Shown in pieces: positions 1 through 64,000 of a DNA stretch of 64,000 nucleotides. The stretch is from assembly GCF_013408335.1 (NCBI RefSeq), contig NZ_JACBZR010000001.1, positions 930,001 through 994,000 of the forward strand. Direction: 5' to 3'. Origin of the DNA: Nocardioides panzhihuensis (GTDB taxonomy: Bacteria > Actinomycetota > Actinomycetes > Propionibacteriales > Nocardioidaceae). Within the stretch, counting starts at the first letter, position 1. The number at the start of each line of letters is the position of its first letter. Below the pieces are notes generated by a model, which was given only the letters and a program-made list of their open reading frames with translations, had not been told where the DNA came from and did not search any database. Both the position numbers and the translations under genes were made by a program.

Positions 1-571
1 CGCCCGGGGTGGCTCCCAGGACCTTACCGGCGTAGACAAAGGTGTCCGGTGCAGGCTTGCCGGGCAGCCCCTGCTCATCTGCGACGGCTCCCGACACGAC
101 CGTCTCGAACCGGTCCAGGAGCCCGGCCGCCTTCAGCACGGTCGGCGCGTTGACCGACGAGGACACGACGCCGAGCCGGACGTCGAGCGTGGCGAGATGG
201 TCCAGGAGCTGGACCGACCCGGGGTAGGCCTCCACGCCGTCGCGCTCGAGCACGAGGTTGAAGGCGTTGTTCTTCCGGTTGCCGAGACCACAGACGGTCT
301 CCAGCTCAGGCGCATCCTCCGGGGTGCCCTCGGGAAGCCGGATGTCACGGGAGGCGAGGAAGTCACGCACACCGTCGTAGCGGGGCTTGCCGTCGACGTA
401 GGCGAAGTAGTCCTGGTCGGTGTAGGCGGGCGCGCCCGGGGTCTTCTCCTGCAGGTAGGCGTTGAACATCTCCTCCCAGGCACGCATGTGCACGACCGCG
501 GTCGGCGTGATCACGCCGTCGAGGTCGAAGAGGATCGCGGTGAACGTCTCCCAGGCAACAGGTCTGGTCAT
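1..571 (-). CDS. HAD-family hydrolase, beta-phosphoglucomutase type (3' end outside window)
   Basis: The frame opens with ATG at 571 and runs without a stop off the left edge, so 190 residues are visible and the C-terminus is missing. The N-terminus carries the HAD motif I FDLDGV (nucleophile Asp16 and acid Asp18). Motif II is VVSSS near residue 135, and motif III is the Lys of GKPAPDTF near residue 175. A helical cap lies between motifs I and II, as in beta-phosphoglucomutase-like phosphatases. Family members phosphorylate or dephosphorylate small sugar phosphates; the substrate cannot be read here. It is divergent from the BNR-repeat gene, and the 138 bases between them show no clear operator. 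Confidence 0.85.
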   Translation of the reverse strand, partial: MTRPVAWETFTAILFDLDGVITPTAVVHMRAWEEMFNAYLQEKTPGAPAYTDQDYFAYVDGKPRYDGVRDFLASRDIRLPEGTPEDAPELETVCGLGNRKNNAFNLVLERDGVEAYPGSVQLLDHLATLDVRLGVVSSSVNAPTVLKAAGLLDRFETVVSGAVADEQGLPGKPAPDTFVYAGKVLGATPG

Positions 572-709
572 GTCCTCAGGCTAGGGGCTGGGTGGCCCAG
601 GCCGAAGAAGCCGGGCCCGGCCGGCGTCGACGAGGCAAGATGTTTTCCTTCGGCGTTCTTTCGCTGAAATCTCCTGGCCACAGACGGTGAGCGGGTGGAT
701 GCTGGAAGC

Positions 710-1777
710 ATGGGTACGCAGCTGCTGGTCGGGACCCGCAAGGGTCTGTGGATAGGGCGCTCTGACGACGCCCGGCAGGACTGGGACTTCACCGGTCCGC
801 ACCATGACATGGAGGAGATCTACTCCGCCATGATCGAGCCCGGGACCGGGCGAGTCCTTGCCGGATGCTCCTCGCTGTGGCTGGGTGCGCTGGTGCGTGC
901 CTCGGCCGACGGCGGTGAGACCTGGACCGAGACCTCGATGTCGTTCCCGGAGGACGTCGACGCGAGCCTGGCTCGGATCTGGCAGCTCCAGCCCGGCCTC
1001 CCCGATGGCACGATCTGGGCCGGGGTCGAGCCGGGCGCGATCTTCCGGTCGCAGGACGGAGGCGCGTCCTTCGAGCTCGTCCGCGGGCTGTGGGACCACC
1101 CCCACCGCACCGAGTGGAACGAGGGGTTCGGCGGACAGGCTTTCCATACGATCCTGCCGCACCCCACCGATCCGGACTCGGTGACCGCGGCGATCTCGAC
1201 CGGCGGCGTCTACCAGACCCGTGACGGCGGGAAGTCCTGGGAGGCGCGCAACAACGGCATCATCGCGGTCTTCCTGCCCGAGGGGCAGCAGTACCCCGAG
1301 TTCGGCCAGTGTGTCCACAAGGTTGCTCGCCACCCGTCTCGCCCCGAGCGGCTCTACCTGCAGAACCACGGCGGTGTCTACCGATCCGACGACGAGGGCG
1401 CCTCGTGGAAGTCCATCGCCGACGGTCTGCCCACCGACTTCGGCTTCGCCATGGTCGTCCACCCCAAGGAGCCCGACACGATCTTCACCTTCCCGATCGG
1501 TGCCGGCGAGTCCCGCTACCCGCCGGAGGCCAAGCCGATCGTGTGGCGCTCGCGCGACGCCGGCGACCACTGGGAGGCGCTCGACTCGGGCCTGCCCGAC
1601 CACTTCTACGTCGGTGTCATGCGCGATGCGATGTGCGCCGACGACCACGAGTCGGCCGGTGTCTACTTCGGCGCCCGCAACGGCTCAGTCTGGGCCTCCG
1701 CCGATGCCGGCGACTCCTGGCGCGAGATCCTCCGCGACATCCCCGACGTGATGGTGGTCCGGGCCGCGAAGGTGTGA
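710..1777 (+). CDS. BNR/Asp-box repeat beta-propeller protein (sialidase-like fold)
   Basis: About 355 residues built from repeated Asp-box motifs: [40 protein letters not shown] and SADAGDSW. Six such turns indicate a six- or seven-bladed propeller of the WD40/YVTN/BNR class, often annotated as exo-alpha-sialidase or glycosyl hydrolase. The sialidase catalytic Arg triad is not evident, so enzymatic activity is doubtful. No signal peptide is seen, so it should be cytoplasmic. I chose ATG 710 because family members begin near [14 protein letters not shown]; an in-frame GTG lies five codons upstream at 695. Function unknown. Confidence 0.75.
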
Positions 1778-1889
1778 GGCTGGGCACGGGGCCGACAGTA
1801 GAAGGCGGATGAACTGCCGAGACCGATCGACGGTCCAGCGTGTGTCACCGTGTTCTGGGACGTACGCCGCCGGGCGTAATCTGATCGCC

Positions 1890-3737
1890 ATGCCCACTCT
1901 TCGCTCCGCAACCTCGACCTCGGGCCGCAACATGGCGGGTGCTCGCGCGCTGTGGCGCGCGACCGGCATGACCGATGACGACTTCGGCAAGCCGATCATC
2001 GCGATCGCCAACTCGTTCACCGAGTTCGTGCCCGGCCATGTCCACCTCCGTGACCTCGGCAAGATCGTCGCCGAGACGATCCAGGAGGCCGGGGGAGTGG
2101 CCAAGGAGTTCAACACGATCGCCGTCGACGACGGCATCGCGATGGGCCACGCCGGGATGCTCTACTCGCTGCCGAGCCGCGAGCTGATCGCGGACGCGGT
2201 GGAATACATGGTCGAGGCGCACCGCGCCGACGCGATCGTGTGCATCTCCAACTGCGACAAGATCACCCCCGGCATGCTGCTCGCCAGCCTGCGCCTCAAC
2301 ATCCCGGTGGTCTTCGTCTCCGGCGGCCCGATGGAGGCCGGCAAGACGGTCGCCGTCGAGGGCCTGGTCCACGACAAGCTCGACCTGGTCGACGCGATGG
2401 TGCTCTCGGTCAACGAGGACGTCAGCGACGAGCTCCTCGACACGGTCGAGCGCGCCGCCTGTCCGACCTGCGGCTCGTGCTCGGGCATGTTCACCGCCAA
2501 CTCGATGAACTGCCTCACCGAGGCCATCGGCCTGAGCCTGCCCGGCAACGGCTCGACCCTGGCCACCCACGCCAAGCGCCGCGCGCTGTTCGAGGAGGCG
2601 GGACGTACGGTCGTCGAGCTCTGCCGCCGCTACTACCAGGAGGACGACGAGTCCGTCCTGCCGCGGAGCATCGCCAGCCGCAGCGCCTTCGAGAACGCGG
2701 TCGCGCTCGACGTCGCCATGGGCGGCTCGACCAACACCGTGCTGCACCTGCTCGCGGCCGCCCGCGAGGCCGAGCTCGACTTCAACGTGGACGACATCGA
2801 CCAGATCTCGCGCCGGGTCCCGTGCCTGAGCAAGGTCGCCCCCAACAGTCCGAAGTACCACATGGAGGACGTCCACCGCGCCGGCGGCATCCCTGCCCTG
2901 CTCGGCGAGCTGCGCCGCGGCGGCGCGCTCAACGAGGACGTCCACACCATCCACTCCGACACCATCGACGAGTGGCTCGGCGCCTGGGACATCCGCGCCG
3001 AGAACCCCAGCCAGGAGGCGCTCGACCTCTTCCTCGCCGCGCCCGGCGGGGTGCGTACGACCGAGGCGTTCTCCACAGAGAACCTCTGGGCCAGCCTCGA
3101 CACCGACGCCGCAGAGGGCTGCATCCGCGACTTCGAGCACGCCTACTCCGCCGACGGCGGGCTGGCGATCCTGTCGGGCAACGTCGCCCCCGACGGCTGT
3201 GTCGTCAAGACCGCCGGCGTCCCCGACGACTGCCTCACCTTCACCGGCACGGCCATCGTCTTCGAGTCCCAGGACGCCGCGGTCGAGGGCATCCTCGGCA
3301 AGTTGGTCGAGGCCGGCCATGTGGTGGTGATCCGCTACGAGGGGCCGAAGGGCGGGCCGGGAATGCAGGAGATGCTCTACCCGACCTCCTTCCTCAAGGG
3401 CCGCGGTCTGGGCCAGAAGTGCGCGCTGATCACCGACGGCCGCTTCTCCGGCGGCACCAGCGGCCTCTCGATCGGCCACGTGTCCCCGGAGGCGGCCGGC
3501 GGTGGCCTGATCGCACTCATCGAGGACGGTGACCAGATCTCCATCGACATCCCGAACCGCTCGATCGCGCTCGACGTCGACGACTTCGTCCTCGACCAGC
3601 GCCGCGCGGCTCAGGAGAAGCGCGACAAGCCCTACACCCCTGCCAACCGTGACCGTAAGGTCTCCGCGGCGCTGCGGGCCTACGCCTCGATGGCCACCTC
3701 GGCCTCCGACGGCGCCTACCGGCTCGTCCCGGAGTAG
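1890..3737 (+). CDS. ilvD: Dihydroxy-acid dehydratase
   Basis: 615 residues, the usual length of IlvD. It dehydrates 2,3-dihydroxy-isovalerate and 2,3-dihydroxy-3-methylvalerate to the keto acids of valine and isoleucine, using an Fe-S cluster and Mg2+. Visible signatures are the cluster Cys in [10 protein letters not shown], Cys in [20 protein letters not shown], and the C-terminal [22 protein letters not shown]. Start ATG 1890 is preferred over an upstream in-frame ATG at 1809. It gives the standard N-terminus and has a -10 box TAATCT (1877-1882) exactly seven bases before it, which suggests a leaderless mRNA. There is no leader peptide here, unlike at ilvB, leuB and cimA. Confidence 0.97.
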
Positions 3738-3754
3738 GGCAGTAGGACAGGGCC

Positions 3755-3784
3755 GGTCCGCCCGCTGGATATTGCGGGCGGACC
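3755..3784. terminator. Strong hairpin after ilvD
   Basis: GGTCCGCCCGC (3755-3765) pairs perfectly with GCGGGCGGACC (3774-3784) around an 8-base loop, 18 bases after the ilvD stop. There is no T-run, so it is a stem of the kind common at actinobacterial gene ends rather than a classical intrinsic terminator. Confidence 0.55.
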
Positions 3785-3812
3785 CGGCGTTCCTGCTGAC
3801 ACGATCTGCCGC

Positions 3813-4376
3813 ATGGGAAAGGTTCATGCGCGCGTCGAGGGTCGCCTACGGGAGTTCGTCGATCGTCAGGTCGTCTTCTTCGTAGCCACCGCGGCGCTCG
3901 CCGATGATGGTCATGTCAACGTGTCACCGCGGGGCATGCCGGGCACCTTCGGGATGCTGGACGAGCTCACCTTCGCGTGGGTCGACGGCACCGGGAGCGG
4001 CAGCGAGACCATCGCGCACCTGCGTGAGAACGGCCGGATCACGGTGATGTTCTGCGCCTTCGACGGGGCGCCGAACATCGTCCGCTTCCATGGCCGTGGC
4101 CGGGTCGTCACCCGCTACGACGAGGAGTACGCCGCCCTGGCCGGCCGCTTCACCGACCTCCCCGGCGCCCGCGCGGTCGTCGTCGTGGACATCGAGCGGG
4201 TCTCCGACTCCTGCGGCTTCGCCGTCCCGCTGATGTCGTACGTCGGCGAGCGCGAGCTGCTCCCGGCGTACTTCGAACGCAAGGGGGTCGACGGCTCCGC
4301 CGAGTACCGGCGCCGGAAGAACCCTGTCAGTCTCGACGGTCTCCCGGCCTTCGACTTCGACCCGATGCCGGAGTAG
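3813..4376 (+). CDS. Pyridoxamine 5'-phosphate oxidase-family (FMN split-barrel) protein
   Basis: 187 residues. The N-terminal half reads like the split-barrel flavin/F420-binding fold: FFVATAALADDGHVNVSPRGMPGTFGMLDE, then ITVMFCAFDGAPNIVRFHGRGRVV. The C-terminal tail with SYVGERELLPAYFERKG is typical of a subfamily annotated only as PPOX-class. The cofactor may be FMN or F420; the window carries cofC, so the cell probably makes F420. ATG 3813 has a CACGAT box seven bases upstream. Monocistronic between ilvD and an MFS gene. Substrate not known. Confidence 0.8.
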   Translation: MGKVHARVEGRLREFVDRQVVFFVATAALADDGHVNVSPRGMPGTFGMLDELTFAWVDGTGSGSETIAHLRENGRITVMFCAFDGAPNIVRFHGRGRVVTRYDEEYAALAGRFTDLPGARAVVVVDIERVSDSCGFAVPLMSYVGERELLPAYFERKGVDGSAEYRRRKNPVSLDGLPAFDFDPMPE

Positions 4377-4467
4377 TCGACCCGCGGCCTGTCGAAACCG
4401 ACCGCGACCGTTCGTGGGATGGGTGAGGGGCCGACACGGCGGCCCACCTGACGCGGGAGTGGTTGCG

Positions 4468-5721
4468 ATGTTGGATCAGAGGTCGGATCAGAGGTCGGAT
4501 CGATGGAAGCGAGACGTGCTGGTCTTCCTCGGTGGCCAGACAGTGTCGTCGTTGGGGTCGATGATCGTCGCGTACGCGGTGATGTGGCATCTCACGGTCG
4601 AGACCGGGTCGGCCGCGGTGCTGACCCTGAGCGTCGCGGCCGGGATGCTGCCGCAGGCGGTGGTGTCGGTCTTCGGTGGGGTGTGGGCCGACCGGCACTC
4701 GCGCAAGCTCCTGATCATCGGGGCCGACTCGACGATCGCGGCAGCCACCTTGGTGCTCGCGCTGCTGATGCTGACCGGGGCCGGTGACCTGTGGATGATC
4801 TTCGTCGCCATGGCGGTCCGCTCCGCGCTGGCCGGGATCCAGGGGCCCGCGGTCAACGCCATGCTCCCGCAGATCGTCCCGGCCGAGCACCTGATGCGCG
4901 TCAACGGCGTCCAGCAGACGATCCAGTCCGGGATGATGCTGTTCGCGCCGGCGGTGGCCGCCGGGATCTACGCGAGCACCGACATCGTCGCGGTCTTCTT
5001 CATCGACGTGGTGACGGCCGTGGCCGGCGTACTCCTGCTTCTTCTGGTTCCGGTGGCCCGGGTGGCTCGGGCGACCGGCTCGTCAGGGCCGGTGAGCTAC
5101 TTCGGTGACCTGGTCGCGGGCGTTCGCTACGTCAGGGGGAACGCCTCGGTGCGCTGGGTGATGGTGCTGGTGGCGGTCGTCATGTTCATGGCCGGCGCCC
5201 CGGCGCACCTCACGCCGCTGATGATCACGCGCAGCTTCGGCGAGGAGGTCTGGATGCTGGGCGTCAACGAGCTGTTCTGGAGCGTCGGGATGCTCCTCGG
5301 TGGCGCGATGATGGCCGTGTTCGGGCCGAAGGTGAAGCGCCGGATGCGGCTGATGGTCGCCGCCTCGGTCGGCGTCGGTGTGCTCGTCGTCGGGCTGGGC
5401 GTCTCGACCGACTTCTGGATGTTCTCGGTCGCCGGGCTGGTGATCTGCATCCTGTTCCAGATGCTGCTGGTGCCCGCGACGACGGTCCTGCAGGAGCAGG
5501 TCGACGACTCGATGCGCGGCCGGGTGTTCGGGTTCTACGGGATCGTCATGTCGGTGGCGATGCCGGTCTCGATGATCGTGTTCGGGCCGCTCGCGGACCG
5601 GTTCGCCGTGGAGTCGGTGATGATCCTCGCCGGTGTGCTGCTCCTGGTCTGCGTGCTCGGCATGCTCGCCGTCGGTGCAGCTCGGCGCTCGCTCGCGACG
5701 GCGGATGCGGCGGCCTACTGA
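4468..5721 (+). CDS. MFS transporter, multidrug-exporter type
   Basis: 417 residues with about twelve hydrophobic segments. The N-terminal FLGGQTVSSLGSMIVAYAVMWHL and the loop GGVWADRHSRKLLII (cytoplasmic loop 2-3, motif A-like D-R-x-x-R) match the MFS_3/enterobactin-exporter-like group. The C-terminal half has DDSMRGRVFGFYGIVMSVAMPVSM, characteristic of this group. Start ATG 4468 follows GCGGGAG at 8 bases; an in-frame ATG at 4414 would add 18 unlike residues. The first codons contain a 12-base tandem repeat (GGATCAGAGGTC) encoding DQRSDQRSDR. This subgroup includes siderophore and drug exporters; it lies 0.7 kb from the iron-uptake operon, but substrate is not demonstrated. Confidence 0.85.
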   Translation: MLDQRSDQRSDRWKRDVLVFLGGQTVSSLGSMIVAYAVMWHLTVETGSAAVLTLSVAAGMLPQAVVSVFGGVWADRHSRKLLIIGADSTIAAATLVLALLMLTGAGDLWMIFVAMAVRSALAGIQGPAVNAMLPQIVPAEHLMRVNGVQQTIQSGMMLFAPAVAAGIYASTDIVAVFFIDVVTAVAGVLLLLLVPVARVARATGSSGPVSYFGDLVAGVRYVRGNASVRWVMVLVAVVMFMAGAPAHLTPLMITRSFGEEVWMLGVNELFWSVGMLLGGAMMAVFGPKVKRRMRLMVAASVGVGVLVVGLGVSTDFWMFSVAGLVICILFQMLLVPATTVLQEQVDDSMRGRVFGFYGIVMSVAMPVSMIVFGPLADRFAVESVMILAGVLLLVCVLGMLAVGAARRSLATADAAAY

Positions 5722-5746
5722 GCAGCGGTCACGGCGGTCAGCGAGA

Positions 5747-6448
5747 ATGACCGCCGTGACCGACTTCTCCTATCCCGTGGGTGACCTCGTCGAGGGCTGG
5801 CAGGCGCGGCCGTGGCCGGAGCCGGTGGCTCTGGAGGGGCGCTACGTCCGGATCGCGCCGCTCTCGTCGGCGCTGTACTCGGACCTCTACACCGCGGTCT
5901 GCGGACCCGGGGACGCCGACCTGTGGACCTACCGGCCGATCCCGATGCCCACCTCGCTGCAGGAGCTGTGGATGCACCTGGCGGGCCTCGTCGATGCCGC
6001 CGACGTCGTGCCGTTCGCGTTCGTCCCGAAGGAAGGGGAGCGCGACGGCAGGGCGAGCGGGGTCGCGGGCTACCACGCCGTCGACCCCGGGAACGGGAGC
6101 ATCGAGGTCGGTGGCGTGCTCTTCGGTCCGTCGCTGGCCCGGACGCGCATGGCGACCGAGGCGATCCACCTGCTCATGTGGCACGCGTTCGACACGCTGG
6201 GCTACCGGCGGTTCGAGTGGAAGCTCGACGCGCTCAACGAGCCGTCACGACGGGCCGCGGAGCGACTGGGGTTCAGCTACGAGGGCCGGTTCCGCAACCA
6301 CATGGTCGTCAAAGGACGCAACCGGGACACCGACTGGTTCTCCGTCACCGCCGAGGAGTGGCCCGCCGTGCGGGAGCGGCACGAGCACTGGCTCGACCCC
6401 GCGAACTTCGACGAGCAGGGACGCCAGCGCAGCCCTCTCCGGCCGTAG
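5747..6448 (+). CDS. GNAT-family N-acetyltransferase (RimJ/RimL type)
   Basis: About 233 residues with the RimJ/RimL layout: WKLDALNEPSRRAAERLGFSYEGRFRNHMVVKGRNRDTDWFSVTAEEW is the classic acetyl-CoA fold end. The pyrophosphate-binding loop sits at LARTRMATEAIHLLMWHAF, where the usual R-G-x-G-T is diverged to RTRMAT. Start ATG 5747; GTG 5756 is an alternative, with GAGAAT seven bases before it as in leaderless genes. Convergent with the iron ATPase gene, whose stop lies 4 bases away. Acceptor unknown. Confidence 0.82.
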   Translation: MTAVTDFSYPVGDLVEGWQARPWPEPVALEGRYVRIAPLSSALYSDLYTAVCGPGDADLWTYRPIPMPTSLQELWMHLAGLVDAADVVPFAFVPKEGERDGRASGVAGYHAVDPGNGSIEVGGVLFGPSLARTRMATEAIHLLMWHAFDTLGYRRFEWKLDALNEPSRRAAERLGFSYEGRFRNHMVVKGRNRDTDWFSVTAEEWPAVRERHEHWLDPANFDEQGRQRSPLRP

Positions 6449-6452
6449 CCCA

Positions 6453-7295
6453 CTAGAGCGCGTCCACCGCCACGACATGGTGACGCCCCATCGGCAGCAT
6501 GAGCGGCTTGTCCGAGACAGGGTCCTGGATGACCGTGCTGCGCATCCCGAAGACGTCCTGGACGAGCTCCGGGACCAAGACCTCATGGGGTCGGCCGGCG
6601 GAGTGCAGGCGGCCGTCGTGCAGGGCGATGAGGTTGTCGGCGTAGCGCGCCGCGAGGTTGAGATCGTGCAGCACCATCACGATCGTGGTGCCGGCGCTGC
6701 GGTTGAGGTCGGTCAGGAGGTCGAGCACCTCGACCTGATGGCTGATGTCGAGGAAGGTGGTGGGCTCGTCGAGAAGCAGGATCTCGGTCTCCTGCGCGAG
6801 CGCCATCGCGATCCAGACCCGTTGCCGCTGGCCACCGGAGAGCTCGTCGACGGAGCGGCCGATCAGCTCGACGGTGTCGGTGGCGCGAAGCGCAGCGGTC
6901 ACCGCGCGGTCGTCGGCCTCCGACCAGCGAGTCATGACTCGCTGGTGCGGGTGCCGGCCACGGCCCACCAGCTCGCCGACGGTGATCCCCTCCGGCGCGA
7001 TCGGCGACTGCGGCAGCAGGCCCATCCGCCGGGCGAGCTGCTTGGCCGGCGTCGCATGAACCTCCTTGCCGTCCAGCAGCACGCGGCCGGTCCGGGGCGG
7101 CAACAGCCGTGTCATCGAGCGAAGCAGCGTCGACTTGCCGCACGCGTTCGGACCGACGATGGCGGTGACCTCGCCCGGTGCGATGACGAGATCCAGATCG
7201 TGCACGACCTCCCGGTCGCCGTAGCCGAGAGTCAGCTTCTCGATCTCCAAGCGCGGCCGGCCGTTGGGCTGGTCAGCGGGCTGGTTGAGGGTCAC
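6453..7295 (-). CDS. Iron-siderophore ABC transporter ATP-binding protein
   Basis: 280 residues, FepC/FecE-like. Walker A is GPNACGKST, the Q-loop lies at LLPQSPIAP, the signature is LSGGQRQRVWIAMALAQ, Walker B is EILLLDEPTT, and the switch His is in VLHDLNLAARYADN. It powers import of ferric siderophores through the two permeases encoded just upstream. The start is GTG 7295, overlapping the permease stop by four bases (GTGA). An ORF extending to 7553 is only the upstream gene read in another frame. Last gene of the operon controlled from the iron box at 10505. Confidence 0.93.
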   Translation of the reverse strand: MTLNQPADQPNGRPRLEIEKLTLGYGDREVVHDLDLVIAPGEVTAIVGPNACGKSTLLRSMTRLLPPRTGRVLLDGKEVHATPAKQLARRMGLLPQSPIAPEGITVGELVGRGRHPHQRVMTRWSEADDRAVTAALRATDTVELIGRSVDELSGGQRQRVWIAMALAQETEILLLDEPTTFLDISHQVEVLDLLTDLNRSAGTTIVMVLHDLNLAARYADNLIALHDGRLHSAGRPHEVLVPELVQDVFGMRSTVIQDPVSDKPLMLPMGRHHVVAVDAL

Positions 7296-8371
7296 AGGGT
7301 GCCTCCGACTCTGTTGACGCGGACGATGAGATAGAGCAGGTACGGAGCGCCGAGGATGCCCGTGACCACGCCGACCGGCATCCGGGTGCCGAAGGCGTAC
7401 TGGCCCGCGAAGTCGGCGACGAGGGTGAGCAGCGCGCCGACCAGGGCCGCCGGAACCAGGAGGGAGCCCCGGGAGCCGACGATCCGTGCGGCGATGGGCC
7501 CGGAGAGCAGAGCGAGGAACGCGATCGGTCCGGATGCGGCCGTCGCCACGCACACCAGTCCGACCGCGGCGACGATCGTGAGCAGTCGCGTCCGCTCGAT
7601 GCGTACGCCGAGCGCGGAGGCCGCATCGTCACCGAGCTGTGCGGCAGCGAGGGCACGCGTCTGGAGGAGCACGGCACCGCCCAGCACGACGACCGCCGTG
7701 AGGACCACGAGGACGTCGCGCCACAGCGCTCCGTTCAGGCTTCCGGTGAGCCAGCGCAACGCCTCGGCGAGCTGGAAGTTGGTGGCGCGCTCGAGCTGCC
7801 AGGAGATGACGCTCTGCATCATCGCGGCCATGCCGATGCCGATGAGGATCAGACGCGTACCGGCCGCGGTGCCGCGCCGATAGGCCAGCAGGTAGATGGT
7901 GAGCGCGACGCCGACCCCTGCGGCGACCGCGACCCAGGAGACGAGAAGGCCGCCGAGCGAGAAGCTGACGATGGCGACGGCCGCGGCAGCGCTCGCGCCC
8001 TCGGTCACGCCGATGACGTCGGGGCTCGCGAGCGGGTTGCGCAGCAGGGTCTGGAAGGTGACGCCCGCCAGGCCGAAGGCGATCCCCACCACCAGCGCGA
8101 GGGTGGCTCGCGGCAACCGCAGCCGTCCGACGATGAACTCGGCACCGCCGGCGTCGGCGCCGAACACGACCGCGGCCACCTCGGCGAGTCCGTAGGTGGT
8201 CGAGCCGAGCATCAGGCTGCCGAGGTAGGCGGCCGCCACGAGTGCGGTAAGGAGGGCGATCAGCTGGCGACGCCTGCGCTCGCGGCCCCGACGGGCCGCG
8301 ACGACCAGGCGCAGGTCCGCGGCGGCGTCGGCAGCGCTCTCGGCCCCGATGGCGTACGGAGAGAGGGTCAC
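7292..8371 (-). CDS. Iron-siderophore ABC transporter permease (FecCD family), second permease
   Basis: 359 residues, about nine or ten membrane spans, FepG-like. Family marks include LPRATLALVVGIAFGLAGVTFQTLLRNPLASPDVIGVTEGAS near the N-terminal third and GPIAFLALLSGPIAARIVGSRG, the loop that contacts the ATPase. Start GTG 8371 overlaps the first permease stop by four bases, and its own stop overlaps the ATPase start, so the three are translationally coupled. It forms the heterodimeric channel with the 8368-9426 product. Confidence 0.92.
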   Translation of the reverse strand: MTLSPYAIGAESAADAAADLRLVVAARRGRERRRRQLIALLTALVAAAYLGSLMLGSTTYGLAEVAAVVFGADAGGAEFIVGRLRLPRATLALVVGIAFGLAGVTFQTLLRNPLASPDVIGVTEGASAAAAVAIVSFSLGGLLVSWVAVAAGVGVALTIYLLAYRRGTAAGTRLILIGIGMAAMMQSVISWQLERATNFQLAEALRWLTGSLNGALWRDVLVVLTAVVVLGGAVLLQTRALAAAQLGDDAASALGVRIERTRLLTIVAAVGLVCVATAASGPIAFLALLSGPIAARIVGSRGSLLVPAALVGALLTLVADFAGQYAFGTRMPVGVVTGILGAPYLLYLIVRVNRVGGTL

Positions 8372-9426
8372 AGCTCACGCACCTTGGCCTGGCGCACGAC
8401 CGCGATGAGGACCGGCGCTCCGACGATGGCGGTGATGATCCCGACGTCGACCTCGGTCGGCGGGGCGACGACGCGTCCGAGGACGTCCGCGACCAACAGC
8501 AGCACCGCGCCGCCCATCACGCTGAAGGGCAGCAGCCATCGGTGGTCGGTCCCGATCAGGAGCCGACCGACGTGAGGCACGACCAGTCCGACGAACGCGA
8601 TCGGCCCGGTGATAGCGGTGGTGGCCCCGGCGAGCGTGACGGCACCGGCGGCTGCCAGCAGCCTGGTCCGGGTCACGTGCTCGCCGAGCCCGGAGGCGAG
8701 GTCGTCGCCGAGACCGAGCATGTTGAGTCCACGGGCGCACCAGACGCACAGCAGAGCGCCGACGAGGAGGAACGGTGCCACCAGCCACAGCTTGTCGTCG
8801 GTGGCTCCGCCGACGCCACCGACCTGCCAGGAGACGACGTTCTCGGAGATATCGGGTCTGGGCAGGACGACCGCGGTGACGAAGGACGACAGCGCGGCAG
8901 CGGTGGCGGCGCCGGCGAGGGTGAGCTTGAGCGGGGTGGCGCCGCCTCGGCCCAGCGACCCGACGGTCCACACGAAGGCCGATGCGAGGGCGGCGCCGAG
9001 GATGGCGACCCAGATGTAGCTGATCGGGGAGACCAGGCCGAACCAGGCGATACCGGCGACTACGGCCAGCGAGGAGCCCGTGTTGACCCCCAGGATGCCG
9101 GGATCGGCCAGCGGGTTGCGGGTGATGCCCTGCAGCACCAGGCCCGACACCGCCAGCGCGGCTCCCGCGACGGCAGCCAGCACGGTTCGTGGCACCCGCT
9201 TGGCGACCGCGGCCTGGGCGAATCCCTCCGCCTGGCCGGAGACGCCGGCCCAGATGTCGGCCCAGGACGCCTCGCGCGAGCCCAGGACGATGGAGGTGGT
9301 CGCGGCCGCCAGGACCGCGGCCGCGAGCGCGAGCAGCGCCAGGCTCCGCGTCCGCCGGGTGCCGCGCAGATGGGCTGTGGGGCCGGCGGGCGCGGATCCT
9401 GGACGGCTGGTCAGAGACGTCGTCAT
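8368..9426 (-). CDS. Iron-siderophore ABC transporter permease (FecCD family), first permease
   Basis: 352 residues, FepD-like. The conserved region VPRTVLAAVAGAALAVSGLVLQGITRNPLADPGILGVNTGSS is present, as is the ATPase-contact loop TGPIAFVGLVVPHVGRLLIGTDHRWLLPFS. I set the start at ATG 9426 (MTTSLTSRPGS); the frame stays open to 9567 but that stretch overlaps the binding-protein gene. The 31-base gap to the binding-protein stop keeps it in the same operon. Confidence 0.92.
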   Translation of the reverse strand: MTTSLTSRPGSAPAGPTAHLRGTRRTRSLALLALAAAVLAAATTSIVLGSREASWADIWAGVSGQAEGFAQAAVAKRVPRTVLAAVAGAALAVSGLVLQGITRNPLADPGILGVNTGSSLAVVAGIAWFGLVSPISYIWVAILGAALASAFVWTVGSLGRGGATPLKLTLAGAATAAALSSFVTAVVLPRPDISENVVSWQVGGVGGATDDKLWLVAPFLLVGALLCVWCARGLNMLGLGDDLASGLGEHVTRTRLLAAAGAVTLAGATTAITGPIAFVGLVVPHVGRLLIGTDHRWLLPFSVMGGAVLLLVADVLGRVVAPPTEVDVGIITAIVGAPVLIAVVRQAKVREL

Positions 9427-9457
9427 CTCGGTGGGTCGATCCGTCGTCGTGCGACGG

Positions 9458-10486
9458 TCACTTGGTGGTGTACGCGGCAGCGTCGGCCAGCAGGCCGACA
9501 TAGTCCTCCGCCAGGGCCGACACCGACAGGGCGGTCGGGTTGGCCGCAGTGCCCATCGCCTCGGCACCGTCGAGGGTGACGATCGCCTTGTTCTTCACCG
9601 CCGGCAGCTGGGAGAGCACGGGGTCCCCCTCGAGAGCGTCGATGAGCTCCTGGCCGCCATAGGTGATGATGACGTCGACGTCAGCGAGCTCGTCGGCCCG
9701 CTCGGTGCTGATCGAGCCGGAGTAGTCGCCGCTGTCCCCGGTGGCCTCGATGATGCTCGGAGCGACCTCCATACCGAGGTCGGCGAGGTACTTCGACCGC
9801 GTGTCAGCGGCGCTGTAGAAGTTGATCTCGCTCAGGTCGGCCGGGTCGACATGGGTCATGAACATGCCGGTCGTGCCCTTGAGCTCGGGTCGCGTCGCCG
9901 CAGCGTCGGCGATGGTCTGCTCCAGGTCCGCGACCAGGTCCTCGCCCTCGGACTCCATGCCGAGGCCCTTGGCGTTCTGGAGGACGGAGTCGCGCCACTC
10001 GGTCGCCCACGGGTCGTCCGGGTAGGCGACCACCGGGGCGATCTCGCTGAGGGTCTTGTAGTCGTCCTCGGTCAGGCCCGAGTAACCGGCGAGGATGACG
10101 TCGGGGTTCGTGCCGGCGACGGCCTCGAAGTCGTAGCCGTCGGTCTCGTCGAACAGCACAGGCGTCTTGGCGTCGAGCTCCTTCAGCTTGTCCTCGGTCC
10201 ACTGCTGGACGCCGTCGCCGTCGTCGTCGCCCCAGGTCATCTTCGACATGCCCACGGGGACGATCCCGAGCGCGAGCGGGACCTCCTGGTTGGCGAAGTC
10301 GACAGTGGCGACCCGCTCGGGCTTCTCCTCGATGACCGTCTCGCCGAAAGCGTGCTGCACGGTGACGGGCTTCCAGCTCCCGTCCGCAGCGCTCTTCGAG
10401 GAACCGGTGTCAGACCCACATGCCGCCAAGCCGGCCGCGACCGCGACCAGTGCGACGGGCACCGCCGCCTTCCGTGCGATGAACAT
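9458..10486 (-). CDS. Iron-siderophore substrate-binding lipoprotein
   Basis: 342 residues. A lipoprotein signal peptide ends in lipobox LAACGSD (acylated Cys near residue 23). The mature part has the FepB/FhuD class-III binding-protein pattern: ERVATVDFANQEVPLALGIVPVG, then NPDVILAGYSGLTEDDYKTLSEIAPVV. It is the extracellular receptor that hands ferric siderophore to the FecCD permeases. It is first in the operon, and the iron box 10505-10523 lies 19 bases before its start, so expression should rise in iron starvation. No siderophore biosynthesis genes are in the window, so the ligand could be a foreign siderophore. Confidence 0.93.
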   Translation of the reverse strand: MFIARKAAVPVALVAVAAGLAACGSDTGSSKSAADGSWKPVTVQHAFGETVIEEKPERVATVDFANQEVPLALGIVPVGMSKMTWGDDDGDGVQQWTEDKLKELDAKTPVLFDETDGYDFEAVAGTNPDVILAGYSGLTEDDYKTLSEIAPVVAYPDDPWATEWRDSVLQNAKGLGMESEGEDLVADLEQTIADAAATRPELKGTTGMFMTHVDPADLSEINFYSAADTRSKYLADLGMEVAPSIIEATGDSGDYSGSISTERADELADVDVIITYGGQELIDALEGDPVLSQLPAVKNKAIVTLDGAEAMGTAANPTALSVSALAEDYVGLLADAAAYTTK

Positions 10487-10504
10487 CTCGTCCCGCTTTC
10501 TGTT

Positions 10505-10523
10505 TTAGGTTAGGCGTACCTTA
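10505..10523 (-). promoter_or_regulatory. IdeR/DtxR/DmdR-type iron box
   Basis: TTAGGTTAGGCGTACCTTA is a 19-base near-palindrome that matches the known actinobacterial iron box (TTAGGTTAGSCTAACCTWA) at most positions. It sits 19-37 bases upstream of the binding-lipoprotein start, the usual place for Fe2+-dependent repression. Confidence 0.88.
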
Positions 10524-10642
10524 CTAGACCTCTTTAACCTACGCGGGATTGCGTACCCCGTCCCCGCTTCTGAGCCGATGTGCCGATGGCTCGTGCGCAG
10601 CAGTCTGGAGGGCACAGAGAGCCCAACAGATTGGAGAGAGCG

Positions 10643-10960
10643 ATGAGCATCAACGAGACGGTGACAACCCTCGCCGTGACCGGCGACAGCTGGGGCCCGT
10701 GGCGCGAGAGCGGCCCGTGGCACGACGGGGGAGGGCCGCCGGCCTTCTGGCCGATCTTCCCCATCCTGTGGTTCCTCGTGATCGCGGCGATCATCACCGC
10801 GGTCGTCGTCTTCGGCCGCAAGCGGGTGGCTGAGGGGCCGCGGCGCGCGGGCGAGGCGAGGCTGGCCGAGAGGTACGCCGCAGGCGAGATCGACGAGGAC
10901 GAGTACCGCGTTCGCCGCGACGTCCTGCGAGAGAAGCCGGGCAGCACGAAGGACGCCTGA
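10643..10960 (+). CDS. Small single-span membrane protein with SHOCT domain
   Basis: 105 residues. A Trp/Pro/Gly-rich N-terminus (WGPWRESGPWHDGGGPPAFWP) leads into one membrane span, IFPILWFLVIAAIITAVVVF. The C-terminal EARLAERYAAGEIDEDEYRVRRDVL is a SHOCT (short C-terminal) motif, found at the ends of many small bacterial membrane proteins and possibly for oligomerisation. Start ATG 10643 has a clear ribosome site GGAGAGAG three bases upstream. Function unknown; divergent from the iron operon. Confidence 0.8.
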   Translation: MSINETVTTLAVTGDSWGPWRESGPWHDGGGPPAFWPIFPILWFLVIAAIITAVVVFGRKRVAEGPRRAGEARLAERYAAGEIDEDEYRVRRDVLREKPGSTKDA

Positions 10961-10990
10961 CCTCCGCTGGTCCGTGGCAGTCTGATTGCC

Positions 10991-11410
10991 ATGGACCAGC
11001 GCATCAGCTTCATCACGCTCGCCGTCGCCGACGTCGCGGCGAGTCGGGCGTTCTACGTCGGCGGACTCGGCTGGACCCCGGAGCTCGAGGCCGACGGGGT
11101 GCTCATGATCCGTGTCGGCGAGCACGTGATCCTCTCGCTGTGGGACCGGGCCGAGTTCGAGGAGGAGGTCGGACCGATCACCACCGGCGACGGCGTTGCC
11201 CCGTTCACCCTCGCCCACAACGTCGCCACCCGTGAGGAGGTCGACGGCATCCTGTGGCTCGCCCGGTCGCTCGGGCGCCAGGCCTCCGTGGCCGAGGAGA
11301 GGGCCTGGGGTGGCTACACCGGCTACTTCGCCGACCCTGACGGCGCCCGCTGGGAGATCGCCTACAACCCCGGCCCGGTGGGACAGACCGTGCTGCCTGA
11401 CCAGACCTGA
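10991..11410 (+). CDS. VOC-family (glyoxalase/bleomycin-resistance fold) protein
   Basis: 139 residues, one VOC module: ITLAVADVAASRAFYVGGLGWTPELE and the C-terminal YTGYFADPDGARWEIAYNPG with the conserved metal-ligand Glu in WEI. Such proteins bind divalent metal and act on, or sequester, small molecules. Start ATG 10991 has CAGTCT seven bases before it, consistent with a leaderless mRNA. The stop is two bases from the end of the convergent AarF gene. Substrate unknown. Confidence 0.85.
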   Translation: MDQRISFITLAVADVAASRAFYVGGLGWTPELEADGVLMIRVGEHVILSLWDRAEFEEEVGPITTGDGVAPFTLAHNVATREEVDGILWLARSLGRQASVAEERAWGGYTGYFADPDGARWEIAYNPGPVGQTVLPDQT

Positions 11411-11412
11411 CC

Positions 11413-12750
11413 TCAGCCCGCGAAGCCCGGCAGGTGCTCCTCGAGGATCTCCCGGAACGGCGCCTCGGCGTTGAGCTGCGCCAGCACCCCGAGCCCACCG
11501 AGCCAGACCCGGTGGATGAGCAGGTAGGACGGCGGCAGGTTGAGCTTGAGACCGACTGTGTAGGCGGGGTCCTTGGGATCGTTGATCCGCTTGAACTCCT
11601 CCCGCATCCACGACCGGGTGAATCGGAAGCGCTCCTCCAGCGCCGGGGTCACGAACGGGGCCAGGTAGTCGAGCACGTGCTGCGGCTCGACCTTGATCCC
11701 GTCGCGGATGAAGCCGACGTCGCGCAGACCCTGGACCAGTGCCTCGGCGTCGCCGGTCGAGGCGATCCGGATGAGTCGGCCCATCGGCTCGGGGAGGCCG
11801 CGCTCCGGGAGCCGCGCGGCGAGCCCGAAGTCGAGCACCGCCATCCGGCCTTCGGGGAGGACCCGGAAGTTGCCCGGGTGCGGGTCGGCGTGCAGCATCC
11901 CGGTCAGCTCGGGTGCGGAGAACCAGAACCGGGCGAGCAGCTCGCCGTAGTGGTCGCGCTCCTCGGGGGTGCCCTCGGCGATCACCTTCGCGATCGAGCC
12001 CTGCGACTCCACCCACTCGGTGACGAGCACCGACGGGCCCACCGTGACGACATCGGGGACGTCGATCAGGGGATGGTCGGCGTACGCCTCGGCGAAGACG
12101 TGCTGGGCCTCCGCCTCCTTCGGGTAGTCGAGCTCCTCGATGACCCGCTCCTGCATCTCGGCGACGAGAGCCTTGACGTCCATGCCGGGCACGACCGCGT
12201 TGCCGATCGCTCCCAGCCGGCCGATCTGGCGCAGGTCGGCGCGCAGGGCCTCCTCGGAGCCGGGATACTGCACCTTCACCGCCACCTCGCGGCCGTCGAC
12301 CCACCGGCCCCGGTGGACCTGTCCGATCGAGGCCGAGGCGGCCGGCTCCTCGGAGAGCTCGACCAGTCGCTCGGACCAGTCCTTGCCGAGGTCTCGGGCC
12401 AGCAGGCCGCGTACGATCCCGGTCGGCATCGGGGGAGCGGAGTCCTGGAGCCGGGTGAGCTGGTCTCGGTAGTGGGCCGCCTGCGACTCCGGCAGCGCCG
12501 CCTCCATCACCGAGAGCATCTGCCCGAACTTCATCGCGCCGCCCTTGAGCTCACCCAGGGTGCGGAACAGCTGGTCGGCCGTACGCTGGTGGACATCGGC
12601 CAGCACTGCCTCGGCGGGCTTGCCCCCGATCCGCTTCCCGAGCCCGAGCGCCTTGCGCCCGGCGTACCCCATCGGCAGCGCGGCCAGCTTGGCCGTCCGT
12701 GTCGCCGCTCGCCGCGGCAGACCCTTCGACGACCCCTCCGCCTCATTCAT
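11413..12750 (-). CDS. AarF/UbiB/ABC1-family atypical kinase
   Basis: 445 residues. Family hallmarks: KxGQ motif in GAMKFGQMLSVME near residue 75, the Ala-rich loop PAASASIGQVHRG replacing a Gly-rich loop, the ATP Lys in REVAVKVQYPG, the catalytic LHADPHPGNFRV, and VLDFGLAARLP in place of DFG. UbiB proteins support isoprenoid quinone synthesis or lipid handling; actinobacterial members work in a menaquinone setting, so the exact role is open. Start ATG 12750. A CACACT box lies six bases upstream. The reading frame continues upstream to 13866 but only as the antisense of the peptidase gene. Confidence 0.9.
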   Translation of the reverse strand: MNEAEGSSKGLPRRAATRTAKLAALPMGYAGRKALGLGKRIGGKPAEAVLADVHQRTADQLFRTLGELKGGAMKFGQMLSVMEAALPESQAAHYRDQLTRLQDSAPPMPTGIVRGLLARDLGKDWSERLVELSEEPAASASIGQVHRGRWVDGREVAVKVQYPGSEEALRADLRQIGRLGAIGNAVVPGMDVKALVAEMQERVIEELDYPKEAEAQHVFAEAYADHPLIDVPDVVTVGPSVLVTEWVESQGSIAKVIAEGTPEERDHYGELLARFWFSAPELTGMLHADPHPGNFRVLPEGRMAVLDFGLAARLPERGLPEPMGRLIRIASTGDAEALVQGLRDVGFIRDGIKVEPQHVLDYLAPFVTPALEERFRFTRSWMREEFKRINDPKDPAYTVGLKLNLPPSYLLIHRVWLGGLGVLAQLNAEAPFREILEEHLPGFAG

Positions 12751-12804
12751 GAGGCCAGTGTGCCTGTCGGCTGCAACTCGGGCCCTGCGAAGTAGCCTTC
12801 CCGC

Positions 12805-14931
12805 ATGACCTCTGAGCTGACGATCGTGACCCCGCTCGACCCTGCCGGGGAGGACCCGTTCGGCTGGCTGGAGGAGGTCGAGGGCGCAGACGCGCTGGCG
12901 TGGGTGCGGGCCCGCAACGAGGAGGCCCACGCGAGCGTCGGGGCCGATCCCGTGTTCGCCGAGATCGAGGCGCAGATCCTCGAGGTGCTCGACTCCGACG
13001 ACCGGGTGCCCGAGGTCTCGCTCCTCGGTGAGCATCTCTACAACTTCTGGCGCGACGCCGACCACGAGCGTGGCATCTGGCGGCGCACCACGCCGGAGTC
13101 CTACCGCACCGACGATCCCGAGTGGGAGCTCCTGCTCGACCTCGACGCGCTCGCTGAAGAAGAGGGCGAGAGCTGGGTCTGGCACGGCGCCTCGGTGCTT
13201 CGGCCCGGGCCCGGCGAGCCGTGGCGCAAGGTGCTCGTCGATCTCTCCCCGGGTGGCTCGGACGCCGACGTGACCAGGGAGTTCGACCTGGTCGAGAAGG
13301 CGTTCGTAGCACCTGCGGACGGTGGGTTCACCCGTGCCGTGGAGCAGGGCGGCGCCAAGGGCGGGCTCTCCTGGTGCGGCCCCGACGCGGTCTATGTCTT
13401 CACCGACTTCGGGCCGGGCTCGCTGACCCCGAGCGGCTACCCGCGCATCGTGAAGCTGTGGCGCCGCGGCACTCCGTTCGAGGATGCGGCGGTGGTCTAC
13501 GAGGGCACCGACGAGGACATGTACATCTCCGCCCGCCACATCCACACCCCCGGTTTCGAACGCGACCTGGTCAGCCGCTCGATCGCGTTCTACCGGTCCG
13601 AGACGTACGTCGTCACCGACCCCGGCACCCCCGAGCAGACCCTCACCAAGCTCGACATCCCCGACTCGGCCGAGGCCGGCTTCCATCGCGAGTGGCTGGT
13701 CGTCGAGCTCCGTGAGGATTGGGCGCCGAAGGAGATCACGTACGCCGCCGGCTCGCTGCTCGCGATCGAGGCCGACCGGTTCCTGGCCGGTGAGCGCGAC
13801 CTCACCGTGCTCTTCGAGCCCACCCCGAGCACCTCTCTCGCCGGTGCTACCTGGACCCGCAGCCATCTGGTCCTCAACGTCTTCGAGGACGTCAAGAACC
13901 GGCCGTACACATTGACGCCTCCGGCCTCGGGCAACGCGGAGTGGACGCGCTCAGACTTCCCGGCGACCGATCCCGTGGCCGCGGTCGGCACGCGAGCGGT
14001 CGACGCGGTCGAGTCCGACGAGGTCTGGGTCGTCACCAGCGGCTATCTGACCCCGGCGACGTACGGACTGACCGAGATCGGCGCGGAGACGATCGAGCCG
14101 CTGAAGTCGGCGCCGGCCTGGTTCGACACCGAGGGGCTCCGGGCCGAGCAGCGCTTCGCCACGTCGCAGGACGGCACCCGCGTGCCCTACTTCATCGTCG
14201 GCCCCGAGGCGGCGCTCGACGGCGCAGGCCCGGCCCCGACGCTGCTCTACGGCTACGGCGGCTTCGAGATCCCGATGACCCCGGGCTACTCCGCTGGGGT
14301 GGGGAGGGCCTGGCTCAGTGAGGGCGGGGTCTACGCCGTCGCCAACATCCGCGGGGGAGGGGAGTACGGCCCGGCCTGGCACCAGGCAGCGCTGAAGGAG
14401 AACCGGCACAAGGCGTACGAGGACTTCGCCGCCGTCGCCCGCCACCTCGCCGAGACCGGCGTGAGCGACGCGAGGCACCTCGGGATCCAGGGCGGATCCA
14501 ACGGCGGACTGCTGACCGGGAACATGCTCACGCTCTACCCGGAGCTTTTCGGCGCCGTCGTGATCCAGGTGCCGCTGCTGGACATGAAGCGCTACTCGCA
14601 TCTCCTCGCCGGGGCGTCGTGGATGGCCGAGTACGGCGACCCCGACGTGCCGGAGGAGTGGGAGTACCTCAAGACCTTCTCGCCCTATCACCTGCTCGAC
14701 GGCTCGAGGACCTACCCGCCCGTCCTGCTCACCACCTCCACCAAGGACGACCGCGTCCACCCCGGCCACGCCCGCAAGATGGCCGCGCTGCTGGCCGCCA
14801 CCGGCAAGGACGTCACCTACTACGAGAACATCGAGGGCGGGCACGGTGGGGCGGCCAACAACGCCCAGTCGGCCCACCTCTCCGCCTTCGCCTGGACGTT
14901 CCTGCGCGAGCGCCTCGGACTGATCGAGTGA
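12805..14931 (+). CDS. Prolyl oligopeptidase-family serine peptidase (S9A)
   Basis: 708 residues. The N-terminal propeller domain (about residues 1-420) precedes an alpha/beta hydrolase domain with the S9 triad: Ser in GIQGGSNGGLLTGNM, Asp in STKDDRVHPGHARKM and His in NIEGGHGGAANN. The YGYGGFEIPMTPGYSA segment is the oxyanion region. It cleaves after Pro in short peptides and is cytoplasmic (no signal peptide). Start ATG 12805 lies six bases after TAGCCT (12793-12798), the leaderless pattern seen throughout the window. A second copy of this -10 box plus spacing supports the start choice. Confidence 0.92.
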   Translation: MTSELTIVTPLDPAGEDPFGWLEEVEGADALAWVRARNEEAHASVGADPVFAEIEAQILEVLDSDDRVPEVSLLGEHLYNFWRDADHERGIWRRTTPESYRTDDPEWELLLDLDALAEEEGESWVWHGASVLRPGPGEPWRKVLVDLSPGGSDADVTREFDLVEKAFVAPADGGFTRAVEQGGAKGGLSWCGPDAVYVFTDFGPGSLTPSGYPRIVKLWRRGTPFEDAAVVYEGTDEDMYISARHIHTPGFERDLVSRSIAFYRSETYVVTDPGTPEQTLTKLDIPDSAEAGFHREWLVVELREDWAPKEITYAAGSLLAIEADRFLAGERDLTVLFEPTPSTSLAGATWTRSHLVLNVFEDVKNRPYTLTPPASGNAEWTRSDFPATDPVAAVGTRAVDAVESDEVWVVTSGYLTPATYGLTEIGAETIEPLKSAPAWFDTEGLRAEQRFATSQDGTRVPYFIVGPEAALDGAGPAPTLLYGYGGFEIPMTPGYSAGVGRAWLSEGGVYAVANIRGGGEYGPAWHQAALKENRHKAYEDFAAVARHLAETGVSDARHLGIQGGSNGGLLTGNMLTLYPELFGAVVIQVPLLDMKRYSHLLAGASWMAEYGDPDVPEEWEYLKTFSPYHLLDGSRTYPPVLLTTSTKDDRVHPGHARKMAALLAATGKDVTYYENIEGGHGGAANNAQSAHLSAFAWTFLRERLGLIE

Positions 14932-14980
14932 CAGATACTGGGACGGTGATCTCAGATCATGGGACGACCGATAGGGTGTG

Positions 14981-15010
14981 GTGACACGGCGCGACACCTG
15001 GGGTTAACGT
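14981..15010 (+). promoter_or_regulatory. Promoter of ilvB leader and ilvBNC
   Basis: GTGACA (14981-14986) and TAACGT (15005-15010) are separated by 18 bases, and the leader ATG begins six bases after the -10 box. This places the transcription start at or within a base of that ATG. The same GGGTTAACGT string precedes the leuB leader. Confidence 0.6.
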
Positions 15011-15016
15011 GTGAGC

Positions 15017-15058
15017 ATGCTGAACAGCATTATCGTACTTAGCAGGCGCGTCGCCTAG
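15017..15058 (+). CDS. ilvB leader peptide MLNSIIVLSRRVA
   Basis: A 13-codon frame with consecutive Ile-Ile-Val-Leu codons (ATT ATC GTA CTT) ends in TAG 28 bases before a transcription terminator that precedes ilvB. All three branched-chain amino acids are represented, matching the fact that IlvBNC serves all three. It fits a ribosome-mediated attenuator, as described for actinobacterial ilvB genes. ATG 15017 sits six bases after the -10 box, so the peptide probably starts at the mRNA 5' end; an in-frame GTG at 15011 is a less likely start. A small hairpin AGGCG-CGT-CGCCT (15044-15056) overlaps the last codons. Confidence 0.85.
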   Translation: MLNSIIVLSRRVA

Positions 15059-15085
15059 GAGCCACTGGCCCCAGACGACGCGTCT

Positions 15086-15118
15086 CCCTCCGTTGCCCGC
15101 CGGGCCGGAGGGTTTTTT
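15086..15118 (+). terminator. ilvB attenuator terminator
   Basis: CCCTCCG (15086-15092) pairs with CGGAGGG (15106-15112), with an inner GCCC/GGGC stem, followed by six T residues. It is a textbook intrinsic terminator lying between the leader peptide and ilvB, so it must be read through for expression. A separate hairpin AGACG-acg-CGTCT lies just upstream (15073-15085). Confidence 0.88.
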
Positions 15119-15174
15119 GTTGCACAAGCAGCCCAAGCAAGACAACCGAGCACAGCCCATGAGTAGAAGCTCCG

Positions 15175-16944
15175 ATGAGTAGGACGGCGGACATGAGCGA
15201 GCAGATGACAGGCGCACAGAGCCTGATCAAGTCGCTGGAAGCAGCGGGTGCCGAGAACATCTTCGGCATTCCGGGAGGCGCGATCCTTCCGGCGTACGAC
15301 CCGCTGATGGACTCGAAGATCCGCCATATCCTCGTACGCCACGAGCAGGGAGCCGGCCACGCCGCCCAGGGCTACGCCGCCGCGACCGGCAAGGTCGGCG
15401 TCTGCATGGCCACCTCCGGTCCGGGCGCGACCAACCTGGTCACCCCGCTCGCCGACGCCAACATGGACTCCGTGCCGATGGTGGCCATCACCGGCCAGGT
15501 CGGCGCGGCGATGATCGGCACCGACGCCTTCCAGGAGGCCGACATCCGCGGCATCACGATGCCGGTCACCAAGCACAGCTTCCTCATCACCGACCCGGCG
15601 GAGATCCCGCTCCGGGTCGCTGAGGCCTTCCACCTCGCCTCCTCCGGGAGGCCGGGTCCGGTCCTCGTCGACGTCACCAAGTCGGCGTTGCAGGCCACCA
15701 CCACCTACCGGTGGCCGACCGAGCTCCACCTGCCGGGCTACCGCCCGGTGACCAGGCCGCACGCCAAGCAGATCCGCGAGGCGGCGCGCCTGATGCTGGA
15801 GGCCAAGAAGCCGGTCCTGTACGTCGGCGGCGGCACGATCCGCTCCCGCGCCCACCGCGAGCTCTTCCAGCTGGCCACGCTCACCGGGATCCCGGTGGTG
15901 ACCACGCTGATGGCCCGCGGCGCCTTCCCCGACTCCCACCCGCAGCACCTGGGCATGCCGGGCATGCACGGCACCGTCCCCGCGGTCGCCGGCCTGCAGA
16001 AGTCCGACCTGATCATCAGCCTCGGCGCCCGGTTCGACGACCGGGTCACCGGCAACCTGGACTCCTTCGCCCCCAACGCCAAGGTGATCCACGCCGACAT
16101 CGACCCCGCCGAGATCGGCAAGAACCGCTACGCCGACGTCCCGATCGTGGGCGACGTGCGCGAGGTCCTCACCGACCTGATCACTGTGCTCACCGCGGAG
16201 AAGGAAGCCGGCAAGGAGGGCGACTACGAGGGCTGGATCTCGTTCATGGCCGGGATCAAGAAGGCCTACCCGCTCGGCTACGACCTCCCCGCAGACGGCC
16301 TCTCCCCGCAGTACGTCATCGAGCGTCTCGGCAAGATCTCCGGCGACGAGACGATCTTCACCGCCGGCGTCGGCCAGCACCAGATGTGGGCGGCGCAGTT
16401 CATCGGCTACGAGCACCCCAACACCTGGATCAACTCCGGTGGCCTGGGCACGATGGGTTACTCCGTCCCGGCCGCGATGGGCGCGAAGGTCGGCTGCCCG
16501 GACGCCACGGTCTGGTCGATCGATGGTGACGGCTGCTTCCAGATGACCAACCAGGAGCTCGCGACCTGCGCGATCGAGAACATCCCGATCAAGGTCGCGA
16601 TCATCAACAACGACAACCTCGGCATGGTGCGCCAGTGGCAGACGCTCTTCTACGGCGAGCGCTACTCCAACACCAACCTGCAGTCCCACGGCCAGCACAA
16701 GCGCATCCCCGACTTCCCCAAGCTGGCCGAGGCCATGGGCTGCGTCGGCCTGGCCTGCGACTCCGCCGACGACGTCGATGCCACCATCGAGAAGGCCATG
16801 GAGATCAACGACGCGCCTGTCGTGGTCGACTTCCGGGTCAACAAGGACGCCATGGTGTGGCCGATGGTCGCCGCCGGCTCCTCCAACGACGAGATCCAGT
16901 ACGCGCGCGACCTCGCGCCCGAGTTCGACGAGGACGACCTCTGA
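15175..16944 (+). CDS. ilvB: Acetolactate synthase large (catalytic) subunit
   Basis: 589 residues. It makes acetolactate from two pyruvates, or acetohydroxybutyrate from pyruvate plus 2-oxobutyrate, with thiamine diphosphate, FAD and Mg2+. Visible: [15 protein letters not shown] with [15 protein letters not shown] (catalytic Glu for ThDP), the FAD region [32 protein letters not shown], and the ThDP motif [32 protein letters not shown] 15175 and ATG 15193 are both possible starts; the second has a better ribosome site (AGGACGG). The start lies 57 bases after the attenuator T-run. Stop overlaps ilvN by one base (TGATG). Confidence 0.97.
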
Positions 16945-17507
16945 TGAGCATCCAGCCCGTGAAGACCGGCGGCAAGCACACGCTGAGCGTCCTGGTCGAG
17001 AACAAGCCCGGTGTCCTGGCACGTGTGGCCGCGCTCTTCTCGCGCCGTGGCTTCAACATCGAGTCCCTCGCGGTGGGACCGACCGAGCACGACGAGATCT
17101 CGCGCATGACGGTCGTGGTCAATCTCGAGAACACCCCTCTCGAGCAGGTCACCAAGCAGCTCAACAAGCTGGTCGAGGTGATCAAGATCGTCGAGCTCGA
17201 GCCCGAGTCGCGCGTCCAGCGCGCCCTCATGCTGGTCAAGATCGCCGCCACCGCGGAGACCCGCAGTCAGGTGCTCGACACCATCCAGCTCTTCAGGGCA
17301 AAGGTCGTCGACGTGTCCACCGACACCGTCGTCGTCCAGCTCGCCGGCAACACCGGCAAGCTCAACGACTTCCTGAGGGTCATCGAGCCCTTCGGCATCC
17401 GTGAGCTCTCCCAGTCCGGCATGGTCGGCATGGGCCGTGGCTCCCGGTCGATCTCCGAGCGCAGCCTGCGATCCGTGGCTGTGCCCGCTCCGCCTCCCGC
17501 GGTCTGA
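16944..17507 (+). CDS. ilvN: Acetolactate synthase small (regulatory) subunit
   Basis: 187 residues. The N-terminal ACT domain (HTLSVLVENKPGVLARVAALFSRRGFNIESLAVGPTE) binds valine and mediates feedback inhibition; a second ACT-like C-terminal domain follows, with EPFGIRELSQSGMVGMGRG near the end. ATG 16944 overlaps the ilvB stop, so translation is coupled and subunits are made together. About 15 residues longer at the C-terminus than many IlvN proteins (Ser/Arg and Ala/Pro-rich tail), as in other actinobacteria. Confidence 0.96.
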   Translation: MSIQPVKTGGKHTLSVLVENKPGVLARVAALFSRRGFNIESLAVGPTEHDEISRMTVVVNLENTPLEQVTKQLNKLVEVIKIVELEPESRVQRALMLVKIAATAETRSQVLDTIQLFRAKVVDVSTDTVVVQLAGNTGKLNDFLRVIEPFGIRELSQSGMVGMGRGSRSISERSLRSVAVPAPPPAV

Positions 17508-17541
17508 ACCCATATCAAACAACAACTAAGGAGAAGCCCTC

Positions 17542-18567
<1,026 letters not shown>

Positions 18568-18601
18568 TCCCCAGAGTGCCGAGTCGGCGCAAGCTGACCG
18601 A

Positions 18602-18649
18602 AGATCCCGCCGAGTCGGCGCGTCATGACGCGCCGACTCGGCGGGATCT
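18602..18649. repeat. 48-base perfect palindrome between ilvC and convergent ABC genes
   Basis: The arms begin AGATCCCGCCGAGTCGGCG and meet at CGTCATGACG, with no mismatch over 24 bp each side. Flanking copies of the core GCCGAGTCGGC occur at about 18577 and (as GCCGACTCGGCC) at about 18662. It lies between convergent operons, so it may end transcription from both sides. Confidence 0.85.
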
Positions 18650-18676
18650 GTTGTCAGTTTGGGCCGACTCGGCCGA

Positions 18677-19509
18677 TTACTTGACCTCGGACTTCAGGAC
18701 GAGGCGTAGGCCGATCAGCAGAGGGACGAGCAGCCAGATGGCGCTGGCGGTGCCGAGCTGTGCCCAGGCCTCGCGGGTCATGTCATTGTCGAAGAGGCGG
18801 GTGGAGGCCCAGTTGAGGTCGAGCCAGGATCCGTTGTCGCGCCACCACTCGTTGACCATGACGAGCGCGTTGGAGATCGTGGGCAGGACCAGGGCGTAGA
18901 CGAAGTAGCCGACGATCGCCGCCGGTGAGCTGCGGAAGAGCGTGCCGAGCATGAACCCCATCAGCATGCCGATGATCTGGGCCAGAATGGTCTGGGCGAA
19001 GATGACCGCGGTGAGGTCCCAGACCGGGTCGACTCCGGCGATGGAGGTGCCGAGCAGGTTGCCCAGTGCCCCGATCCCCAGCGCGGCTGTCATCGAGACG
19101 ACGCCGAGGGCGACGGTCAGAACCGCCTTGGCGCCGATCACCTTGCCGCGGCTGGGGACGAGGGTGAAGGTCGTCAGCGCCGTACGAGAGCTCCACTCGC
19201 TCGAGACGGACAGCACCGAGATCATCGGCAGGATCACGGCCATCGGGATGCCGATCGCCGTCGCGAACATGCCGTAGGTGAGCGCGTCGTCATCGGAGAA
19301 GACGATGATCGCCGCGGTGGCGATCACCGCGAGGATGCCGATGCTCGCCACCAGCCAGAAGCCGGAGCGGGTGTCGAACATCTTGCGCAGCTCGATGCCG
19401 GCTATGCGCCCGAACGGGATCGGGGCGGGGACGGCCCGCGTGCGGCGGTGGGCCGCCTCCTGCTGATGCCCGGCCGGGCTGGCCGGCTCAGGGGCGATGG
19501 TCGTGGTGG

Positions 19510-19513
<4 letters not shown>
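18677..19513 (-). CDS. ABC-2 type transporter permease
   Basis: 278 residues with about six membrane spans. It opens with a charged, Ala/Pro-rich cytoplasmic tail, then IPFGRIAGIELRKMFDTRSGFWLVASIGILAV, typical of ABC-2 permeases fused to no other domain. Pairs with the ATPase gene immediately upstream; start ATG 19513 overlaps its stop by four bases (ATGA). Such pairs export drugs, lipids or peptides. Substrate unknown. Confidence 0.88.
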
Positions 19514-20445
<932 letters not shown>

Positions 20446-20521
20446 GCATCGAGCCTCGCCCCAAGCGACCCTCGGCCGCGTCCGGCAGATCCCTGGCGGG
20501 TTCCTGGACCATCCCCTGGTC

Positions 20522-20544
20522 ACCCCTGAGACGGTCTCAGGGGT
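20522..20544. promoter_or_regulatory. Perfect 11-bp inverted repeat, possible operator
   Basis: ACCCCTGAGAC (20522-20532) and GTCTCAGGGGT (20534-20544) flank a single G. It lies in the divergent region between the ABC exporter (start 20445) and the DsbA-like gene (start 20618), 77 bases or more from each start. The symmetry and the divergent location suggest a dimeric regulator site. No regulator gene is adjacent. Confidence 0.5.
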
Positions 20545-20617
20545 CCTGCTCATCCTGCCCATCAGGCACAGCAGTCTGCTGCGGAATGTTTCGTACCGGA
20601 CGAGACGTTCCCGTCAC

Positions 20618-21313
20618 ATGCGTATTGATGTGTGGTCCGACGTCGTCTGTCCTTGGTGCTACATCGGCAAGCGCCACCTCGAGGAGGCCCTGGAGGGCTT
20701 CGAGCACAGCGACGACGTCGAGATCGTCTATCACTCCTTCGAGCTCGACCCGACCGCGCCGCAGGTGCCGACCGAGACCACGGTCGAGGCGCTGTCTAAG
20801 AAGTTCGGTGCCTCCGTCGAGCAGACCCGCGAGATGATGAAGCAGGTCAGTGTCCCTGCCGCCGCGGCCGGTCTCGAGTTCAGCTACGAGGACACGCCGC
20901 ACGCGCGCACCATCGATGCCCACCGGCTGATCCACCTGGCCAAGGCCGAGGGCAGACAGGCCGCGCTCAAGGAGGAGCTGCTCGCTGCGTACTTCACCCG
21001 GGGCGAGTCGATGGGTGACCATGCCGTCCTGCGGCAGGCCGCTGTCAACGTCGGTCTCGACGCCGCCCGCGTCGACGAGGTGCTCGCGAGCGACGAGTTC
21101 GCGGCCGACGTACAGGCCGATGTCGACCAGGCCCGCGCCTACGGCGCGACCGGGGTGCCGTTCTATGTCGTCGAGGAGAAGTACGGCGTCTCCGGCGCGC
21201 AGCCCACGAAGGTGTTCAGCCAGCTGCTGGAGCGGGTGCACGCCGAGACCAAGCCGGCACTGACGATCGTCGGCGACGGCGATGCCTGCGGTCCCGACGG
21301 CTGCGCGATCTGA
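20618..21313 (+). CDS. DsbA-family oxidoreductase (FrnE-like)
   Basis: 231 residues. The thioredoxin fold with helical insertion of the DsbA/FrnE group: DVWSDVVCPWCYIGKRHLEEAL contains the CPWC redox motif near residues 10-13, and GATGVPFYVVEEKYGVSGAQP carries the cis-Pro loop. There is no signal peptide, so it is a cytoplasmic disulfide or polyketide-isomerase-like protein rather than a periplasmic DsbA. The C-terminal GDGDACGPDGCAI has a second Cys pair. Start ATG 20618. Confidence 0.9.
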   Translation: MRIDVWSDVVCPWCYIGKRHLEEALEGFEHSDDVEIVYHSFELDPTAPQVPTETTVEALSKKFGASVEQTREMMKQVSVPAAAAGLEFSYEDTPHARTIDAHRLIHLAKAEGRQAALKEELLAAYFTRGESMGDHAVLRQAAVNVGLDAARVDEVLASDEFAADVQADVDQARAYGATGVPFYVVEEKYGVSGAQPTKVFSQLLERVHAETKPALTIVGDGDACGPDGCAI

Positions 21314-21332
21314 CCGTCCGGTCGGAGTCCGG

Positions 21333-21902
21333 CTAGCGCTTGGTGGCGATCAGGACGCTGGTGTCGGGGGCGACCATGACCTCGACGGTGGTGAAGCGCT
21401 CGTCGGTGAGCCAGGACTCGCGCAGGCTGTCGACCCGGCCGTAGACGATCGGCGGCCACAGGTCGGTGGGGATGAGGTCGTCGATGACGACGATGCCGCC
21501 CTCCTCGACCAGCTCAGCGAGCTGGTCGGGGGAGACCCCGCCGGGGGTCTCGGCGTCCAAGAAGAGCAGTGCGAACGGGCCGCGGTCGCGCAGGATGCCC
21601 CAGTCGGCGGCGATCACCTCGACCTGCTTGTCATCGGCGAAGATCTCGGCGGCCTCCTTGGCGAGGTGCTCGTCGAGCTCGGCGGAGACGATGTGGGCCG
21701 CGTCGCCGCGTACGCCGCTTCGCAGCCAGGCGGTGCCGATACCGCATCCGGTCCCGAACTCCGCCATGGTGCCGCTCCGGGTGGCCGCGAGGGTCGCCAG
21801 AAGCCGTCCGGTCTCGTTGCGGCAGAACGAGACGTACCCCGCCCGACGGGAGACGTCGAAGGCGCGGGTCACGATGTCCGGAAGCTCTGGGGGTGCACTC
21901 AC
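21333..21902 (-). CDS. Class I SAM-dependent methyltransferase (O-methyltransferase-like)
   Basis: 189 residues. The SAM-binding motif is MAEFGTGCGIGTAWLRSG near residue 45, followed by IVSAELDEHLAKEAAEIFAD (acidic residue for ribose) and ALLFLDAETPGG; VVIDDLIPTD resembles motif III of catechol-type O-methyltransferases. Start GTG 21902. Ends 20 bases from the convergent DsbA-like gene. Its start lies about 100 bases before the leuB leader on the other strand, so the promoters are divergent. Substrate unknown. Confidence 0.78.
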   Translation of the reverse strand: MSAPPELPDIVTRAFDVSRRAGYVSFCRNETGRLLATLAATRSGTMAEFGTGCGIGTAWLRSGVRGDAAHIVSAELDEHLAKEAAEIFADDKQVEVIAADWGILRDRGPFALLFLDAETPGGVSPDQLAELVEEGGIVVIDDLIPTDLWPPIVYGRVDSLRESWLTDERFTTVEVMVAPDTSVLIATKR

Positions 21903-22015
21903 ATGGCCAGTCTTCCTGATGACGGGTGTGATCGTGCGCACGGGCGTCTCGGATGGCGGACCATTCGTCCAGATCCGTTCTTTCAAGGCGTCTGCCGGGT
22001 TAACGTCAGAACACC

Positions 22016-22066
22016 ATGCGGAGCATTTTTCTCGTACTCGAGTGCCGCGACGGGGCCCGGCGGTAA
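22016..22066 (+). CDS. leuB leader peptide MRSIFLVLECRDGARR
   Basis: A 16-codon frame rich in branched-chain codons (ATT TTT CTC GTA CTC) lies 300 bases before leuB and ends 12 bases before a hairpin. GGGTTAACGT (21997-22006) is shared with the ilvB leader promoter, placing the -10 box TAACGT nine bases before ATG 22016, so the mRNA leader is at most a few bases. The Leu codons are CTC, Val is GTA and Ile is ATT. This fits leucine-responsive attenuation upstream of the 3-isopropylmalate dehydrogenase gene. Confidence 0.75.
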   Translation: MRSIFLVLECRDGARR

Positions 22067-22077
22067 CGACCGCAGGA

Positions 22078-22102
22078 GAAGCCACCTCGTCGCGGTGGCT
22101 TC
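22078..22102 (+). terminator. Hairpin after leuB leader peptide
   Basis: GAAGCCACC (22078-22086) pairs with GGTGGCTTC (22094-22102), a perfect 9-bp stem with a 7-base loop. The following sequence is CGTCTTCC, so the T-run is weak. It could be a weak attenuator, or act with Rho. It also covers the GGAGAAG purine stretch. Confidence 0.6.
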
Positions 22103-22168
22103 CGTCTTCCAAAGACCCCGGCTTCTCTCCCACACCCTCTGATTCCCTGACGTGTGAAGGAAGAAGCC

Positions 22169-22354
22169 ATGTACGCGATGTACCCCGAGAGCCCCGCCGC
22201 TGGATCCGACTATGCTGGCGACAAGTGGGGCCGCGAGTGGGGCCCGGCGAGCCACGACCCCGACAACCCGCACAGCGTCGAGAACACCATCGCCGCGGTC
22301 CAGCAGGCGCTCGACCTGCGGGACAACGGCGGCCAGCTGCCTGACGACAACTAG
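22169..22354 (+). CDS. Small acidic hypothetical protein upstream of leuB
   Basis: 61 residues from ATG 22169, which has a good ribosome site (GAAGGAAG). It is rich in Tyr, Asp, Gly and Pro at the N-terminus ([12 protein letters not shown], then [12 protein letters not shown]), and ends in an amphipathic helix-like [18 protein letters not shown] do not recognise it. It sits between the attenuator hairpin and leuB. Its TAG stop is the first three bases of the putative leuB -10 box TAGTCT. It may be co-transcribed from the leader promoter. Confidence 0.6.
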
Positions 22355-22364
22355 TCTCGCCGTC

Positions 22365-23450
22365 ATGTCTACGACCAACCTCGCAGTGATCCCCGGCGAC
22401 GGCATCGGACCGGAGGTGACCGCCGAGGCGCTGAAGGTGCTCGAGGTCGCCGCAAACATCGCCTCGGGCTCCGCCTCGGCGGGACCGGTGAAGTTCGAGC
22501 AGACCCGCTACGACCTCGGCGCCGAGCGCTATCTCGCCACCGGCGAGGTCCTGCCCGAGTCTGTTCTCGCCGAGATCAAGGAGCAAGACGCCATCCTGCT
22601 CGGAGCGGTCGGTGGCAAGCCCAACGACCCCAACCTGCCCCCGGGCATCCTGGAGCGCGGGCTGCTGCTCAAGCTCCGCTTCGAGCTCGACCACTACGTC
22701 AACCTGCGCCCGTCGCGACTCTTCCCGGGGGCGACCTCCCCGCTGTCGCCGGCAGTGCTGGACAAGGGCGAGATCGACTTCGTCGTGGTGCGTGAGGGCA
22801 CCGAGGGCCTCTACACCGGCAACGGTGGCGCGATGCGGGTCGGAACCCCGCACGAGGTCGCCACCGAGACCTCGGTCAACACCGCCTACGGCGTGGAGCG
22901 GGTCGTCCGCGACGCCTTCGCCCGCTCTCAGGCCCGCCCGCGCAAGAAGCTGACCCTGGTCCACAAGACCAACGTGCTCGTCAACGCCGGCTCGCTGTGG
23001 TGGCGGATCACCCAGCAGGTCGCCGAGGAGTTCCCCGACGTCACCGTGGACTACCTCCACATCGACGCGGTGATGATCTTCCTCGCGACCGACCCGGCCC
23101 GCTTCGACGTGATCGTCACCGACAACATCTTCGGCGACATCATCACCGACCTCGCCGCTGCCATCACCGGCGGCATCGGCCTGGCCGCCTCCGGCAACAT
23201 CAACTCCTCCCGCGAGTTCCCCTCGATGTTCGAGCCCGTCCACGGCTCCGCCCCCGACATCGCCGGCCAGCAGAAGGCGGACCCCACCGCGGCGATCCTG
23301 TCCGGGTCCCTTCTGCTCGAACACCTCGGTCGCCCCGAGGCTGCCGCTGCCATCGACGCCGCCGTGCTCGCCGACCTCTCCGAGCGCGGTCCGGAGCCTC
23401 GTACGACCTCCGAGGTCGGCGACGCGATCGCCGCGCGAGTAGTCGGCTAG
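22365..23450 (+). CDS. leuB: 3-isopropylmalate dehydrogenase
   Basis: 361 residues. NAD-dependent oxidative decarboxylation of 3-isopropylmalate for leucine; in the citramalate route it also acts on 3-methylmalate to give 2-oxobutyrate. Signatures: [17 protein letters not shown] at the N-terminus, substrate residues in [10 protein letters not shown], and the metal-binding [30 protein letters not shown]. Start ATG 22365, seven bases after TAGTCT (22352-22357), suggests a second, leaderless promoter besides the attenuated one. A strong terminator follows. Confidence 0.96.
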
Positions 23451-23463
23451 ACGCTCACCCTCG

Positions 23464-23499
23464 AAGGGCCGGGCGCAGATTCTCCTGCGTCCGGCCCTT
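23464..23499 (+). terminator. Terminator after leuB
   Basis: AAGGGCCGGGCGCAG (23464-23478) pairs with CTGCGTCCGGCCCTT (23485-23499) with one G-T pair and a 6-base loop, followed by TCTCTG. It begins 13 bases after the leuB stop. Confidence 0.8.
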
Positions 23500-23568
23500 T
23501 CTCTGTCCCCATCATTTACCCCGCCCGCGATAGCACAGCCCTCGCAGAACAGGACTAATCTCATGGTC

Positions 23569-24648
23569 ATGGAGATCAGCACCACATTGTCGACCCAACC
23601 GGCCACCGACAAGCAGCGCGCGGAGGTCCTGGCGAACCCAGGCTTCGGCAACCATTTCACCGACCACATGCTCACCGTCGAGTGGACGCCCGAACAGGGC
23701 TGGCACAACGGTCGCATCGAGGCGTACGCGCCGATCAGCCTGGACCCGTCGGCAGCCGTGCTGCACTACGCCCAGGAGATCTTCGAGGGCATGAAGGCCT
23801 ACCGGCACGAGGACGGCTCGATCTGGTCGTTCCGGCCCGAGGCCAACGCCGCCCGGATGGCCCGCTCCAGCGAGCGCCTGGCTCTGCCCGTCCTCGAGAT
23901 CGAGGACTTCGTGCAGACCGTCTTCGACCTGGTCGAGGTCGACCACCGCTGGGTCCCCGAGGCATCCGAGAGCGACGAGAAGAGCCTCTACCTGCGGCCC
24001 TTCATGTTCGCCTCGGAGGCGTTCCTCGGTGTCCGCCCGGCCCAGCACGTCACCTACATGGTCATCGCCTCGCCCGCCGGCTCCTACTTCAAGGGCGGCG
24101 TGAAGCCGGTCCGGATCTGGCTCAGCGAGAACTACACCCGCGCCGGCCGCGGCGGCATGGGCGCGGCCAAGACCGGCGGCAACTACGCCTCCTCCCTGGT
24201 CGCCCAGGCCGAGGCCACGGCCAACGGCTGCGACCAGGTCGTCTTCCTGGACGCGCAGGAGGGGAAGTACGTCGAGGAGCTCGGCGGCATGAACCTCTAC
24301 TTCGTCCACTCCGACGGCCGGATCGTCACCCCCGAGACCGGCACCATCCTCGAGGGGATCACCCGGGCCTCCATCATCGAGCTCGCGGGCAAGCTCGGCT
24401 ACACCGTCGAGGAACGCAAGTTCACCATCGACGAGTGGAAGTCCGGCGTCGAGTCCGGTGAGATCACCGAGGTCTTCGCCTGCGGCACCGCCGCCGTGGT
24501 CACCCCGGTCGGCGAGCTCGTCCACGAGGGCGGCTCCATCGCCTCGGCCGGTGACGGCGAGGTCTGGCGGACCATCCGCAAGCAGCTCGTCGACATCCAG
24601 TTCGGCCGCGCCGAGGACACCTTCGGCTGGATGCGCAAGATCGTCTGA
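23569..24648 (+). CDS. ilvE: Branched-chain amino acid aminotransferase
   Basis: 359 residues. PLP enzyme of fold type IV that makes Val, Ile and Leu from their keto acids using glutamate. Visible: the PLP lysine in GAAKTGGNYASSLVAQAEA, the EELGGMNLYFV motif, and the phosphate-binding ACGTAAVVTPVG. Two ATGs are possible (23563 and 23569). I chose 23569, which lies seven bases after TAATCT (23556-23561). The next element is a repeat array, not another gene. Confidence 0.96.
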   Translation: MEISTTLSTQPATDKQRAEVLANPGFGNHFTDHMLTVEWTPEQGWHNGRIEAYAPISLDPSAAVLHYAQEIFEGMKAYRHEDGSIWSFRPEANAARMARSSERLALPVLEIEDFVQTVFDLVEVDHRWVPEASESDEKSLYLRPFMFASEAFLGVRPAQHVTYMVIASPAGSYFKGGVKPVRIWLSENYTRAGRGGMGAAKTGGNYASSLVAQAEATANGCDQVVFLDAQEGKYVEELGGMNLYFVHSDGRIVTPETGTILEGITRASIIELAGKLGYTVEERKFTIDEWKSGVESGEITEVFACGTAAVVTPVGELVHEGGSIASAGDGEVWRTIRKQLVDIQFGRAEDTFGWMRKIV

Positions 24649-24804
24649 GGCCGAGACGTCGGTCGCGTCGGCCGAGACGTCACGTACGCAGGCCGAAGCG
24701 TCACTCCCGCGAACCGAGATGGCAGATGGATGCCCACTCGGGCGACGGGGGTGACGCTTCGAGCGACGGGGGTGACGCTTCGGGCGACGGGGGTGACGTC
24801 TCGG
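24649..24804. repeat. Intergenic repeat array A (CCGAGACGTC / GGGGGTGACGCTTCG)
   Basis: Starting at the ilvE stop, three copies of CCGAGACGTCAC-type units (one as CCGAAGCGTCAC) are followed by a spacer with GAGATGGCA and then three 21-base units ending GGGGGTGACGCTTCG or GGGGGTGACGTCTCG. Left and right halves are inverted relative to each other and can form a long stem. The same design recurs at 31352 and 55836. It fills the ilvE-kinase gap of 205 bases. Confidence 0.8.
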
Positions 24805-24853
24805 CGCTTCACGGTCTCGGCGGGTGTCGGTTGCGGCGGTTAAGGTTTGTCCC

Positions 24854-26374
24854 GTGACGACAGCCCCGCGCCTGCCCCGGGCGAGCCGACGAGAGAGCGT
24901 CGGTGACTACGACCTGCTCTCCTTGCTGGGGCAGGGCGGGATGGGACGGGTCCATCTGGCCAGCCACCGCGTGAGCGGTGAGCGGGTGGCGCTGAAGGTG
25001 CTGCGTACCCAGTTCGTCGGGGACGAGGAGGGGCGCCAGCGGCTGGCACGCGAGGTCTCCTCGCTGCAACGGGTGCGGAGCAGGTGGGTCGCCGGTGTGG
25101 TCGCGGCCGACCCGTGGGGCGAGGTGCCGTGGCTGGCGACCCGATACGTCCCGGGGCCGACGCTGCACGACAAGATCGTCAACGAGGGTGTGCTCTCGCG
25201 CGACGAGGTCGAGCAGCTGGCCAGCGACCTGGCCGAGGGCATCGCCGACTGCCACGCCGTCGGAGTTCTTCACCGTGACGTCAAGCCCGCCAACATAATT
25301 ATGGAGGGGCGGCGCACCCCGATCCTGATCGACTTCGGGCTCGCCCGCGTCGCCGACGACCCGAAGATCACCGTGACCGGCCTGCTGATCGGCACGCCCG
25401 GCTACCTGCCGCCCGAGATCGCCGTCGGCGACCCGGCCACCCCGGCGTCGGACGTACACTCGTGGGCCGCCGTGGTGGCGTACGCGGCGACCGGCCGCCC
25501 GCCCTTCGGCGAAGGCAACTCGATGAAGCTGATGGACCGGGCCCGGCGCGGTGAGCACGACCTGGAGGGCGTGCCGCAGCTGCTGCGCGGGCTGCTCGGC
25601 CAGGCGCTCTCGCCCGATCCGGCCGACCGCCCGACGCTGGACGAGGTGCGCGAGTGGCTGCGTACGCCGCGCCGACCGTTCGTGCACAAGCCGGTCGAGC
25701 AGCTCTCGCTCAGCGACCGGACCGAGCGTGAGAAGGCCACCACCCCCGCTGCGCCGTTCCCGCCGGTCGGCCGGCCCGGCCCGCGCCCGGACAGCCGCCG
25801 CGACAACGGCCTGGAGAAGCTGCGCCGCGGGGCGATCTGGCTCGGTCTGCTCGCCTTCGCCGTCGGCGTGATCGCTGCGTTCCCGAGCGTCGGCTTCTGG
25901 GCGGTGCTCGGCGCGGCGTGGCTGATCCGCGCCGGCACGCTGGCCGCCGGCGATCTGCGCCGCTGGCGTTGGTATCGCGGCCGCAAGTGGCACGACGCGC
26001 CCCGGCTCCTGATCGGTGCGCCCTGGCGGCTGGTCCGCTCGCTCCCGAAGACGTTCGTCGTCGGGGTGTGGGGCTTCGGGTTCGTGGTGGCGGCAGTGCT
26101 GATCGGCTTCGCCCTGCAGCTCTCCTTGCCGACGGCTCTGGGCTTGGCGGGCCTGGCCTTCGTGGGCGCGCTGTGGACCGGCTCCGGACGCGACCGGCTG
26201 CGCGACCCGGTGACCAAGGTGGTCCGGCGGGTCTCGGAGCGATGGGTGCCGTGGGCCCTCGGGTTCGCGGTGGTCCTCACCCTGGCTCTCTTCCCGGTCC
26301 AGACGCTTGCCGACAACGGCCCGCAGTTCTCCGGCGGCGACGAGCCGTGGTGGGTCGAGCTCCTCGGCTGGTGA
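24854..26374 (+). CDS. Serine/threonine protein kinase with C-terminal membrane spans
   Basis: 506 residues. An N-terminal Hanks-type kinase domain: Gly-rich loop LGQGGMGRVHLA, Lys in RVALKVLRTQ, HRDVKPANII, DFGLARVADD, and GTPGYLPPE in the activation segment. After about residue 285 a linker leads to at least five hydrophobic segments (AIWLGLLAFAVGVIAAF, TFVVGVWGFGFVVAAVLIG, and WVPWALGFAVVLTLALF). No PASTA or other sensor domain is seen. GTG 24854 lies seven bases after TAAGGT, so the mRNA is probably leaderless. It is upstream of the cimA leader, but the terminator and its own promoter separate them. Target unknown. Confidence 0.88.
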   Translation: MTTAPRLPRASRRESVGDYDLLSLLGQGGMGRVHLASHRVSGERVALKVLRTQFVGDEEGRQRLAREVSSLQRVRSRWVAGVVAADPWGEVPWLATRYVPGPTLHDKIVNEGVLSRDEVEQLASDLAEGIADCHAVGVLHRDVKPANIIMEGRRTPILIDFGLARVADDPKITVTGLLIGTPGYLPPEIAVGDPATPASDVHSWAAVVAYAATGRPPFGEGNSMKLMDRARRGEHDLEGVPQLLRGLLGQALSPDPADRPTLDEVREWLRTPRRPFVHKPVEQLSLSDRTEREKATTPAAPFPPVGRPGPRPDSRRDNGLEKLRRGAIWLGLLAFAVGVIAAFPSVGFWAVLGAAWLIRAGTLAAGDLRRWRWYRGRKWHDAPRLLIGAPWRLVRSLPKTFVVGVWGFGFVVAAVLIGFALQLSLPTALGLAGLAFVGALWTGSGRDRLRDPVTKVVRRVSERWVPWALGFAVVLTLALFPVQTLADNGPQFSGGDEPWWVELLGW

Positions 26375-26418
26375 GACGCTCGTCCCACTGGAGGAGATTT
26401 CGTGGCAGGATCAGGGCC

Positions 26419-26448
26419 ATGACGACGTACGCCATCATCATTCGCTAG
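26419..26448 (+). CDS. cimA leader peptide MTTYAIIIR
   Basis: A nine-codon frame carrying three Ile codons in a row (ATC ATC ATT) ends in TAG 26 bases before a strong terminator and 117 bases before cimA. CAGGAT (26406-26411) lies exactly seven bases before ATG, so the peptide appears to be at the very 5' end of the mRNA. Leu and Val codons are absent, which matches the isoleucine-only role of citramalate synthase. This is a strong candidate for isoleucine-specific attenuation. Confidence 0.85.
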   Translation: MTTYAIIIR

Positions 26449-26500
26449 CGCGCCGAGCCCCGCTCGACGCGCCACCCTCTCGTCCCCGAGAGGGTTTTTT
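26448..26500 (+). terminator. cimA attenuator: leader hairpin and intrinsic terminator
   Basis: Two adjacent stems follow the leader stop. The first, GCGCGCCGAG with CTCGACGCGC (26448-26472), has one mismatch and a 5-base loop. The second, CCCTCTCG (26475-26482) with CGAGAGGG (26487-26494), has a 4-base loop and is followed by six T residues (26495-26500): an intrinsic terminator. The first stem starts on the last base of the stop codon, so a ribosome at the stop would occupy it. Confidence 0.88.
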
Positions 26501-26565
26501 GTTGCCCAGCCCCAGAAGCCAGCCCAGCCCCAAGACCCCAGATCCAGCCCGAGGACAGAAGAGCC

Positions 26566-28191
26566 ATGGAATTCCACGTCTACGACACCACTCTGCGCGA
26601 CGGTGCGCAGCAGGAGGGCCTCAACCTCAGCGTCGCCGACAAGCTCGCGATCGCTCGGCATCTCGATGGCTTGGGCGTCGGGTTCATCGAGGGCGGCTGG
26701 CCCGGGGCGAACCCGAAGGACACCGAGTTCTTCAGAAGAGCCGTCTCCGAGCTCGACCTCAAGCACGCGCGGCTGGCTGCCTTCGGGTCGACCCGCAGGG
26801 CCGGGGTGAGGGCGGCCGACGACCCCCAGGTCGCTGCGCTCCGTGACTCCGGCGCCTCGGTCGTCACCCTGGTGGCGAAGTCCCACGACCGCCACGTCGA
26901 GCTCGCGCTGCGCACCACGCTCGAGGAGAACCTCGCGATGATCCGCGACACCGTCTCCCACCTGCGCGAAGAGGGTCAGCAGGTCTTCCTCGACGCCGAG
27001 CACTTCTTCGACGGCTACCGGGCCAACCGCGACTACGCGATGGAGGTCTTGAGGACGGCCTACGAGGCCGGCGCCGAGGTCGTCGCGCTCTGCGACACCA
27101 ACGGCGGGATGCTGCCGGGCTGGGTCTCCGACGTCGTCCACGACGTCCGCGAGACCACCCAGGGCGCTGTCGGGATCCACTGCCACAACGACACCGGGTG
27201 CGCGGTCGCCAACTCGCTGGCCGCAGTGGAGGCTGGCGCGATGCACGTCCAGGGCTGCATCAACGGCTACGGGGAGCGTACGGGCAACGCCGATCTGGTC
27301 TCCGTGGTCGCCAACCTGCAGCTCAAGCTCGGCCGCGAGGTGCTCCCGACCGGTCTGCTGGGCGAGGCGACCCGCGTCGCCCACGCGGTCGCCGAGGTGA
27401 CCAACGTGCCACCCGCGGGACGGCAGCCCTACGTGGGCGCCTCCGCCTTCACCCACAAGGCCGGTCTGCACGCCTCCGCGATCAAGGTCGACCCCGACCT
27501 CTACCAGCACATGGACCCGGCCGCGGTCGGCAACGACATGCGGCTGCTGGTCTCGGACATGGCCGGCCGGGCCTCGATCGAGCTCAAGGGACGCGAGCTC
27601 GGCTACGACCTCTCCGACGACCGCGACCTGGTGACCCGGGTGACCGAGAGGGTCAAGGAGGCCGAGCAGCGCGGCTACACCTTCGAGGCGGCTGACGCCT
27701 CCTTCGAGCTGCTCCTGATCGAGGAGGTCGAGGGCGCGCGCCCGGCCTACTTCGAGGTCGAGTCCTGGCGGGTCATCTCCGAGGCACGTGGTGGTGGTCA
27801 GGCTGCTTCGACCGGCTCGGGGGCCTCGACCACGGAGGCGATCGTGAAGATCCACGCCGACGGCGTACGCCACGTCTCGACCGGCGAGGGCAACGGCCCG
27901 GTCAACGCGCTGGACCAGGCGCTGCGGGCCGCGATCACGCGTGCCTTCCCCGTGGTCGCCGACTTCGACCTGATCGACTTCAAGGTGCGGATCTTCGACC
28001 AGGGCCACGGCACCGACGCGAAGACCCGGGTGCTGATCGAGACCTCTGACGGCGTGACCTCGTGGACGACCGTGGGTGTCGGGTCGAACGTGATCGAGGC
28101 CTCCTGGGAGGCGCTGGTCGACGGGCTCACCTTCGGGTTGCGACGTCACGTGAGCAAGACCACACCCGCAGGCGCCGTCGCCGTGGAATGA
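26566..28191 (+). CDS. cimA: Citramalate synthase
   Basis: 541 residues. It condenses acetyl-CoA with pyruvate to (R)-citramalate, the entry to isoleucine synthesis without threonine. Signatures: VYDTTLRDGAQQEGLNLS at the N-terminus (metal Asp and catalytic residues of the DRE-TIM family), HCHNDTGCAVANSLAAVEAG (metal His pair) and the C-terminal LeuA dimer-type regulatory domain from about residue 400, interrupted by a Gly/Ala/Ser-rich linker. The length and the GGWPGANPKD segment separate it from isopropylmalate synthase. LeuC, LeuD and LeuB, all in this window, complete the route to 2-oxobutyrate. Confidence 0.93.
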   Translation: MEFHVYDTTLRDGAQQEGLNLSVADKLAIARHLDGLGVGFIEGGWPGANPKDTEFFRRAVSELDLKHARLAAFGSTRRAGVRAADDPQVAALRDSGASVVTLVAKSHDRHVELALRTTLEENLAMIRDTVSHLREEGQQVFLDAEHFFDGYRANRDYAMEVLRTAYEAGAEVVALCDTNGGMLPGWVSDVVHDVRETTQGAVGIHCHNDTGCAVANSLAAVEAGAMHVQGCINGYGERTGNADLVSVVANLQLKLGREVLPTGLLGEATRVAHAVAEVTNVPPAGRQPYVGASAFTHKAGLHASAIKVDPDLYQHMDPAAVGNDMRLLVSDMAGRASIELKGRELGYDLSDDRDLVTRVTERVKEAEQRGYTFEAADASFELLLIEEVEGARPAYFEVESWRVISEARGGGQAASTGSGASTTEAIVKIHADGVRHVSTGEGNGPVNALDQALRAAITRAFPVVADFDLIDFKVRIFDQGHGTDAKTRVLIETSDGVTSWTTVGVGSNVIEASWEALVDGLTFGLRRHVSKTTPAGAVAVE

Positions 28192-28215
28192 ATCTCCGGC
28201 GGGAGGGTGTTGGAC

Positions 28216-28231
28216 AGTTCAACATTGAACT
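28216..28231. promoter_or_regulatory. Inverted repeat upstream of FMN reductase gene, probable operator
   Basis: AGTTCAA-CA-TTGAACT is a perfect 7-bp inverted repeat with a 2-base centre, 25 bases before the gene start. The TTGAAC half-site resembles operators of MarR-type redox regulators. No regulator gene is adjacent. Confidence 0.55.
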
Positions 28232-28255
28232 TTCCGCGTCATTCGAGGAGAACCC

Positions 28256-28795
28256 GTGTCCGACACCCGCATCGCCGTACTCGTTGGCAGCCTGCGCGCT
28301 GAGTCCACCAACCGCAAGCTCGCCGAGAAGCTCGCCGCCGGGGCGCCCGAGGGCGTCTCCCTGGAGATCGTCGAGGGCCTCGGCGAGCTGCCGTTCTTCA
28401 ACGAGGACCTCGAGGCCGACCCGGGCGAGGCCGTGACTCAGCTCCGCAAGACGGTCACCGAGGCCGACCGCGTGCTGATCGTGACCCCGGAGTACAACGC
28501 CACCATCCCGGGCGTCCTCAAGAACGCGATCGACTGGCTCTCCCGTCCGTACGCCGCGGGTGCCATCAAGGGCAAGGTCGTCGCCGTCGTCGGCGTGACC
28601 CCGACCCCTTACGGCGGCAAGTGGGCGCACGCCGACGCCGCTCGCTCCGTCGGCATCGCCGGCGGGATCGTCGTCGAGGACGCGATCGTCTCGCAGCCGG
28701 CCCATGAGATCGACGTGTTCGCCGACGCCGAGGTCCAGGCGCGCTTCGCAGCTGCCGTCGAGAAGCTCGCGGGCTTCGCGCCCGCAGCCGTCTGA
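28256..28795 (+). CDS. NADPH-dependent FMN reductase-family (flavodoxin-fold) protein
   Basis: 179 residues. The flavodoxin-like fold: IAVLVGSLRAESTNRKLAEKLA (FMN phosphate loop GSLRxxSxNR), ADRVLIVTPEYNATIPGVLKNAIDWLSRP, and the conserved PEYN motif. Members reduce quinones, azo dyes or free FMN with NAD(P)H. Start GTG 28256 follows GAGGAG at five bases. An inverted repeat upstream suggests redox- or quinone-responsive control. Terminator follows. Confidence 0.88.
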   Translation: MSDTRIAVLVGSLRAESTNRKLAEKLAAGAPEGVSLEIVEGLGELPFFNEDLEADPGEAVTQLRKTVTEADRVLIVTPEYNATIPGVLKNAIDWLSRPYAAGAIKGKVVAVVGVTPTPYGGKWAHADAARSVGIAGGIVVEDAIVSQPAHEIDVFADAEVQARFAAAVEKLAGFAPAAV

Positions 28796-28820
28796 TTCCC
28801 AAGCCAGGCGGCGCCACGAG

Positions 28821-28846
28821 GTCAGGTCTCCGGGGGGAGACCTGAC
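28821..28846 (+). terminator. Terminator after FMN reductase gene
   Basis: GTCAGGTCTCC (28821-28831) pairs perfectly with GGAGACCTGAC (28836-28846) around GGGG; followed by CTTCGTCATTT. Confidence 0.75.
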
Positions 28847-28897
28847 CTTCGTCATTTATCGCGTGCACTTACGGGCCTTAGGCCGTACGTTGCGGCC

Positions 28898-28981
28898 ATG
28901 AGTGAGCGCCAGCGAACGACGGTAGGCCTCAGGCCGCCGCTTCCGTATTCTTCGCTCTTCGCTACGGAGGCGGCGGAATGA
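28898..28981 (+). CDS. Short upstream reading frame coupled to the VOC-GNAT gene
   Basis: A 27-codon frame starts ATG 28898 (MSERQRTTVGL...) and its TGA overlaps the next ATG (28978) in an ATGA junction. The 4-base overlap is the arrangement used for translational coupling in this genome. I do not recognise the peptide; it may be a chance frame. The purine-rich GGAGGCGGCGG at 28967-28976 could serve as the ribosome site of the next gene. Confidence 0.3.
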   Translation: MSERQRTTVGLRPPLPYSSLFATEAAE

Positions 28982-29928
28982 GCGGACCCGTGAAGCAGCT
29001 TCGTGTGGTGGTCGAGGCGAAGGACTACGAGGAGGCGGTGGCGTTCTACCGCGACACCCTCGGTCTTCCTGAGGAGGCAGCCTTCTCCGGCCCTGACGGG
29101 GCTGAGGTGACCATCCTCGACGCCGGCCGGGCCACGCTCGAGCTCGCCAACCCGGCCCAGCACGCGTACATCGACGAGGTCGAGGTCGGACGCCCGGTGG
29201 CCGGGCACGTACGGGTGGCGTTCGAGGTCGACGACTCCGCCACCGTCACCGATCGGCTCGTCGAGGGCGGCGCGGCGCTCGTCGCCTCACCCACCCGCAC
29301 CCCGTGGGAGTCGCTCAACGCACGTCTCGACGGTCCCGCCGACCTGCACCTGAGTCTCTTCCAGGAGCTCGCCGAGCCCGCCCTGGCGCCGGAGTACCCC
29401 ATCAGAACCGAGCGGTTGACGCTGCGCCCGATCGACGTCGAGCGCGATCTCGAGGACCTGCATGCCTATCTCTCGCTCGAGGACGTGTGCCGCTACATCC
29501 CGCCGGTGCCGCGCGACCGCGACCAGCTGCGGAAGGCGTACGCGCCGGAGAGGCGCCTCTCCGTCCTGCGCCGCGAAGGTGAGGTGCTCTCTCTCGCCGT
29601 CGAGCACGAGGGCCGGCTGATCGGTGACGTCGTGCTCTTCTGGCACAGCAAGGAGCAGCGGTCGGGGGAGATCGGGTATGCCTTCAACCCCGAGTTCCAG
29701 AGGCGCGGATTCGCCACCGAGACGGCCCGAGCGCTGCTCGGGCTGGCGTTCGACGGGCTCGGCCTGCACAGGGTGGTCGCCCGGGTCGACGAGCGCAACG
29801 CCGCTTCGGCGCGGGTGGTCGAGCGGGTCGGGATGCGCAAGGAGGCGGTCGAGCGTGACGCGAAATGGACCAAGGGCGAGTGGGCGACACTGGTGAACTA
29901 CGCGATGCTCGAGGACGAGTGGCGTTAG
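28978..29928 (+). CDS. VOC-GNAT fusion protein
   Basis: 316 residues, two domains. Residues 1-125 form a VOC module (QLRVVVEAKDYEEAVAFYRDTLGLPE, then FEVDDSATVTDRLVEGGAAL). From about residue 140 a RimJ/RimL-type acetyltransferase begins: IRTERLTLRPIDVERDLEDLHAYLSLEDVCRYIP, GEIGYAFNPEFQRRGFATETARALLGLAF (acetyl-CoA loop QRRGFA), and HRVVARVDERNAASARVVERVGMRKEA. Both occur alone in many genomes. Together they suggest a small-molecule-binding domain coupled to an acetyltransferase, for example resistance to a compound. Substrate unknown. Confidence 0.85.
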   Translation: MSGPVKQLRVVVEAKDYEEAVAFYRDTLGLPEEAAFSGPDGAEVTILDAGRATLELANPAQHAYIDEVEVGRPVAGHVRVAFEVDDSATVTDRLVEGGAALVASPTRTPWESLNARLDGPADLHLSLFQELAEPALAPEYPIRTERLTLRPIDVERDLEDLHAYLSLEDVCRYIPPVPRDRDQLRKAYAPERRLSVLRREGEVLSLAVEHEGRLIGDVVLFWHSKEQRSGEIGYAFNPEFQRRGFATETARALLGLAFDGLGLHRVVARVDERNAASARVVERVGMRKEAVERDAKWTKGEWATLVNYAMLEDEWR

Positions 29929-29937
29929 CCTGCAGGG

Positions 29938-31344
29938 GTGGCCGAGCTTCATGATCTGACCGCCCTGGAACAGGGAGAGCTGCTGCATCGATGCGAGATC
30001 TCCCCGGGAGAGCTCGCCGAGCACTATCTCGACAGGATCGCCAGACTCGACGATGTCGGCGCCTTCATCACCGTGGCCGAGGAGCGGATCTCGACCTGCG
30101 CTCGTGAGCTCGTGGTCAAGCCGCTCGGCGCCTCACCGCTGTGGGGAGTGCCGACGGCGATCAAGGACCTCAATCTCACCCGTGGGGTGCGGACGACCTT
30201 CGGGTCGGCGGTCTTCGCCGACTTCGTCCCTGACGTCTCCGACAACGTCACCTTGTCGATCGAGGCAGCCGGGATGATCTCGCTCGGGAAGACCAACACC
30301 CCCGAGTTCGGCTCGCCCTGCTACACCGAGCCTGACGTGGCCCCGCCCGCCGTCACCCCCTGGGACCGTACGCGGATCGCCGGCGGCTCCTCCGGAGGTG
30401 CCGCCGCTGCGGTGGCAGCCGGGCTCGTGCCGGTCGCGCAGGGCTCCGACGGTGGCGGCTCGATCCGGATCCCGGCCTCCTGCTGCGGGCTGGTCGGCCT
30501 GAAGCCGACCCGCGGACGGATCTCCCCGTCGCCGATGTACGGCGACGCGGCCGGGCTCGCCACCGCCGGCCCGATCGCTCGGTCCGTGCGGGATGCGGCG
30601 GCCTTTCTCGATGTGCTCGCGGGGCGGCGTACGGGTGATCCCTTCTGGGCGCCCGAGGAGCAGCTCCCGTTCCTGGACGCGTGCGAGCGGCCGCCGGGAA
30701 GGCTGCGCATCGCCCGGTTCATCGAGCCGTTGATCGCGGAGACGGCCGTCGATGCCGAGTGCGTCGCCGCGTGGGAGAACGCCTCGACGCTGCTGGCGTC
30801 GCTGGGCCACGAGATCGTCGACATCCCTCGTCCGTTGCCGGTCGAGGCGGTCGCCGTCTTCGAGACGGTCTGGTCCGTCGGCACCGCGATGTCGGTGGTC
30901 AACCTCGCCCCGGACCAGCGGTCCCAGATCCGGCCGCTCACCCGCTGGCTCACCGAGCGGGGAGAGGCTGTCAGCGGGCCCGAGTTCGGGCTGGCGCTCG
31001 CGGAGCTGCGCCGGTACGCCGCCGCGACCCTGGAGGCCCTGGCCCCCTACGACGCCGTCCTCACCCCGACCCTGGCCACTCCGCCGCCGAAGGTCGGCGC
31101 GATCCGGGACGACGCCGATCCCGCGGCCGACTTCCAGGCGCAGAAGGAGTTCACCCCCTGGACCTCGGCCTGGAACGTGACCGGCATGCCCGCGATCTCC
31201 CTGCCCCTCCATTGGACCCCCTCCGGCCTTCCCGTCGGCGTCATGCTCGCCGCCCGCCCCGCCCAGGAGTCCCTGCTGCTCTCCCTCTCCGCCCAGATCG
31301 AGGCCGCCGCCCTCTGGGACCACCGCCTCCCGCCCGGCTGGTAA
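29938..31344 (+). CDS. Amidase signature-family amidase
   Basis: 468 residues. The catalytic Lys lies in VPTAIKDLNLTRGVRTTFGS, and the cis-Ser/Ser pair in GGSSGGAAAAVAAGLVPVAQGSDGGGSIRIPASCCGLVGLKPTRGRIS. The C-terminal WTSAWNVTGMPAISLPLHWTPSGLPVGVML is also typical. Family members hydrolyse amides, nylon oligomers or aryl-amides; GatA is related, but its neighbours are not gatBC here, so this is not GatA. GTG 29938 lies six bases after TAGCCT, whose TAG is the stop of the previous gene. Confidence 0.9.
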   Translation: MAELHDLTALEQGELLHRCEISPGELAEHYLDRIARLDDVGAFITVAEERISTCARELVVKPLGASPLWGVPTAIKDLNLTRGVRTTFGSAVFADFVPDVSDNVTLSIEAAGMISLGKTNTPEFGSPCYTEPDVAPPAVTPWDRTRIAGGSSGGAAAAVAAGLVPVAQGSDGGGSIRIPASCCGLVGLKPTRGRISPSPMYGDAAGLATAGPIARSVRDAAAFLDVLAGRRTGDPFWAPEEQLPFLDACERPPGRLRIARFIEPLIAETAVDAECVAAWENASTLLASLGHEIVDIPRPLPVEAVAVFETVWSVGTAMSVVNLAPDQRSQIRPLTRWLTERGEAVSGPEFGLALAELRRYAAATLEALAPYDAVLTPTLATPPPKVGAIRDDADPAADFQAQKEFTPWTSAWNVTGMPAISLPLHWTPSGLPVGVMLAARPAQESLLLSLSAQIEAAALWDHRLPPGW

Positions 31345-31351
31345 CCCCACT

Positions 31352-31591
31352 CGCCGAGACGTCACCCCGGTCGGCCGAGACGTCAACTACGTCGGCCGAG
31401 ATGGCACGCTGATGCCGTCTCGGCCGACGGGGGTGACGCTTCGAGCGGCGGGGGTGACGCTTCGGCCGACGGGGGTGACGCTTCGAGCGGCGGGGGTGAC
31501 GCTTCGGCCGACGGGGGTGACGCTTCGAGCGGCGGGGGTGACGCTTCGGCCGACGGGGGTGACGCTTCGGCCGACGGGGGTGACGCTTCGG
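31352..31591. repeat. Intergenic repeat array B between convergent amidase and bioN
   Basis: Two or three CCGAGACGTCA-type units and a GAGATGGCA spacer are followed by eight near-identical 21-base units that share GGGGGTGACGCTTCG and alternate mainly between GACGG and GGCGG starts. The first few units are inverted relative to the rest. The array fills the gap between the two stops. In the minus frame it would encode KRHPRRP repeats, but those frames have no start signals. Confidence 0.85.
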
Positions 31592-31598
31592 CTGGGGG

Positions 31599-32204
31599 TC
31601 AGTCGCCGAGGCCGCGGGCCTTGAGGGCGTCGCCGGTCTCGTGGGCGCGGGCGACGACGCGGATGACGAAGGGGGAGAGGTACGCCCTGGGGGAGCGTCC
31701 GAGGCCACGGGCACGAGCGGCGTCGCGGGTCTCCTGAGCCAGGGCGAGGGTGCCGGGAAGGGCCTGGATCGCCATCGCGATCGTGAGCGCGACCCGCTCC
31801 GGGTCGAGACCGAAGCGCTGCAGGGGCCGGATCCAGCGTACGACGGCGTCGAGGGTCTCGGTGGTCGGCGTGGTCGAGGTCAGGGTGAGTGCCAGCAGGC
31901 CGAGGGAGACGAGGTCGAGCAGCGACTCCACCGCCCGGTCGAAGGTGAACAGCCACCACTGCAGCAGCGCGATCACGAGTGCGATGACGAGCACGGCGCG
32001 CAGCGCCCGTGCGGTGGACGGCAGGTCGAGCCGGCCGATCAGGGCGAGGACGATGGCGACGCCGAGGAAACCGAGCGAGAGCAGCGGACCGCGCAGAGCC
32101 ACGATGGCCACACTGAGCACGGCCAGACCGAGCATCTTGGCGCCCACCGGAAGCCGGTGGAGCACGGTGTCGCCGGCACGGTAGAGCCCGATGGTCATGC
32201 TCAT
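31599..32204 (-). CDS. bioN: Energy-coupling factor T-component, biotin uptake
   Basis: 201 residues with five hydrophobic segments, CbiQ/BioN family. The C-terminal cytoplasmic motif ARGLGRSPRAYLSPF and a second ARGLGD (31599-31620 region) are the two Ala-Arg-Gly motifs that couple to the ATPase. It joins BioM to BioY in a group I ECF transporter. Start ATG 32204 overlaps the bioM stop (ATGA). Last gene of bioYMN. Confidence 0.9.
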   Translation of the reverse strand: MSMTIGLYRAGDTVLHRLPVGAKMLGLAVLSVAIVALRGPLLSLGFLGVAIVLALIGRLDLPSTARALRAVLVIALVIALLQWWLFTFDRAVESLLDLVSLGLLALTLTSTTPTTETLDAVVRWIRPLQRFGLDPERVALTIAMAIQALPGTLALAQETRDAARARGLGRSPRAYLSPFVIRVVARAHETGDALKARGLGD

Positions 32205-32905
32205 TCCGCGTCCACCGTCCCCACGTAGTGCTTGACGGCGGCGCCGGCCTCGCCGTCGTAGCAGACCCGGCCGTCCTCGACGACGAGGACCCGCTCGCAG
32301 CGGCGTACGAGGTCGAGGTCGTGGGTGACGAGGACGAGCTGCTGGGGGAGCGAGAAGAGCAGGTCGCCGACCATCCGGGTGTTGCGTAGGTCGAGCAGCG
32401 TCGTCGGTTCGTCGGTGACGATCACCTCGGGCTCGGTGGCGAGCACGCCGGCCAGCGCGAGCAGCTGGCGCTGGCCACCGGAGAGAGCGTGGACGCTGAC
32501 CTCGGCCCGCTCGGAGAGCCCGAACCGGGCCAGCGTCTCGAGGGCGACCTGCTTGCGGCGTACGCGATCCTTCACCGTCCTGCGCAGGGACAGCTCGACA
32601 TCCTCGACGCAGGTCGGCATCACCAGCTGGGCGGCGGGGTCGGTGAAGGTGAACCCCACACGTCGGCGCACGGCGGCGCCCTTGCGGTCCACGTCGAGAC
32701 CGTCGACGGTGACGCTCCCGGCGGTCGGGGTGACCAGGCCGTTGATCATCCGGGCCAGGGTCGACTTGCCCGAGCCGTTGCTGCCGATGATCCCGATCCG
32801 CTGCTCGGTCAAGGTGAGGGTGGTGGGACGGAGGATGGTGCGCTCGCCGTCGAGGTCCGGGGACTCGACCCGGACCTCGGCGGCCTCGAAACGGATCTCA
32901 GGCAC
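32201..32905 (-). CDS. bioM: Energy-coupling factor ATPase, biotin uptake
   Basis: 234 residues. Walker A GSNGSGKST, signature HALSGGQRQLLALAGVLA, Walker B EVIVTDEPTTLLD, switch His in VLVTHDLDLV. Short ECF-type A component. Start GTG 32905 overlaps the bioY stop by eight bases, so the frame is coupled to bioY. An upstream extension to 33031 is only bioY in another frame. Confidence 0.9.
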   Translation of the reverse strand: MPEIRFEAAEVRVESPDLDGERTILRPTTLTLTEQRIGIIGSNGSGKSTLARMINGLVTPTAGSVTVDGLDVDRKGAAVRRRVGFTFTDPAAQLVMPTCVEDVELSLRRTVKDRVRRKQVALETLARFGLSERAEVSVHALSGGQRQLLALAGVLATEPEVIVTDEPTTLLDLRNTRMVGDLLFSLPQQLVLVTHDLDLVRRCERVLVVEDGRVCYDGEAGAAVKHYVGTVDAE

Positions 32906-33506
32906 GTCGGGCGAGCAGCTTCGGGAAGGCGCGGTGGACCTGTGACGCGACGACCGCGGCGACCGCCGCCTTGATGAAGTCGCCGATCCAGTAGGGAGCG
33001 TCGAAGGCCGCAGCCTCCAGCAGTCCGACACGGAGCACGACGGCCATGCCGATGATGCCGCCGACGTGGTTGATGACCACCCCGACGACGCAGGCGGCGA
33101 AGACGAGGAGCGGGTTGGTGCGGCGTCCTCGCAGGACGTACTTCACCAGCAGGCCGACCACGAGCACCATCAGCGGGAACGACCACAGGTAGCCGGCGGT
33201 CACGCCGACGAAGACGCCGGGCCCGGCCGCGTGGCCGGCGAAGACGGGCAGACCGGCGATCCCGAGGATGAGATAGAGCACCACCGCGGCGGTGCCGCGC
33301 AGCGGACCCAGCAGCGCACCCGTCAGCAGGAGGGCGAAGCCCTGCAGCGTGAGCGGGACGCCGGCGCCGCCGATCGGGATGGCGGCGAGATAGGAGCAGA
33401 CCGCGATCAGGGCCGCGAACGCGGCGATCAGCGCGAGGTCGGTGGCGTCGAGGCGCGGCGACCTCGCCATGGGGGTCTCGGCGGCGGTCGTGGGGGACTC
33501 GGTCAT
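32898..33506 (-). CDS. bioY: Biotin-specific ECF substrate-binding protein
   Basis: 202 residues with six membrane spans. Family marks: IPIGGAGVPLTLQGFALLLTGALLGPLRGTAAVVLYLILGIAGLPVFAG and the G-x-x-P-x-x-x-x-G pattern of BioY in the first two spans. BioY binds biotin and docks on BioMN. ATG 33506 has a GGAGCGAG ribosome site. It is divergent from bioQ, with two BioQ-type boxes in the 112-base gap. No biotin synthesis genes are in view. Confidence 0.93.
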   Translation of the reverse strand: MTESPTTAAETPMARSPRLDATDLALIAAFAALIAVCSYLAAIPIGGAGVPLTLQGFALLLTGALLGPLRGTAAVVLYLILGIAGLPVFAGHAAGPGVFVGVTAGYLWSFPLMVLVVGLLVKYVLRGRRTNPLLVFAACVVGVVINHVGGIIGMAVVLRVGLLEAAAFDAPYWIGDFIKAAVAAVVASQVHRAFPKLLARRA

Positions 33507-33529
33507 ACTCGCTCCTGCGTACTCAGACC

Positions 33530-33557
33530 TGAACCGTGGTCAGGTGAACGGTGTTCA
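33530..33557. promoter_or_regulatory. Two tandem BioQ-type operators
   Basis: TGAACggtGTTCA (33545-33557) is a perfect copy of the TGAAC-N3-GTTCA box known for BioQ. TGAACcgtGGTCA (33530-33542) is a second copy with one mismatch. They are 15 bases apart, in the gap between bioY and bioQ, so one regulator could control both directions. Confidence 0.75.
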
Positions 33558-33618
33558 GGTTAAGGTCGGTGTACGTCTTCGTCCACTTCGTCCCACCACC
33601 TGGCCCCCGGGGAGCACC

Positions 33619-34188
33619 ATGCGATACCGCCGTGAGGACGTCGTCGCGCGTGCGCTGCAGGTCCTCGACGACTACGGCCTCGCCGACCTGACCATGCGCC
33701 GCCTCGGCACCGAGCTCGGCGTACGCCCCAGCGCCCTCTACCACCACTTCGCCAACAAGCAGTCGCTGCTGGCCGCGGTGGCCGACGAGATCCTGCTCCG
33801 TGGCCGGCACGAGCCGTCAGGAGCCTGGGACGTACGCGTCACCGCCATCTGCAGCGACCTGCGCGACTCCCTGCTGGCCTATCGGGACGGAGCCGAGGTC
33901 GTCGCCACCGTGTGGGCGTTCGGGCTCGGCGCGACCCAGCCGTACGACGACCTCGTGGCCGCCCTGAACGACGGTGGCCTCGGCGACCTCGCTCCCGTCG
34001 CGGCGCGCACCCTGCTCCACTTCGTCTACGGCCACGCCGTCGACGAGCAGACCCACCTCCAGGCAGCCGCCGCGGGCGCCATCGAGGACGACGTCCGCGA
34101 CACCGACGACTTCGTCACCGGCCTCGGCCTGGTCGCCGCGGGCATCTCCATGGCCAAGGCCGTCCGTGAGGCGGCGTCAGACCGCTGA
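33619..34188 (+). CDS. bioQ: TetR-family regulator, BioQ type
   Basis: 189 residues. The N-terminal HTH MRYRREDVVARALQVLDDYGLADLTMRRLGTELGVRPSALYHHFANKQSLLAAVADEIL is typical of TetR proteins. Its position divergent to bioYMN and the two TGAAC-N3-GTTCA sites in between identify it as a BioQ-type repressor of biotin genes, as described in corynebacteria. Start ATG 33619 has a GGGGAG site. Ends 11 bases from the convergent pentapeptide gene. Confidence 0.8.
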   Translation: MRYRREDVVARALQVLDDYGLADLTMRRLGTELGVRPSALYHHFANKQSLLAAVADEILLRGRHEPSGAWDVRVTAICSDLRDSLLAYRDGAEVVATVWAFGLGATQPYDDLVAALNDGGLGDLAPVAARTLLHFVYGHAVDEQTHLQAAAAGAIEDDVRDTDDFVTGLGLVAAGISMAKAVREAASDR

Positions 34189-34199
34189 GGTCGCAGCGG

Positions 34200-34808
34200 T
34201 CAGAGCGCGTCGACCTCGGCGCCGTGCAGCTCGGCGAGCATCACGGCACCGGCGAGGTCGAGCCTCGTCCCGCGCAGCGACGCCGTGATCAGATCGACAC
34301 GGTCGAGATCGGCACCGCGGAGATCGGCCCCGTGCAGGGTGGTCTCCTGGAGCGTGGCGCCACCGAGTCGGGCATCTCGCAGGACCGCGTCGGTGAGGTC
34401 GGCAAGCGACAGGTCGGCCTCTCGCAGGTCCAGCCCGGACAGGTCGAGCCGGGCGAGGTTCGCGCCGCGCAGCGAGACGCCACGCCATACGCCGCCGCTC
34501 ACCTTCAGCGGACGCAGCGTGCAGCCGGAGAACTCGGTCCCGCTGAGCTTGCACCCCTCGAATGTCGAGTCGAAGAAGTTCGTACGCCGGAAGTCGCAGC
34601 CGACGAACGCCGAGCCGACATGGGTCGAGGCGTTGAAGCGACCGCCGTGGAACGTGCACCTCTCGAAGAGCGCCGCCGACGTGGTCGCCTCGGTGAGGTC
34701 GACATCGGTGAAGACGCAGTCGACGAACCGCGCGCCGGTGAGATCGGCTCCGTACCAATCCTCGTTGCGGAAGTGCTCGTCGGTCGCCTCGGCGGGTGGG
34801 TTCGGCAT
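34200..34808 (-). CDS. Pentapeptide-repeat protein
   Basis: 202 residues, mostly A(D/N)LxG-type pentapeptides (for example GADLTGARFVDCVFTDVDL, LRGANLARLDLSGLDLREADLSLADL), forming a right-handed beta helix. Some members bind DNA gyrase as DNA mimics (Qnr, MfpA); that is only a family possibility here. CAAGGT lies seven bases before ATG 34808, suggesting a leaderless mRNA. No transmembrane segment. The first 80 residues are degenerate repeats with several Cys. Confidence 0.85.
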   Translation of the reverse strand: MPNPPAEATDEHFRNEDWYGADLTGARFVDCVFTDVDLTEATTSAALFERCTFHGGRFNASTHVGSAFVGCDFRRTNFFDSTFEGCKLSGTEFSGCTLRPLKVSGGVWRGVSLRGANLARLDLSGLDLREADLSLADLTDAVLRDARLGGATLQETTLHGADLRGADLDRVDLITASLRGTRLDLAGAVMLAELHGAEVDAL

Positions 34809-34854
34809 GGCGCACACCTTGCCACCTGCCGCCGACAGTCCTGCTCGGTCGGGC

Positions 34855-35940
34855 TCAGTCGTGCTGGGTGAACCACTCGTCGAGGAGGGGCCAGGTGGTG
34901 TCGCGGGCGGCGCGACCGGTGAGCAGGCCGAGGTGACCGCCCGGAACGACCTCGAAACGGAGCTCCTCGGCGCCGGTGAGCAGGTCGACCAAGGGCTTGA
35001 CCGCGGCGACGGGTCCGATGCCGTCGTTGGCGCCCGCGACGACGAGGGTGGGCTGCTTGACGTCGCGGAGATGGACGGCGTGGTCACCGAGGTCGATCTG
35101 TCCGCTGAACAGCGCGTTGGTGCGGAAGAAGTGGTGGTAGAGCTGTCCGAACGTACGTCCCGGGTAGGCGATGATGTTGTCGGTGAACCGGTCGACGGCC
35201 TCGAGCTGGGCGAGGAACTCGCGGTCGGCCAGGTTGGACAGCTTCGCGACCGGCTTGGTGAACATCTTGTCGACCGAGGAGATCTGAAAAGCCCACCGGA
35301 CCAGCGGCTTCGGGGCGCCTCCGAGGGCCCGTGAGGCAGCGGTGACCAGATTGCCCGGCGGCAGGTTGAGCAGCGGTCGCAGCGGCGCGATCAGCGGCAC
35401 CTGACGTACGTCACAGGGCGAGCCGAGCACCGCGAGCGAGGCGATCGGGAGGTCGGGGGTGTCGGCGGCCGTGAGCATCGTGAAGATCCCGCCCAGCGAC
35501 CAGCCGACCACATGCACCGGCCGCCCGCCGGCGTGCTCGGAGACCGACCGGATCGCCTCCGGGACGACGTGCTCGATCCAGTGCTCGATGCCGAGGCTGC
35601 GGTCGGAGAAGTTCACCTCACCGTACTCGACCAGGTAGGTCGGCCGGTTCGTCTCCACCAGATGCTCGACGACCGAGCAGTCGCGCCGCAGGTCGTAGCA
35701 GAGCGCCGGCGCCGCGAGCGGCGTCACCAGCAGCACCGGATCGCCCTCCGGCGTCTCCCCGGCCAGCGGCCGGTAGTGGTAGAGCTCGCGGCGGTTGCCG
35801 TCGTCGATCAACGTACGCGGCATCGGCCTCAGGTCGGCGAGACCGCCGTAGAGCAGCGCGTGCGCGACGTTCCCCGCCGCGGCGCCGACCGTGGTGGTGA
35901 TCGAGGCGGCAGCTTTTCGGGGGTGGGGAAGGAGGGCCAT
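34855..35940 (-). CDS. Alpha/beta hydrolase related to class III PHA synthase (PhaC-like)
   Basis: 361 residues. It has the layout of PhaC: PVLLVTPLAAPALCYDL, then VVGWSLGGIFTMLTA with a Ser nucleophile where PhaC has Cys, Asp in AGANDGIGPVAAVKP and His in PGGHLGLLTG. So it is a PhaC homologue with Ser instead of Cys, more likely a hydrolase or depolymerase-like enzyme than a polymerase. It lacks the PhaC N-domain. A GGGTTA-acg-TAACCC inverted repeat (near 35948) and a TACGTT box precede ATG 35940. Confidence 0.75.
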   Translation of the reverse strand: MALLPHPRKAAASITTTVGAAAGNVAHALLYGGLADLRPMPRTLIDDGNRRELYHYRPLAGETPEGDPVLLVTPLAAPALCYDLRRDCSVVEHLVETNRPTYLVEYGEVNFSDRSLGIEHWIEHVVPEAIRSVSEHAGGRPVHVVGWSLGGIFTMLTAADTPDLPIASLAVLGSPCDVRQVPLIAPLRPLLNLPPGNLVTAASRALGGAPKPLVRWAFQISSVDKMFTKPVAKLSNLADREFLAQLEAVDRFTDNIIAYPGRTFGQLYHHFFRTNALFSGQIDLGDHAVHLRDVKQPTLVVAGANDGIGPVAAVKPLVDLLTGAEELRFEVVPGGHLGLLTGRAARDTTWPLLDEWFTQHD

Positions 35941-36008
35941 TGTGGGGTTAACGTAACCCGTCCATCGAGGTCACGGGGGGAGCAGCCCCCTACCGCGTGT
36001 GACGTCTG

Positions 36009-36896
36009 TTACGCCTCGATCAGCCGCTCGCACTCGGCGATCAGGCACTCTCGGAGCGGAGCGGCGCGCTCGGCGAAGGCGCGCTGGGCGGCGGCGTACT
36101 CCTGCTTCCCGGCGGCCGTCTCGATCCGGATCGGGTCGAGACCGAGCTCGGCGAGGTCGTAGGGGGCGGCCCGCATATCCATCGTGCGGATGTCCCAGGC
36201 GAGCTCGAAGCAGTCGGCGACCAGGTCGGAGGAGATCAGCGGCGAGAGCCGGAAGGCGTGCTTGTAGAGGTCCATGTTGCCGTGCAGGCAGCCGGGCTGC
36301 TCGAAGGCGGCCCGGTCGTCGGATCGCGGCGAGAGGGTGTTGAGCGGCGCCGCAGGCGGGGTGAAGAAGCGGTACGCGTCGAAGTGGCTGCACGCGATCC
36401 GGTGGGTCTCCACCACTCGGTCGGTGCCGGCGGCACCCAGGCGCAGCGGCCAGTCGGCATGGCGTACCTGCTCCGGCGTCAGCCGATAGACCATCGCCCA
36501 CTCATGGAGTCCGAAGCAGCCGAAGTTGGCCTCGCGAGAGGCGGTGGCCCTCAGCAGCTTCAAAAGGGTTTCGATCAGCAGGTGCTGGGAGGAGACGTAC
36601 GCGGCAGAGACTGTGTTGGTCTCGACACGCTCGGCCGTGGCCGGCCTCGCGGCTCGACCAGCGGGGGCGTAACCCTTCAGCGACGAATACTCCGAAGAGT
36701 CCTCCAGGGAAACCCCGAAGCCCGGGTGCCAGCGCAGAAGCTGGGCGGGGCGGTAGGAGTAGTAGGTGAAGAGGAAGTCGTTGACCGGGTGCTTGACCCG
36801 GGCGCCGCGACGGGCGAGATGGGGTTCGACGTAGGGCGCCAGGCGCTCGCGATGCGACTGTGCCCGTTGGGTCCACTCCTCACGAGACAACAGCAC
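36009..36896 (-). CDS. Putative 3-methyladenine DNA glycosylase-family protein containing an in-frame repeat insertion
   Basis: 295 residues. This actinobacterial family is commonly annotated as 3-methyladenine DNA glycosylase; its activity is not established in my reading, and the sequence lacks the HhH-GPD fold. Conserved parts are YSYRPAQLLRWHPGFG, FGCFGLHEWAMVYRLTPEQVRH, and HIACSHFDAYRFFTPPAAPLNTL. Residues about 78-96 read APAGRAARPATAERVETNT and are encoded by a genome repeat unit (36611-36665). The start GTG 36896 is supported by TACGCT six bases upstream. The region with the repeat corresponds to a variable loop between the YSSLKGY and AYVSSQHLLI segments. Confidence 0.6.
   Translation of the reverse strand: MLLSREEWTQRAQSHRERLAPYVEPHLARRGARVKHPVNDFLFTYYSYRPAQLLRWHPGFGVSLEDSSEYSSLKGYAPAGRAARPATAERVETNTVSAAYVSSQHLLIETLLKLLRATASREANFGCFGLHEWAMVYRLTPEQVRHADWPLRLGAAGTDRVVETHRIACSHFDAYRFFTPPAAPLNTLSPRSDDRAAFEQPGCLHGNMDLYKHAFRLSPLISSDLVADCFELAWDIRTMDMRAAPYDLAELGLDPIRIETAAGKQEYAAAQRAFAERAAPLRECLIAECERLIEA
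36611..36665. repeat. Intragenic copy of the TGTTGGTCTCGACAC repeat, read in frame
   Basis: TGTGTTGGTCTCGACACG begins at 36612 and GGCTCGACCAGCGG ends the unit at 36664, with the variable middle CTCGGCCGTGGCCGGCC. The same unit occurs intergenically at 45694-45826 (an inverted pair) and 60659-60787 (an inverted pair), and a shortened relative lies at 36915-36960. Here it lies inside the coding sequence of the 36009-36896 gene and keeps its reading frame. Confidence 0.75.
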
Positions 36897-36992
36897 ACGT
36901 TCAGCGTAAATGGGGTCTCGACAAGCTCGACCACCGGTGGGAGGGACAGGCTCGACCACCGGCGCGCGGAGTTCTGCGGATAGGCTCGGGGT

Positions 36993-37805
36993 GTGCGTAT
37001 CGCCAGATTCACCACCAAGGGTGGCGAGCCCCAGTTCGGCGTCGTCGTGGGGGACCTCGACGGCTACGGCCAGCTCAGCGAGGACGCGACCGTGGTCGCC
37101 CTCCAGGGCGACCCGCTGTTCTCCGGGGTCAACCTCACCGACCAGGTCCACAAGTTCGACGACGTCAAGCTGCTAGCGCCGGTCATCCCGCGCAGCAAGG
37201 TGGTCGCGGTCGCCCGCAACTACGCCAAGCACGCCGCGGAGCTGGGCAACGAGGTGCCGGCCGAACCGCTCTTCTTCATCAAGCCCAACACCTCGGTGTG
37301 CGGGCCGAACGACGCGATCCAACGGCCGAGCGGCGTCGAGGACCTGCACTTCGAGGGCGAGCTCGCGATCGTGATCGGGCGGATCTGCCGCGACGTCCCG
37401 GAGGAGAAGGTGAAGGACGTCATCCATGGGATGACGGTCGCCAACGACGTGACCGCGCGTGACACCCAGCGCCGGCTGAACCACTTCTCCCAGGCCAAGG
37501 GGTACGACACCTTCTGCCCGCTCGGCCCGTGGATCGAGACCGACGTCGAGCTCGAGCAGCTGGCCGCCGGCGTACGCATCCAGACATTCCTCAACGGTGA
37601 CGTCGTCCAGGACGGGTCCACGAAGGACCTCGTCCACGGCATCCCGAAGCTGATCGCCCACATCAGCAGCGTCATGACGCTGCTGCCGGGCGATGTGATC
37701 CTCACCGGCACCCCTGAGGGTGTCGGTCCCATGGAGCCCGGCGATGAGATCGAGATCTTCGTCGAGGGGCTCGGAGCTCTGACGAACAAGGTGGCACAGC
37801 GTTGA
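36993..37805 (+). CDS. Fumarylacetoacetate hydrolase-family protein
   Basis: 270 residues. FAH C-domain: [16 protein letters not shown], then [29 protein letters not shown] (metal-ligand Glu-x-Glu), and [23 protein letters not shown]. It hydrolyses acylpyruvates or decarboxylates oxaloacetate-like substrates. GTG 36993 is six bases after TAGGCT. Its TGA overlaps the gltX start (TTGA), a pairing common in actinobacteria, so the two are co-transcribed. Confidence 0.88.
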
Positions 37806-39343
37806 CTGACATTGGATCGACCGGCACACTCGAGCCGAAGGACTATCGGGTCCGGATGGCGCCCTCGCCGACCGGGTCGCCCCACGTCGGCCTGGTCCGG
37901 ACCGCCCTGTTCAACTGGGCCTTCGCGCGCCACCACGGCGGCACCTTCGTCTTCCGCATCGAGGACACCGACAAGGCGCGCAACACCGAGGAGTCCTACC
38001 ACGGGCTCATCGACCTGATGCGCTGGCTCAAGCTCGACTGGGACGAGGGCGTCGAGGTCGGCGGCCCCTACGGTCCCTACCGCCAGTCGGAGCGCTCGGA
38101 CATCTACGCCGACGCGCTCGCGCGGCTGCGCGCCTCCTCCCACGTCTACGAGTGCTACTGCACCGGCGAGGAGACCACCGCCCGCTACGAGGAGCGCCTG
38201 GCCGCCTACAAGGCCGCGAAGGCCGAGGGGATCAAGGGCGAGGCCCCGGCCCAGGGCTACGACAACCACTGCCGTGACCTGAGCGAGGACCAGATCAAGG
38301 CGTACGAGGCGGAGGGCCGCACCTCCGTGCCCCGTTTCCGCATGCCCGACGGCTCGATCACCTTCAACGACCTCGTCCGCGGTGAGGTGACCTTCGAGAC
38401 CAAGCACGTCCCCGACTACGCGCTCGCGCGCGCCAACGGCGACCCGCTCTACACGCTGACGGCGCCGGTCGACGACGCCACCATGAACATCACCCACGTC
38501 TTCCGTGGCGAGGACCTGCTGTCGTCGACCCCGCGGCAGATCGCCCTCTTCGACGCGTTCGTCGAGGTCGGGCTGGCCGATCGGGCGCCAGAGTTCGGCC
38601 ACCTGCCCTACGTGATGGGCCAGGGCAACAAGAAGCTCTCCAAGCGCGACCCGGAGGCGCACGCGCTGAAGTATCGCGAGGAGGGGTTCCTGCCCGAGGG
38701 GCTGCTCAACTACGTGGCGCTGCTCGGCTGGGCGATCGCGGCCGACCGCGACATCTTCACCATGGAGGAGATGGTCGAGGCCTTCGAGATCCACGACGTG
38801 GTCAAGAACCCGGCCCGCTTCGACGTCAAGAAGGCCGAGGCTATCAACGCCTCCCACATGCGGCTGCTGCCCGTCGAGGAGATCACCCACCGGGTGATCC
38901 CGTTCCTCAAGGCCGACGGTGTCCTCTCCGACCCGGTCTCGGATGCCGACGCGCAGATGCTGGAGCTGGCGATGCCGCTGGTTGCCGAGCGGATCAACAA
39001 GCTCGGCGAGGCCTCCGACATGCTGCGGTTCCTCTTCGTCCCCGAGGCCGACTTCGCGCTCGACGAGGAAGACGCCGCCAAGCTGCTCGACGAGGCAGGC
39101 GTGGGTGTCGTCCAGGCTTCGTACGACGCCCTGAACGGTCTGCCCACGTGGTCGACGGCCGAGATCCAGGACGCGCTGACCGCGGCCCTGATCGACGGTC
39201 TCGAGCTCAAGCCGCGCAAGGCGTACGGTCCGGTGCGGGTCGCGGTGACCGGAAAGCGGATCAGCCCGCCGCTGTTCGAATCCATGGAGCTGCTCGGCCG
39301 GGAGCGTACGCTGGGGCGCCTTAAGGCGGCACTCGGGAAGTAG
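37802..39343 (+). CDS. gltX: Glutamyl-tRNA synthetase
   Basis: 513 residues. Class I synthetase: [27 protein letters not shown] holds the HIGH-type motif (HVG), and [12 protein letters not shown] is the KMSKS motif. It charges tRNA-Glu. In bacteria without glutaminyl-tRNA synthetase the enzyme also mischarges tRNA-Gln, which GatCAB then amidates; the tRNA-Gln and tRNA-Glu genes next door fit that. The start is TTG 37802, overlapping the previous stop by four bases. A palindromic element follows the stop. Confidence 0.95.
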
Positions 39344-39352
39344 GGGTCTGAC

Positions 39353-39492
39353 GGTGAATGATGTGCACCCCCTGCGCCGCCATGGCACGCACTCGGCGGC
39401 GTTGCCCCGCCTCGACGTACCCCGGTATGCCTTCAGCGGGGCGCCTGGCCAAGCACGCACCCTGACGACGCAGAGTGCACACCTCATTCACC
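39353..39492. repeat. 140-base imperfect palindrome after gltX
   Basis: Outer arms GGTGAATGA (39353) and TCATTCACC (39484-39492) are inverted, and an inner pair GTGCAC (39363 and 39475) follows. Between them CTGCG-CG-CA-GG-CG-CT-GGC...CCCCGC on the left matches the reverse complement of the right arm, with most differences being C/T or A/G changes that still allow G-U pairs in RNA. It can fold as one long hairpin. This resembles large repetitive palindromes rather than a terminator: no T-run. Confidence 0.65.
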
Positions 39493-39514
39493 GGCAGACC
39501 CCAGGTCGGACAGG

Positions 39515-40453
39515 ATGAGCACGGTCGTGGAACCGCCCTCGGGACTGGCGTACTACCAGGTGCAGCGCAGTGGGCGCAGCGGCTGGGGGCGACCGCTGAT
39601 CGGGCTCATCCTGATCGGGCTGTGCGTCTTCTTCGTCTCGCCGGCTGTGGTGCTGGCCGGGTTCGAGGTCTTCTTCGTGCTCGCCGGTGACGACGTCTCC
39701 AACGGGATGGTCCGGGTCGCCGACGTGGAGAACGTCACGCCGGAGTCGCTCGCGTTCCTGCTGCTGTCGCTGGCCGGGGCGATCCCGGCGGCCATGCTGC
39801 TGTGCTGGGCCCTGCACGGGCTGCGGCCGGGATGGTTGGCCTCGGTGGAGCGACGGATCCGCTGGCGGTGGCTGCTGCAGTGTCTCGGGATCGCAGCGAT
39901 CACGATGGTGGTCACCGTCATCATCGCCTCCCGGCTGCCGATACCGGGGGACGACCTCGGCGCCAGCACCCTCAACCCCTACACGACCACGATGCGCGAC
40001 TTCGTGCTCGTGATCGTGCTGCTCACCCCGCTGCAGGCGGCGGGGGAGGAGTATCTCTTCCGCGGCTACATCTTCCAGACCTTCGGGTCGCTCTTCGGCG
40101 GGATGCTGGGCGCGCGTACGGTCGCGGTGACGATCACCGCGCTGCTCTTCGCCTTCGCCCACGGCTCCCAGGACCTGCCGCTCTTCCTGGACCGGTTCGC
40201 CTTCGGGATCGTCGCCGGGATCTGTGTCATCGCCACCGGAGGCATCGAGGCCGGCATCGCGATGCATGTCCTCAACAACTTCGTCAGCCTTGGGATGGCG
40301 GTCGCCTTCGGTGACATCTCGACGGTGCTCAACACCTCCGAGGCGTCGTGGTGGCGGATCCCGGTCACGCTGGTCCAGTCCGGCGTCTTCCTGGCCCTGA
40401 CCGTGTGGGCCGCCCGATCGGCGGGCCTCTCGACTACGACCAAGAGCACGTAG
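39515..40453 (+). CDS. CPBP-family intramembrane metalloprotease
   Basis: 312 residues with about eight hydrophobic spans. The CPBP/ABI motifs are present: EEYLFRGYIFQ (catalytic Glu pair), FAFAHGSQDLPLFLDRF (His), and AIAMHVLNNFVS (third motif). Members are CAAX-type or bacteriocin self-immunity proteases. Start ATG 39515 is 23 bases after the palindrome. Function unknown. Confidence 0.88.
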   Translation: MSTVVEPPSGLAYYQVQRSGRSGWGRPLIGLILIGLCVFFVSPAVVLAGFEVFFVLAGDDVSNGMVRVADVENVTPESLAFLLLSLAGAIPAAMLLCWALHGLRPGWLASVERRIRWRWLLQCLGIAAITMVVTVIIASRLPIPGDDLGASTLNPYTTTMRDFVLVIVLLTPLQAAGEEYLFRGYIFQTFGSLFGGMLGARTVAVTITALLFAFAHGSQDLPLFLDRFAFGIVAGICVIATGGIEAGIAMHVLNNFVSLGMAVAFGDISTVLNTSEASWWRIPVTLVQSGVFLALTVWAARSAGLSTTTKST

Positions 40454-40590
40454 TGCTCGCGTAGTGCGCCCCCCGATTTCGTAGCCTGGGGACGTCCCCG
40501 GTAATGTTTCCTCTCGGTTCGAGGGAGAAATTCCGAGGGCCGTATCGCTCTTGTTGAAAGCCTCTCCCGAGGCTAAGTCAACAAAATCGA

Positions 40591-40662
40591 TGGGCTATGG
40601 TGTAATTGGCAACACGACTGGTTCTGGTCCAGTTATTCTAGGTTCGAGTCCTAGTAGCCCAG
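40591..40662 (+). tRNA. tRNA-Gln (anticodon CTG)
   Basis: A 72-base cloverleaf: acceptor TGGGCTA (40591-40597) with TAGCCCA (40655-40661), anticodon arm ACTGG-TTCTGGT-CCAGT giving CTG, T-arm CTAGG-TTCGAGT-CCTAG, discriminator G. The 3' CCA is not encoded. TAATGT at 40502 is a possible -10 shared in form (GGTAATRTTTC) with the second tRNA-Glu. Confidence 0.93.
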
Positions 40663-40753
40663 CGGATCCTCTGCTGAGGATTTGGGAGAGAACGAAGCGT
40701 TTGGCTAAAGTTTCTCCCGCTGAAACGGACGAAAGTCCGCGGAAGCAGTGCAG

Positions 40754-40826
40754 GCCCCCGTCGTCTAGCGGCCTAGGACGTCGCCCTCTCACGGCGGTAA
40801 CGCCGGTTCAAATCCGGTCGGGGGTA
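40754..40826 (+). tRNA. tRNA-Glu (anticodon CTC), copy 1
   Basis: A 73-base cloverleaf: acceptor GCCCCCG (40754-40760) with CGGGGGT (40819-40825), anticodon arm TCGCC-CTCTCAC-GGCGG giving CTC, T-arm GCCGG-TTCAAAT-CCGGT, discriminator A. CCA not encoded. Probably co-transcribed with tRNA-Gln, 91 bases upstream. Confidence 0.95.
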
Positions 40827-40833
40827 CAACGCA

Positions 40834-40868
40834 CGAAGGGCCCCGAGTCACTGACTCGGGGCCCTTCG
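40834..40868 (+). terminator. Terminator after tRNA-Glu copy 1
   Basis: A 17-bp perfect stem, CGAAGGGCCCCGAGTCA with its complement, separated by one C and followed by TCATTT. The core CCCCGAGTCACTGACTCGGGG recurs after the second tRNA-Glu. Confidence 0.85.
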
Positions 40869-40975
40869 TCATTTCGGTTGCGGGTCTTCGGCAGGATCCG
40901 GTGCGGAATCGGCTGCAACGTTTCGGGCACGAGCGGTCAGGTATGGGCGACACCGCCCCACCGCAGGAGGACCCG

Positions 40976-41248
40976 ATGTACGACGACGAGCTCGACGATC
41001 TGCTGAGAGCGGCTGCACCGCGTCCCGGCCCGATGGCGGACGTGCTCGCGCATCCGGCGGACGTGCGAGTGCTGGACCTGCGTTCGGCCCTCGAACGTCT
41101 GAAGCCGATCGATCAGGAGATCCTGCGCCTCGTGCACTGGGACGGGCTCAGCCTCGTCGAGACCGCTGAGCTGCTCGGGAAGCGTGCGGGAACGGTGAGG
41201 AGTCGCTATCACCGCGCCAGGTCCTCGTTGAGGCGGCAGCTCGGCTGA
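40976..41248 (+). CDS. Orphan sigma-70 region 4-like protein
   Basis: 90 residues from ATG 40976, which has a strong AGGAGG site. The N-terminal MYDDELDDLLRAAAPRPGPM resembles the opening of small proteins often found next to ECF sigma factors. From residue 34 a sigma region 4 follows: ALERLKPIDQEILRLVHWDGLSLVETAELLGKRAGTVRSRYHRARSSLRRQL. Sigma region 2 is missing, so it cannot act as a normal sigma factor. It may be a fusion remnant, a truncated duplicate or a regulator. It lies between two identical tRNA-Glu genes. Confidence 0.7.
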   Translation: MYDDELDDLLRAAAPRPGPMADVLAHPADVRVLDLRSALERLKPIDQEILRLVHWDGLSLVETAELLGKRAGTVRSRYHRARSSLRRQLG

Positions 41249-41334
41249 GGCGACGCCGATGTGTTGGTTCGGAGAGGTGTCAGGTAATATTTCGTCCTGC
41301 CTGCGGAGCCGAAAGGTCGCCGCAGGACGTGCAA

Positions 41335-41407
41335 GCCCCCGTCGTCTAGCGGCCTAGGACGTCGCCCTCTCACGGCGGTAACGCCGGTTCAAATCCGGTC
41401 GGGGGTA
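41335..41407 (+). tRNA. tRNA-Glu (anticodon CTC), copy 2
   Basis: Base-for-base identical to copy 1 (acceptor GCCCCCG 41335-41341 with CGGGGGT 41400-41406). The duplicated block includes the following ACAACGCAC and the terminator core. A -10 TAATAT lies at 41285-41290 in the GGTAATATTTC context. Confidence 0.95.
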
Positions 41408-41415
41408 CAACGCAC

Positions 41416-41446
41416 AGAAGCCCCGAGTCACTGACTCGGGGCTTCT
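41416..41446 (+). terminator. Terminator after tRNA-Glu copy 2
   Basis: AGAAGCCCCGAGTCA (41416-41430) pairs with TGACTCGGGGCTTCT (41432-41446) across one C, followed by TGGTTCT. Confidence 0.85.
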
Positions 41447-41468
41447 TGGTTCTCCGGGGCGGCGAGTC

Positions 41469-41966
41469 TCAGAGGTCGAGCTGCATCCAGGCGACGTCGT
41501 GCCAGGCGTCGAACTTCCAGCCGATGTTCTTGTACGTCCCGACATCGGTGAACCCGAAGGACCGGTGGATGCCGATGCTGGCCTCGTTGGGGAGAGCGAT
41601 CCCGGCCAGGGCGCGGCGGTAACCGCGCTCCTTCAGGATCGGGAAGAGGGCTGCGTACAGGGCCTTGCCGGCACCCTTGCCGCGGCGCTCCTGGTCGAGG
41701 TAGATCGACACGTCACAGGCCCAGCGGTAGGCCGCGCGGGTGCGGTGCTGGGTGGCGTACGCATAGCCGACCACCTCCGGGCCGGTCTCGCACTCGGTCT
41801 CCAGGACGAGCCAGGCGTGCTCGGCCAGGGACGACTCGATGCGGCTGGCCATCTCCTCGGCCGTGGGTGGCTCGGTCTCGAAGGAGACGAGGGTGTCGGT
41901 GACGTACGGGGCGTAGATCCGGGCGCAGGCGGCGGCGTCGTCCGTGGTGGCAGGTCTGATGTTCAT
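41469..41966 (-). CDS. GNAT acetyltransferase of the phosphinothricin acetyltransferase type
   Basis: 165 residues. The PAT/Bar-like pattern: NIRPATTDDAAACARIYAPYVTDTLVSFETEPPT at the N-terminus, VSIYLDQERRGKGAGKALYAALFPIL (acetyl-CoA loop RRGKGAG), and IALPNEASIGIHRSFGFTDVGTYKNIGWKFDAWHDVAWMQL. Members acetylate phosphinothricin, methionine sulfone or related amino acids. Start ATG 41966 overlaps the hutI stop, so it is the last gene of the hut unit; a role in amino acid detoxification is inferred. Confidence 0.85.
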   Translation of the reverse strand: MNIRPATTDDAAACARIYAPYVTDTLVSFETEPPTAEEMASRIESSLAEHAWLVLETECETGPEVVGYAYATQHRTRAAYRWACDVSIYLDQERRGKGAGKALYAALFPILKERGYRRALAGIALPNEASIGIHRSFGFTDVGTYKNIGWKFDAWHDVAWMQLDL

Positions 41967-43117
41967 CGCTGCTCTCCGTCCTTCCAGACCTTGTGGGTGA
42001 GAGGCGTTCCTGGGCGGTAGGCGAGGTGCCTGGCGGTGGGTGCGTCGAGGGCGTGCAGGTCGGCGCGGCCGCCGACGGCGATGCGCCCGACCGCGTCGTC
42101 GGTCCCGTCGCGGCCGAGCGCCTTCGCGCCGCCGACGGTGGCCGCCCAGAGCGCCTCTTCGAGGGTGAGGTGCTGCTGCAGGACCGCGGTCGCGACGCAG
42201 AAGGCCATCGAGGTGGTGAAGCTCGATCCCGGGTTGCAGTTGGACGCGATCGCGACCGTGACACCGGCGTCGAGAAGGGCCCGGGCGGGCGGGAACGGCT
42301 GCCTGGTCGACAGGTCACAGGCGGGCAGGAGCGTGGCGACGGTGGCGGAGCCGGCGAGCGCTTCGACGTCGGCCGGAGCGAGATGGTTGCAGTGATCGAC
42401 GCTCGTCGCGCGCAGCTCGACGGCCAGCCGGACCCCACCGGACTCGCCGAGCTGGTTGCCGTGGACCTTCAGACCGAGGCCGGCCGCACGCCCGGCCTCG
42501 AGGACCTCACGAGACTCCTCGACGTCGAAGGCACCCTGCTCGCAGAAGACGTCGACGTAGTCGGCGTGGGGCGCGACGGCCGTCAGCATCGGGCCGGTCA
42601 CGAGGTCGAGGTAGTCACGGCGGTCGGTCCCCGCGGGGACCACGTGAGCGCCGAGGTAGGTGACCACCTCGGCGTGCTCGGCGCTGATCCGGGCCAGACG
42701 CTGCTCGGTCTCGACGTCGAGGCCGTAGCCGGTCTTGGCCTCGATCGTCGTGGTGCCGCCGCGGAAGGCCTCGGCCCGCAGCGACCCCGCGCGGACCCGG
42801 AGCTCGTCGTCGCCGGCGGCTCGAGTGGCCTCGACCGTACGCATGATCCCGCCGGCCTCGTAGGGCCGGCCCGCCATCCGATCGATGAACTCCTCGGCGC
42901 GATCGCCCATCGAGACCAGGTGGGTGTGGGAGTCGACCCAGCCCGGGAGCACCGCGCGCCCGCCGAGGTCTTCTCGCGCGTCGGCCGCGGGCGCCTGGGC
43001 GGCGGGGCCGATCCAGGCGATGCGGCCGCTCTCGATCACCAGCGCCGCGTCGTGGACGGTGCCGTGCTCGTCGGTGTGAGTGGTCAGCTCGCCGATGTCG
43101 GTCAGCAGCAGGCTCAT
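41963..43117 (-). CDS. hutI: Imidazolonepropionase
   Basis: 384 residues. Opens the imidazolone ring to N-formimino-glutamate, third step of histidine degradation. Amidohydrolase marks: the Zn/Fe-binding GWVDSHTHLVSMGDRAEEF, AKTGYGLDVETEQRL, LGAHVVPAGT, VHGNQLGESGGVRLAVEL, and CNPGSSFTTSMAFC. Start ATG 43117 overlaps the hutF stop (ATGA) and its own stop overlaps the acetyltransferase start. Tightly coupled operon. Confidence 0.95.
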   Translation of the reverse strand: MSLLLTDIGELTTHTDEHGTVHDAALVIESGRIAWIGPAAQAPAADAREDLGGRAVLPGWVDSHTHLVSMGDRAEEFIDRMAGRPYEAGGIMRTVEATRAAGDDELRVRAGSLRAEAFRGGTTTIEAKTGYGLDVETEQRLARISAEHAEVVTYLGAHVVPAGTDRRDYLDLVTGPMLTAVAPHADYVDVFCEQGAFDVEESREVLEAGRAAGLGLKVHGNQLGESGGVRLAVELRATSVDHCNHLAPADVEALAGSATVATLLPACDLSTRQPFPPARALLDAGVTVAIASNCNPGSSFTTSMAFCVATAVLQQHLTLEEALWAATVGGAKALGRDGTDDAVGRIAVGGRADLHALDAPTARHLAYRPGTPLTHKVWKDGEQR

Positions 43118-44427
43118 GGGAGCTCCTTCAGCGCTTCGGTCAACAGGGTGGCTGGGTCGCGGCCGTCGGCCAGGCGGCCGTCCTCGGCCACCGCTCGGCC
43201 GCCGACCAGGACCTTGGTGACGTCGGTGGCGGTCGCCACCAGGGCGACCTGGTCGAGGCAGGCGCCGGTGGTGCGTACGGAATCGGGTTGGAGCTCCACC
43301 AGATCGGCGCGGGCTCCGACCCGGAGGCCGCCGGGGAGGCCGCCGGCGGCGTAGCCGGCGCTCGTTCGGGCGGACTCGAGGTCGGTGGGGGAGAAGCGGC
43401 CGCGCCGACGGCTGCGGAGGCGCTCGCCCGCCTCGAGCCCGCGCACCTCGAGCCAGGGGTCGATGACGGCGTTCTGGTCTGATCCGAGGGCGATCCGCAC
43501 CCCGGCGTCGGCAAGCTCGCGGGCCGGGCCGATGCCGTCGCCGAGGTCGGCCTCGGTGGTCGGGCACATCACCACTCCCGCGCCGCTGTCCGCGATGAGG
43601 GCGATGTCGTCGTCGGTCAGGTGGGTGGCGTGGACGAGCCAGGTGCGTGGCGTGAGCGCGCCGGCGTCGGCGAGCACCCGGATGGGGGTGCGTCCGTACG
43701 CCGCGAGCGACTGCTCGTTCTCCGCCGGCTGCTCGGATACGTGGACGTGGAGCGGCGCCTCGGTAGGAAGCCGTTCGGCGACGAGCGCGATGTCCTCGGG
43801 GGAGACGGCCCGCACGGAGTGGATGGCCGCCCCGACGACGGTGCCTTCGTTGGACTCGTGGGTCTCGTGGAGGCGCTGCCAACGGTCGAGCCAAGCCGTG
43901 GCGGTGCCGTCCCCGAAGCGGCTCTGCTCGGGGAGGAGGGGCTCGCCGGGGGCGCTGGTCAGATAGAGGGTGTCGAGCAGCGTCAGCCGGATGCCGACGC
44001 CGGCGGCAGCCCTGGCGAGGGCGAGGCCGAACGCGTTGGGGTCCTCGTACGGTGCCCCGTCGGGGCGGTGGTGGACGTAGTGGAACTCCGCGACCGACGT
44101 CCAGCCGGTCACCAGCATCTCTGCGAAGACGGCCTCGGCCAGGCGCTCGTAGGAGTCGGGAGTGAGGCGGTCGGCCACGGCGTACATCTGCTGGCGCCAG
44201 CGCCAGAAGTCGCCTCCCTGGTCGTGCGTACGGCCGCGCAGTGCGCGGTGGAACGCGTGGGAGTGGGCGTTGCCGGAGCCGGCGAGCACGGTGCCGAGGC
44301 GAAGGTCGGCGGACTCCGGGCTCTCGCCCGAGGTGATCGCGGTGATCCGGCCGTCCGCGACCTCGATCACGACGTCCGTGAGCTCGCGGCCGGCGACCAG
44401 CGCCCGCTCGGCATGGATCCGGGTCAT
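43114..44427 (-). CDS. hutF: Formimidoylglutamate deiminase
   Basis: 437 residues. It removes the imino nitrogen of N-formimino-glutamate as ammonia, giving N-formylglutamate. Amidohydrolase signature: SGNAHSHAFHRALRGRTHDQGGDFWRWRQQMYA with the HxH metal site near residue 55, HVSEQPAENEQ, LVHATHLTDDD, and GSDQNAVIDPW. The 437-residue length agrees with HutF. Start ATG 44427 overlaps the next gene upstream (M20 hydrolase stop 44424). Confidence 0.93.
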   Translation of the reverse strand: MTRIHAERALVAGRELTDVVIEVADGRITAITSGESPESADLRLGTVLAGSGNAHSHAFHRALRGRTHDQGGDFWRWRQQMYAVADRLTPDSYERLAEAVFAEMLVTGWTSVAEFHYVHHRPDGAPYEDPNAFGLALARAAAGVGIRLTLLDTLYLTSAPGEPLLPEQSRFGDGTATAWLDRWQRLHETHESNEGTVVGAAIHSVRAVSPEDIALVAERLPTEAPLHVHVSEQPAENEQSLAAYGRTPIRVLADAGALTPRTWLVHATHLTDDDIALIADSGAGVVMCPTTEADLGDGIGPARELADAGVRIALGSDQNAVIDPWLEVRGLEAGERLRSRRRGRFSPTDLESARTSAGYAAGGLPGGLRVGARADLVELQPDSVRTTGACLDQVALVATATDVTKVLVGGRAVAEDGRLADGRDPATLLTEALKELP

Positions 44428-45650
44428 CCGCGGGACTCGCTCGCCAGCAGCCGAACGACCTCGGTCAGCGCCCTCGCCCCGGTGCGGCAGTCCTCGTCGG
44501 TGGCGGTCTCGTGGGGGGAGTGGGAGACGCCGGTGGGGTTGCGGGTGAAGAGCATCGCGGTGGGGAGCTCGGCGGCGAGGATGCCGGCGTCGTGGCCGGC
44601 GCCGGTGGCGAGCACGGGAACCCCGCCCAGCGCGCCAACCAGGCGTTGTTGCAGGTCAGCGTCGAAGTGCACGGTGGAGACGTAGGACTCCTCGACCACC
44701 TCCAGGGTGCAGCCGTGCTCCTCGGCGGCCGCGTTGGCGGCCTGCAGGATCTCCTCGAGAAGGGCGCGGGTCTGCGGGTCGCTGTCGCCGCGTACGTCGA
44801 GCCAGGCATCCACCCGGGAGGCGATGACGTTGGTGCCGCCGGGGACCGGGGTGAGGCGGCCGATGGTGGCCCGGGCGGCGTCGGAGCCGTCGTGGGCCGA
44901 CGCGATGCGCTGAGCGGCCAGGACGGCGGCGGCCATCGCGGCCACCGGGTCGCGACGGTCCCGCATCCGGGTCGCGCCGGCGTGGTTGCCCTCGCCGGAG
45001 AAGACCAGCTTCCAGCGGCCGTGGGCGAGGATCGAGGAGGCCACCGCGACCGGGGCGTCCAGGTCCGCGAGCCCGATGCCCTGCTCCACATGGAGCTCCA
45101 CGAAGGCAGCCAGGCTCGTCAGCCGCTCCTCGTCGCGGCCGAGCCCGGCAGGGTCGATGCCGTCGGCACGGCAGGCCTCGGCGTACGTCACTCCGGCGTC
45201 GTCGACGAGCGCCGCGACCTTGGGGCCTGGGAGCGTTCCGGCCATCAGCTTCGACCCCAGGCAGGCGATGCCGAACCGGGACCCTTCCTCCTCGCCGAAC
45301 GCGGCGATGGTCACCGGCCGGGCAGGTACGAAGCCCTCGTCCATGAGCGCCGAGACCGCGGCCAGGGAGGAGGCGACGCCGAGCGGGCCGTCGTAGGCAC
45401 CCCCGCCCGGCACCGAGTCGAGGTGGGACCCGATCGCGATCGTCCCGGCTCCTCGCGGGCCCCAGTGGGCCCAGATGTTGCCGTTGCGGTCGGTCTCGAC
45501 CTCGAGGCCGAGGGAGGTCGACGTACGCCTGAACCACTCGCGCAGCTCGAGCTCTGCAGGCTCGTAGACATGGCGGGAGTAGCCACCGCGGACGGGGTCA
45601 CGGCCGATCTCGGCGATCTCGTTGAGCAGGGTGACGACGTCGAGGGTCAT
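44424..45650 (-). CDS. M20-family amidohydrolase (allantoate/N-carbamoyl amino acid hydrolase type), likely hut pathway
   Basis: 408 residues. Dinuclear metal ligands are visible: GSHLDSVPGGGAYDGPLGV, EEEGSRFGIACLGSKLM, FVELHVEQG and SHSPHETATDED. By sequence it is AllC/N-carbamoylase-like. It overlaps hutF by four bases and no N-formylglutamate deformylase (HutG) of the usual type is in the cluster. It therefore probably hydrolyses N-formylglutamate to glutamate and formate. That is inference from context; allantoate hydrolysis is the main alternative, and no purine genes are near. Confidence 0.7.
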   Translation of the reverse strand: MTLDVVTLLNEIAEIGRDPVRGGYSRHVYEPAELELREWFRRTSTSLGLEVETDRNGNIWAHWGPRGAGTIAIGSHLDSVPGGGAYDGPLGVASSLAAVSALMDEGFVPARPVTIAAFGEEEGSRFGIACLGSKLMAGTLPGPKVAALVDDAGVTYAEACRADGIDPAGLGRDEERLTSLAAFVELHVEQGIGLADLDAPVAVASSILAHGRWKLVFSGEGNHAGATRMRDRRDPVAAMAAAVLAAQRIASAHDGSDAARATIGRLTPVPGGTNVIASRVDAWLDVRGDSDPQTRALLEEILQAANAAAEEHGCTLEVVEESYVSTVHFDADLQQRLVGALGGVPVLATGAGHDAGILAAELPTAMLFTRNPTGVSHSPHETATDEDCRTGARALTEVVRLLASESRG

Positions 45651-45693
45651 TCAGGTCCTTGGTTCAGGTCGTTCAGGTCGTTCGGAGAGGGGG

Positions 45694-45826
45694 CTGTGTT
45701 GGTCTCGACACGCCTCCGCCGCCCTCGCTTCGCTCGGGTGCTCCGGCGGCTCGACCAGCGGAGGACGGGCCACCGCTGGTCGAGCCGGGAGGCCGGCTAC
45801 GGCCGAGCGTGTCGAGACCAACACAG
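45694..45826. repeat. Inverted pair of TGTTGGTCTCGACAC repeat units between M20 gene and hutU
   Basis: CTGTGTTGGTCTCGACACGC (45694) and its reverse complement ending at 45826 form 19-20 bp outer arms. Inside them, CGGCTCGACCAGCGG and CCGCTGGTCGAGCCG form a second nested inverted pair around 45746-45786. Each half is one copy of the repeat that also occurs at 36611 and 60659. The gap also holds tandem GGTTCAGGTC/CGTTCAGGTC motifs at 45661-45679. Confidence 0.8.
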
Positions 45827-45839
45827 TCGTCAGCCAGCG

Positions 45840-47495
<1,656 letters not shown>

Positions 47496-47517
47496 GTCGC
47501 CCATCCTTCCAGTGGGG

Positions 47518-49059
47518 TCAGCGGACGGTGGTCAGAGTGCGGGCAGCGGTCAGTAGCTTCCCGCTGGCGACGAGGTCGACGACCGCCTTGATGTCTGGAG
47601 CCAGGAACCGGTCGGGTCCCGGGGGCGGGACCTGCTTGCGGATCTCCGCCACCAGCGCGGCGCCGACGGGACCGGGACGCTCGGGGGCGCGCATGTCGAT
47701 CGCGCGGGCGGCGGTGAGGATCTCGATGGCGACGACCTGCTGAGCCCCGGTGATCGCGCGGCGCAGCTTGCGGGCCGCGTTCCAGCCCATCGAGACGTGG
47801 TCCTCCTGCATCGCGGAGGTGGGGATGGAGTCGACGCTCGCCGGGACCGCGAGACGCTTGAGGTCGGAGACGATCCCGGCCTGGGTGTACTGCGCGATCA
47901 TGTGCCCCGAGTCGACGCCGGGATCGTGGGCGAGGAACGGCGGTAGCCCATGGTTGCGGGACTTGTCGAGGAACCGGTCGGTGCGGCGCTCCGAGATCGA
48001 GGCGAGGTCGGCGGTGGCGATGGCCAGGAAGTCGAGTACGTAGCCGATCGGCGCGCCGTGGAAGTTGCCGTTGGACTCGACGCGGCCGTCGAGGGTGACC
48101 ACCGGGTTGTCGACCGCGCTGGCGAGCTCGGTCTCGGCCACCCGGGCGGCGTGGGACATGGTGTCCCGCACGGCACCGTGGACCTGGGGTGCGCAGCGCA
48201 GCGAGTAGGCGTCCTGCACCCGGGTGAACCCGGTGCCGCGGTGGTCGGCGACGATGCCGCTGCCCGCGAGGACGGCGCGGATGTTGGCCGCCGAGGTGGC
48301 CTGTCCGGCGTGCGGGCGCAGCGCCTGGAGGTCCTCGGCGAAGACGCTGTCGGTGCCCTGGAGGCCCTCGATGCTGAGCGCTCCGGCGATGTCGGCGGTG
48401 GCCACCAGCTCGTCCAGGTCGGCGAGCGCCAGGATCAGCATCGCGAGCATCCCGTCGGTGCCGTTGATCAGCGCCAGCCCCTCCTTCTCGCGCAGCCGCA
48501 CCGGGGCGATCCCAGCGGCCGCCAGCGCGTCGGCGCCGGTGACGAGGTCGCCGTCGGCGTTGCGTACGTCGCCCTCACCCATCGCCGCGAGCGCGCAGTG
48601 GGCCAGCGGGGCCAGGTCGCCGGAGCAGCCGAGCGACCCGTACTCGCCGATCACCGGTGTGATCTGGGCGTTCAGCAGAGCCGCGTAGGTCTCGGCGACC
48701 TCGGGCCGCACGCCGGTCCGGCCCGTGGCGAGGGTCGAGAGACGCAGGAGCATGAGGCCGCGTACGACCTCTTTCTCGATCTCGGCGCCCGACGAGGCCG
48801 CGTGCGAGCGGACCAGCGAGGCCTGCAGCTGGGCGCGGTGCTCGGGCGGGATCGAGGTGTTGGCCAGGGCACCGAACCCGGTGGAGATGCCGTAGTGGGG
48901 CCGGGAGTCGTGGGCGAGGTCCTCGATCAGCGCTCGGCTCGTGGCCATCGCGGTCAGTGACTCGTCGGTGAGATTGATAGGGGCGTTGTGGCGGGCGACG
49001 GCGACTACCTGGTCGAAGGTGAGGGCACCGACCCCGACGGAAACCGTGGTGTTGGTCAT
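47518..49059 (-). CDS. hutH: Histidine ammonia-lyase
   Basis: 513 residues. Removes ammonia from histidine to give urocanate. The MIO prosthetic group forms from a tripeptide; here the sequence reads [19 protein letters not shown], so the tripeptide is Cys-Ser-Gly instead of the more common Ala-Ser-Gly. The catalytic Tyr/Gln region [15 protein letters not shown] and the C-terminal NQDHVSMG-like [15 protein letters not shown] are present. Start ATG 49059. First gene of hut genes downstream of the LCP gene, 24 bases after its stop. Confidence 0.96.
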
Positions 49060-49083
49060 GAGGATGAGTGGATCACATCACAT

Positions 49084-50268
49084 TCAGCGAGCCGAGCACA
49101 GGCCGTTGTCGGCGGCGTCCTTCTGGCGTTCCTCGAGGGTCCCGGACCCGGTCGGTGACCCGCTCGTTGACCCGGTCGGCGACTCGTCGACCACCTCGTC
49201 CGGTGAGGCGCTGGACCCGGGGTCTCCGGGTCCGGCGGTGGACGTGGGGGAGGGGCCGGCGGAGGCCGTCGCGTCGTGGAGCGGGCGGTCCTCGAGCATC
49301 CGCTGCCAGATCTCGTCGGCCTCCGGGAGGATGCGGAGGCGGCCCCAGTTGGGATCGCCTTCGGGGTAGGCCTCGTTGGGCACGGTCTCGAACTCGATGC
49401 TGCCCGGGTCGAGGTCGCGCATCTCGCGGGCCAGCTCGGCCAGGCCGGCGACCGAGCCGATGTCGGTGGTGATCGACCTGGAGAGCTCGGTGGCGAACGT
49501 GGCCAGCCGACGCGGGCGGGTCAGAGTTCCGGCAGAGAGGACCTTGGTGGCGAGGGCGGTGAGGAAGTACTGCTGGCGTCGCATCCTGCCCAGGTCGGCG
49601 TTGGGGGTGGAGGAGCGGTTGCGTACGTAGTCGAGGGCCTGCTTCCCACGCAGGTTGCGTGTCCCCGCGGGCAGGAAGATGTTGTGCTCCTCGTCGTCGA
49701 TCGCCTCCGGGATGCAGATCCTGACGCCGCCGACGGCGTCGACCATCCCGCGGAACCCGGCGAAGTCGAGGGCCAGATAGTGGTCGATCGGGATGCCGGT
49801 GAGCAGCTCGGCCTGGCGCGCGGTGCAGGTGGGGCCGCCCAAGGCGTAGGCCTCGTTCCACATCACCCCGCTCGCCTCGGGGATCGTGGAGCCGTCCGGG
49901 GCGGTGCACTCGGGCCGCTCGACGAGCGCGTCGCGGGGGATCGAGATGCCGTAGGCCGACCCGCGGTCCGCGGCGACGTGGAGCAGGATCGTGCTGTCGG
50001 AGCCGCCGACGCCGCTCTCACCGTCGATCGAGCAACCCTCGCAGTCGCGTCCGTCGGTGCCGAGGATCAAGATGTTGAGCGGCCGCTTCGGGCCCGTGTC
50101 CACGGGCTCGTCGACGAGATGGTCGATGTCGCCGCCCGACCCGAGGTTGCGGTTGAGGCGGTCGTAGAACGCCCAGGTGCCGATCCCGGTGGCGACCGCC
50201 AAGAACAGCATCGTGACCACCACGGTGAGCACGACCGTACGCGTGCCCGACCTCGCTCCGGTCCCCAT
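49084..50268 (-). CDS. LytR-CpsA-Psr (LCP) family protein
   Basis: 394 residues. One N-terminal membrane anchor (TVVLTVVVTMLFLAVATGIGTWAF) and an extracellular LCP domain with DGRDC..., DSTILLHVAADRGSAYGISIPRD, and NLRGKQALDYVRNRSSTPNADLGRMRRQQ, carrying the Arg/Asp residues for lipid-phosphate binding. A low-complexity tail rich in Ser, Pro, Thr, Gly follows. LCP proteins transfer wall polymers from lipid carriers to peptidoglycan. ATG 50268 has GGGAGG upstream. Next to hutH only by location. Confidence 0.88.
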   Translation of the reverse strand: MGTGARSGTRTVVLTVVVTMLFLAVATGIGTWAFYDRLNRNLGSGGDIDHLVDEPVDTGPKRPLNILILGTDGRDCEGCSIDGESGVGGSDSTILLHVAADRGSAYGISIPRDALVERPECTAPDGSTIPEASGVMWNEAYALGGPTCTARQAELLTGIPIDHYLALDFAGFRGMVDAVGGVRICIPEAIDDEEHNIFLPAGTRNLRGKQALDYVRNRSSTPNADLGRMRRQQYFLTALATKVLSAGTLTRPRRLATFATELSRSITTDIGSVAGLAELAREMRDLDPGSIEFETVPNEAYPEGDPNWGRLRILPEADEIWQRMLEDRPLHDATASAGPSPTSTAGPGDPGSSASPDEVVDESPTGSTSGSPTGSGTLEERQKDAADNGLCSAR

Positions 50269-50451
50269 CGGCCTCCCTCGGTCCGTCTGTCTGAGCAATC
50301 CCACACAGGTAGTACGCGCCAGTGAGCCGAGAGGTTGCTGCAATCAGTTGACGGCAGAAAACTGCAATGTGAAACCATGAGGAAGGTGCTGTCCGAAAAC
50401 CGCGCGTAATTCCGTTCCGAACACGGCAACATTGGGGACATGGATGGGACG

Positions 50452-51927
50452 ATGAGCGTGAACGGACTCGACTTCGAATCGTGTTATCGCGCCGTTAGAT
50501 CGCGTGATCGGCGCTTTGACGGGGTCTTCTACACCGCGGTGTCCTCGACCGGGATCTACTGCCGGCCTTCGTGTCCGGCCCGCACCCCGGCGCTGGTCAA
50601 CGTCTCGTTCCACCGGACCGCGGCGGCGGCCCAGGCGGCCGGCTACCGGGCCTGCAAGCGCTGCCGTCCCGACGCCACCCCCGGCAGTCCGGAGTGGGAT
50701 GTGGCCGCGACCTTGGCCGGCCGCGCGATGCGGCTGATCGCCGACGGCGTCGTCGATCGCGAAGGCGTCGAGGGGCTGGCTCGTCGGGTCGGCTACTCGC
50801 CTCGTCACCTGACCCGGCTGCTGACCACCGAGCTCGGGGCCGGTCCGCTGGCGTTGGCGAGGGCGCGACGCGCGCAGACCGCCCGGACGCTGGTGGAGAC
50901 CACCGAGCTGGGTTTCGCGGACATCGCCTTCGCGGCGGGCTTCTCGAGCGTACGTCAGTTCAACGACACCGTCCGCGAGGTCTATGCGGCCTCGCCGACC
51001 GAGCTCCGCGGGCGACGTGGCTCGAGGCGCCGGGCCGACGGGACGATCGCGCTGCGACTCGCCGTCCGCACTCCGTTCGCCGGCCGCGCCCTGCACGCCT
51101 TCCTGCGCGACCACCTGGTGCCGGGCGTGGAGGCCGCAGGGGTCGAGAACGGACGGCTGTGGTTCGCCCGGACGCTCGACCTGCCCAACGGGCCGGGGAC
51201 GCTGAGCCTCGAGCTGGCCGACATCCCCGAGGGCGAGACCGGCTTCGTCCACGCGACCTTCAAGCTCACCGACCTGCGCGACACCACCGCTGCCGTCGAG
51301 CGTGCCCGCCGGCTGCTCGACGCCGACTGCGACCCGCGCGCGGTCGCCGACGTCTTCGCCGAAGACGCGGTGATGGGGCCGCTGGCCCGGGCACTGCCGG
51401 GGCTGCGAGTGCCCGGCACCGTCAACGGAGGCGAGCTGGCGCTGCGTACGATCGTGGGACAGCAGGTCTCGGTCGCCGGTGCGCGCACCGTGCTGGCGGG
51501 GATCGTCGCCGACCACGGCCGCCCGGTCACGACCGACATCGAGGGCCTCACCCATCTGTTCCCGGCCGCGGCCGCGCTGGCTGCCGCCGATCCGGCCGGT
51601 CTCCCCATGCCGCGCTCGCGCGGGCGGGCGGTCACCGGTCTGGCCGCGGCTCTCGCCTCCGGCGAGCTCCAGCTGGACCGCGGCACCGACCGCGACGTCG
51701 TGCACGACCAGCTGCTCGGCATGCCCGGCGTCGGACCCTGGACCGCCGACTATGTCGCTCTGCGCGCGCTCGGCCATCCCGATGTCTTCCTGCCGACGGA
51801 TGTCGGCATCAGACGAGCGCTGGAAGTGCTCGGAGCGCCCGCGGCGGACGTCGCCGCGTGGCGACCGTGGCGCTCGTACGCCCTGCTCTACCTATGGACT
51901 TCACTGACTGCTCTGGAGGAACTCTGA
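50452..51927 (+). CDS. AdaA-AlkA fusion: alkylation-responsive regulator and 3-methyladenine glycosylase
   Basis: 491 residues, three modules. Residues 1-80 form the Ada Zn/methyl-acceptor domain with STGIYCRPSCPARTP and YRACKRCRPDATP (four Cys). Residues about 85-185 are an AraC-type HTH. From about 195 an AlkA N-domain precedes the HhH-GPD glycosylase domain: GQQVSVAGARTV, MPGVGPWTADYVALRAL and the catalytic Asp in PTDVGIRRAL. One polypeptide can thus sense methyl damage and excise bases. Start ATG 50452 is preferred to 50440. The stop overlaps ogt by one base. Confidence 0.92.
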   Translation: MSVNGLDFESCYRAVRSRDRRFDGVFYTAVSSTGIYCRPSCPARTPALVNVSFHRTAAAAQAAGYRACKRCRPDATPGSPEWDVAATLAGRAMRLIADGVVDREGVEGLARRVGYSPRHLTRLLTTELGAGPLALARARRAQTARTLVETTELGFADIAFAAGFSSVRQFNDTVREVYAASPTELRGRRGSRRRADGTIALRLAVRTPFAGRALHAFLRDHLVPGVEAAGVENGRLWFARTLDLPNGPGTLSLELADIPEGETGFVHATFKLTDLRDTTAAVERARRLLDADCDPRAVADVFAEDAVMGPLARALPGLRVPGTVNGGELALRTIVGQQVSVAGARTVLAGIVADHGRPVTTDIEGLTHLFPAAAALAAADPAGLPMPRSRGRAVTGLAAALASGELQLDRGTDRDVVHDQLLGMPGVGPWTADYVALRALGHPDVFLPTDVGIRRALEVLGAPAADVAAWRPWRSYALLYLWTSLTALEEL

Positions 51928-52406
51928 TGTGGACTCTCATCGACACGCCCGTCGGCGAGCTGCGCCTGGTCGCGCAGGACGGCGCGATCACCGCGATCGA
52001 CTTCATGCCGGCGCTCTACGCCGAGGGCCGGCCGCGTGGGGAACGGTCCGACTCGGATCCGTTGCTCATCGAATGTGCCCGGCAGCTCGCCGAGTACTTC
52101 GCCGGCGACCGGACCTTCTTCGACCTTCCGCTGGCACCCGCGGGGACGCCGTTCCAGGCACGGGTCTGGGAGCAGCTGCAGAAGATCGAGTACGGCACGA
52201 CCTGCTCCTATGGTGAGATCGCCGGCCGACTGGCGATGACCGGCCACGGCGCCCGCGCCGTCGGGCTCGCCAACGGCAAGAACCCCATCCCCATCGTCAT
52301 CCCGTGCCACCGTGTCATCGGCGCGAACGGCACCCTGACCGGCTACGCCGGTGGCCTGGAGCGCAAGACGACGCTGCTGGGGCTGGAGAGCGGCGCGCTC
52401 TTCTGA
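51927..52406 (+). CDS. ogt: Methylated-DNA--protein-cysteine methyltransferase
   Basis: 159 residues. Transfers methyl from O6-methylguanine to its own Cys in the PIPIVIPCHRVIGANGTLTGYAGGLERK segment. The helix-turn-helix region PFQARVWEQLQKIEYGTTCSYGEIA is typical. ATG 51927 overlaps the previous stop (TGATG), so it is expressed with the AdaA-AlkA fusion. This makes a two-gene operon for methyl damage. Confidence 0.95.
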   Translation: MWTLIDTPVGELRLVAQDGAITAIDFMPALYAEGRPRGERSDSDPLLIECARQLAEYFAGDRTFFDLPLAPAGTPFQARVWEQLQKIEYGTTCSYGEIAGRLAMTGHGARAVGLANGKNPIPIVIPCHRVIGANGTLTGYAGGLERKTTLLGLESGALF

Positions 52407-52849
52407 TGCCGAGCCTGCAGTCGTGGTGGCCGAGAGCGGAGCTGTGGCGTACGTCGCCGGCAGCTGCCGTGCTCGCCGTTGCCCTCGCCGGGTGCGGGGG
52501 CGCGCCGGCCGAGCAGCCCGCTGAGCCCTCGGCCGGCGAGAGTCTCAGCGAGGGAGCGGGTGAGCTGCGGGTCAACGGCCGGGTGCGTTGCGACCACGAC
52601 GTGTCGAGCGAAGAGGCGAAGGGCGTCATCGAACGCGTCGGCGGGCTCCAGCAGCCGACGTGGTCGGTGCGGTTCGCCGAGAGCACCGCCGCCGGCGTCG
52701 TCGTGCTGGTGACCGGCGACCTCGATGACGCCGAGCCCCGGCTCTTCGACGACTACCACGTCACCGCGATCGTCGGTTCTGCCGAGGACCAGGCTCGGGT
52801 TGACGACTTCAGTGCTGTGCGCGAGGCGGTTCGGGAGATCTGCGGCTGA
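52406..52849 (+). CDS. Small secreted lipoprotein, function unknown
   Basis: 147 residues. The N-terminal PAAAVLAVALAGCGG has a lipobox (LAGC; Cys near residue 29) after a Trp-rich preface. The mature part has no recognised domain. ATG 52406 overlaps the ogt stop (TGATG), so it is co-transcribed with the repair genes. The Asp/Val-rich core ends in VREAVREICG. Whether it acts in repair is unknown. Confidence 0.7.
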   Translation: MPSLQSWWPRAELWRTSPAAAVLAVALAGCGGAPAEQPAEPSAGESLSEGAGELRVNGRVRCDHDVSSEEAKGVIERVGGLQQPTWSVRFAESTAAGVVVLVTGDLDDAEPRLFDDYHVTAIVGSAEDQARVDDFSAVREAVREICG

Positions 52850-52920
52850 GTGGTGTCGCTGGGATACCCGGTCAACCGGCCTCCACAAATTTCTCCGGCC
52901 TGGGGCTGGAGTGACTGCAG

Positions 52921-53643
52921 CTACTCCGCGGCCGCCCGCCGCAGCGACTCCGAGAGCCGGTCGGCAGCGGCGAGGACGGCCGGAGCGTGCATCTTGCCGG
53001 GCTGCCGGCTGAGGCGCTCGAGGGGGCCGGAGACGGAGACGGCGGCGATGACCTTGCCACCGGGGGAGCGGACGGGGGCGGACACGGATGCGACGCCGGC
53101 CTCGCGCTCGCCGATCGACTGCGCCCAGCCGCGGCGCCGGATGCCGGAGAGTGCGGCCGCGGAGAACGCGGCGTTCTGGAGGCCGCGGTGGAGGCGCTCG
53201 GGGTCCTCCCAGGCGATCAGTATCTGAGCGGCCGACCCGGCACGCATGGTCAGCTGCGAGCCCACGGGGATGGTGTCGCGCAGACCGGAGGGGCGTTCGG
53301 CGGCGGCGACGCAGACGCGGAAGTCGCCCTGGCGCCGCCACAGCTGCGCCGACTCACCGGTGATGTCGCGCAGACGCGCCAGCACGGGGCCGGCGGTGGC
53401 CAGCAGCCGGTCCTCGCCGGCGGCGGCGGACAGCTCGGCCAGGCGCGGACCGAGGACGAAGCGGCCCTGCATGTCGCGGGCGACCAGACGGTGGTGCTCG
53501 AGCGCGACCGCGAGGCGGTGTGCGGTCGGGCGGGCGAGCCCTGTCCCTGCCACCAGACCCGCCAGGGTCGCCGGGCCGGACTCGAGTGCTGTGAGCACAA
53601 GAGCGGCCTTGTCGAGAACGCCTACACCACTGGAACTGTCCAT
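52921..53643 (-). CDS. ndgR: IclR-family regulator, NdgR/LtbR type
   Basis: 240 residues. The N-terminal SSGVGVLDKAALVLTALESGPATLAGLVAGTGLARPTAHRLAVALEHHRLVARDMQGRFVLGPRLAEL is the conserved start of actinobacterial NdgR. The IclR effector domain follows, and Ser/Ala-rich segments end in LRRAAAE. NdgR/LtbR binds upstream of leuCD and controls leucine genes. Here it is divergent from leuCD with a 145-base gap that has the predicted site at 53659. Confidence 0.92.
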   Translation of the reverse strand: MDSSSGVGVLDKAALVLTALESGPATLAGLVAGTGLARPTAHRLAVALEHHRLVARDMQGRFVLGPRLAELSAAAGEDRLLATAGPVLARLRDITGESAQLWRRQGDFRVCVAAAERPSGLRDTIPVGSQLTMRAGSAAQILIAWEDPERLHRGLQNAAFSAAALSGIRRRGWAQSIGEREAGVASVSAPVRSPGGKVIAAVSVSGPLERLSRQPGKMHAPAVLAAADRLSESLRRAAAE

Positions 53644-53658
53644 ATCGCAAGACTAACT

Positions 53659-53673
53659 TCTCAGAACCTGAGA
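53659..53673. promoter_or_regulatory. Inverted repeat TCTCAG-aac-CTGAGA, candidate NdgR operator
   Basis: A 6-bp perfect inverted repeat with a 3-base centre lies in the ndgR-leuC gap, 16 bases from the ndgR start. Its position fits autoregulation and control of leuCD. The NdgR consensus could not be checked here. Confidence 0.55.
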
Positions 53674-53788
53674 TGCAACGTTACGCTCGGAGCAGCAGAC
53701 TGGAAGTGGCGGATCTGACTTCGCGATTCAACGCTCGACCCGCCGCCGGCCACTACAGACCTAAAGATGCCAGATGGAGAACGTTGTC

Positions 53789-55201
53789 ATGGGCAGGACC
53801 TTGTCGGAGAAGGTGTGGGACGAGCATGTCGTCCGGTCGAGCGCCGGAGAGCCTGATCTCCTCTATATCGACCTTCACCTCATCCACGAGGTGACCAGCC
53901 CCCAGGCGTTCGAGGGCCTGCGGCTCTCCGACCGCAAGGTGCGCCGTCCCGATCTCACCATCGCCACCGAGGACCACAACGTCCCGACCGTCGACTGGGA
54001 CAAGCCGATCGCCGACCCGGTCAGCCGCACGCAGGTCGAGACGCTTCGCAAGAACGCGGAGGAGTTCGGCGTACGTCTCCATCCCCTCGGCGACGCCGAG
54101 CAGGGGATCGTCCACGTGGTCGGCCCGCAGCTGGGGCTCACCCAGCCGGGGATGACGATCGTCTGCGGTGACTCGCACACCTCCACGCACGGTGCGTTCG
54201 GCGCGATCGCGTTCGGTATCGGCACCTCCGAGGTCGAGCACGTGCTGGCGACCCAGACGCTGATGCAGGACAAGCCGAAGACGATGGCTGTCACCGTCGA
54301 CGGCGCGCTGCCCGACGGCGTGAGCGCCAAGGACCTGATCCTCACCCTGATCGCCAAGACCGGCACCGGCGGTGGCCAGGGCTACATCGTGGAGTATCGC
54401 GGCGAGGCCATCCGTGAGCTCTCCATGGAGGCCCGGATGACGATCTGCAACATGTCGATCGAGTGGGGCGCCAAGGCCGGCCTGATCGCTCCGGACGAGA
54501 CCACCTTCGCCTACATCAAGGACAAGCCCGAGGCTCCGAAGGGCGCCGACTGGGACCTGGCCGTCGCGCACTGGAAGTCGCTGGTCACCGACGAGGACGC
54601 CGTCTTCGACAAGGAGATCGTGCTCGACGCCGCCGAGGTCACCCCGTTCGTCACCTGGGGCACCAACCCGGGCCAGGGCGTCCCGCTTGGCGCTGCCGTC
54701 CCGAACCCCGAGGACTTCGAGGACGCCGACGAGAAGATCGCGGCGGAGAAGGCCCTGACCTACATGGGGCTCGAGGCCGGCACCCCGATGCGCGAGGTGC
54801 GCATCGACACCGTCTTCCTCGGCTCCTGCACCAACGGGCGCATGGAGGACCTGCGTACGGCCGCCGACATCATCCAGGGTCACCACGTCGCCGACGGCAC
54901 CCGCTTCCTGGTCGTGCCGGGCTCGGCCAGGGTGCGCCTCCAGGCCGAGGAGGAGGGCTTGCACAAGATCTTCCTCGACGCCGGCGCCGAGTGGCGGGGC
55001 GCGGGCTGCTCGATGTGCCTGGGCATGAACCCCGACATCCTCGCTCCCGGTGAGCGCTCGGCCTCCACCTCCAACCGCAACTTCGAGGGTCGCCAGGGCA
55101 AGGGCGGTCGCACCCACCTCGTCTCGCCGGAGGTGGCTGCCGCCACCGCCGTACGCGGCACCCTCTCCTCGCCCGCCGACCTGACTCTCGCCCGAGCCTG
55201 A
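53789..55201 (+). CDS. leuC: 3-isopropylmalate dehydratase large subunit
   Basis: 470 residues. Aconitase-fold, 4Fe-4S. Marks: [32 protein letters not shown] and the three cluster Cys in GSCTNGR (one) and [11 protein letters not shown] (two). Start ATG 53789 has GGAG at eight bases; ATG 53774 is an alternative. It isomerises isopropylmalate in leucine synthesis and, with LeuD, citramalate in the CimA route. Divergent from ndgR; leuD follows 14 bases later. Confidence 0.97.
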
Positions 55202-55215
55202 ACGGAGCGCCTGAC

Positions 55216-55821
55216 ATGGACAAGTTCACCACCCACACCGGCCTCGGCGTCCCGCTGCGTCGTAGCAACGTCGACACCGACCAGATCATCCCCGCGGTCT
55301 ACCTCAAGCGCGTGACCCGCACCGGCTTCGAAGACGGCCTCTTCGCCGCTTGGCGCAACGACCCGTCCTTCGTGCTCAACAACGAGGCGTACGCCGGGGC
55401 CTCCGTCCTCGTCGCCGGCCCCGACTTCGGCACCGGCTCGTCGCGCGAGCACGCCGTCTGGGCGCTCATGGACTACGGCTTCCGGGTCGTCATCTCGAGC
55501 CGCTTCGGCGACATCTTCCGCGGCAACTCCGGCAAGGCCGGCCTGCTCGCGGCGAAGGTCGACGAGAAAGTCGTCCAGAAGCTGTGGGACCACCTCGACG
55601 ACAACCCGGGTGCCCAGATCACCGTCGACCTCGAGTCGCGCACCGTTCGCGCCGGCGAGGGTCCCGACGCCATCGAGGACTCCTTCGACATCGACGACTA
55701 CACCCGCTGGCGCCTCCTCGAGGGCCTCGACGACATCGGCATCACCCTCTCCCACGAGGACGACATCGCCACGTACGAGGCCACCCGACCCTCCTTCAAG
55801 CCGGTCACCCTGCACGCCTGA
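55216..55821 (+). CDS. leuD: 3-isopropylmalate dehydratase small subunit
   Basis: 201 residues. Marks: [33 protein letters not shown] near the N-terminus and [23 protein letters not shown], the substrate-binding loop. ATG 55216 has an ACGGAG site. It completes the LeuCD dimer. The leuCD unit ends at repeat array C. Confidence 0.96.
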
Positions 55822-55835
55822 GGGCCTTCCCTACC

Positions 55836-55933
55836 GCGCCGAGACGTCACTCCCGTCGGCCGAGACGTCACGCCTGTGACGTCTCGGCCGACGTACGTGA
55901 CGCCTCGGCCGGTGCGGGTGACGCTTCGGCCGG
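55836..55933. repeat. Intergenic repeat array C after leuD, with perfect hairpin
   Basis: CCGAGACGTCAC units face GTGACGTCTCGGC and GTGACGCCTCGGCC/GTGACGCTTCGGCC units. GCCGAGACGTCAC (55859-55871) pairs perfectly with GTGACGTCTCGGC (55876-55888) across a 4-base loop: the same family as arrays A and B, here in the convergent gap between leuD and the membrane-anchored gene. Confidence 0.85.
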
Positions 55934-55943
55934 CCGCGGGTGG

Positions 55944-57134
55944 TCAGGGGAGGTGGATCTGGCTTCCGCCAGGACCGCGCTCGGAGCCGGTGATGCGGTC
56001 GCAGGAGCCGGTGTCGACCCAGCAGCGGAGATACCAGGACTCGGATGCGGTGGCGGTGCGGAGGACGACGCTGCGGTCGGACTCGAAGCCGGCGACGTGG
56101 ACCTTCTCGACGGAGTCGGGTACGCGCAGGTCGATGTGCTCGGACGTGCTCATGTTGACCGCGATGCCGCGTTCGGCGCCGTAGCTGATCATCCCGGGGT
56201 CGCTGGGGTTGCGGGCGATGGCCACGATCGAGCCGTCGGGGGAGTCGGCGACCGACCCCGGCAGCGGCGCGTGGACACCGGGCTGGGTGAGGCTGCCGTC
56301 GGCCTCGATGGCGGCGAAGCGGACCTCCCACTCGCCGGGGTTGTAGAGGAGTACGCCGCGGCGCAACGGGATCACCTGCTGGTAGCCGAGCGGCAGCGAG
56401 ATCCGCTGTGTCGCCTTTCCGGGGTCCCAGGCCGTCACCGGCGGGCGGGAGACGGCCAGCTCGCCATAGTTGCCGGGGACGGCCGGCGGGGTGGGCACGA
56501 TGCCGGTGCGGAAGTAGGCGCGGGTGCGGTCGGTGCCGAGCACCGCGGTGCCGGCAGGGGTCCCTTCGAGCGCGAGTCGGTCGATCTCCTCGCCCGTCGC
56601 GGCGTCGACAGCGACGAGGGCGGAGGCGGCGTCTCCGGTCTGCTGGACGGCGAAGAGCCGACTGCCGTCCTTGCTGAGGGCCGGCTGGGTCCACAGGCCG
56701 GGGATCTGGATGGTCGACCCGCGTCGCGCGACCCAGACCGGGCCGGGCTCGTCGGCGTCCTCGTACATCAGCACCGTCCACCCGGCCACGCTCATCTGCG
56801 AGCCGTAGACCTTCTGCGGCTTCGCCCCGAGCTGGAGCCGGCCGGCCCGGTCGAGGAACGGCAGGGTCGTTGCCGGGCCGACGGGGAGATCTGCGTACGT
56901 CGCCGGGGTGGCGGGCTCGCTGTTGCGGACCTTGGGAGCCGGCGGCACCGGTGTGGGGGCGTCGGCTCCGGCGCGGCCTTCCGCGAGCCGGGTCGTGTGG
57001 ACGGCCAGCCAGGCCACAGAGGCGATCAGGGCGAGGATGATGCAGGCCGAGAACAGGATCCCGGCACGGCTGTGTCTCGCCGCGGCCTGAGGCTCCTCGA
57101 GCACCACGGTTCGCTGCTCCTCGTCGATGTGCAC
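55944..57134 (-). CDS. Membrane-anchored beta-propeller-like protein, function unknown
   Basis: 396 residues. A short cytoplasmic segment precedes one span (AGILFSACIILALIASVAWLAVH). The extracellular part has repeats such as GAVLVAVDAATGEEIDRLAL-type turns and LSKDGSRLFAVQQTGDAAS, suggestive of a beta propeller. Cys residues near the end (LRCWVDTGSCDRITGS) could form a disulfide. It is divergent from the histone-like gene, with an inverted repeat at 57260. Start GTG 57134. No recognised family. Confidence 0.65.
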   Translation of the reverse strand: MHIDEEQRTVVLEEPQAAARHSRAGILFSACIILALIASVAWLAVHTTRLAEGRAGADAPTPVPPAPKVRNSEPATPATYADLPVGPATTLPFLDRAGRLQLGAKPQKVYGSQMSVAGWTVLMYEDADEPGPVWVARRGSTIQIPGLWTQPALSKDGSRLFAVQQTGDAASALVAVDAATGEEIDRLALEGTPAGTAVLGTDRTRAYFRTGIVPTPPAVPGNYGELAVSRPPVTAWDPGKATQRISLPLGYQQVIPLRRGVLLYNPGEWEVRFAAIEADGSLTQPGVHAPLPGSVADSPDGSIVAIARNPSDPGMISYGAERGIAVNMSTSEHIDLRVPDSVEKVHVAGFESDRSVVLRTATASESWYLRCWVDTGSCDRITGSERGPGGSQIHLP

Positions 57135-57259
57135 GTCGGTGATGGTCGTACCTTCCTCGTCCTGTCACCCGAAGGCTGCGTTCCCAGAGCTGAGCTGTCG
57201 GACGTGCCCAGAATGTCTCCACGCTAACCGGCGTGCTCGGACGGATCAGGAGAGTTCGG

Positions 57260-57278
57260 GTGAACAGTGCGTGTTCAC
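57260..57278. promoter_or_regulatory. GTGAACA-N5-TGTTCAC inverted repeat, candidate operator
   Basis: A perfect 7-bp inverted repeat with a 5-base centre in the divergent gap between the anchored protein (57134) and the histone-like protein (57328). It lies 50-68 bases before the histone-like start, where a repressor or activator could bind. No regulator is adjacent. Confidence 0.5.
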
Positions 57279-57327
57279 ATGCTGTCGGTATGTATCAAAT
57301 GTGTGGCAATGGCCTATGGTCGATCGG

Positions 57328-58191
57328 GTGGTGAGAAAACGAGTAGCTGATGCGAGCAAGCAGGCCGGGAAGGTAGTCGGCACCGTGACGGGCACGGCGG
57401 GCAAGCTGGTTGCCGACGTCGTCACCGGCAAGGTGAAGGTTCCCTCCGTGCCGAAGGTCAAGCTGCCGAGGCCGGGACGCAAGGCGCCGGCCAAGGCCGC
57501 CGAGCCGGTCAAGACCGTCCCGAAGGAGGCAGCCGGCCCCGCTGAGACGCCCGCTCCGGTGACGAAGTCGGAGCCGGTGAAGAAGGCGGAGCCGGTGAAG
57601 AAGGCGGCCCCGGTGACTAGGTCGACCCCGCCTGAGAAGACCGCCGCGACCAAGGCACCTGCGAAGAAGAGCCCGGCCAAGAAGAGCCCGGCCAAGAAGA
57701 GCCCGGCCAAGAAGAGCCCGGCCAAGAAGAGCCCGGCCAAGAAGGCCACGACGGCGAAGAAGACGACCGCCAAGAAGGCCCCCGCGAAGAAGGTCGCCGC
57801 CGCGGCGACCTCGGCCGAGAGCCCTGCCGAGACCTCGGCCGCTAAGAAGACTGCCGCTAAGAAGACTCCGGCCAAGAAGGCTCCGGCGCAGAAGCCTGCG
57901 GCGAAGAAGGCTCCGGCCAAGAAGACGACGACCGCCGAGACGACGACCGCCGCCAAGAAGACGACGGCGAAGAAGGCACCCGCGCAGACGACCGCAGCGA
58001 CGGCGAAGAAGACTGCCGCCAAGAAGGCCCCCGCGAAGCTGAGTTCCACGCAGAAGGTGCCCGAACAGAAGGCCGAGCAGAAGGCCCCTGAGAAGAAGGC
58101 ACCAACGAGCCCGGACTCGACGGGAACGAGCCCGGGAGCGGGGCCGACCGGCCCGACGACCGGGTCCGAGAACCCTTCCAGCGACGCCTAG
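57328..58191 (+). CDS. Histone H1-like Lys/Ala/Pro-rich DNA-binding protein
   Basis: 287 residues. After a short amphipathic start ([39 protein letters not shown]) the rest is low-complexity KKAPAKK/KSPAKK repeats. It resembles the tails of bacterial H1-like nucleoid proteins; no HU domain is present. TATGGT lies seven bases before GTG 57328, giving a leaderless start; ATG 57316 is an alternative. The acid/Thr/Pro tail ([20 protein letters not shown]) is unusual. Its stop overlaps the cofC stop on the other strand by four bases. Confidence 0.75.
57664..57738 (+). repeat. Five tandem 15-base repeats (AAGAAGAGCCCGGCC) in histone-like gene
   Basis: Five identical copies at 57664, 57679, 57694, 57709 and 57724 encode KKSPA five times. 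Perfect repeats of this kind can change copy number by slippage, so length polymorphism among strains is likely. Confidence 0.9.
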
Positions 58192-58829
58192 CCGAGGCTG
58201 CCGACCCGCACCGACGCCAGCGCGGTGCGCGGTCCCAGCCCGAACCTGCGTACGGCCTCGAGATCCTCGAGAGTGTCGACGTCGTGGCGCAGCGAGTGGA
58301 GGTCGCCCTCCAGCGGACGGGCGCCGCCGGCGCGATGGGCGGCGGCAGACCCGGGTCCGAACGCGGGCCGGAACAGGTCGTGGGGCGCGGTGTAGAGGGT
58401 GGTGCCCCCGCCCACCGCGTCCTCGACGTACGCCGGCCCGGCCCCTTCCGAGGCGGCCAGCGCGGCGTCCAGATCGGCGGAGCGCAGCGCGGGCAGGTCC
58501 CCGCACAGCGCGGCGGGACGAAGCCCCGGCCAGCGGCGCCGGGCCTCGAGCGCGCCTTGCACCAGGCTCTCGTTGAGGTCCCCGCTGACCCCGTCGGGGA
58601 TGACGGCGGCTCCGAGGCGAGCGACGTCGGCGGCGAAGTAGGCGTCGTCGGTGATCACCAGGACGGCGCTGACATGGGTGGCGGCCAGGCACGACTCGGC
58701 GGTGTCGAGGGCGAACGAGCGGGCGAGGTCGGCCCGCTCGTGTGGCTCGATACCGACCAGCCGGGACTTGCCGCGCGCCGGAGGCTTGACGGGCAGCAGA
58801 ACGACGTAACCGGGTGCAGGTGCGGGCAT
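58188..58829 (-). CDS. cofC: 2-phospho-L-lactate guanylyltransferase
   Basis: 213 residues. A nucleotidyltransferase that activates phospholactate (or phosphoenolpyruvate) with GTP for F420 side-chain synthesis. Marks: [18 protein letters not shown] at the N-terminus (GTP loop), [38 protein letters not shown], and a C-terminal [17 protein letters not shown] 58829 start. cofC is divergent from plsC, 60 bases apart, and convergent to the histone-like gene. Confidence 0.9.
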
Positions 58830-58889
58830 CAGGGTAGATCCTGACAGGTGTCTCGCAATGGCGCGGCTACGGCCCGGTAGCCTGCCCTG

Positions 58890-59654
58890 GTGGGAAAGTA
58901 CCGGAAGTTCCAGGAGGGCAAAGTCGGCTGGCCATGGGTCGTTGCAGTCGGCATAGTGAAGCCCACCCTTCTCGCCACCACCAAGCATCAGTGGGACGGC
59001 GGCGAGAAGATCCCGGAGAGCGGGGGAGCAGTGTTCGCGCTCAACCACGTCTCCGAGATCGACCCGTTCACCGCGGCGCACATCGTCTGGGACTACGGAC
59101 GTAGGCCGAGCTACCTGGCCAAGGCCGGCCTGTTCAAGGGCCCGCTGGGCAAGTTCCTGCGGGCCGCCGGACAGATCCCGGTGGACCGTAAGGCCGGCGC
59201 CTCAGCCTTCGACGCGGCCGTCAAAGCTGTCAAGGAGGGCAGCATCGTGGTCGTCTACGTGGAGGGCTCGATCACCAAGGACCCCACCGGCTGGCCCATG
59301 CGCGGCAAGTCCGGCGCGGCTCGGATCGCGCTCGCCACCGGTGCCCCGGTCTACCCGGTGGGACAGTGGGGAGCCCAGGAGCTGCTTCCGGCGTACTCTC
59401 TCAAGCCGCATCTGATCGGCCGCAAGATGATCCAGATGAAGATCGGTGACCCGGTGGGCCTGAAGGACCTCGAGGTCCAGGACCACACCACCGATGTCAT
59501 CAACGAGGCGACCGACCGGATCATGAAGGCGATCGTCGGCCTGGTGGCCGACATCAGGGGCGAGGAGCCGCCCAGCGAGCTCTTCGACCCGAAGAAGGCC
59601 GGTGTGAATGCGATCGGCGACCCCCGCAAGACGAAGAAGAAGGACAGCAATTGA
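58890..59654 (+). CDS. plsC: 1-acyl-sn-glycerol-3-phosphate acyltransferase
   Basis: 254 residues. Makes phosphatidic acid from lysophosphatidic acid. The acyltransferase HX4D motif is NHVSEID, and the second motif is VYVEGSITKDPTGWP (EGS in place of EGT). The C-terminal tail is basic (KTKKKDSN). GTG 58890 lies six bases after TAGCCT (58878-58883), so the mRNA is probably leaderless. Its TGA overlaps the gpsA start (TTGA). This pairing with gpsA is common in actinobacteria. Confidence 0.9.
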   Translation: MGKYRKFQEGKVGWPWVVAVGIVKPTLLATTKHQWDGGEKIPESGGAVFALNHVSEIDPFTAAHIVWDYGRRPSYLAKAGLFKGPLGKFLRAAGQIPVDRKAGASAFDAAVKAVKEGSIVVVYVEGSITKDPTGWPMRGKSGAARIALATGAPVYPVGQWGAQELLPAYSLKPHLIGRKMIQMKIGDPVGLKDLEVQDHTTDVINEATDRIMKAIVGLVADIRGEEPPSELFDPKKAGVNAIGDPRKTKKKDSN

Positions 59655-60652
59655 GCAAGGTAGCGGTCTTTGGAGCGGGCTCATGGGGCACCGCGTTCTC
59701 GGTCATCCTCGCCGACGCGGGCAACGACGTGACCATGTGGGCGCGCCGGGAGGAGGTCGCGGCGGCGATCAACGACACCCACGAGAACCCCGACTACCAC
59801 CCGGGCACCGAGCTGCCGCACAACATCAGCGCCACCCACGACATCGAGAAGGCGGCGTACGGCGCTGACCTGGTCGTGCTCGCGGCGCCGTCTCAGACGC
59901 TGCGCAAGAACCTCACCGACTGGGCGCCGTTCCTGCCCAAGGACGTGCCACTGGTCTCGCTGATGAAGGGCGTCGAGCTCGGCACCCTGGAGCGGATGAG
60001 CGAGGTCATCGCCCACGTCACCGGCGCAGGCCCGGACCGGATCGCCGTGGTCAGCGGTCCGAACCTCTCCAAGGAGATCATCCGCCGCGAGCCGGCCGCC
60101 GGTGTGGTCGCGTGCGCCGACGAGGACGTTGCCAAGACCATCCAGGCTCGGGTGCACTCGCCGGCGTTCCGTCCCTACACCTCGACCGACGTGGTCGGCT
60201 GCGAGATCGGCGGGGCCTACAAGAACGTGGTCGCGATCTCGACCGGCATGGCCGCCGGAATGGGGTTCGGCGACAACACCCAGGCGTCGCTGATCACCCG
60301 AGGTCTTGCCGAGACCGCGCGACTGGCGGTGCAGCTGGGGGCCAACCCGATGACCCTCATGGGTCTGGCGGGTCTGGGCGACCTGGCCGCGACCTGCTCC
60401 TCGCCACTGTCTCGCAACCGTACGTTCGGGGAGAAGCTCGGCCAGGGCATGACCACCGCCGACATCCTCGCCTCCAGCCACCAGGTCGCCGAGGGTGCCA
60501 AGTCGTCTCACTCGCTGCGCGAGCTGGCGGCGAAGGTCGGGGTGGACGTGCCGCTGGCGCAGTACGTCGACGACGTCGTCTCCGGCGCCAAGACCGTCGG
60601 TGAGATCCTGGACGAGATGCTCGAGCGGCCGACGAAGGCCGAGACCGAGTAA
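59651..60652 (+). CDS. gpsA: Glycerol-3-phosphate dehydrogenase [NAD(P)+]
   Basis: 333 residues. Reduces DHAP to sn-glycerol-3-phosphate, the backbone for PlsC. Marks: GAGSWGTAFSVILADAGNDVTMWAR (Rossmann), SGPNLSKEIIRREPAAGVVAC, EIGGAYKNVVAISTGMAAGMGFGDN with the catalytic Lys in KNVVAI. The start is TTG 59651, overlapping the plsC stop by four bases. Together the genes supply the first two steps of phospholipid synthesis. Confidence 0.95.
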   Translation: MSKVAVFGAGSWGTAFSVILADAGNDVTMWARREEVAAAINDTHENPDYHPGTELPHNISATHDIEKAAYGADLVVLAAPSQTLRKNLTDWAPFLPKDVPLVSLMKGVELGTLERMSEVIAHVTGAGPDRIAVVSGPNLSKEIIRREPAAGVVACADEDVAKTIQARVHSPAFRPYTSTDVVGCEIGGAYKNVVAISTGMAAGMGFGDNTQASLITRGLAETARLAVQLGANPMTLMGLAGLGDLAATCSSPLSRNRTFGEKLGQGMTTADILASSHQVAEGAKSSHSLRELAAKVGVDVPLAQYVDDVVSGAKTVGEILDEMLERPTKAETE

Positions 60653-60658
60653 CTCGCG

Positions 60659-60787
60659 CCCGCTGGTCGAAGGCCACTTCGTTCAGACCTCGGAGCCGCT
60701 AGGCGGAGGCGTGTCGAGACCAACACGGTAAGCGACCGTGTTGGTCTCGACACCGGCTCGCTAGCGCTCGCCGGGCTCGACCAGCGG
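60659..60787. repeat. Inverted pair of TGTTGGTCTCGACAC units between gpsA and chitinase
   Basis: The units face each other: GTGTCGAGACCAACACGGT (60711-60729) pairs perfectly with ACCGTGTTGGTCTCGACAC (60735-60753) across a 5-base loop. Outer CCGCTGGTCGA and TCGACCAGCGG complete the pair. The hairpin lies in the convergent gap and can serve as a bidirectional terminator. Confidence 0.85.
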
Positions 60788-60800
60788 AGCGGTCAGCGGG

Positions 60801-62441
60801 TCAGGCGGTGCCGAGGTCCTTCCACGGGCCCCACTCCTCGGTGCCCGGGGTGTTGCCCTGGGTCCACCACTTGGCCTCCCACAGGTGACCGCCGTAGGTG
60901 ACGCGGTCACCGGCGACGTACACCGCGGTGGCCGACCATGCGGCTGCCCCACCGGGCGGATCGGTCGGCGGATCGGTCGGGTCCTCGGTCGGCGGGTCGG
61001 TCGGGTCCGGCTCCTCGACCGGGCCGCCGGTGCCGTTGCGCATGGCGTCGGCGAAGGTGCCGATCAGCTCTCCCTGGCGGTCACCGGACAGCTCCCACCA
61101 CATGCCTCCGCCGAGGCCCTTCGAGATGGCGTACGCCGCCTTCTGGGCGATCGTCCGGGTGTTGTCGTAGCTCCACCACTGGTTGCCGTCGTAGCGCCAG
61201 GCGGCGCCGGTCGCGGCGTCGTAGTGGTCGGTGCCGCGGGACTTGAGCTTGTCGTAGTCCTCGTTGCCGGCCTCGTACGTCCCCGGTGCCGCGGCGGTCG
61301 CCGGACCCCACGGGGCGGAGGAGGTGGCACCCTGCCATCCGCGGCCGTACGCCGCCATGCCCAGGCCGAGCTGGGCCGGTGAGACTCCGGCGTCGAGGTA
61401 CTCCCGGACCGACTCGTCCACGCTGAACCGCTTGCCGTCGGGGCGGGGGTCGGCGGGGTCGGCGTAGAGGTTGCCCTGGTGGCCGGTGAGCTTCGGGTCC
61501 CAGGCGCCCCACAGGTCATAGCCCTGGATGTTGCCGAAGTCGAGGGAGTCGAAGATCGCCGGGTCGTTCCAGCCGCCGGCCTCGATGTCCTGCGGGTTGG
61601 CCGGGAGGAACGCCGAGAGCTGGTAGTCCTTGCCCGTGGTCGATCCCAGGGCGTCGAGCTGCGAGCGGAACTCGGCCAGGAGCGCCTTGAAGTTGGCGCG
61701 GTCGTTGACCGGGTCGACGTGGTTGCCGGTGTTGCCGTTGGGCGAGCCCGGCCACTCCCAGTCGATGTCGAAGCCGTCGAAGACGCCGGCGGCCGCTCCG
61801 GTGCCACCGCGGCCGTCGATCATCGGCAGGTTGCCCTTGATGTAGAGGTCGACGCACGAGGAGACGAACTTGCGTCGCGACTCCGGCGTGGCCGCCGCGA
61901 GGGAGAAGTTCTTCGACCAGGTCCAGCCGCCCAGCGAGAGCAGGACCTTCAGGTCGGGGTGCTTCGCCTTGAGCTGCTTGAGCTGATTGAAGGAGCCGGC
62001 CAAGGGCTGGTCCCAGGTGTCGGCCTTGCCGGAGACGGATGCGTCGGCTGCGTACGACATCCCGTAGTCGGCGTAGGCGTCACCGGCGCCGTCGGAGCCG
62101 TTGGGCCCCTCGCCCTGGGCCTTGTTGGCCTCGAAGCAGGTCAGCGTCTGGTGGTGGATGTTGCCGAACGCGTAGTTGAGGTGGGTGAGGTCGTCGGCGA
62201 CGCCGGACGTCTCCAGTTGCTTGAGCTTGAAGGCACGGCCGTAGACGCCCCACTGCACGAAGTAGCCGACGTTGCGGTAGCCGTTGATCGCGGTCGGCTC
62301 CGCGGCGGCCGTCTTCAGCGATGCGCTGGACGGGGTGCTGGTGAGGGCGAGAGTGCCGGTGAGGGCGAGTGCTCCGGCGAGTGCGCCGATGAGAAGCCCG
62401 GCTGTTCGGCGGGCTCTTCGTGGGGGAAAGGCGACATGCAT
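60801..62441 (-). CDS. Secreted GH18 chitinase with C-terminal chitin-binding module
   Basis: 546 residues. A signal peptide (ARRTAGLLIGALAGALALTGTLALTSTPSSAS) leads to a GH18 barrel with the catalytic motif FDGFDIDWEWPGS near residue 215 (DxxDxDxE, acid Glu). A Pro/Thr/Asp linker (EEPDPTDPPTEDPTDPPTDPPGG) connects to a CBM5/12-like module WSATAVYVAGDRVTYGGHLWEAKWWTQGNTPG. It hydrolyses chitin outside the cell. ATG 62441 has a strong GGAGGTG site. No DasR-type site is seen upstream. Confidence 0.93.
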   Translation of the reverse strand: MHVAFPPRRARRTAGLLIGALAGALALTGTLALTSTPSSASLKTAAAEPTAINGYRNVGYFVQWGVYGRAFKLKQLETSGVADDLTHLNYAFGNIHHQTLTCFEANKAQGEGPNGSDGAGDAYADYGMSYAADASVSGKADTWDQPLAGSFNQLKQLKAKHPDLKVLLSLGGWTWSKNFSLAAATPESRRKFVSSCVDLYIKGNLPMIDGRGGTGAAAGVFDGFDIDWEWPGSPNGNTGNHVDPVNDRANFKALLAEFRSQLDALGSTTGKDYQLSAFLPANPQDIEAGGWNDPAIFDSLDFGNIQGYDLWGAWDPKLTGHQGNLYADPADPRPDGKRFSVDESVREYLDAGVSPAQLGLGMAAYGRGWQGATSSAPWGPATAAAPGTYEAGNEDYDKLKSRGTDHYDAATGAAWRYDGNQWWSYDNTRTIAQKAAYAISKGLGGGMWWELSGDRQGELIGTFADAMRNGTGGPVEEPDPTDPPTEDPTDPPTDPPGGAAAWSATAVYVAGDRVTYGGHLWEAKWWTQGNTPGTEEWGPWKDLGTA

Positions 62442-62519
62442 GGTGACACCTCCGAGGTGATGGCTGGCTCGGGCACCAGGCGCCCGAATCGCCATTTGAT
62501 GGTGGCAGTGAGTTTGTTT

Positions 62520-62534
62520 GTAAGCAACCCTTAC
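62520..62534. promoter_or_regulatory. GTAAG-N5-CTTAC inverted repeat in chitinase-ggt gap
   Basis: GTAAGCAACCCTTAC lies in the unusually AT-rich stretch of the 175-base divergent gap between the chitinase (start 62441) and ggt (start 62617). It is a candidate operator or part of a promoter for either direction. Confidence 0.4.
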
Positions 62535-62616
62535 TAATTAAGGAATTCCAGAACCTAATTCGAGCCGGACGGGAAAGTAGTACGTTCGACGAGCCGCCAA
62601 TCTCTGGGAGATCGCC

Positions 62617-64000
62617 ATGCTCGGACGCCGCTCTGCAGTTGTCGCCACCCTGGCCGGAGGCGCGCTCGCCCTGGCCACCCTGGTCCCGTACGGAGGGGCA
62701 GCCGCCGCTCCGCAGGAACGGCTCGTGCCGCCACCGAAGGTGCCCACCGCGGTGGGCTACGGCGGCGCGGTGGCGAGCGTCGACGCCGACGCGAGCCGGG
62801 TGGGGCTGGAGGTGCTGCGCAAGGGCGGCAATGCGACCGACGCCGCGGTCGCGACCGCAGCCGCGCTCGGTGTGACGGAGCCCTACTCGGCCGGCATCGG
62901 CGGGGGCGGCTTCTTCGTGCACTACTCGGCACGCACCGGTGAGGTGGAGACCATCGATGGACGGGAGAAGGCGCCGGCTGCGATGCCTCGCGACGCGTTC
63001 ATCGATCCCGAGACGGGGAAGGAGTATCCGTTCTTCCCCGACATGGTCACCAGCGGTGCCTCGGTCGGGGTGCCGGGCACCCCGCTGACCTGGGACAAGG
63101 CGCTGAGGAAGTGGGGCACGCGCTCGCTGGGGCAGTCGCTCGCGCCGGCCGCACGACTGGCGCGGCACGGCTTCGTCGTCGACGAGACCTTCCGTCAGCA
63201 GACCGTCGACAACGCCGAACGTTTCGCAGCGATCGATTCCACGGCCGAACTGTTCCTTCCGGGAGGATCCGCGCCCGAGGTGGGCAGCCGGTTCCGCAAC
63301 CCCGACATCGCGAAGACCTACGATCTGCTCGCCCGCAAGGGCGTGAAGGCCTTCTACCGCGGCCCGCTGGCGGAGGAGATCGCCGCGACGGTGGCCGCGC
63401 CGCCCAAGAGCGCCGATACCGACCTGCCGGTCCCGGCCGGCTGGGTGACCACCGAGGATCTCGCCGCCTACACCGCGCCCGACCGCGAGCCGACCCACTC
63501 GACCTACCAGGGCCTGGACATCTATGGGATGGCACCGCCGTCCTCCGGCGGCACCTCGGTGGGAGAGGCGCTCAACATCCTGGAGCGATACGACCTCGCC
63601 GGGATGAACGACACCGAGGCCTACCACCACCTGCTCGAGGCGAGTGCGATCAGCTTCGCCGACCGTGGGGCCTACCTCGGCGACGCCGACCATGTCGACG
63701 TGCCCGTCGAGGCGCTGCTCGACGACACCTTCGCCGCCGAGCGGGCGTGCACGCTCGACCCCGCGGCGGCGCAGCCGAAGCCGGTGGCGGCCGGCGATGC
63801 GTACGACTTCGACGGGGTCTGCGACGGCGCGACCGGTCCCGGTGAGACCGCCAAGGACACCGAGAACCTGGAGACGACCAACCTGACCGTGGTCGACCGA
63901 TGGGGCAACGTCGTCGAATACACGCTGACGATCGAGCAGACCGGCGGATCCGGGATCACCGTGCCCGGGCGTGGTTTCATCCTCAACAACGAGCTGACCG
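62617..64000 (+). CDS. ggt: Gamma-glutamyltransferase (3' end outside window)
   Basis: 461 codons visible, running off the right edge. A signal peptide (RRSAVVATLAGGALALATLVPYGGAAA) opens it. Then AVASVDADASRVGLEVLRKGGNATDAAVATAAALGVTEPYSAGIGGGGFF is the typical large-subunit start. The self-cleavage region reads ENLETTNLTVVDRWGN; the first Thr of TTN is the expected nucleophile, but the following residue is Asn where the usual motif has His (TTH). GGT transfers gamma-glutamyl groups or hydrolyses glutathione outside the cell. ATG 62617 has GGGAG at seven bases. Confidence 0.92.
   Translation, partial: MLGRRSAVVATLAGGALALATLVPYGGAAAAPQERLVPPPKVPTAVGYGGAVASVDADASRVGLEVLRKGGNATDAAVATAAALGVTEPYSAGIGGGGFFVHYSARTGEVETIDGREKAPAAMPRDAFIDPETGKEYPFFPDMVTSGASVGVPGTPLTWDKALRKWGTRSLGQSLAPAARLARHGFVVDETFRQQTVDNAERFAAIDSTAELFLPGGSAPEVGSRFRNPDIAKTYDLLARKGVKAFYRGPLAEEIAATVAAPPKSADTDLPVPAGWVTTEDLAAYTAPDREPTHSTYQGLDIYGMAPPSSGGTSVGEALNILERYDLAGMNDTEAYHHLLEASAISFADRGAYLGDADHVDVPVEALLDDTFAAERACTLDPAAAQPKPVAAGDAYDFDGVCDGATGPGETAKDTENLETTNLTVVDRWGNVVEYTLTIEQTGGSGITVPGRGFILNNELT

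Follow-up and report, generated by a model that had tools for sequence, protein, structure and literature searches.

A conserved isoleucine-codon leader with two abutting hairpins that probably attenuates the citramalate synthase gene cimA in actinomycetes

Introduction

In the attenuators of the Escherichia coli trp and ilvGMEDA operons, a ribosome on the regulatory codons of a leader peptide decides between alternative RNA structures, a principle that we also propose for the element described here. In these classical systems the antiterminator shares a strand with the terminator, the leader is preceded by a Shine-Dalgarno sequence, and the ilv leader mixes codons for three amino acids.

A different arrangement has been proposed in a 2025 mutational study of Corynebacterium glutamicum ilvBNC, the available sections of which describe adjacent antiterminator and terminator hairpins with a three-base overlap (PMC11857589). 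As far as those sections and the available parts of the ilvB-II motif paper (PMC10272879) go, this “fast attenuator” is like the cimA element in having a hairpin directly before a terminator hairpin with a U tract, a leader with branched-chain codons that starts one nucleotide from the transcript end (much as predicted for the cimA leader), and an antiterminator and terminator that are adjacent and not nested, provided that the first cimA hairpin (H1) acts as the antiterminator. The C. glutamicum element controls ilvB with Leu, Val and Ile codons and has three hairpins with a shared GCC trinucleotide, whereas the cimA element presents Ile codons and two hairpins that usually share nothing; this comparison is one of described architecture.

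Leaderless transcripts account for 17% of the total in Streptomyces lividans, and the ilvB and leuS leaders are among them (PMC8079986, available sections). By the same partial account, its IlvL (ilvB) and LeuL2 (leuS) peptides, together with the ilvB and leuS leaders of Seliverstov et al. 2005 (PMC1262725, likewise in its available parts), are leaderless with codons before a hairpin and a terminator, as predicted for cimA, and the KRVG at the end of IlvL resembles the RRAG of many cimA leaders; they differ in carrying mixed or Leu codons where the cimA leaders carry Ile. The accessible text of PMC1262725 also reports that changing the candidate codons of Streptomyces coelicolor ilvB left regulation unaffected, which counts against any codon model for the ilvB sister of the element studied here.

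The first-pass annotation knew of no described cimA attenuator, and our literature search turned up none. We found no report of an actinobacterial cimA or ilvA leader in the literature searched; Lopatovskaya et al. 2010 (cited in PMC4833913) could describe one. The terms cimA and citramalate are absent from the available main text of PMC1262725, PMC8079986, PMC11857589, PMC10272879, PMC4833913 and PMC2965389.

Results

The cimA leader in the window

We analysed a 64,000-nucleotide stretch of Nocardioides panzhihuensis DNA (the window), in which the first-pass annotation had noticed the open reading frame MTTYAIIIR with three Ile codons, a hairpin on its stop codon and a terminator with six T's, and had read them as an isoleucine leader in front of cimA. 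All of these parts are present as claimed (Table 1); the observation is confirmed, and the interpretation is supported by the sequence comparisons below. The CAGGAT seven bases before the ATG was also found where it had been placed (26406-26411), and we found that it is preceded by a TGn at 26403-26405, missed by the annotation, which makes it an extended -10.

Table 1. Coordinates of the leader elements and the genes behind them in the window.
Feature	Position	Strand	Basis
Extended -10 TGG-CAGGAT (predicted)	26403..26411	+	7 bases before leader ATG; read in sequence and relatives
Leader ORF MTTYAIIIR, stop TAG	26419..26448	+	ORF type common to 164 cimA loci
Regulatory codons ATC ATC ATT (Ile Ile Ile)	26434..26442	+	sequence and relatives
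Hairpin H1, GCGC clamp at base	26448..26472	+	fold, covariation, model R1
Intrinsic terminator hairpin T (predicted)	26474..26495	+	one-base gap after H1; terminator scan, covariation
Terminator run of six T's	26495..26500	+	read in sequence
Candidate Shine-Dalgarno of cimA, GAGGA (predicted)	26551..26555	+	read in sequence
cimA, citramalate synthase	26566..28191	+	TIGR00977, 651 bits, cut-off 450
ilvB sister leader MLNSIIVLSRRVA* (Ile Ile Val Leu)	15017..15058	+	R1 15035-15119, 19.5 bits, E 0.0069
H1 hairpin of ilvB leader	15044..15085	+	R1 match, sister-element comparison
Terminator hairpin and T's of ilvB leader	15086..15118	+	read in sequence
ilvB, acetolactate synthase large subunit	15175..16944	+	NF005860, 1089 bits

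The leader reads ATG ACG ACG TAC GCC ATC ATC ATT CGC TAG, and H1 begins with the G of that TAG. A covariance model built on cimA leaders with their codons included (R1) matches at 26437-26501 with 69.7 bits, and 65 bases separate the end of the terminator from the start of cimA, whose nearest relatives with names are Nocardioidaceae (81-84% identity). The RNA of 26419-26515 folds at -33.8 kcal/mol, compared with -22.4 (sd 3.2) in 200 shuffles (z -3.63, 0/200 as good). Furthermore, the interval 25500-27500 holds three terminator-like sites against 0.4 expected, two of the three being hairpin T of the leader. The decisive evidence against chance is comparative, across relatives.

A 21-base repeat (TCGGGCGACGGGGGTGACGCT type) forms two arrays, at 24648-24804 and 31353-31592, which lie about 6.5 kb apart and flank the kinase-cimA region; the portion 31420-31592 contains 8.2 copies with a 42-base higher order.

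Distribution of the element before cimA genes

We collected 240 loci, 80 from named relatives and the rest from further genomes of the genus and the class, some genomes being present in both collections; the class set comprises 108 loci hand-picked for spread among the matches listed. Sequence upstream of a cimA gene was usable for 236, after exclusion of L047 and L065 (no upstream sequence) and of L082 and L083 (distant homologues). We first looked for short ORFs in which two Ile codons stand side by side and which are followed by a terminator, and found them at 150 of the 236. Because selection by codon had to be avoided, we built a second covariance model (R2) on H1 and T alone, without codons, from 42 training sequences drawn from these 150. 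At a threshold of 33 bits, the next best matches reaching at most 22.3 bits, R2 finds the element before 164 of the 236 cimA genes, all 42 training sequences among them: 31/78 of the named loci and 54/58 and 79/100 of the others. The R2 and Ile-ORF sets overlap at 149 loci, and H1 starts 82-278 nt before cimA in all 164 R2 elements, which represent 159 distinct sequences and 142 distinct peptides.

The element is present at 48/50 genus loci and, among the matches listed, at 85/108 class loci, with at least one locus in 21/24 families; named carriers include Nocardioides, Nonomuraea, Amycolatopsis, Kutzneria, Pseudonocardia, Cellulomonas, Cellulosimicrobium and Demequina. This distribution bears on the reading that a chance ORF precedes the terminator of the upstream kinase gene and has no part in cimA regulation. 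T does start only 100 bases past the end of the kinase ORF, and a sigma-70 consensus scan shows no promoter between kinase and leader; nevertheless, the element accompanies cimA across those 21 families of the class loci, the same module precedes ilvB, leuS, leuA and ilvA elsewhere, and an extended -10 of the conserved type sits between kinase and leader. A terminator belonging to the kinase was dropped since the element goes with cimA across families, and we regard that reading as highly improbable.

R2 finds no element at 72 of the 236 loci, among them 15 of the 46 usable loci in the named range L001-L046 and every one of the 32 usable loci in the named range L048-L080. By family it is absent by R2 from f19 (0/9), f27 (0/8) and f36 (0/1). 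The f27 genomes are small, and cimA appears there directly behind another gene. One locus, L063 (Ilumatobacteraceae), has an Ile leader and a terminator by the first search, yet no R2 match. In f19, the sequences upstream of cimA (L200, L207, L208, L211-L214 and L191) have by eye a common stretch with a GCGCG-rich inverted repeat, in which no Ile run and no terminator was seen by eye and no Rfam match was obtained at the six loci tested.

Isoleucine codons at the stem

The annotation had proposed codon conservation in relatives as a check on its reading. We found that an Ile codon stands just before H1 in 164/164 of the structure-found elements; the end of the Ile triplet lies 2-8 nt from H1 in 161 of them and 9, 10 or 11 nt away in the other three, and in 92 of the 150 elements measured the distance from last Ile codon to H1 is 5 nt. 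The run at the stem (n=164) consists of one Ile codon in 14, two in 81, three in 68 and four in one, and 222 of the 328 codons in the two positions preceding the last Ile are themselves Ile. Ile is likewise present in 15/15 of the R2 matches that lie outside the Ile-selected set, several of which had escaped the Ile-based search by having a single Ile codon.

Codon choice in the leaders differs from that of the genes behind them. Among 412 leader Ile codons, 227 are ATC, 185 ATT and none ATA, while the downstream genes of 84 loci, taken as the longest open frame in each (cimA), have 989 ATC, 25 ATT and 9 ATA (n=1023). ATT thus makes up 45% of the leader Ile codons compared with 2.4% downstream, an enrichment of about 18 fold. 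The lack of Leu and Val codons, which the annotation had pointed out, holds for the window leader but not in general, as a Leu or Val residue occurs somewhere in 106 of the 164 leaders; at the stem itself, Ile codons predominate.

Covariation and geometry of the two hairpins

In an alignment of 44 elements, for the picking of which H1 played no part, 15 of the 20 pairs show double-sided changes and 94.2% of cells pair, the share of T in this pairing being partly by construction because the sequences were picked for a terminator. Neither value was reached in any of 500 shuffles, and sliding the partner along the alignment lowers pairing to 41-53%. H1 alone has 93.1% of cells paired and double-sided changes at 7/10 pairs, its first three pairs being invariant in the 44 elements.

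The distance between H1 and T is -3 to 3 nt in 150/150 elements (18 overlap by 1-3 nt, 74 adjoin without a gap, and 58 are 1-3 nt apart), a closeness that is partly imposed because the search range was -4 to 5. With an overlap in only 18/150 and a gap of 1 in the window element, the contest over a boundary trinucleotide proposed for the C. glutamicum “fast attenuator” is usually missing.

We also placed a ribosome on the leaders. When its A site holds the first Ile codon of the run, the ribosome covers 0-2 of the first 10 nt of H1 in 157/164 elements, and when it stands at the stop codon it covers all 10 in 160/164; this geometry is not an independent test, as it follows partly from the order of Ile codons, stop and H1. 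On this sequence geometry, the position of the ribosome can gate H1.

Start of the leader

For each leader, the candidate in-frame starts (ATG, GTG or TTG; 2.9 on average) were compared by their -10 and the one with the best was taken, a procedure that favours starts bearing the motif. With starts chosen in this way, TGnNAnnnT is found 5-10 nt upstream in 151/164 leaders, compared with 15/3269 at single random anchors further upstream. A looser -10 pattern places the site 6 or 7 nt from the start in 126/164 leaders and leaves 10 leaders with no site; the most frequent hexamers are CAGACT, CACCAT, CACGAT and CACACT. None of the five-mers GGAGG, AGGAG, GAGGA, GGAGA and AGAGG occurs between -18 and -4 of any of the 164 leaders. 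The extended -10 at a nearly fixed distance and the absence of these Shine-Dalgarno five-mers favour the leaderless start suggested in the annotation, and this sequence pattern supports a leader that is leaderless or nearly so. The consensus sigma-70 scan gives no promoter at the cimA leader or at the ilvB leader of the window, and no convincing -35 was seen at the leader; the -10 claim accordingly rests on the comparison of relatives.

Search for an antiterminator

The annotation's picture suggests classical attenuation, in which an antiterminator would share a strand with T. Under such a trp-type reading, a stalled ribosome would mask the 5′ strand of H1, the freed 3′ strand would pair with the terminator and act as antiterminator, and H1 would be the protector. 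The parts list (leader ORF, hairpin, terminator) is identical, a ribosome placed on the final Ile codon hides 4-5 nt of the base of H1 in 142/164 elements, and antiterminators have been drawn for Streptomyces leuS leaders by Seliverstov et al. (PMC1262725, in its available sections).

We folded 150 elements with the RNA masked up to 12 nt past the A site. Masking the 5′ strand of H1 leaves T favoured, with a mean T pairing of 0.91 either way, which speaks against the trp-type reading. In partial transcripts, before the 3′ arm of T is made, pairing of its 5′ arm rises on average from 0.32 with no stalled ribosome to 0.37 with one, and by more than 0.1 in 57/150, as the trp-type reading would have it, but with shuffled linkers and a stalled ribosome it reaches 0.41, so that the real linker pairs with the T 5′ arm less than shuffled ones do. 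All three strand-by-strand tests gave duplexes between H1 and T strands that are weaker than those of shuffled sequences, again contrary to that reading; the H1 loop is neutral towards the T 5′ arm and, in its favour, slightly stronger than shuffled towards the T 3′ arm (-6.2 vs -5.8).

Collectively, masked folds, partial-transcript folds and duplex tests revealed no antiterminator that shares a strand with T. Classical attenuation is thus a part of the earlier picture that these tests do not support; we consider the trp-type reading unlikely, and T seems selected to fold undisturbed.

Riboswitch and T-box readings were dropped, as there was no Rfam 15 match at gathering score: the matches in the window are tRNAs only, and 12 relatives searched at E up to 1 gave a single match, under the cut-off.

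Sister elements before other genes

R1 also matches before ilvB in the window (Table 1), where the leader looks leaderless, with a TAACGT six bases before its ATG. The ORFs after this ilvB are putative ilvN and ilvC, and the window also holds leuB and ilvE. In 30 relatives, R1 has matches in 29. Secondary matches lie before leuS at eight places, where the codons at the stem are Leu (the gene identified by TIGR00396 for L273 and by reading the ORFs for the other seven). In 98 class genomes a match is found in 68; of 87 listed places we examined 20, hand-chosen away from the known cimA places, and these comprise 11 cimA, 5 ilvB, 2 leuA, 1 leuS and 1 ilvA.

The two leuA cases, L311 (by TIGR00973) and L323 (by reading), belong to family f12 and have the module with Leu-Leu-Leu codons; a good cimA match is absent, among the matches listed, from the three f12 genomes examined. 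Of 26 f19 genomes, 16 have R1 matches (L329-L344), 16/16 before an IlvA-like gene; the codons at the stem there are a single Ile (ATT) or Ile-Ile. The best match of this gene is threonine ammonia-lyase TIGR01127, below cut-off, from a scan of a 346-residue piece. At 29 ilvB loci of relatives, where the leader ORFs were selected for having three branched-chain residues in a row, the runs are mixed (ILVL, ILV and LLV, for example) and III does not occur.

Accordingly, the codons track the gene, with Ile, Val and Leu before ilvB, Leu before leuS and leuA, and Ile before ilvA. With ilvB represented by the window and 5/20 places, leuS by 9 places, leuA by 2 and ilvA by 16, the architecture is common to cimA and its sisters, the distance between H1 and T being -1 to 5 nt in 33 sister elements.

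Metabolic setting

A search for PF00585, which represents the regulatory end of the biosynthetic kind of threonine dehydratase and was limited to that kind, found it in 29 of 59 genus genomes, that of the window included, and not in the other 30. A good cimA match is present in 29 of these 30, so that in them cimA may be the chief entry into isoleucine, with the leader switch as its control point.

Four genus genomes are without a good cimA match (G018, G023, G036 and G047). The first three carry PF00585, which suggests loss or exchange of the route into isoleucine; G047, 85% complete, is without it.

Discussion

Taken together, these comparisons indicate that the element is very probably an Ile-codon attenuator. 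It has the layout of a leader-peptide attenuator in the general sense, with codons for the pathway product before a terminator (164/164) and a predicted terminator between leader and gene. With this layout before 164 of 236 cimA genes, the cell likely gauges its isoleucine supply by the speed of the ribosome over the codons. Our main reading, to which we give a probability of roughly 0.6 on sequence grounds, is that this conserved leader, in which H1 abuts T, likely stops cimA transcription when charged Ile-tRNA is plentiful.

Under this hypothesis, transcription would start at or beside the leader ATG and the ribosome would load on the bare 5′ end, to meet three Ile codons that end five bases before H1. 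When Ile-tRNA is short, the ribosome would stall once the first Ile codon occupies its A site, leaving the 5′ strand of H1 free, so that H1 could fold; lying one base before T, the folded H1 may then hinder closure of the base of T at the polymerase, and cimA would be transcribed. When Ile-tRNA is plentiful, the ribosome would reach the stop codon and cover the whole 5′ strand of H1, T would close freely, and transcription would stop. By analogy, this would be the trp logic with H1 in the place of the antiterminator, abutting T without a shared strand. That H1 itself is the antiterminator is a somewhat doubtful part of the scheme; against it, T stays favoured in our folds with or without masking of the H1 5′ strand, and H1 can refold once the ribosome leaves the stop codon. 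The 72 cimA loci without the element and the reported codon changes in S. coelicolor ilvB also weigh against the main reading.

The position of the ribosome might also act on T by another route, for instance through pausing of the polymerase at H1, which would give the ribosome time to catch up, a stalled ribosome or coupled transcription then deciding termination. H1 is placed where a pause hairpin would be, and pausing by the first hairpin has been proposed for C. glutamicum ilvBNC (PMC11857589, available sections). However, a pause does not by itself explain the closeness of H1 and T in the 150 elements measured, and we hold it to be improbable as the explanation.

Returning to the abutting-hairpin reading, its extension to the sister genes is tentative: actinomycetes might use one codon-programmable module of abutting hairpins, without a strand-sharing antiterminator, in which H1 blocks T sterically, the codons set the amino acid sensed for the gene, and codon choice, such as ATT, tunes the response.

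As far as our literature search shows, citramalate synthase would here have its first described attenuator, one whose codons at the stem are Ile. The module stands on ilvA in f19, whose sampled cimA genes are without it (0/9), which makes a natural test of what feeds isoleucine synthesis. Furthermore, the missing antiterminator makes an old puzzle testable, namely how attenuators of this kind work in actinobacteria, given the reported lack of effect of codon changes in the S. coelicolor ilvB leader.
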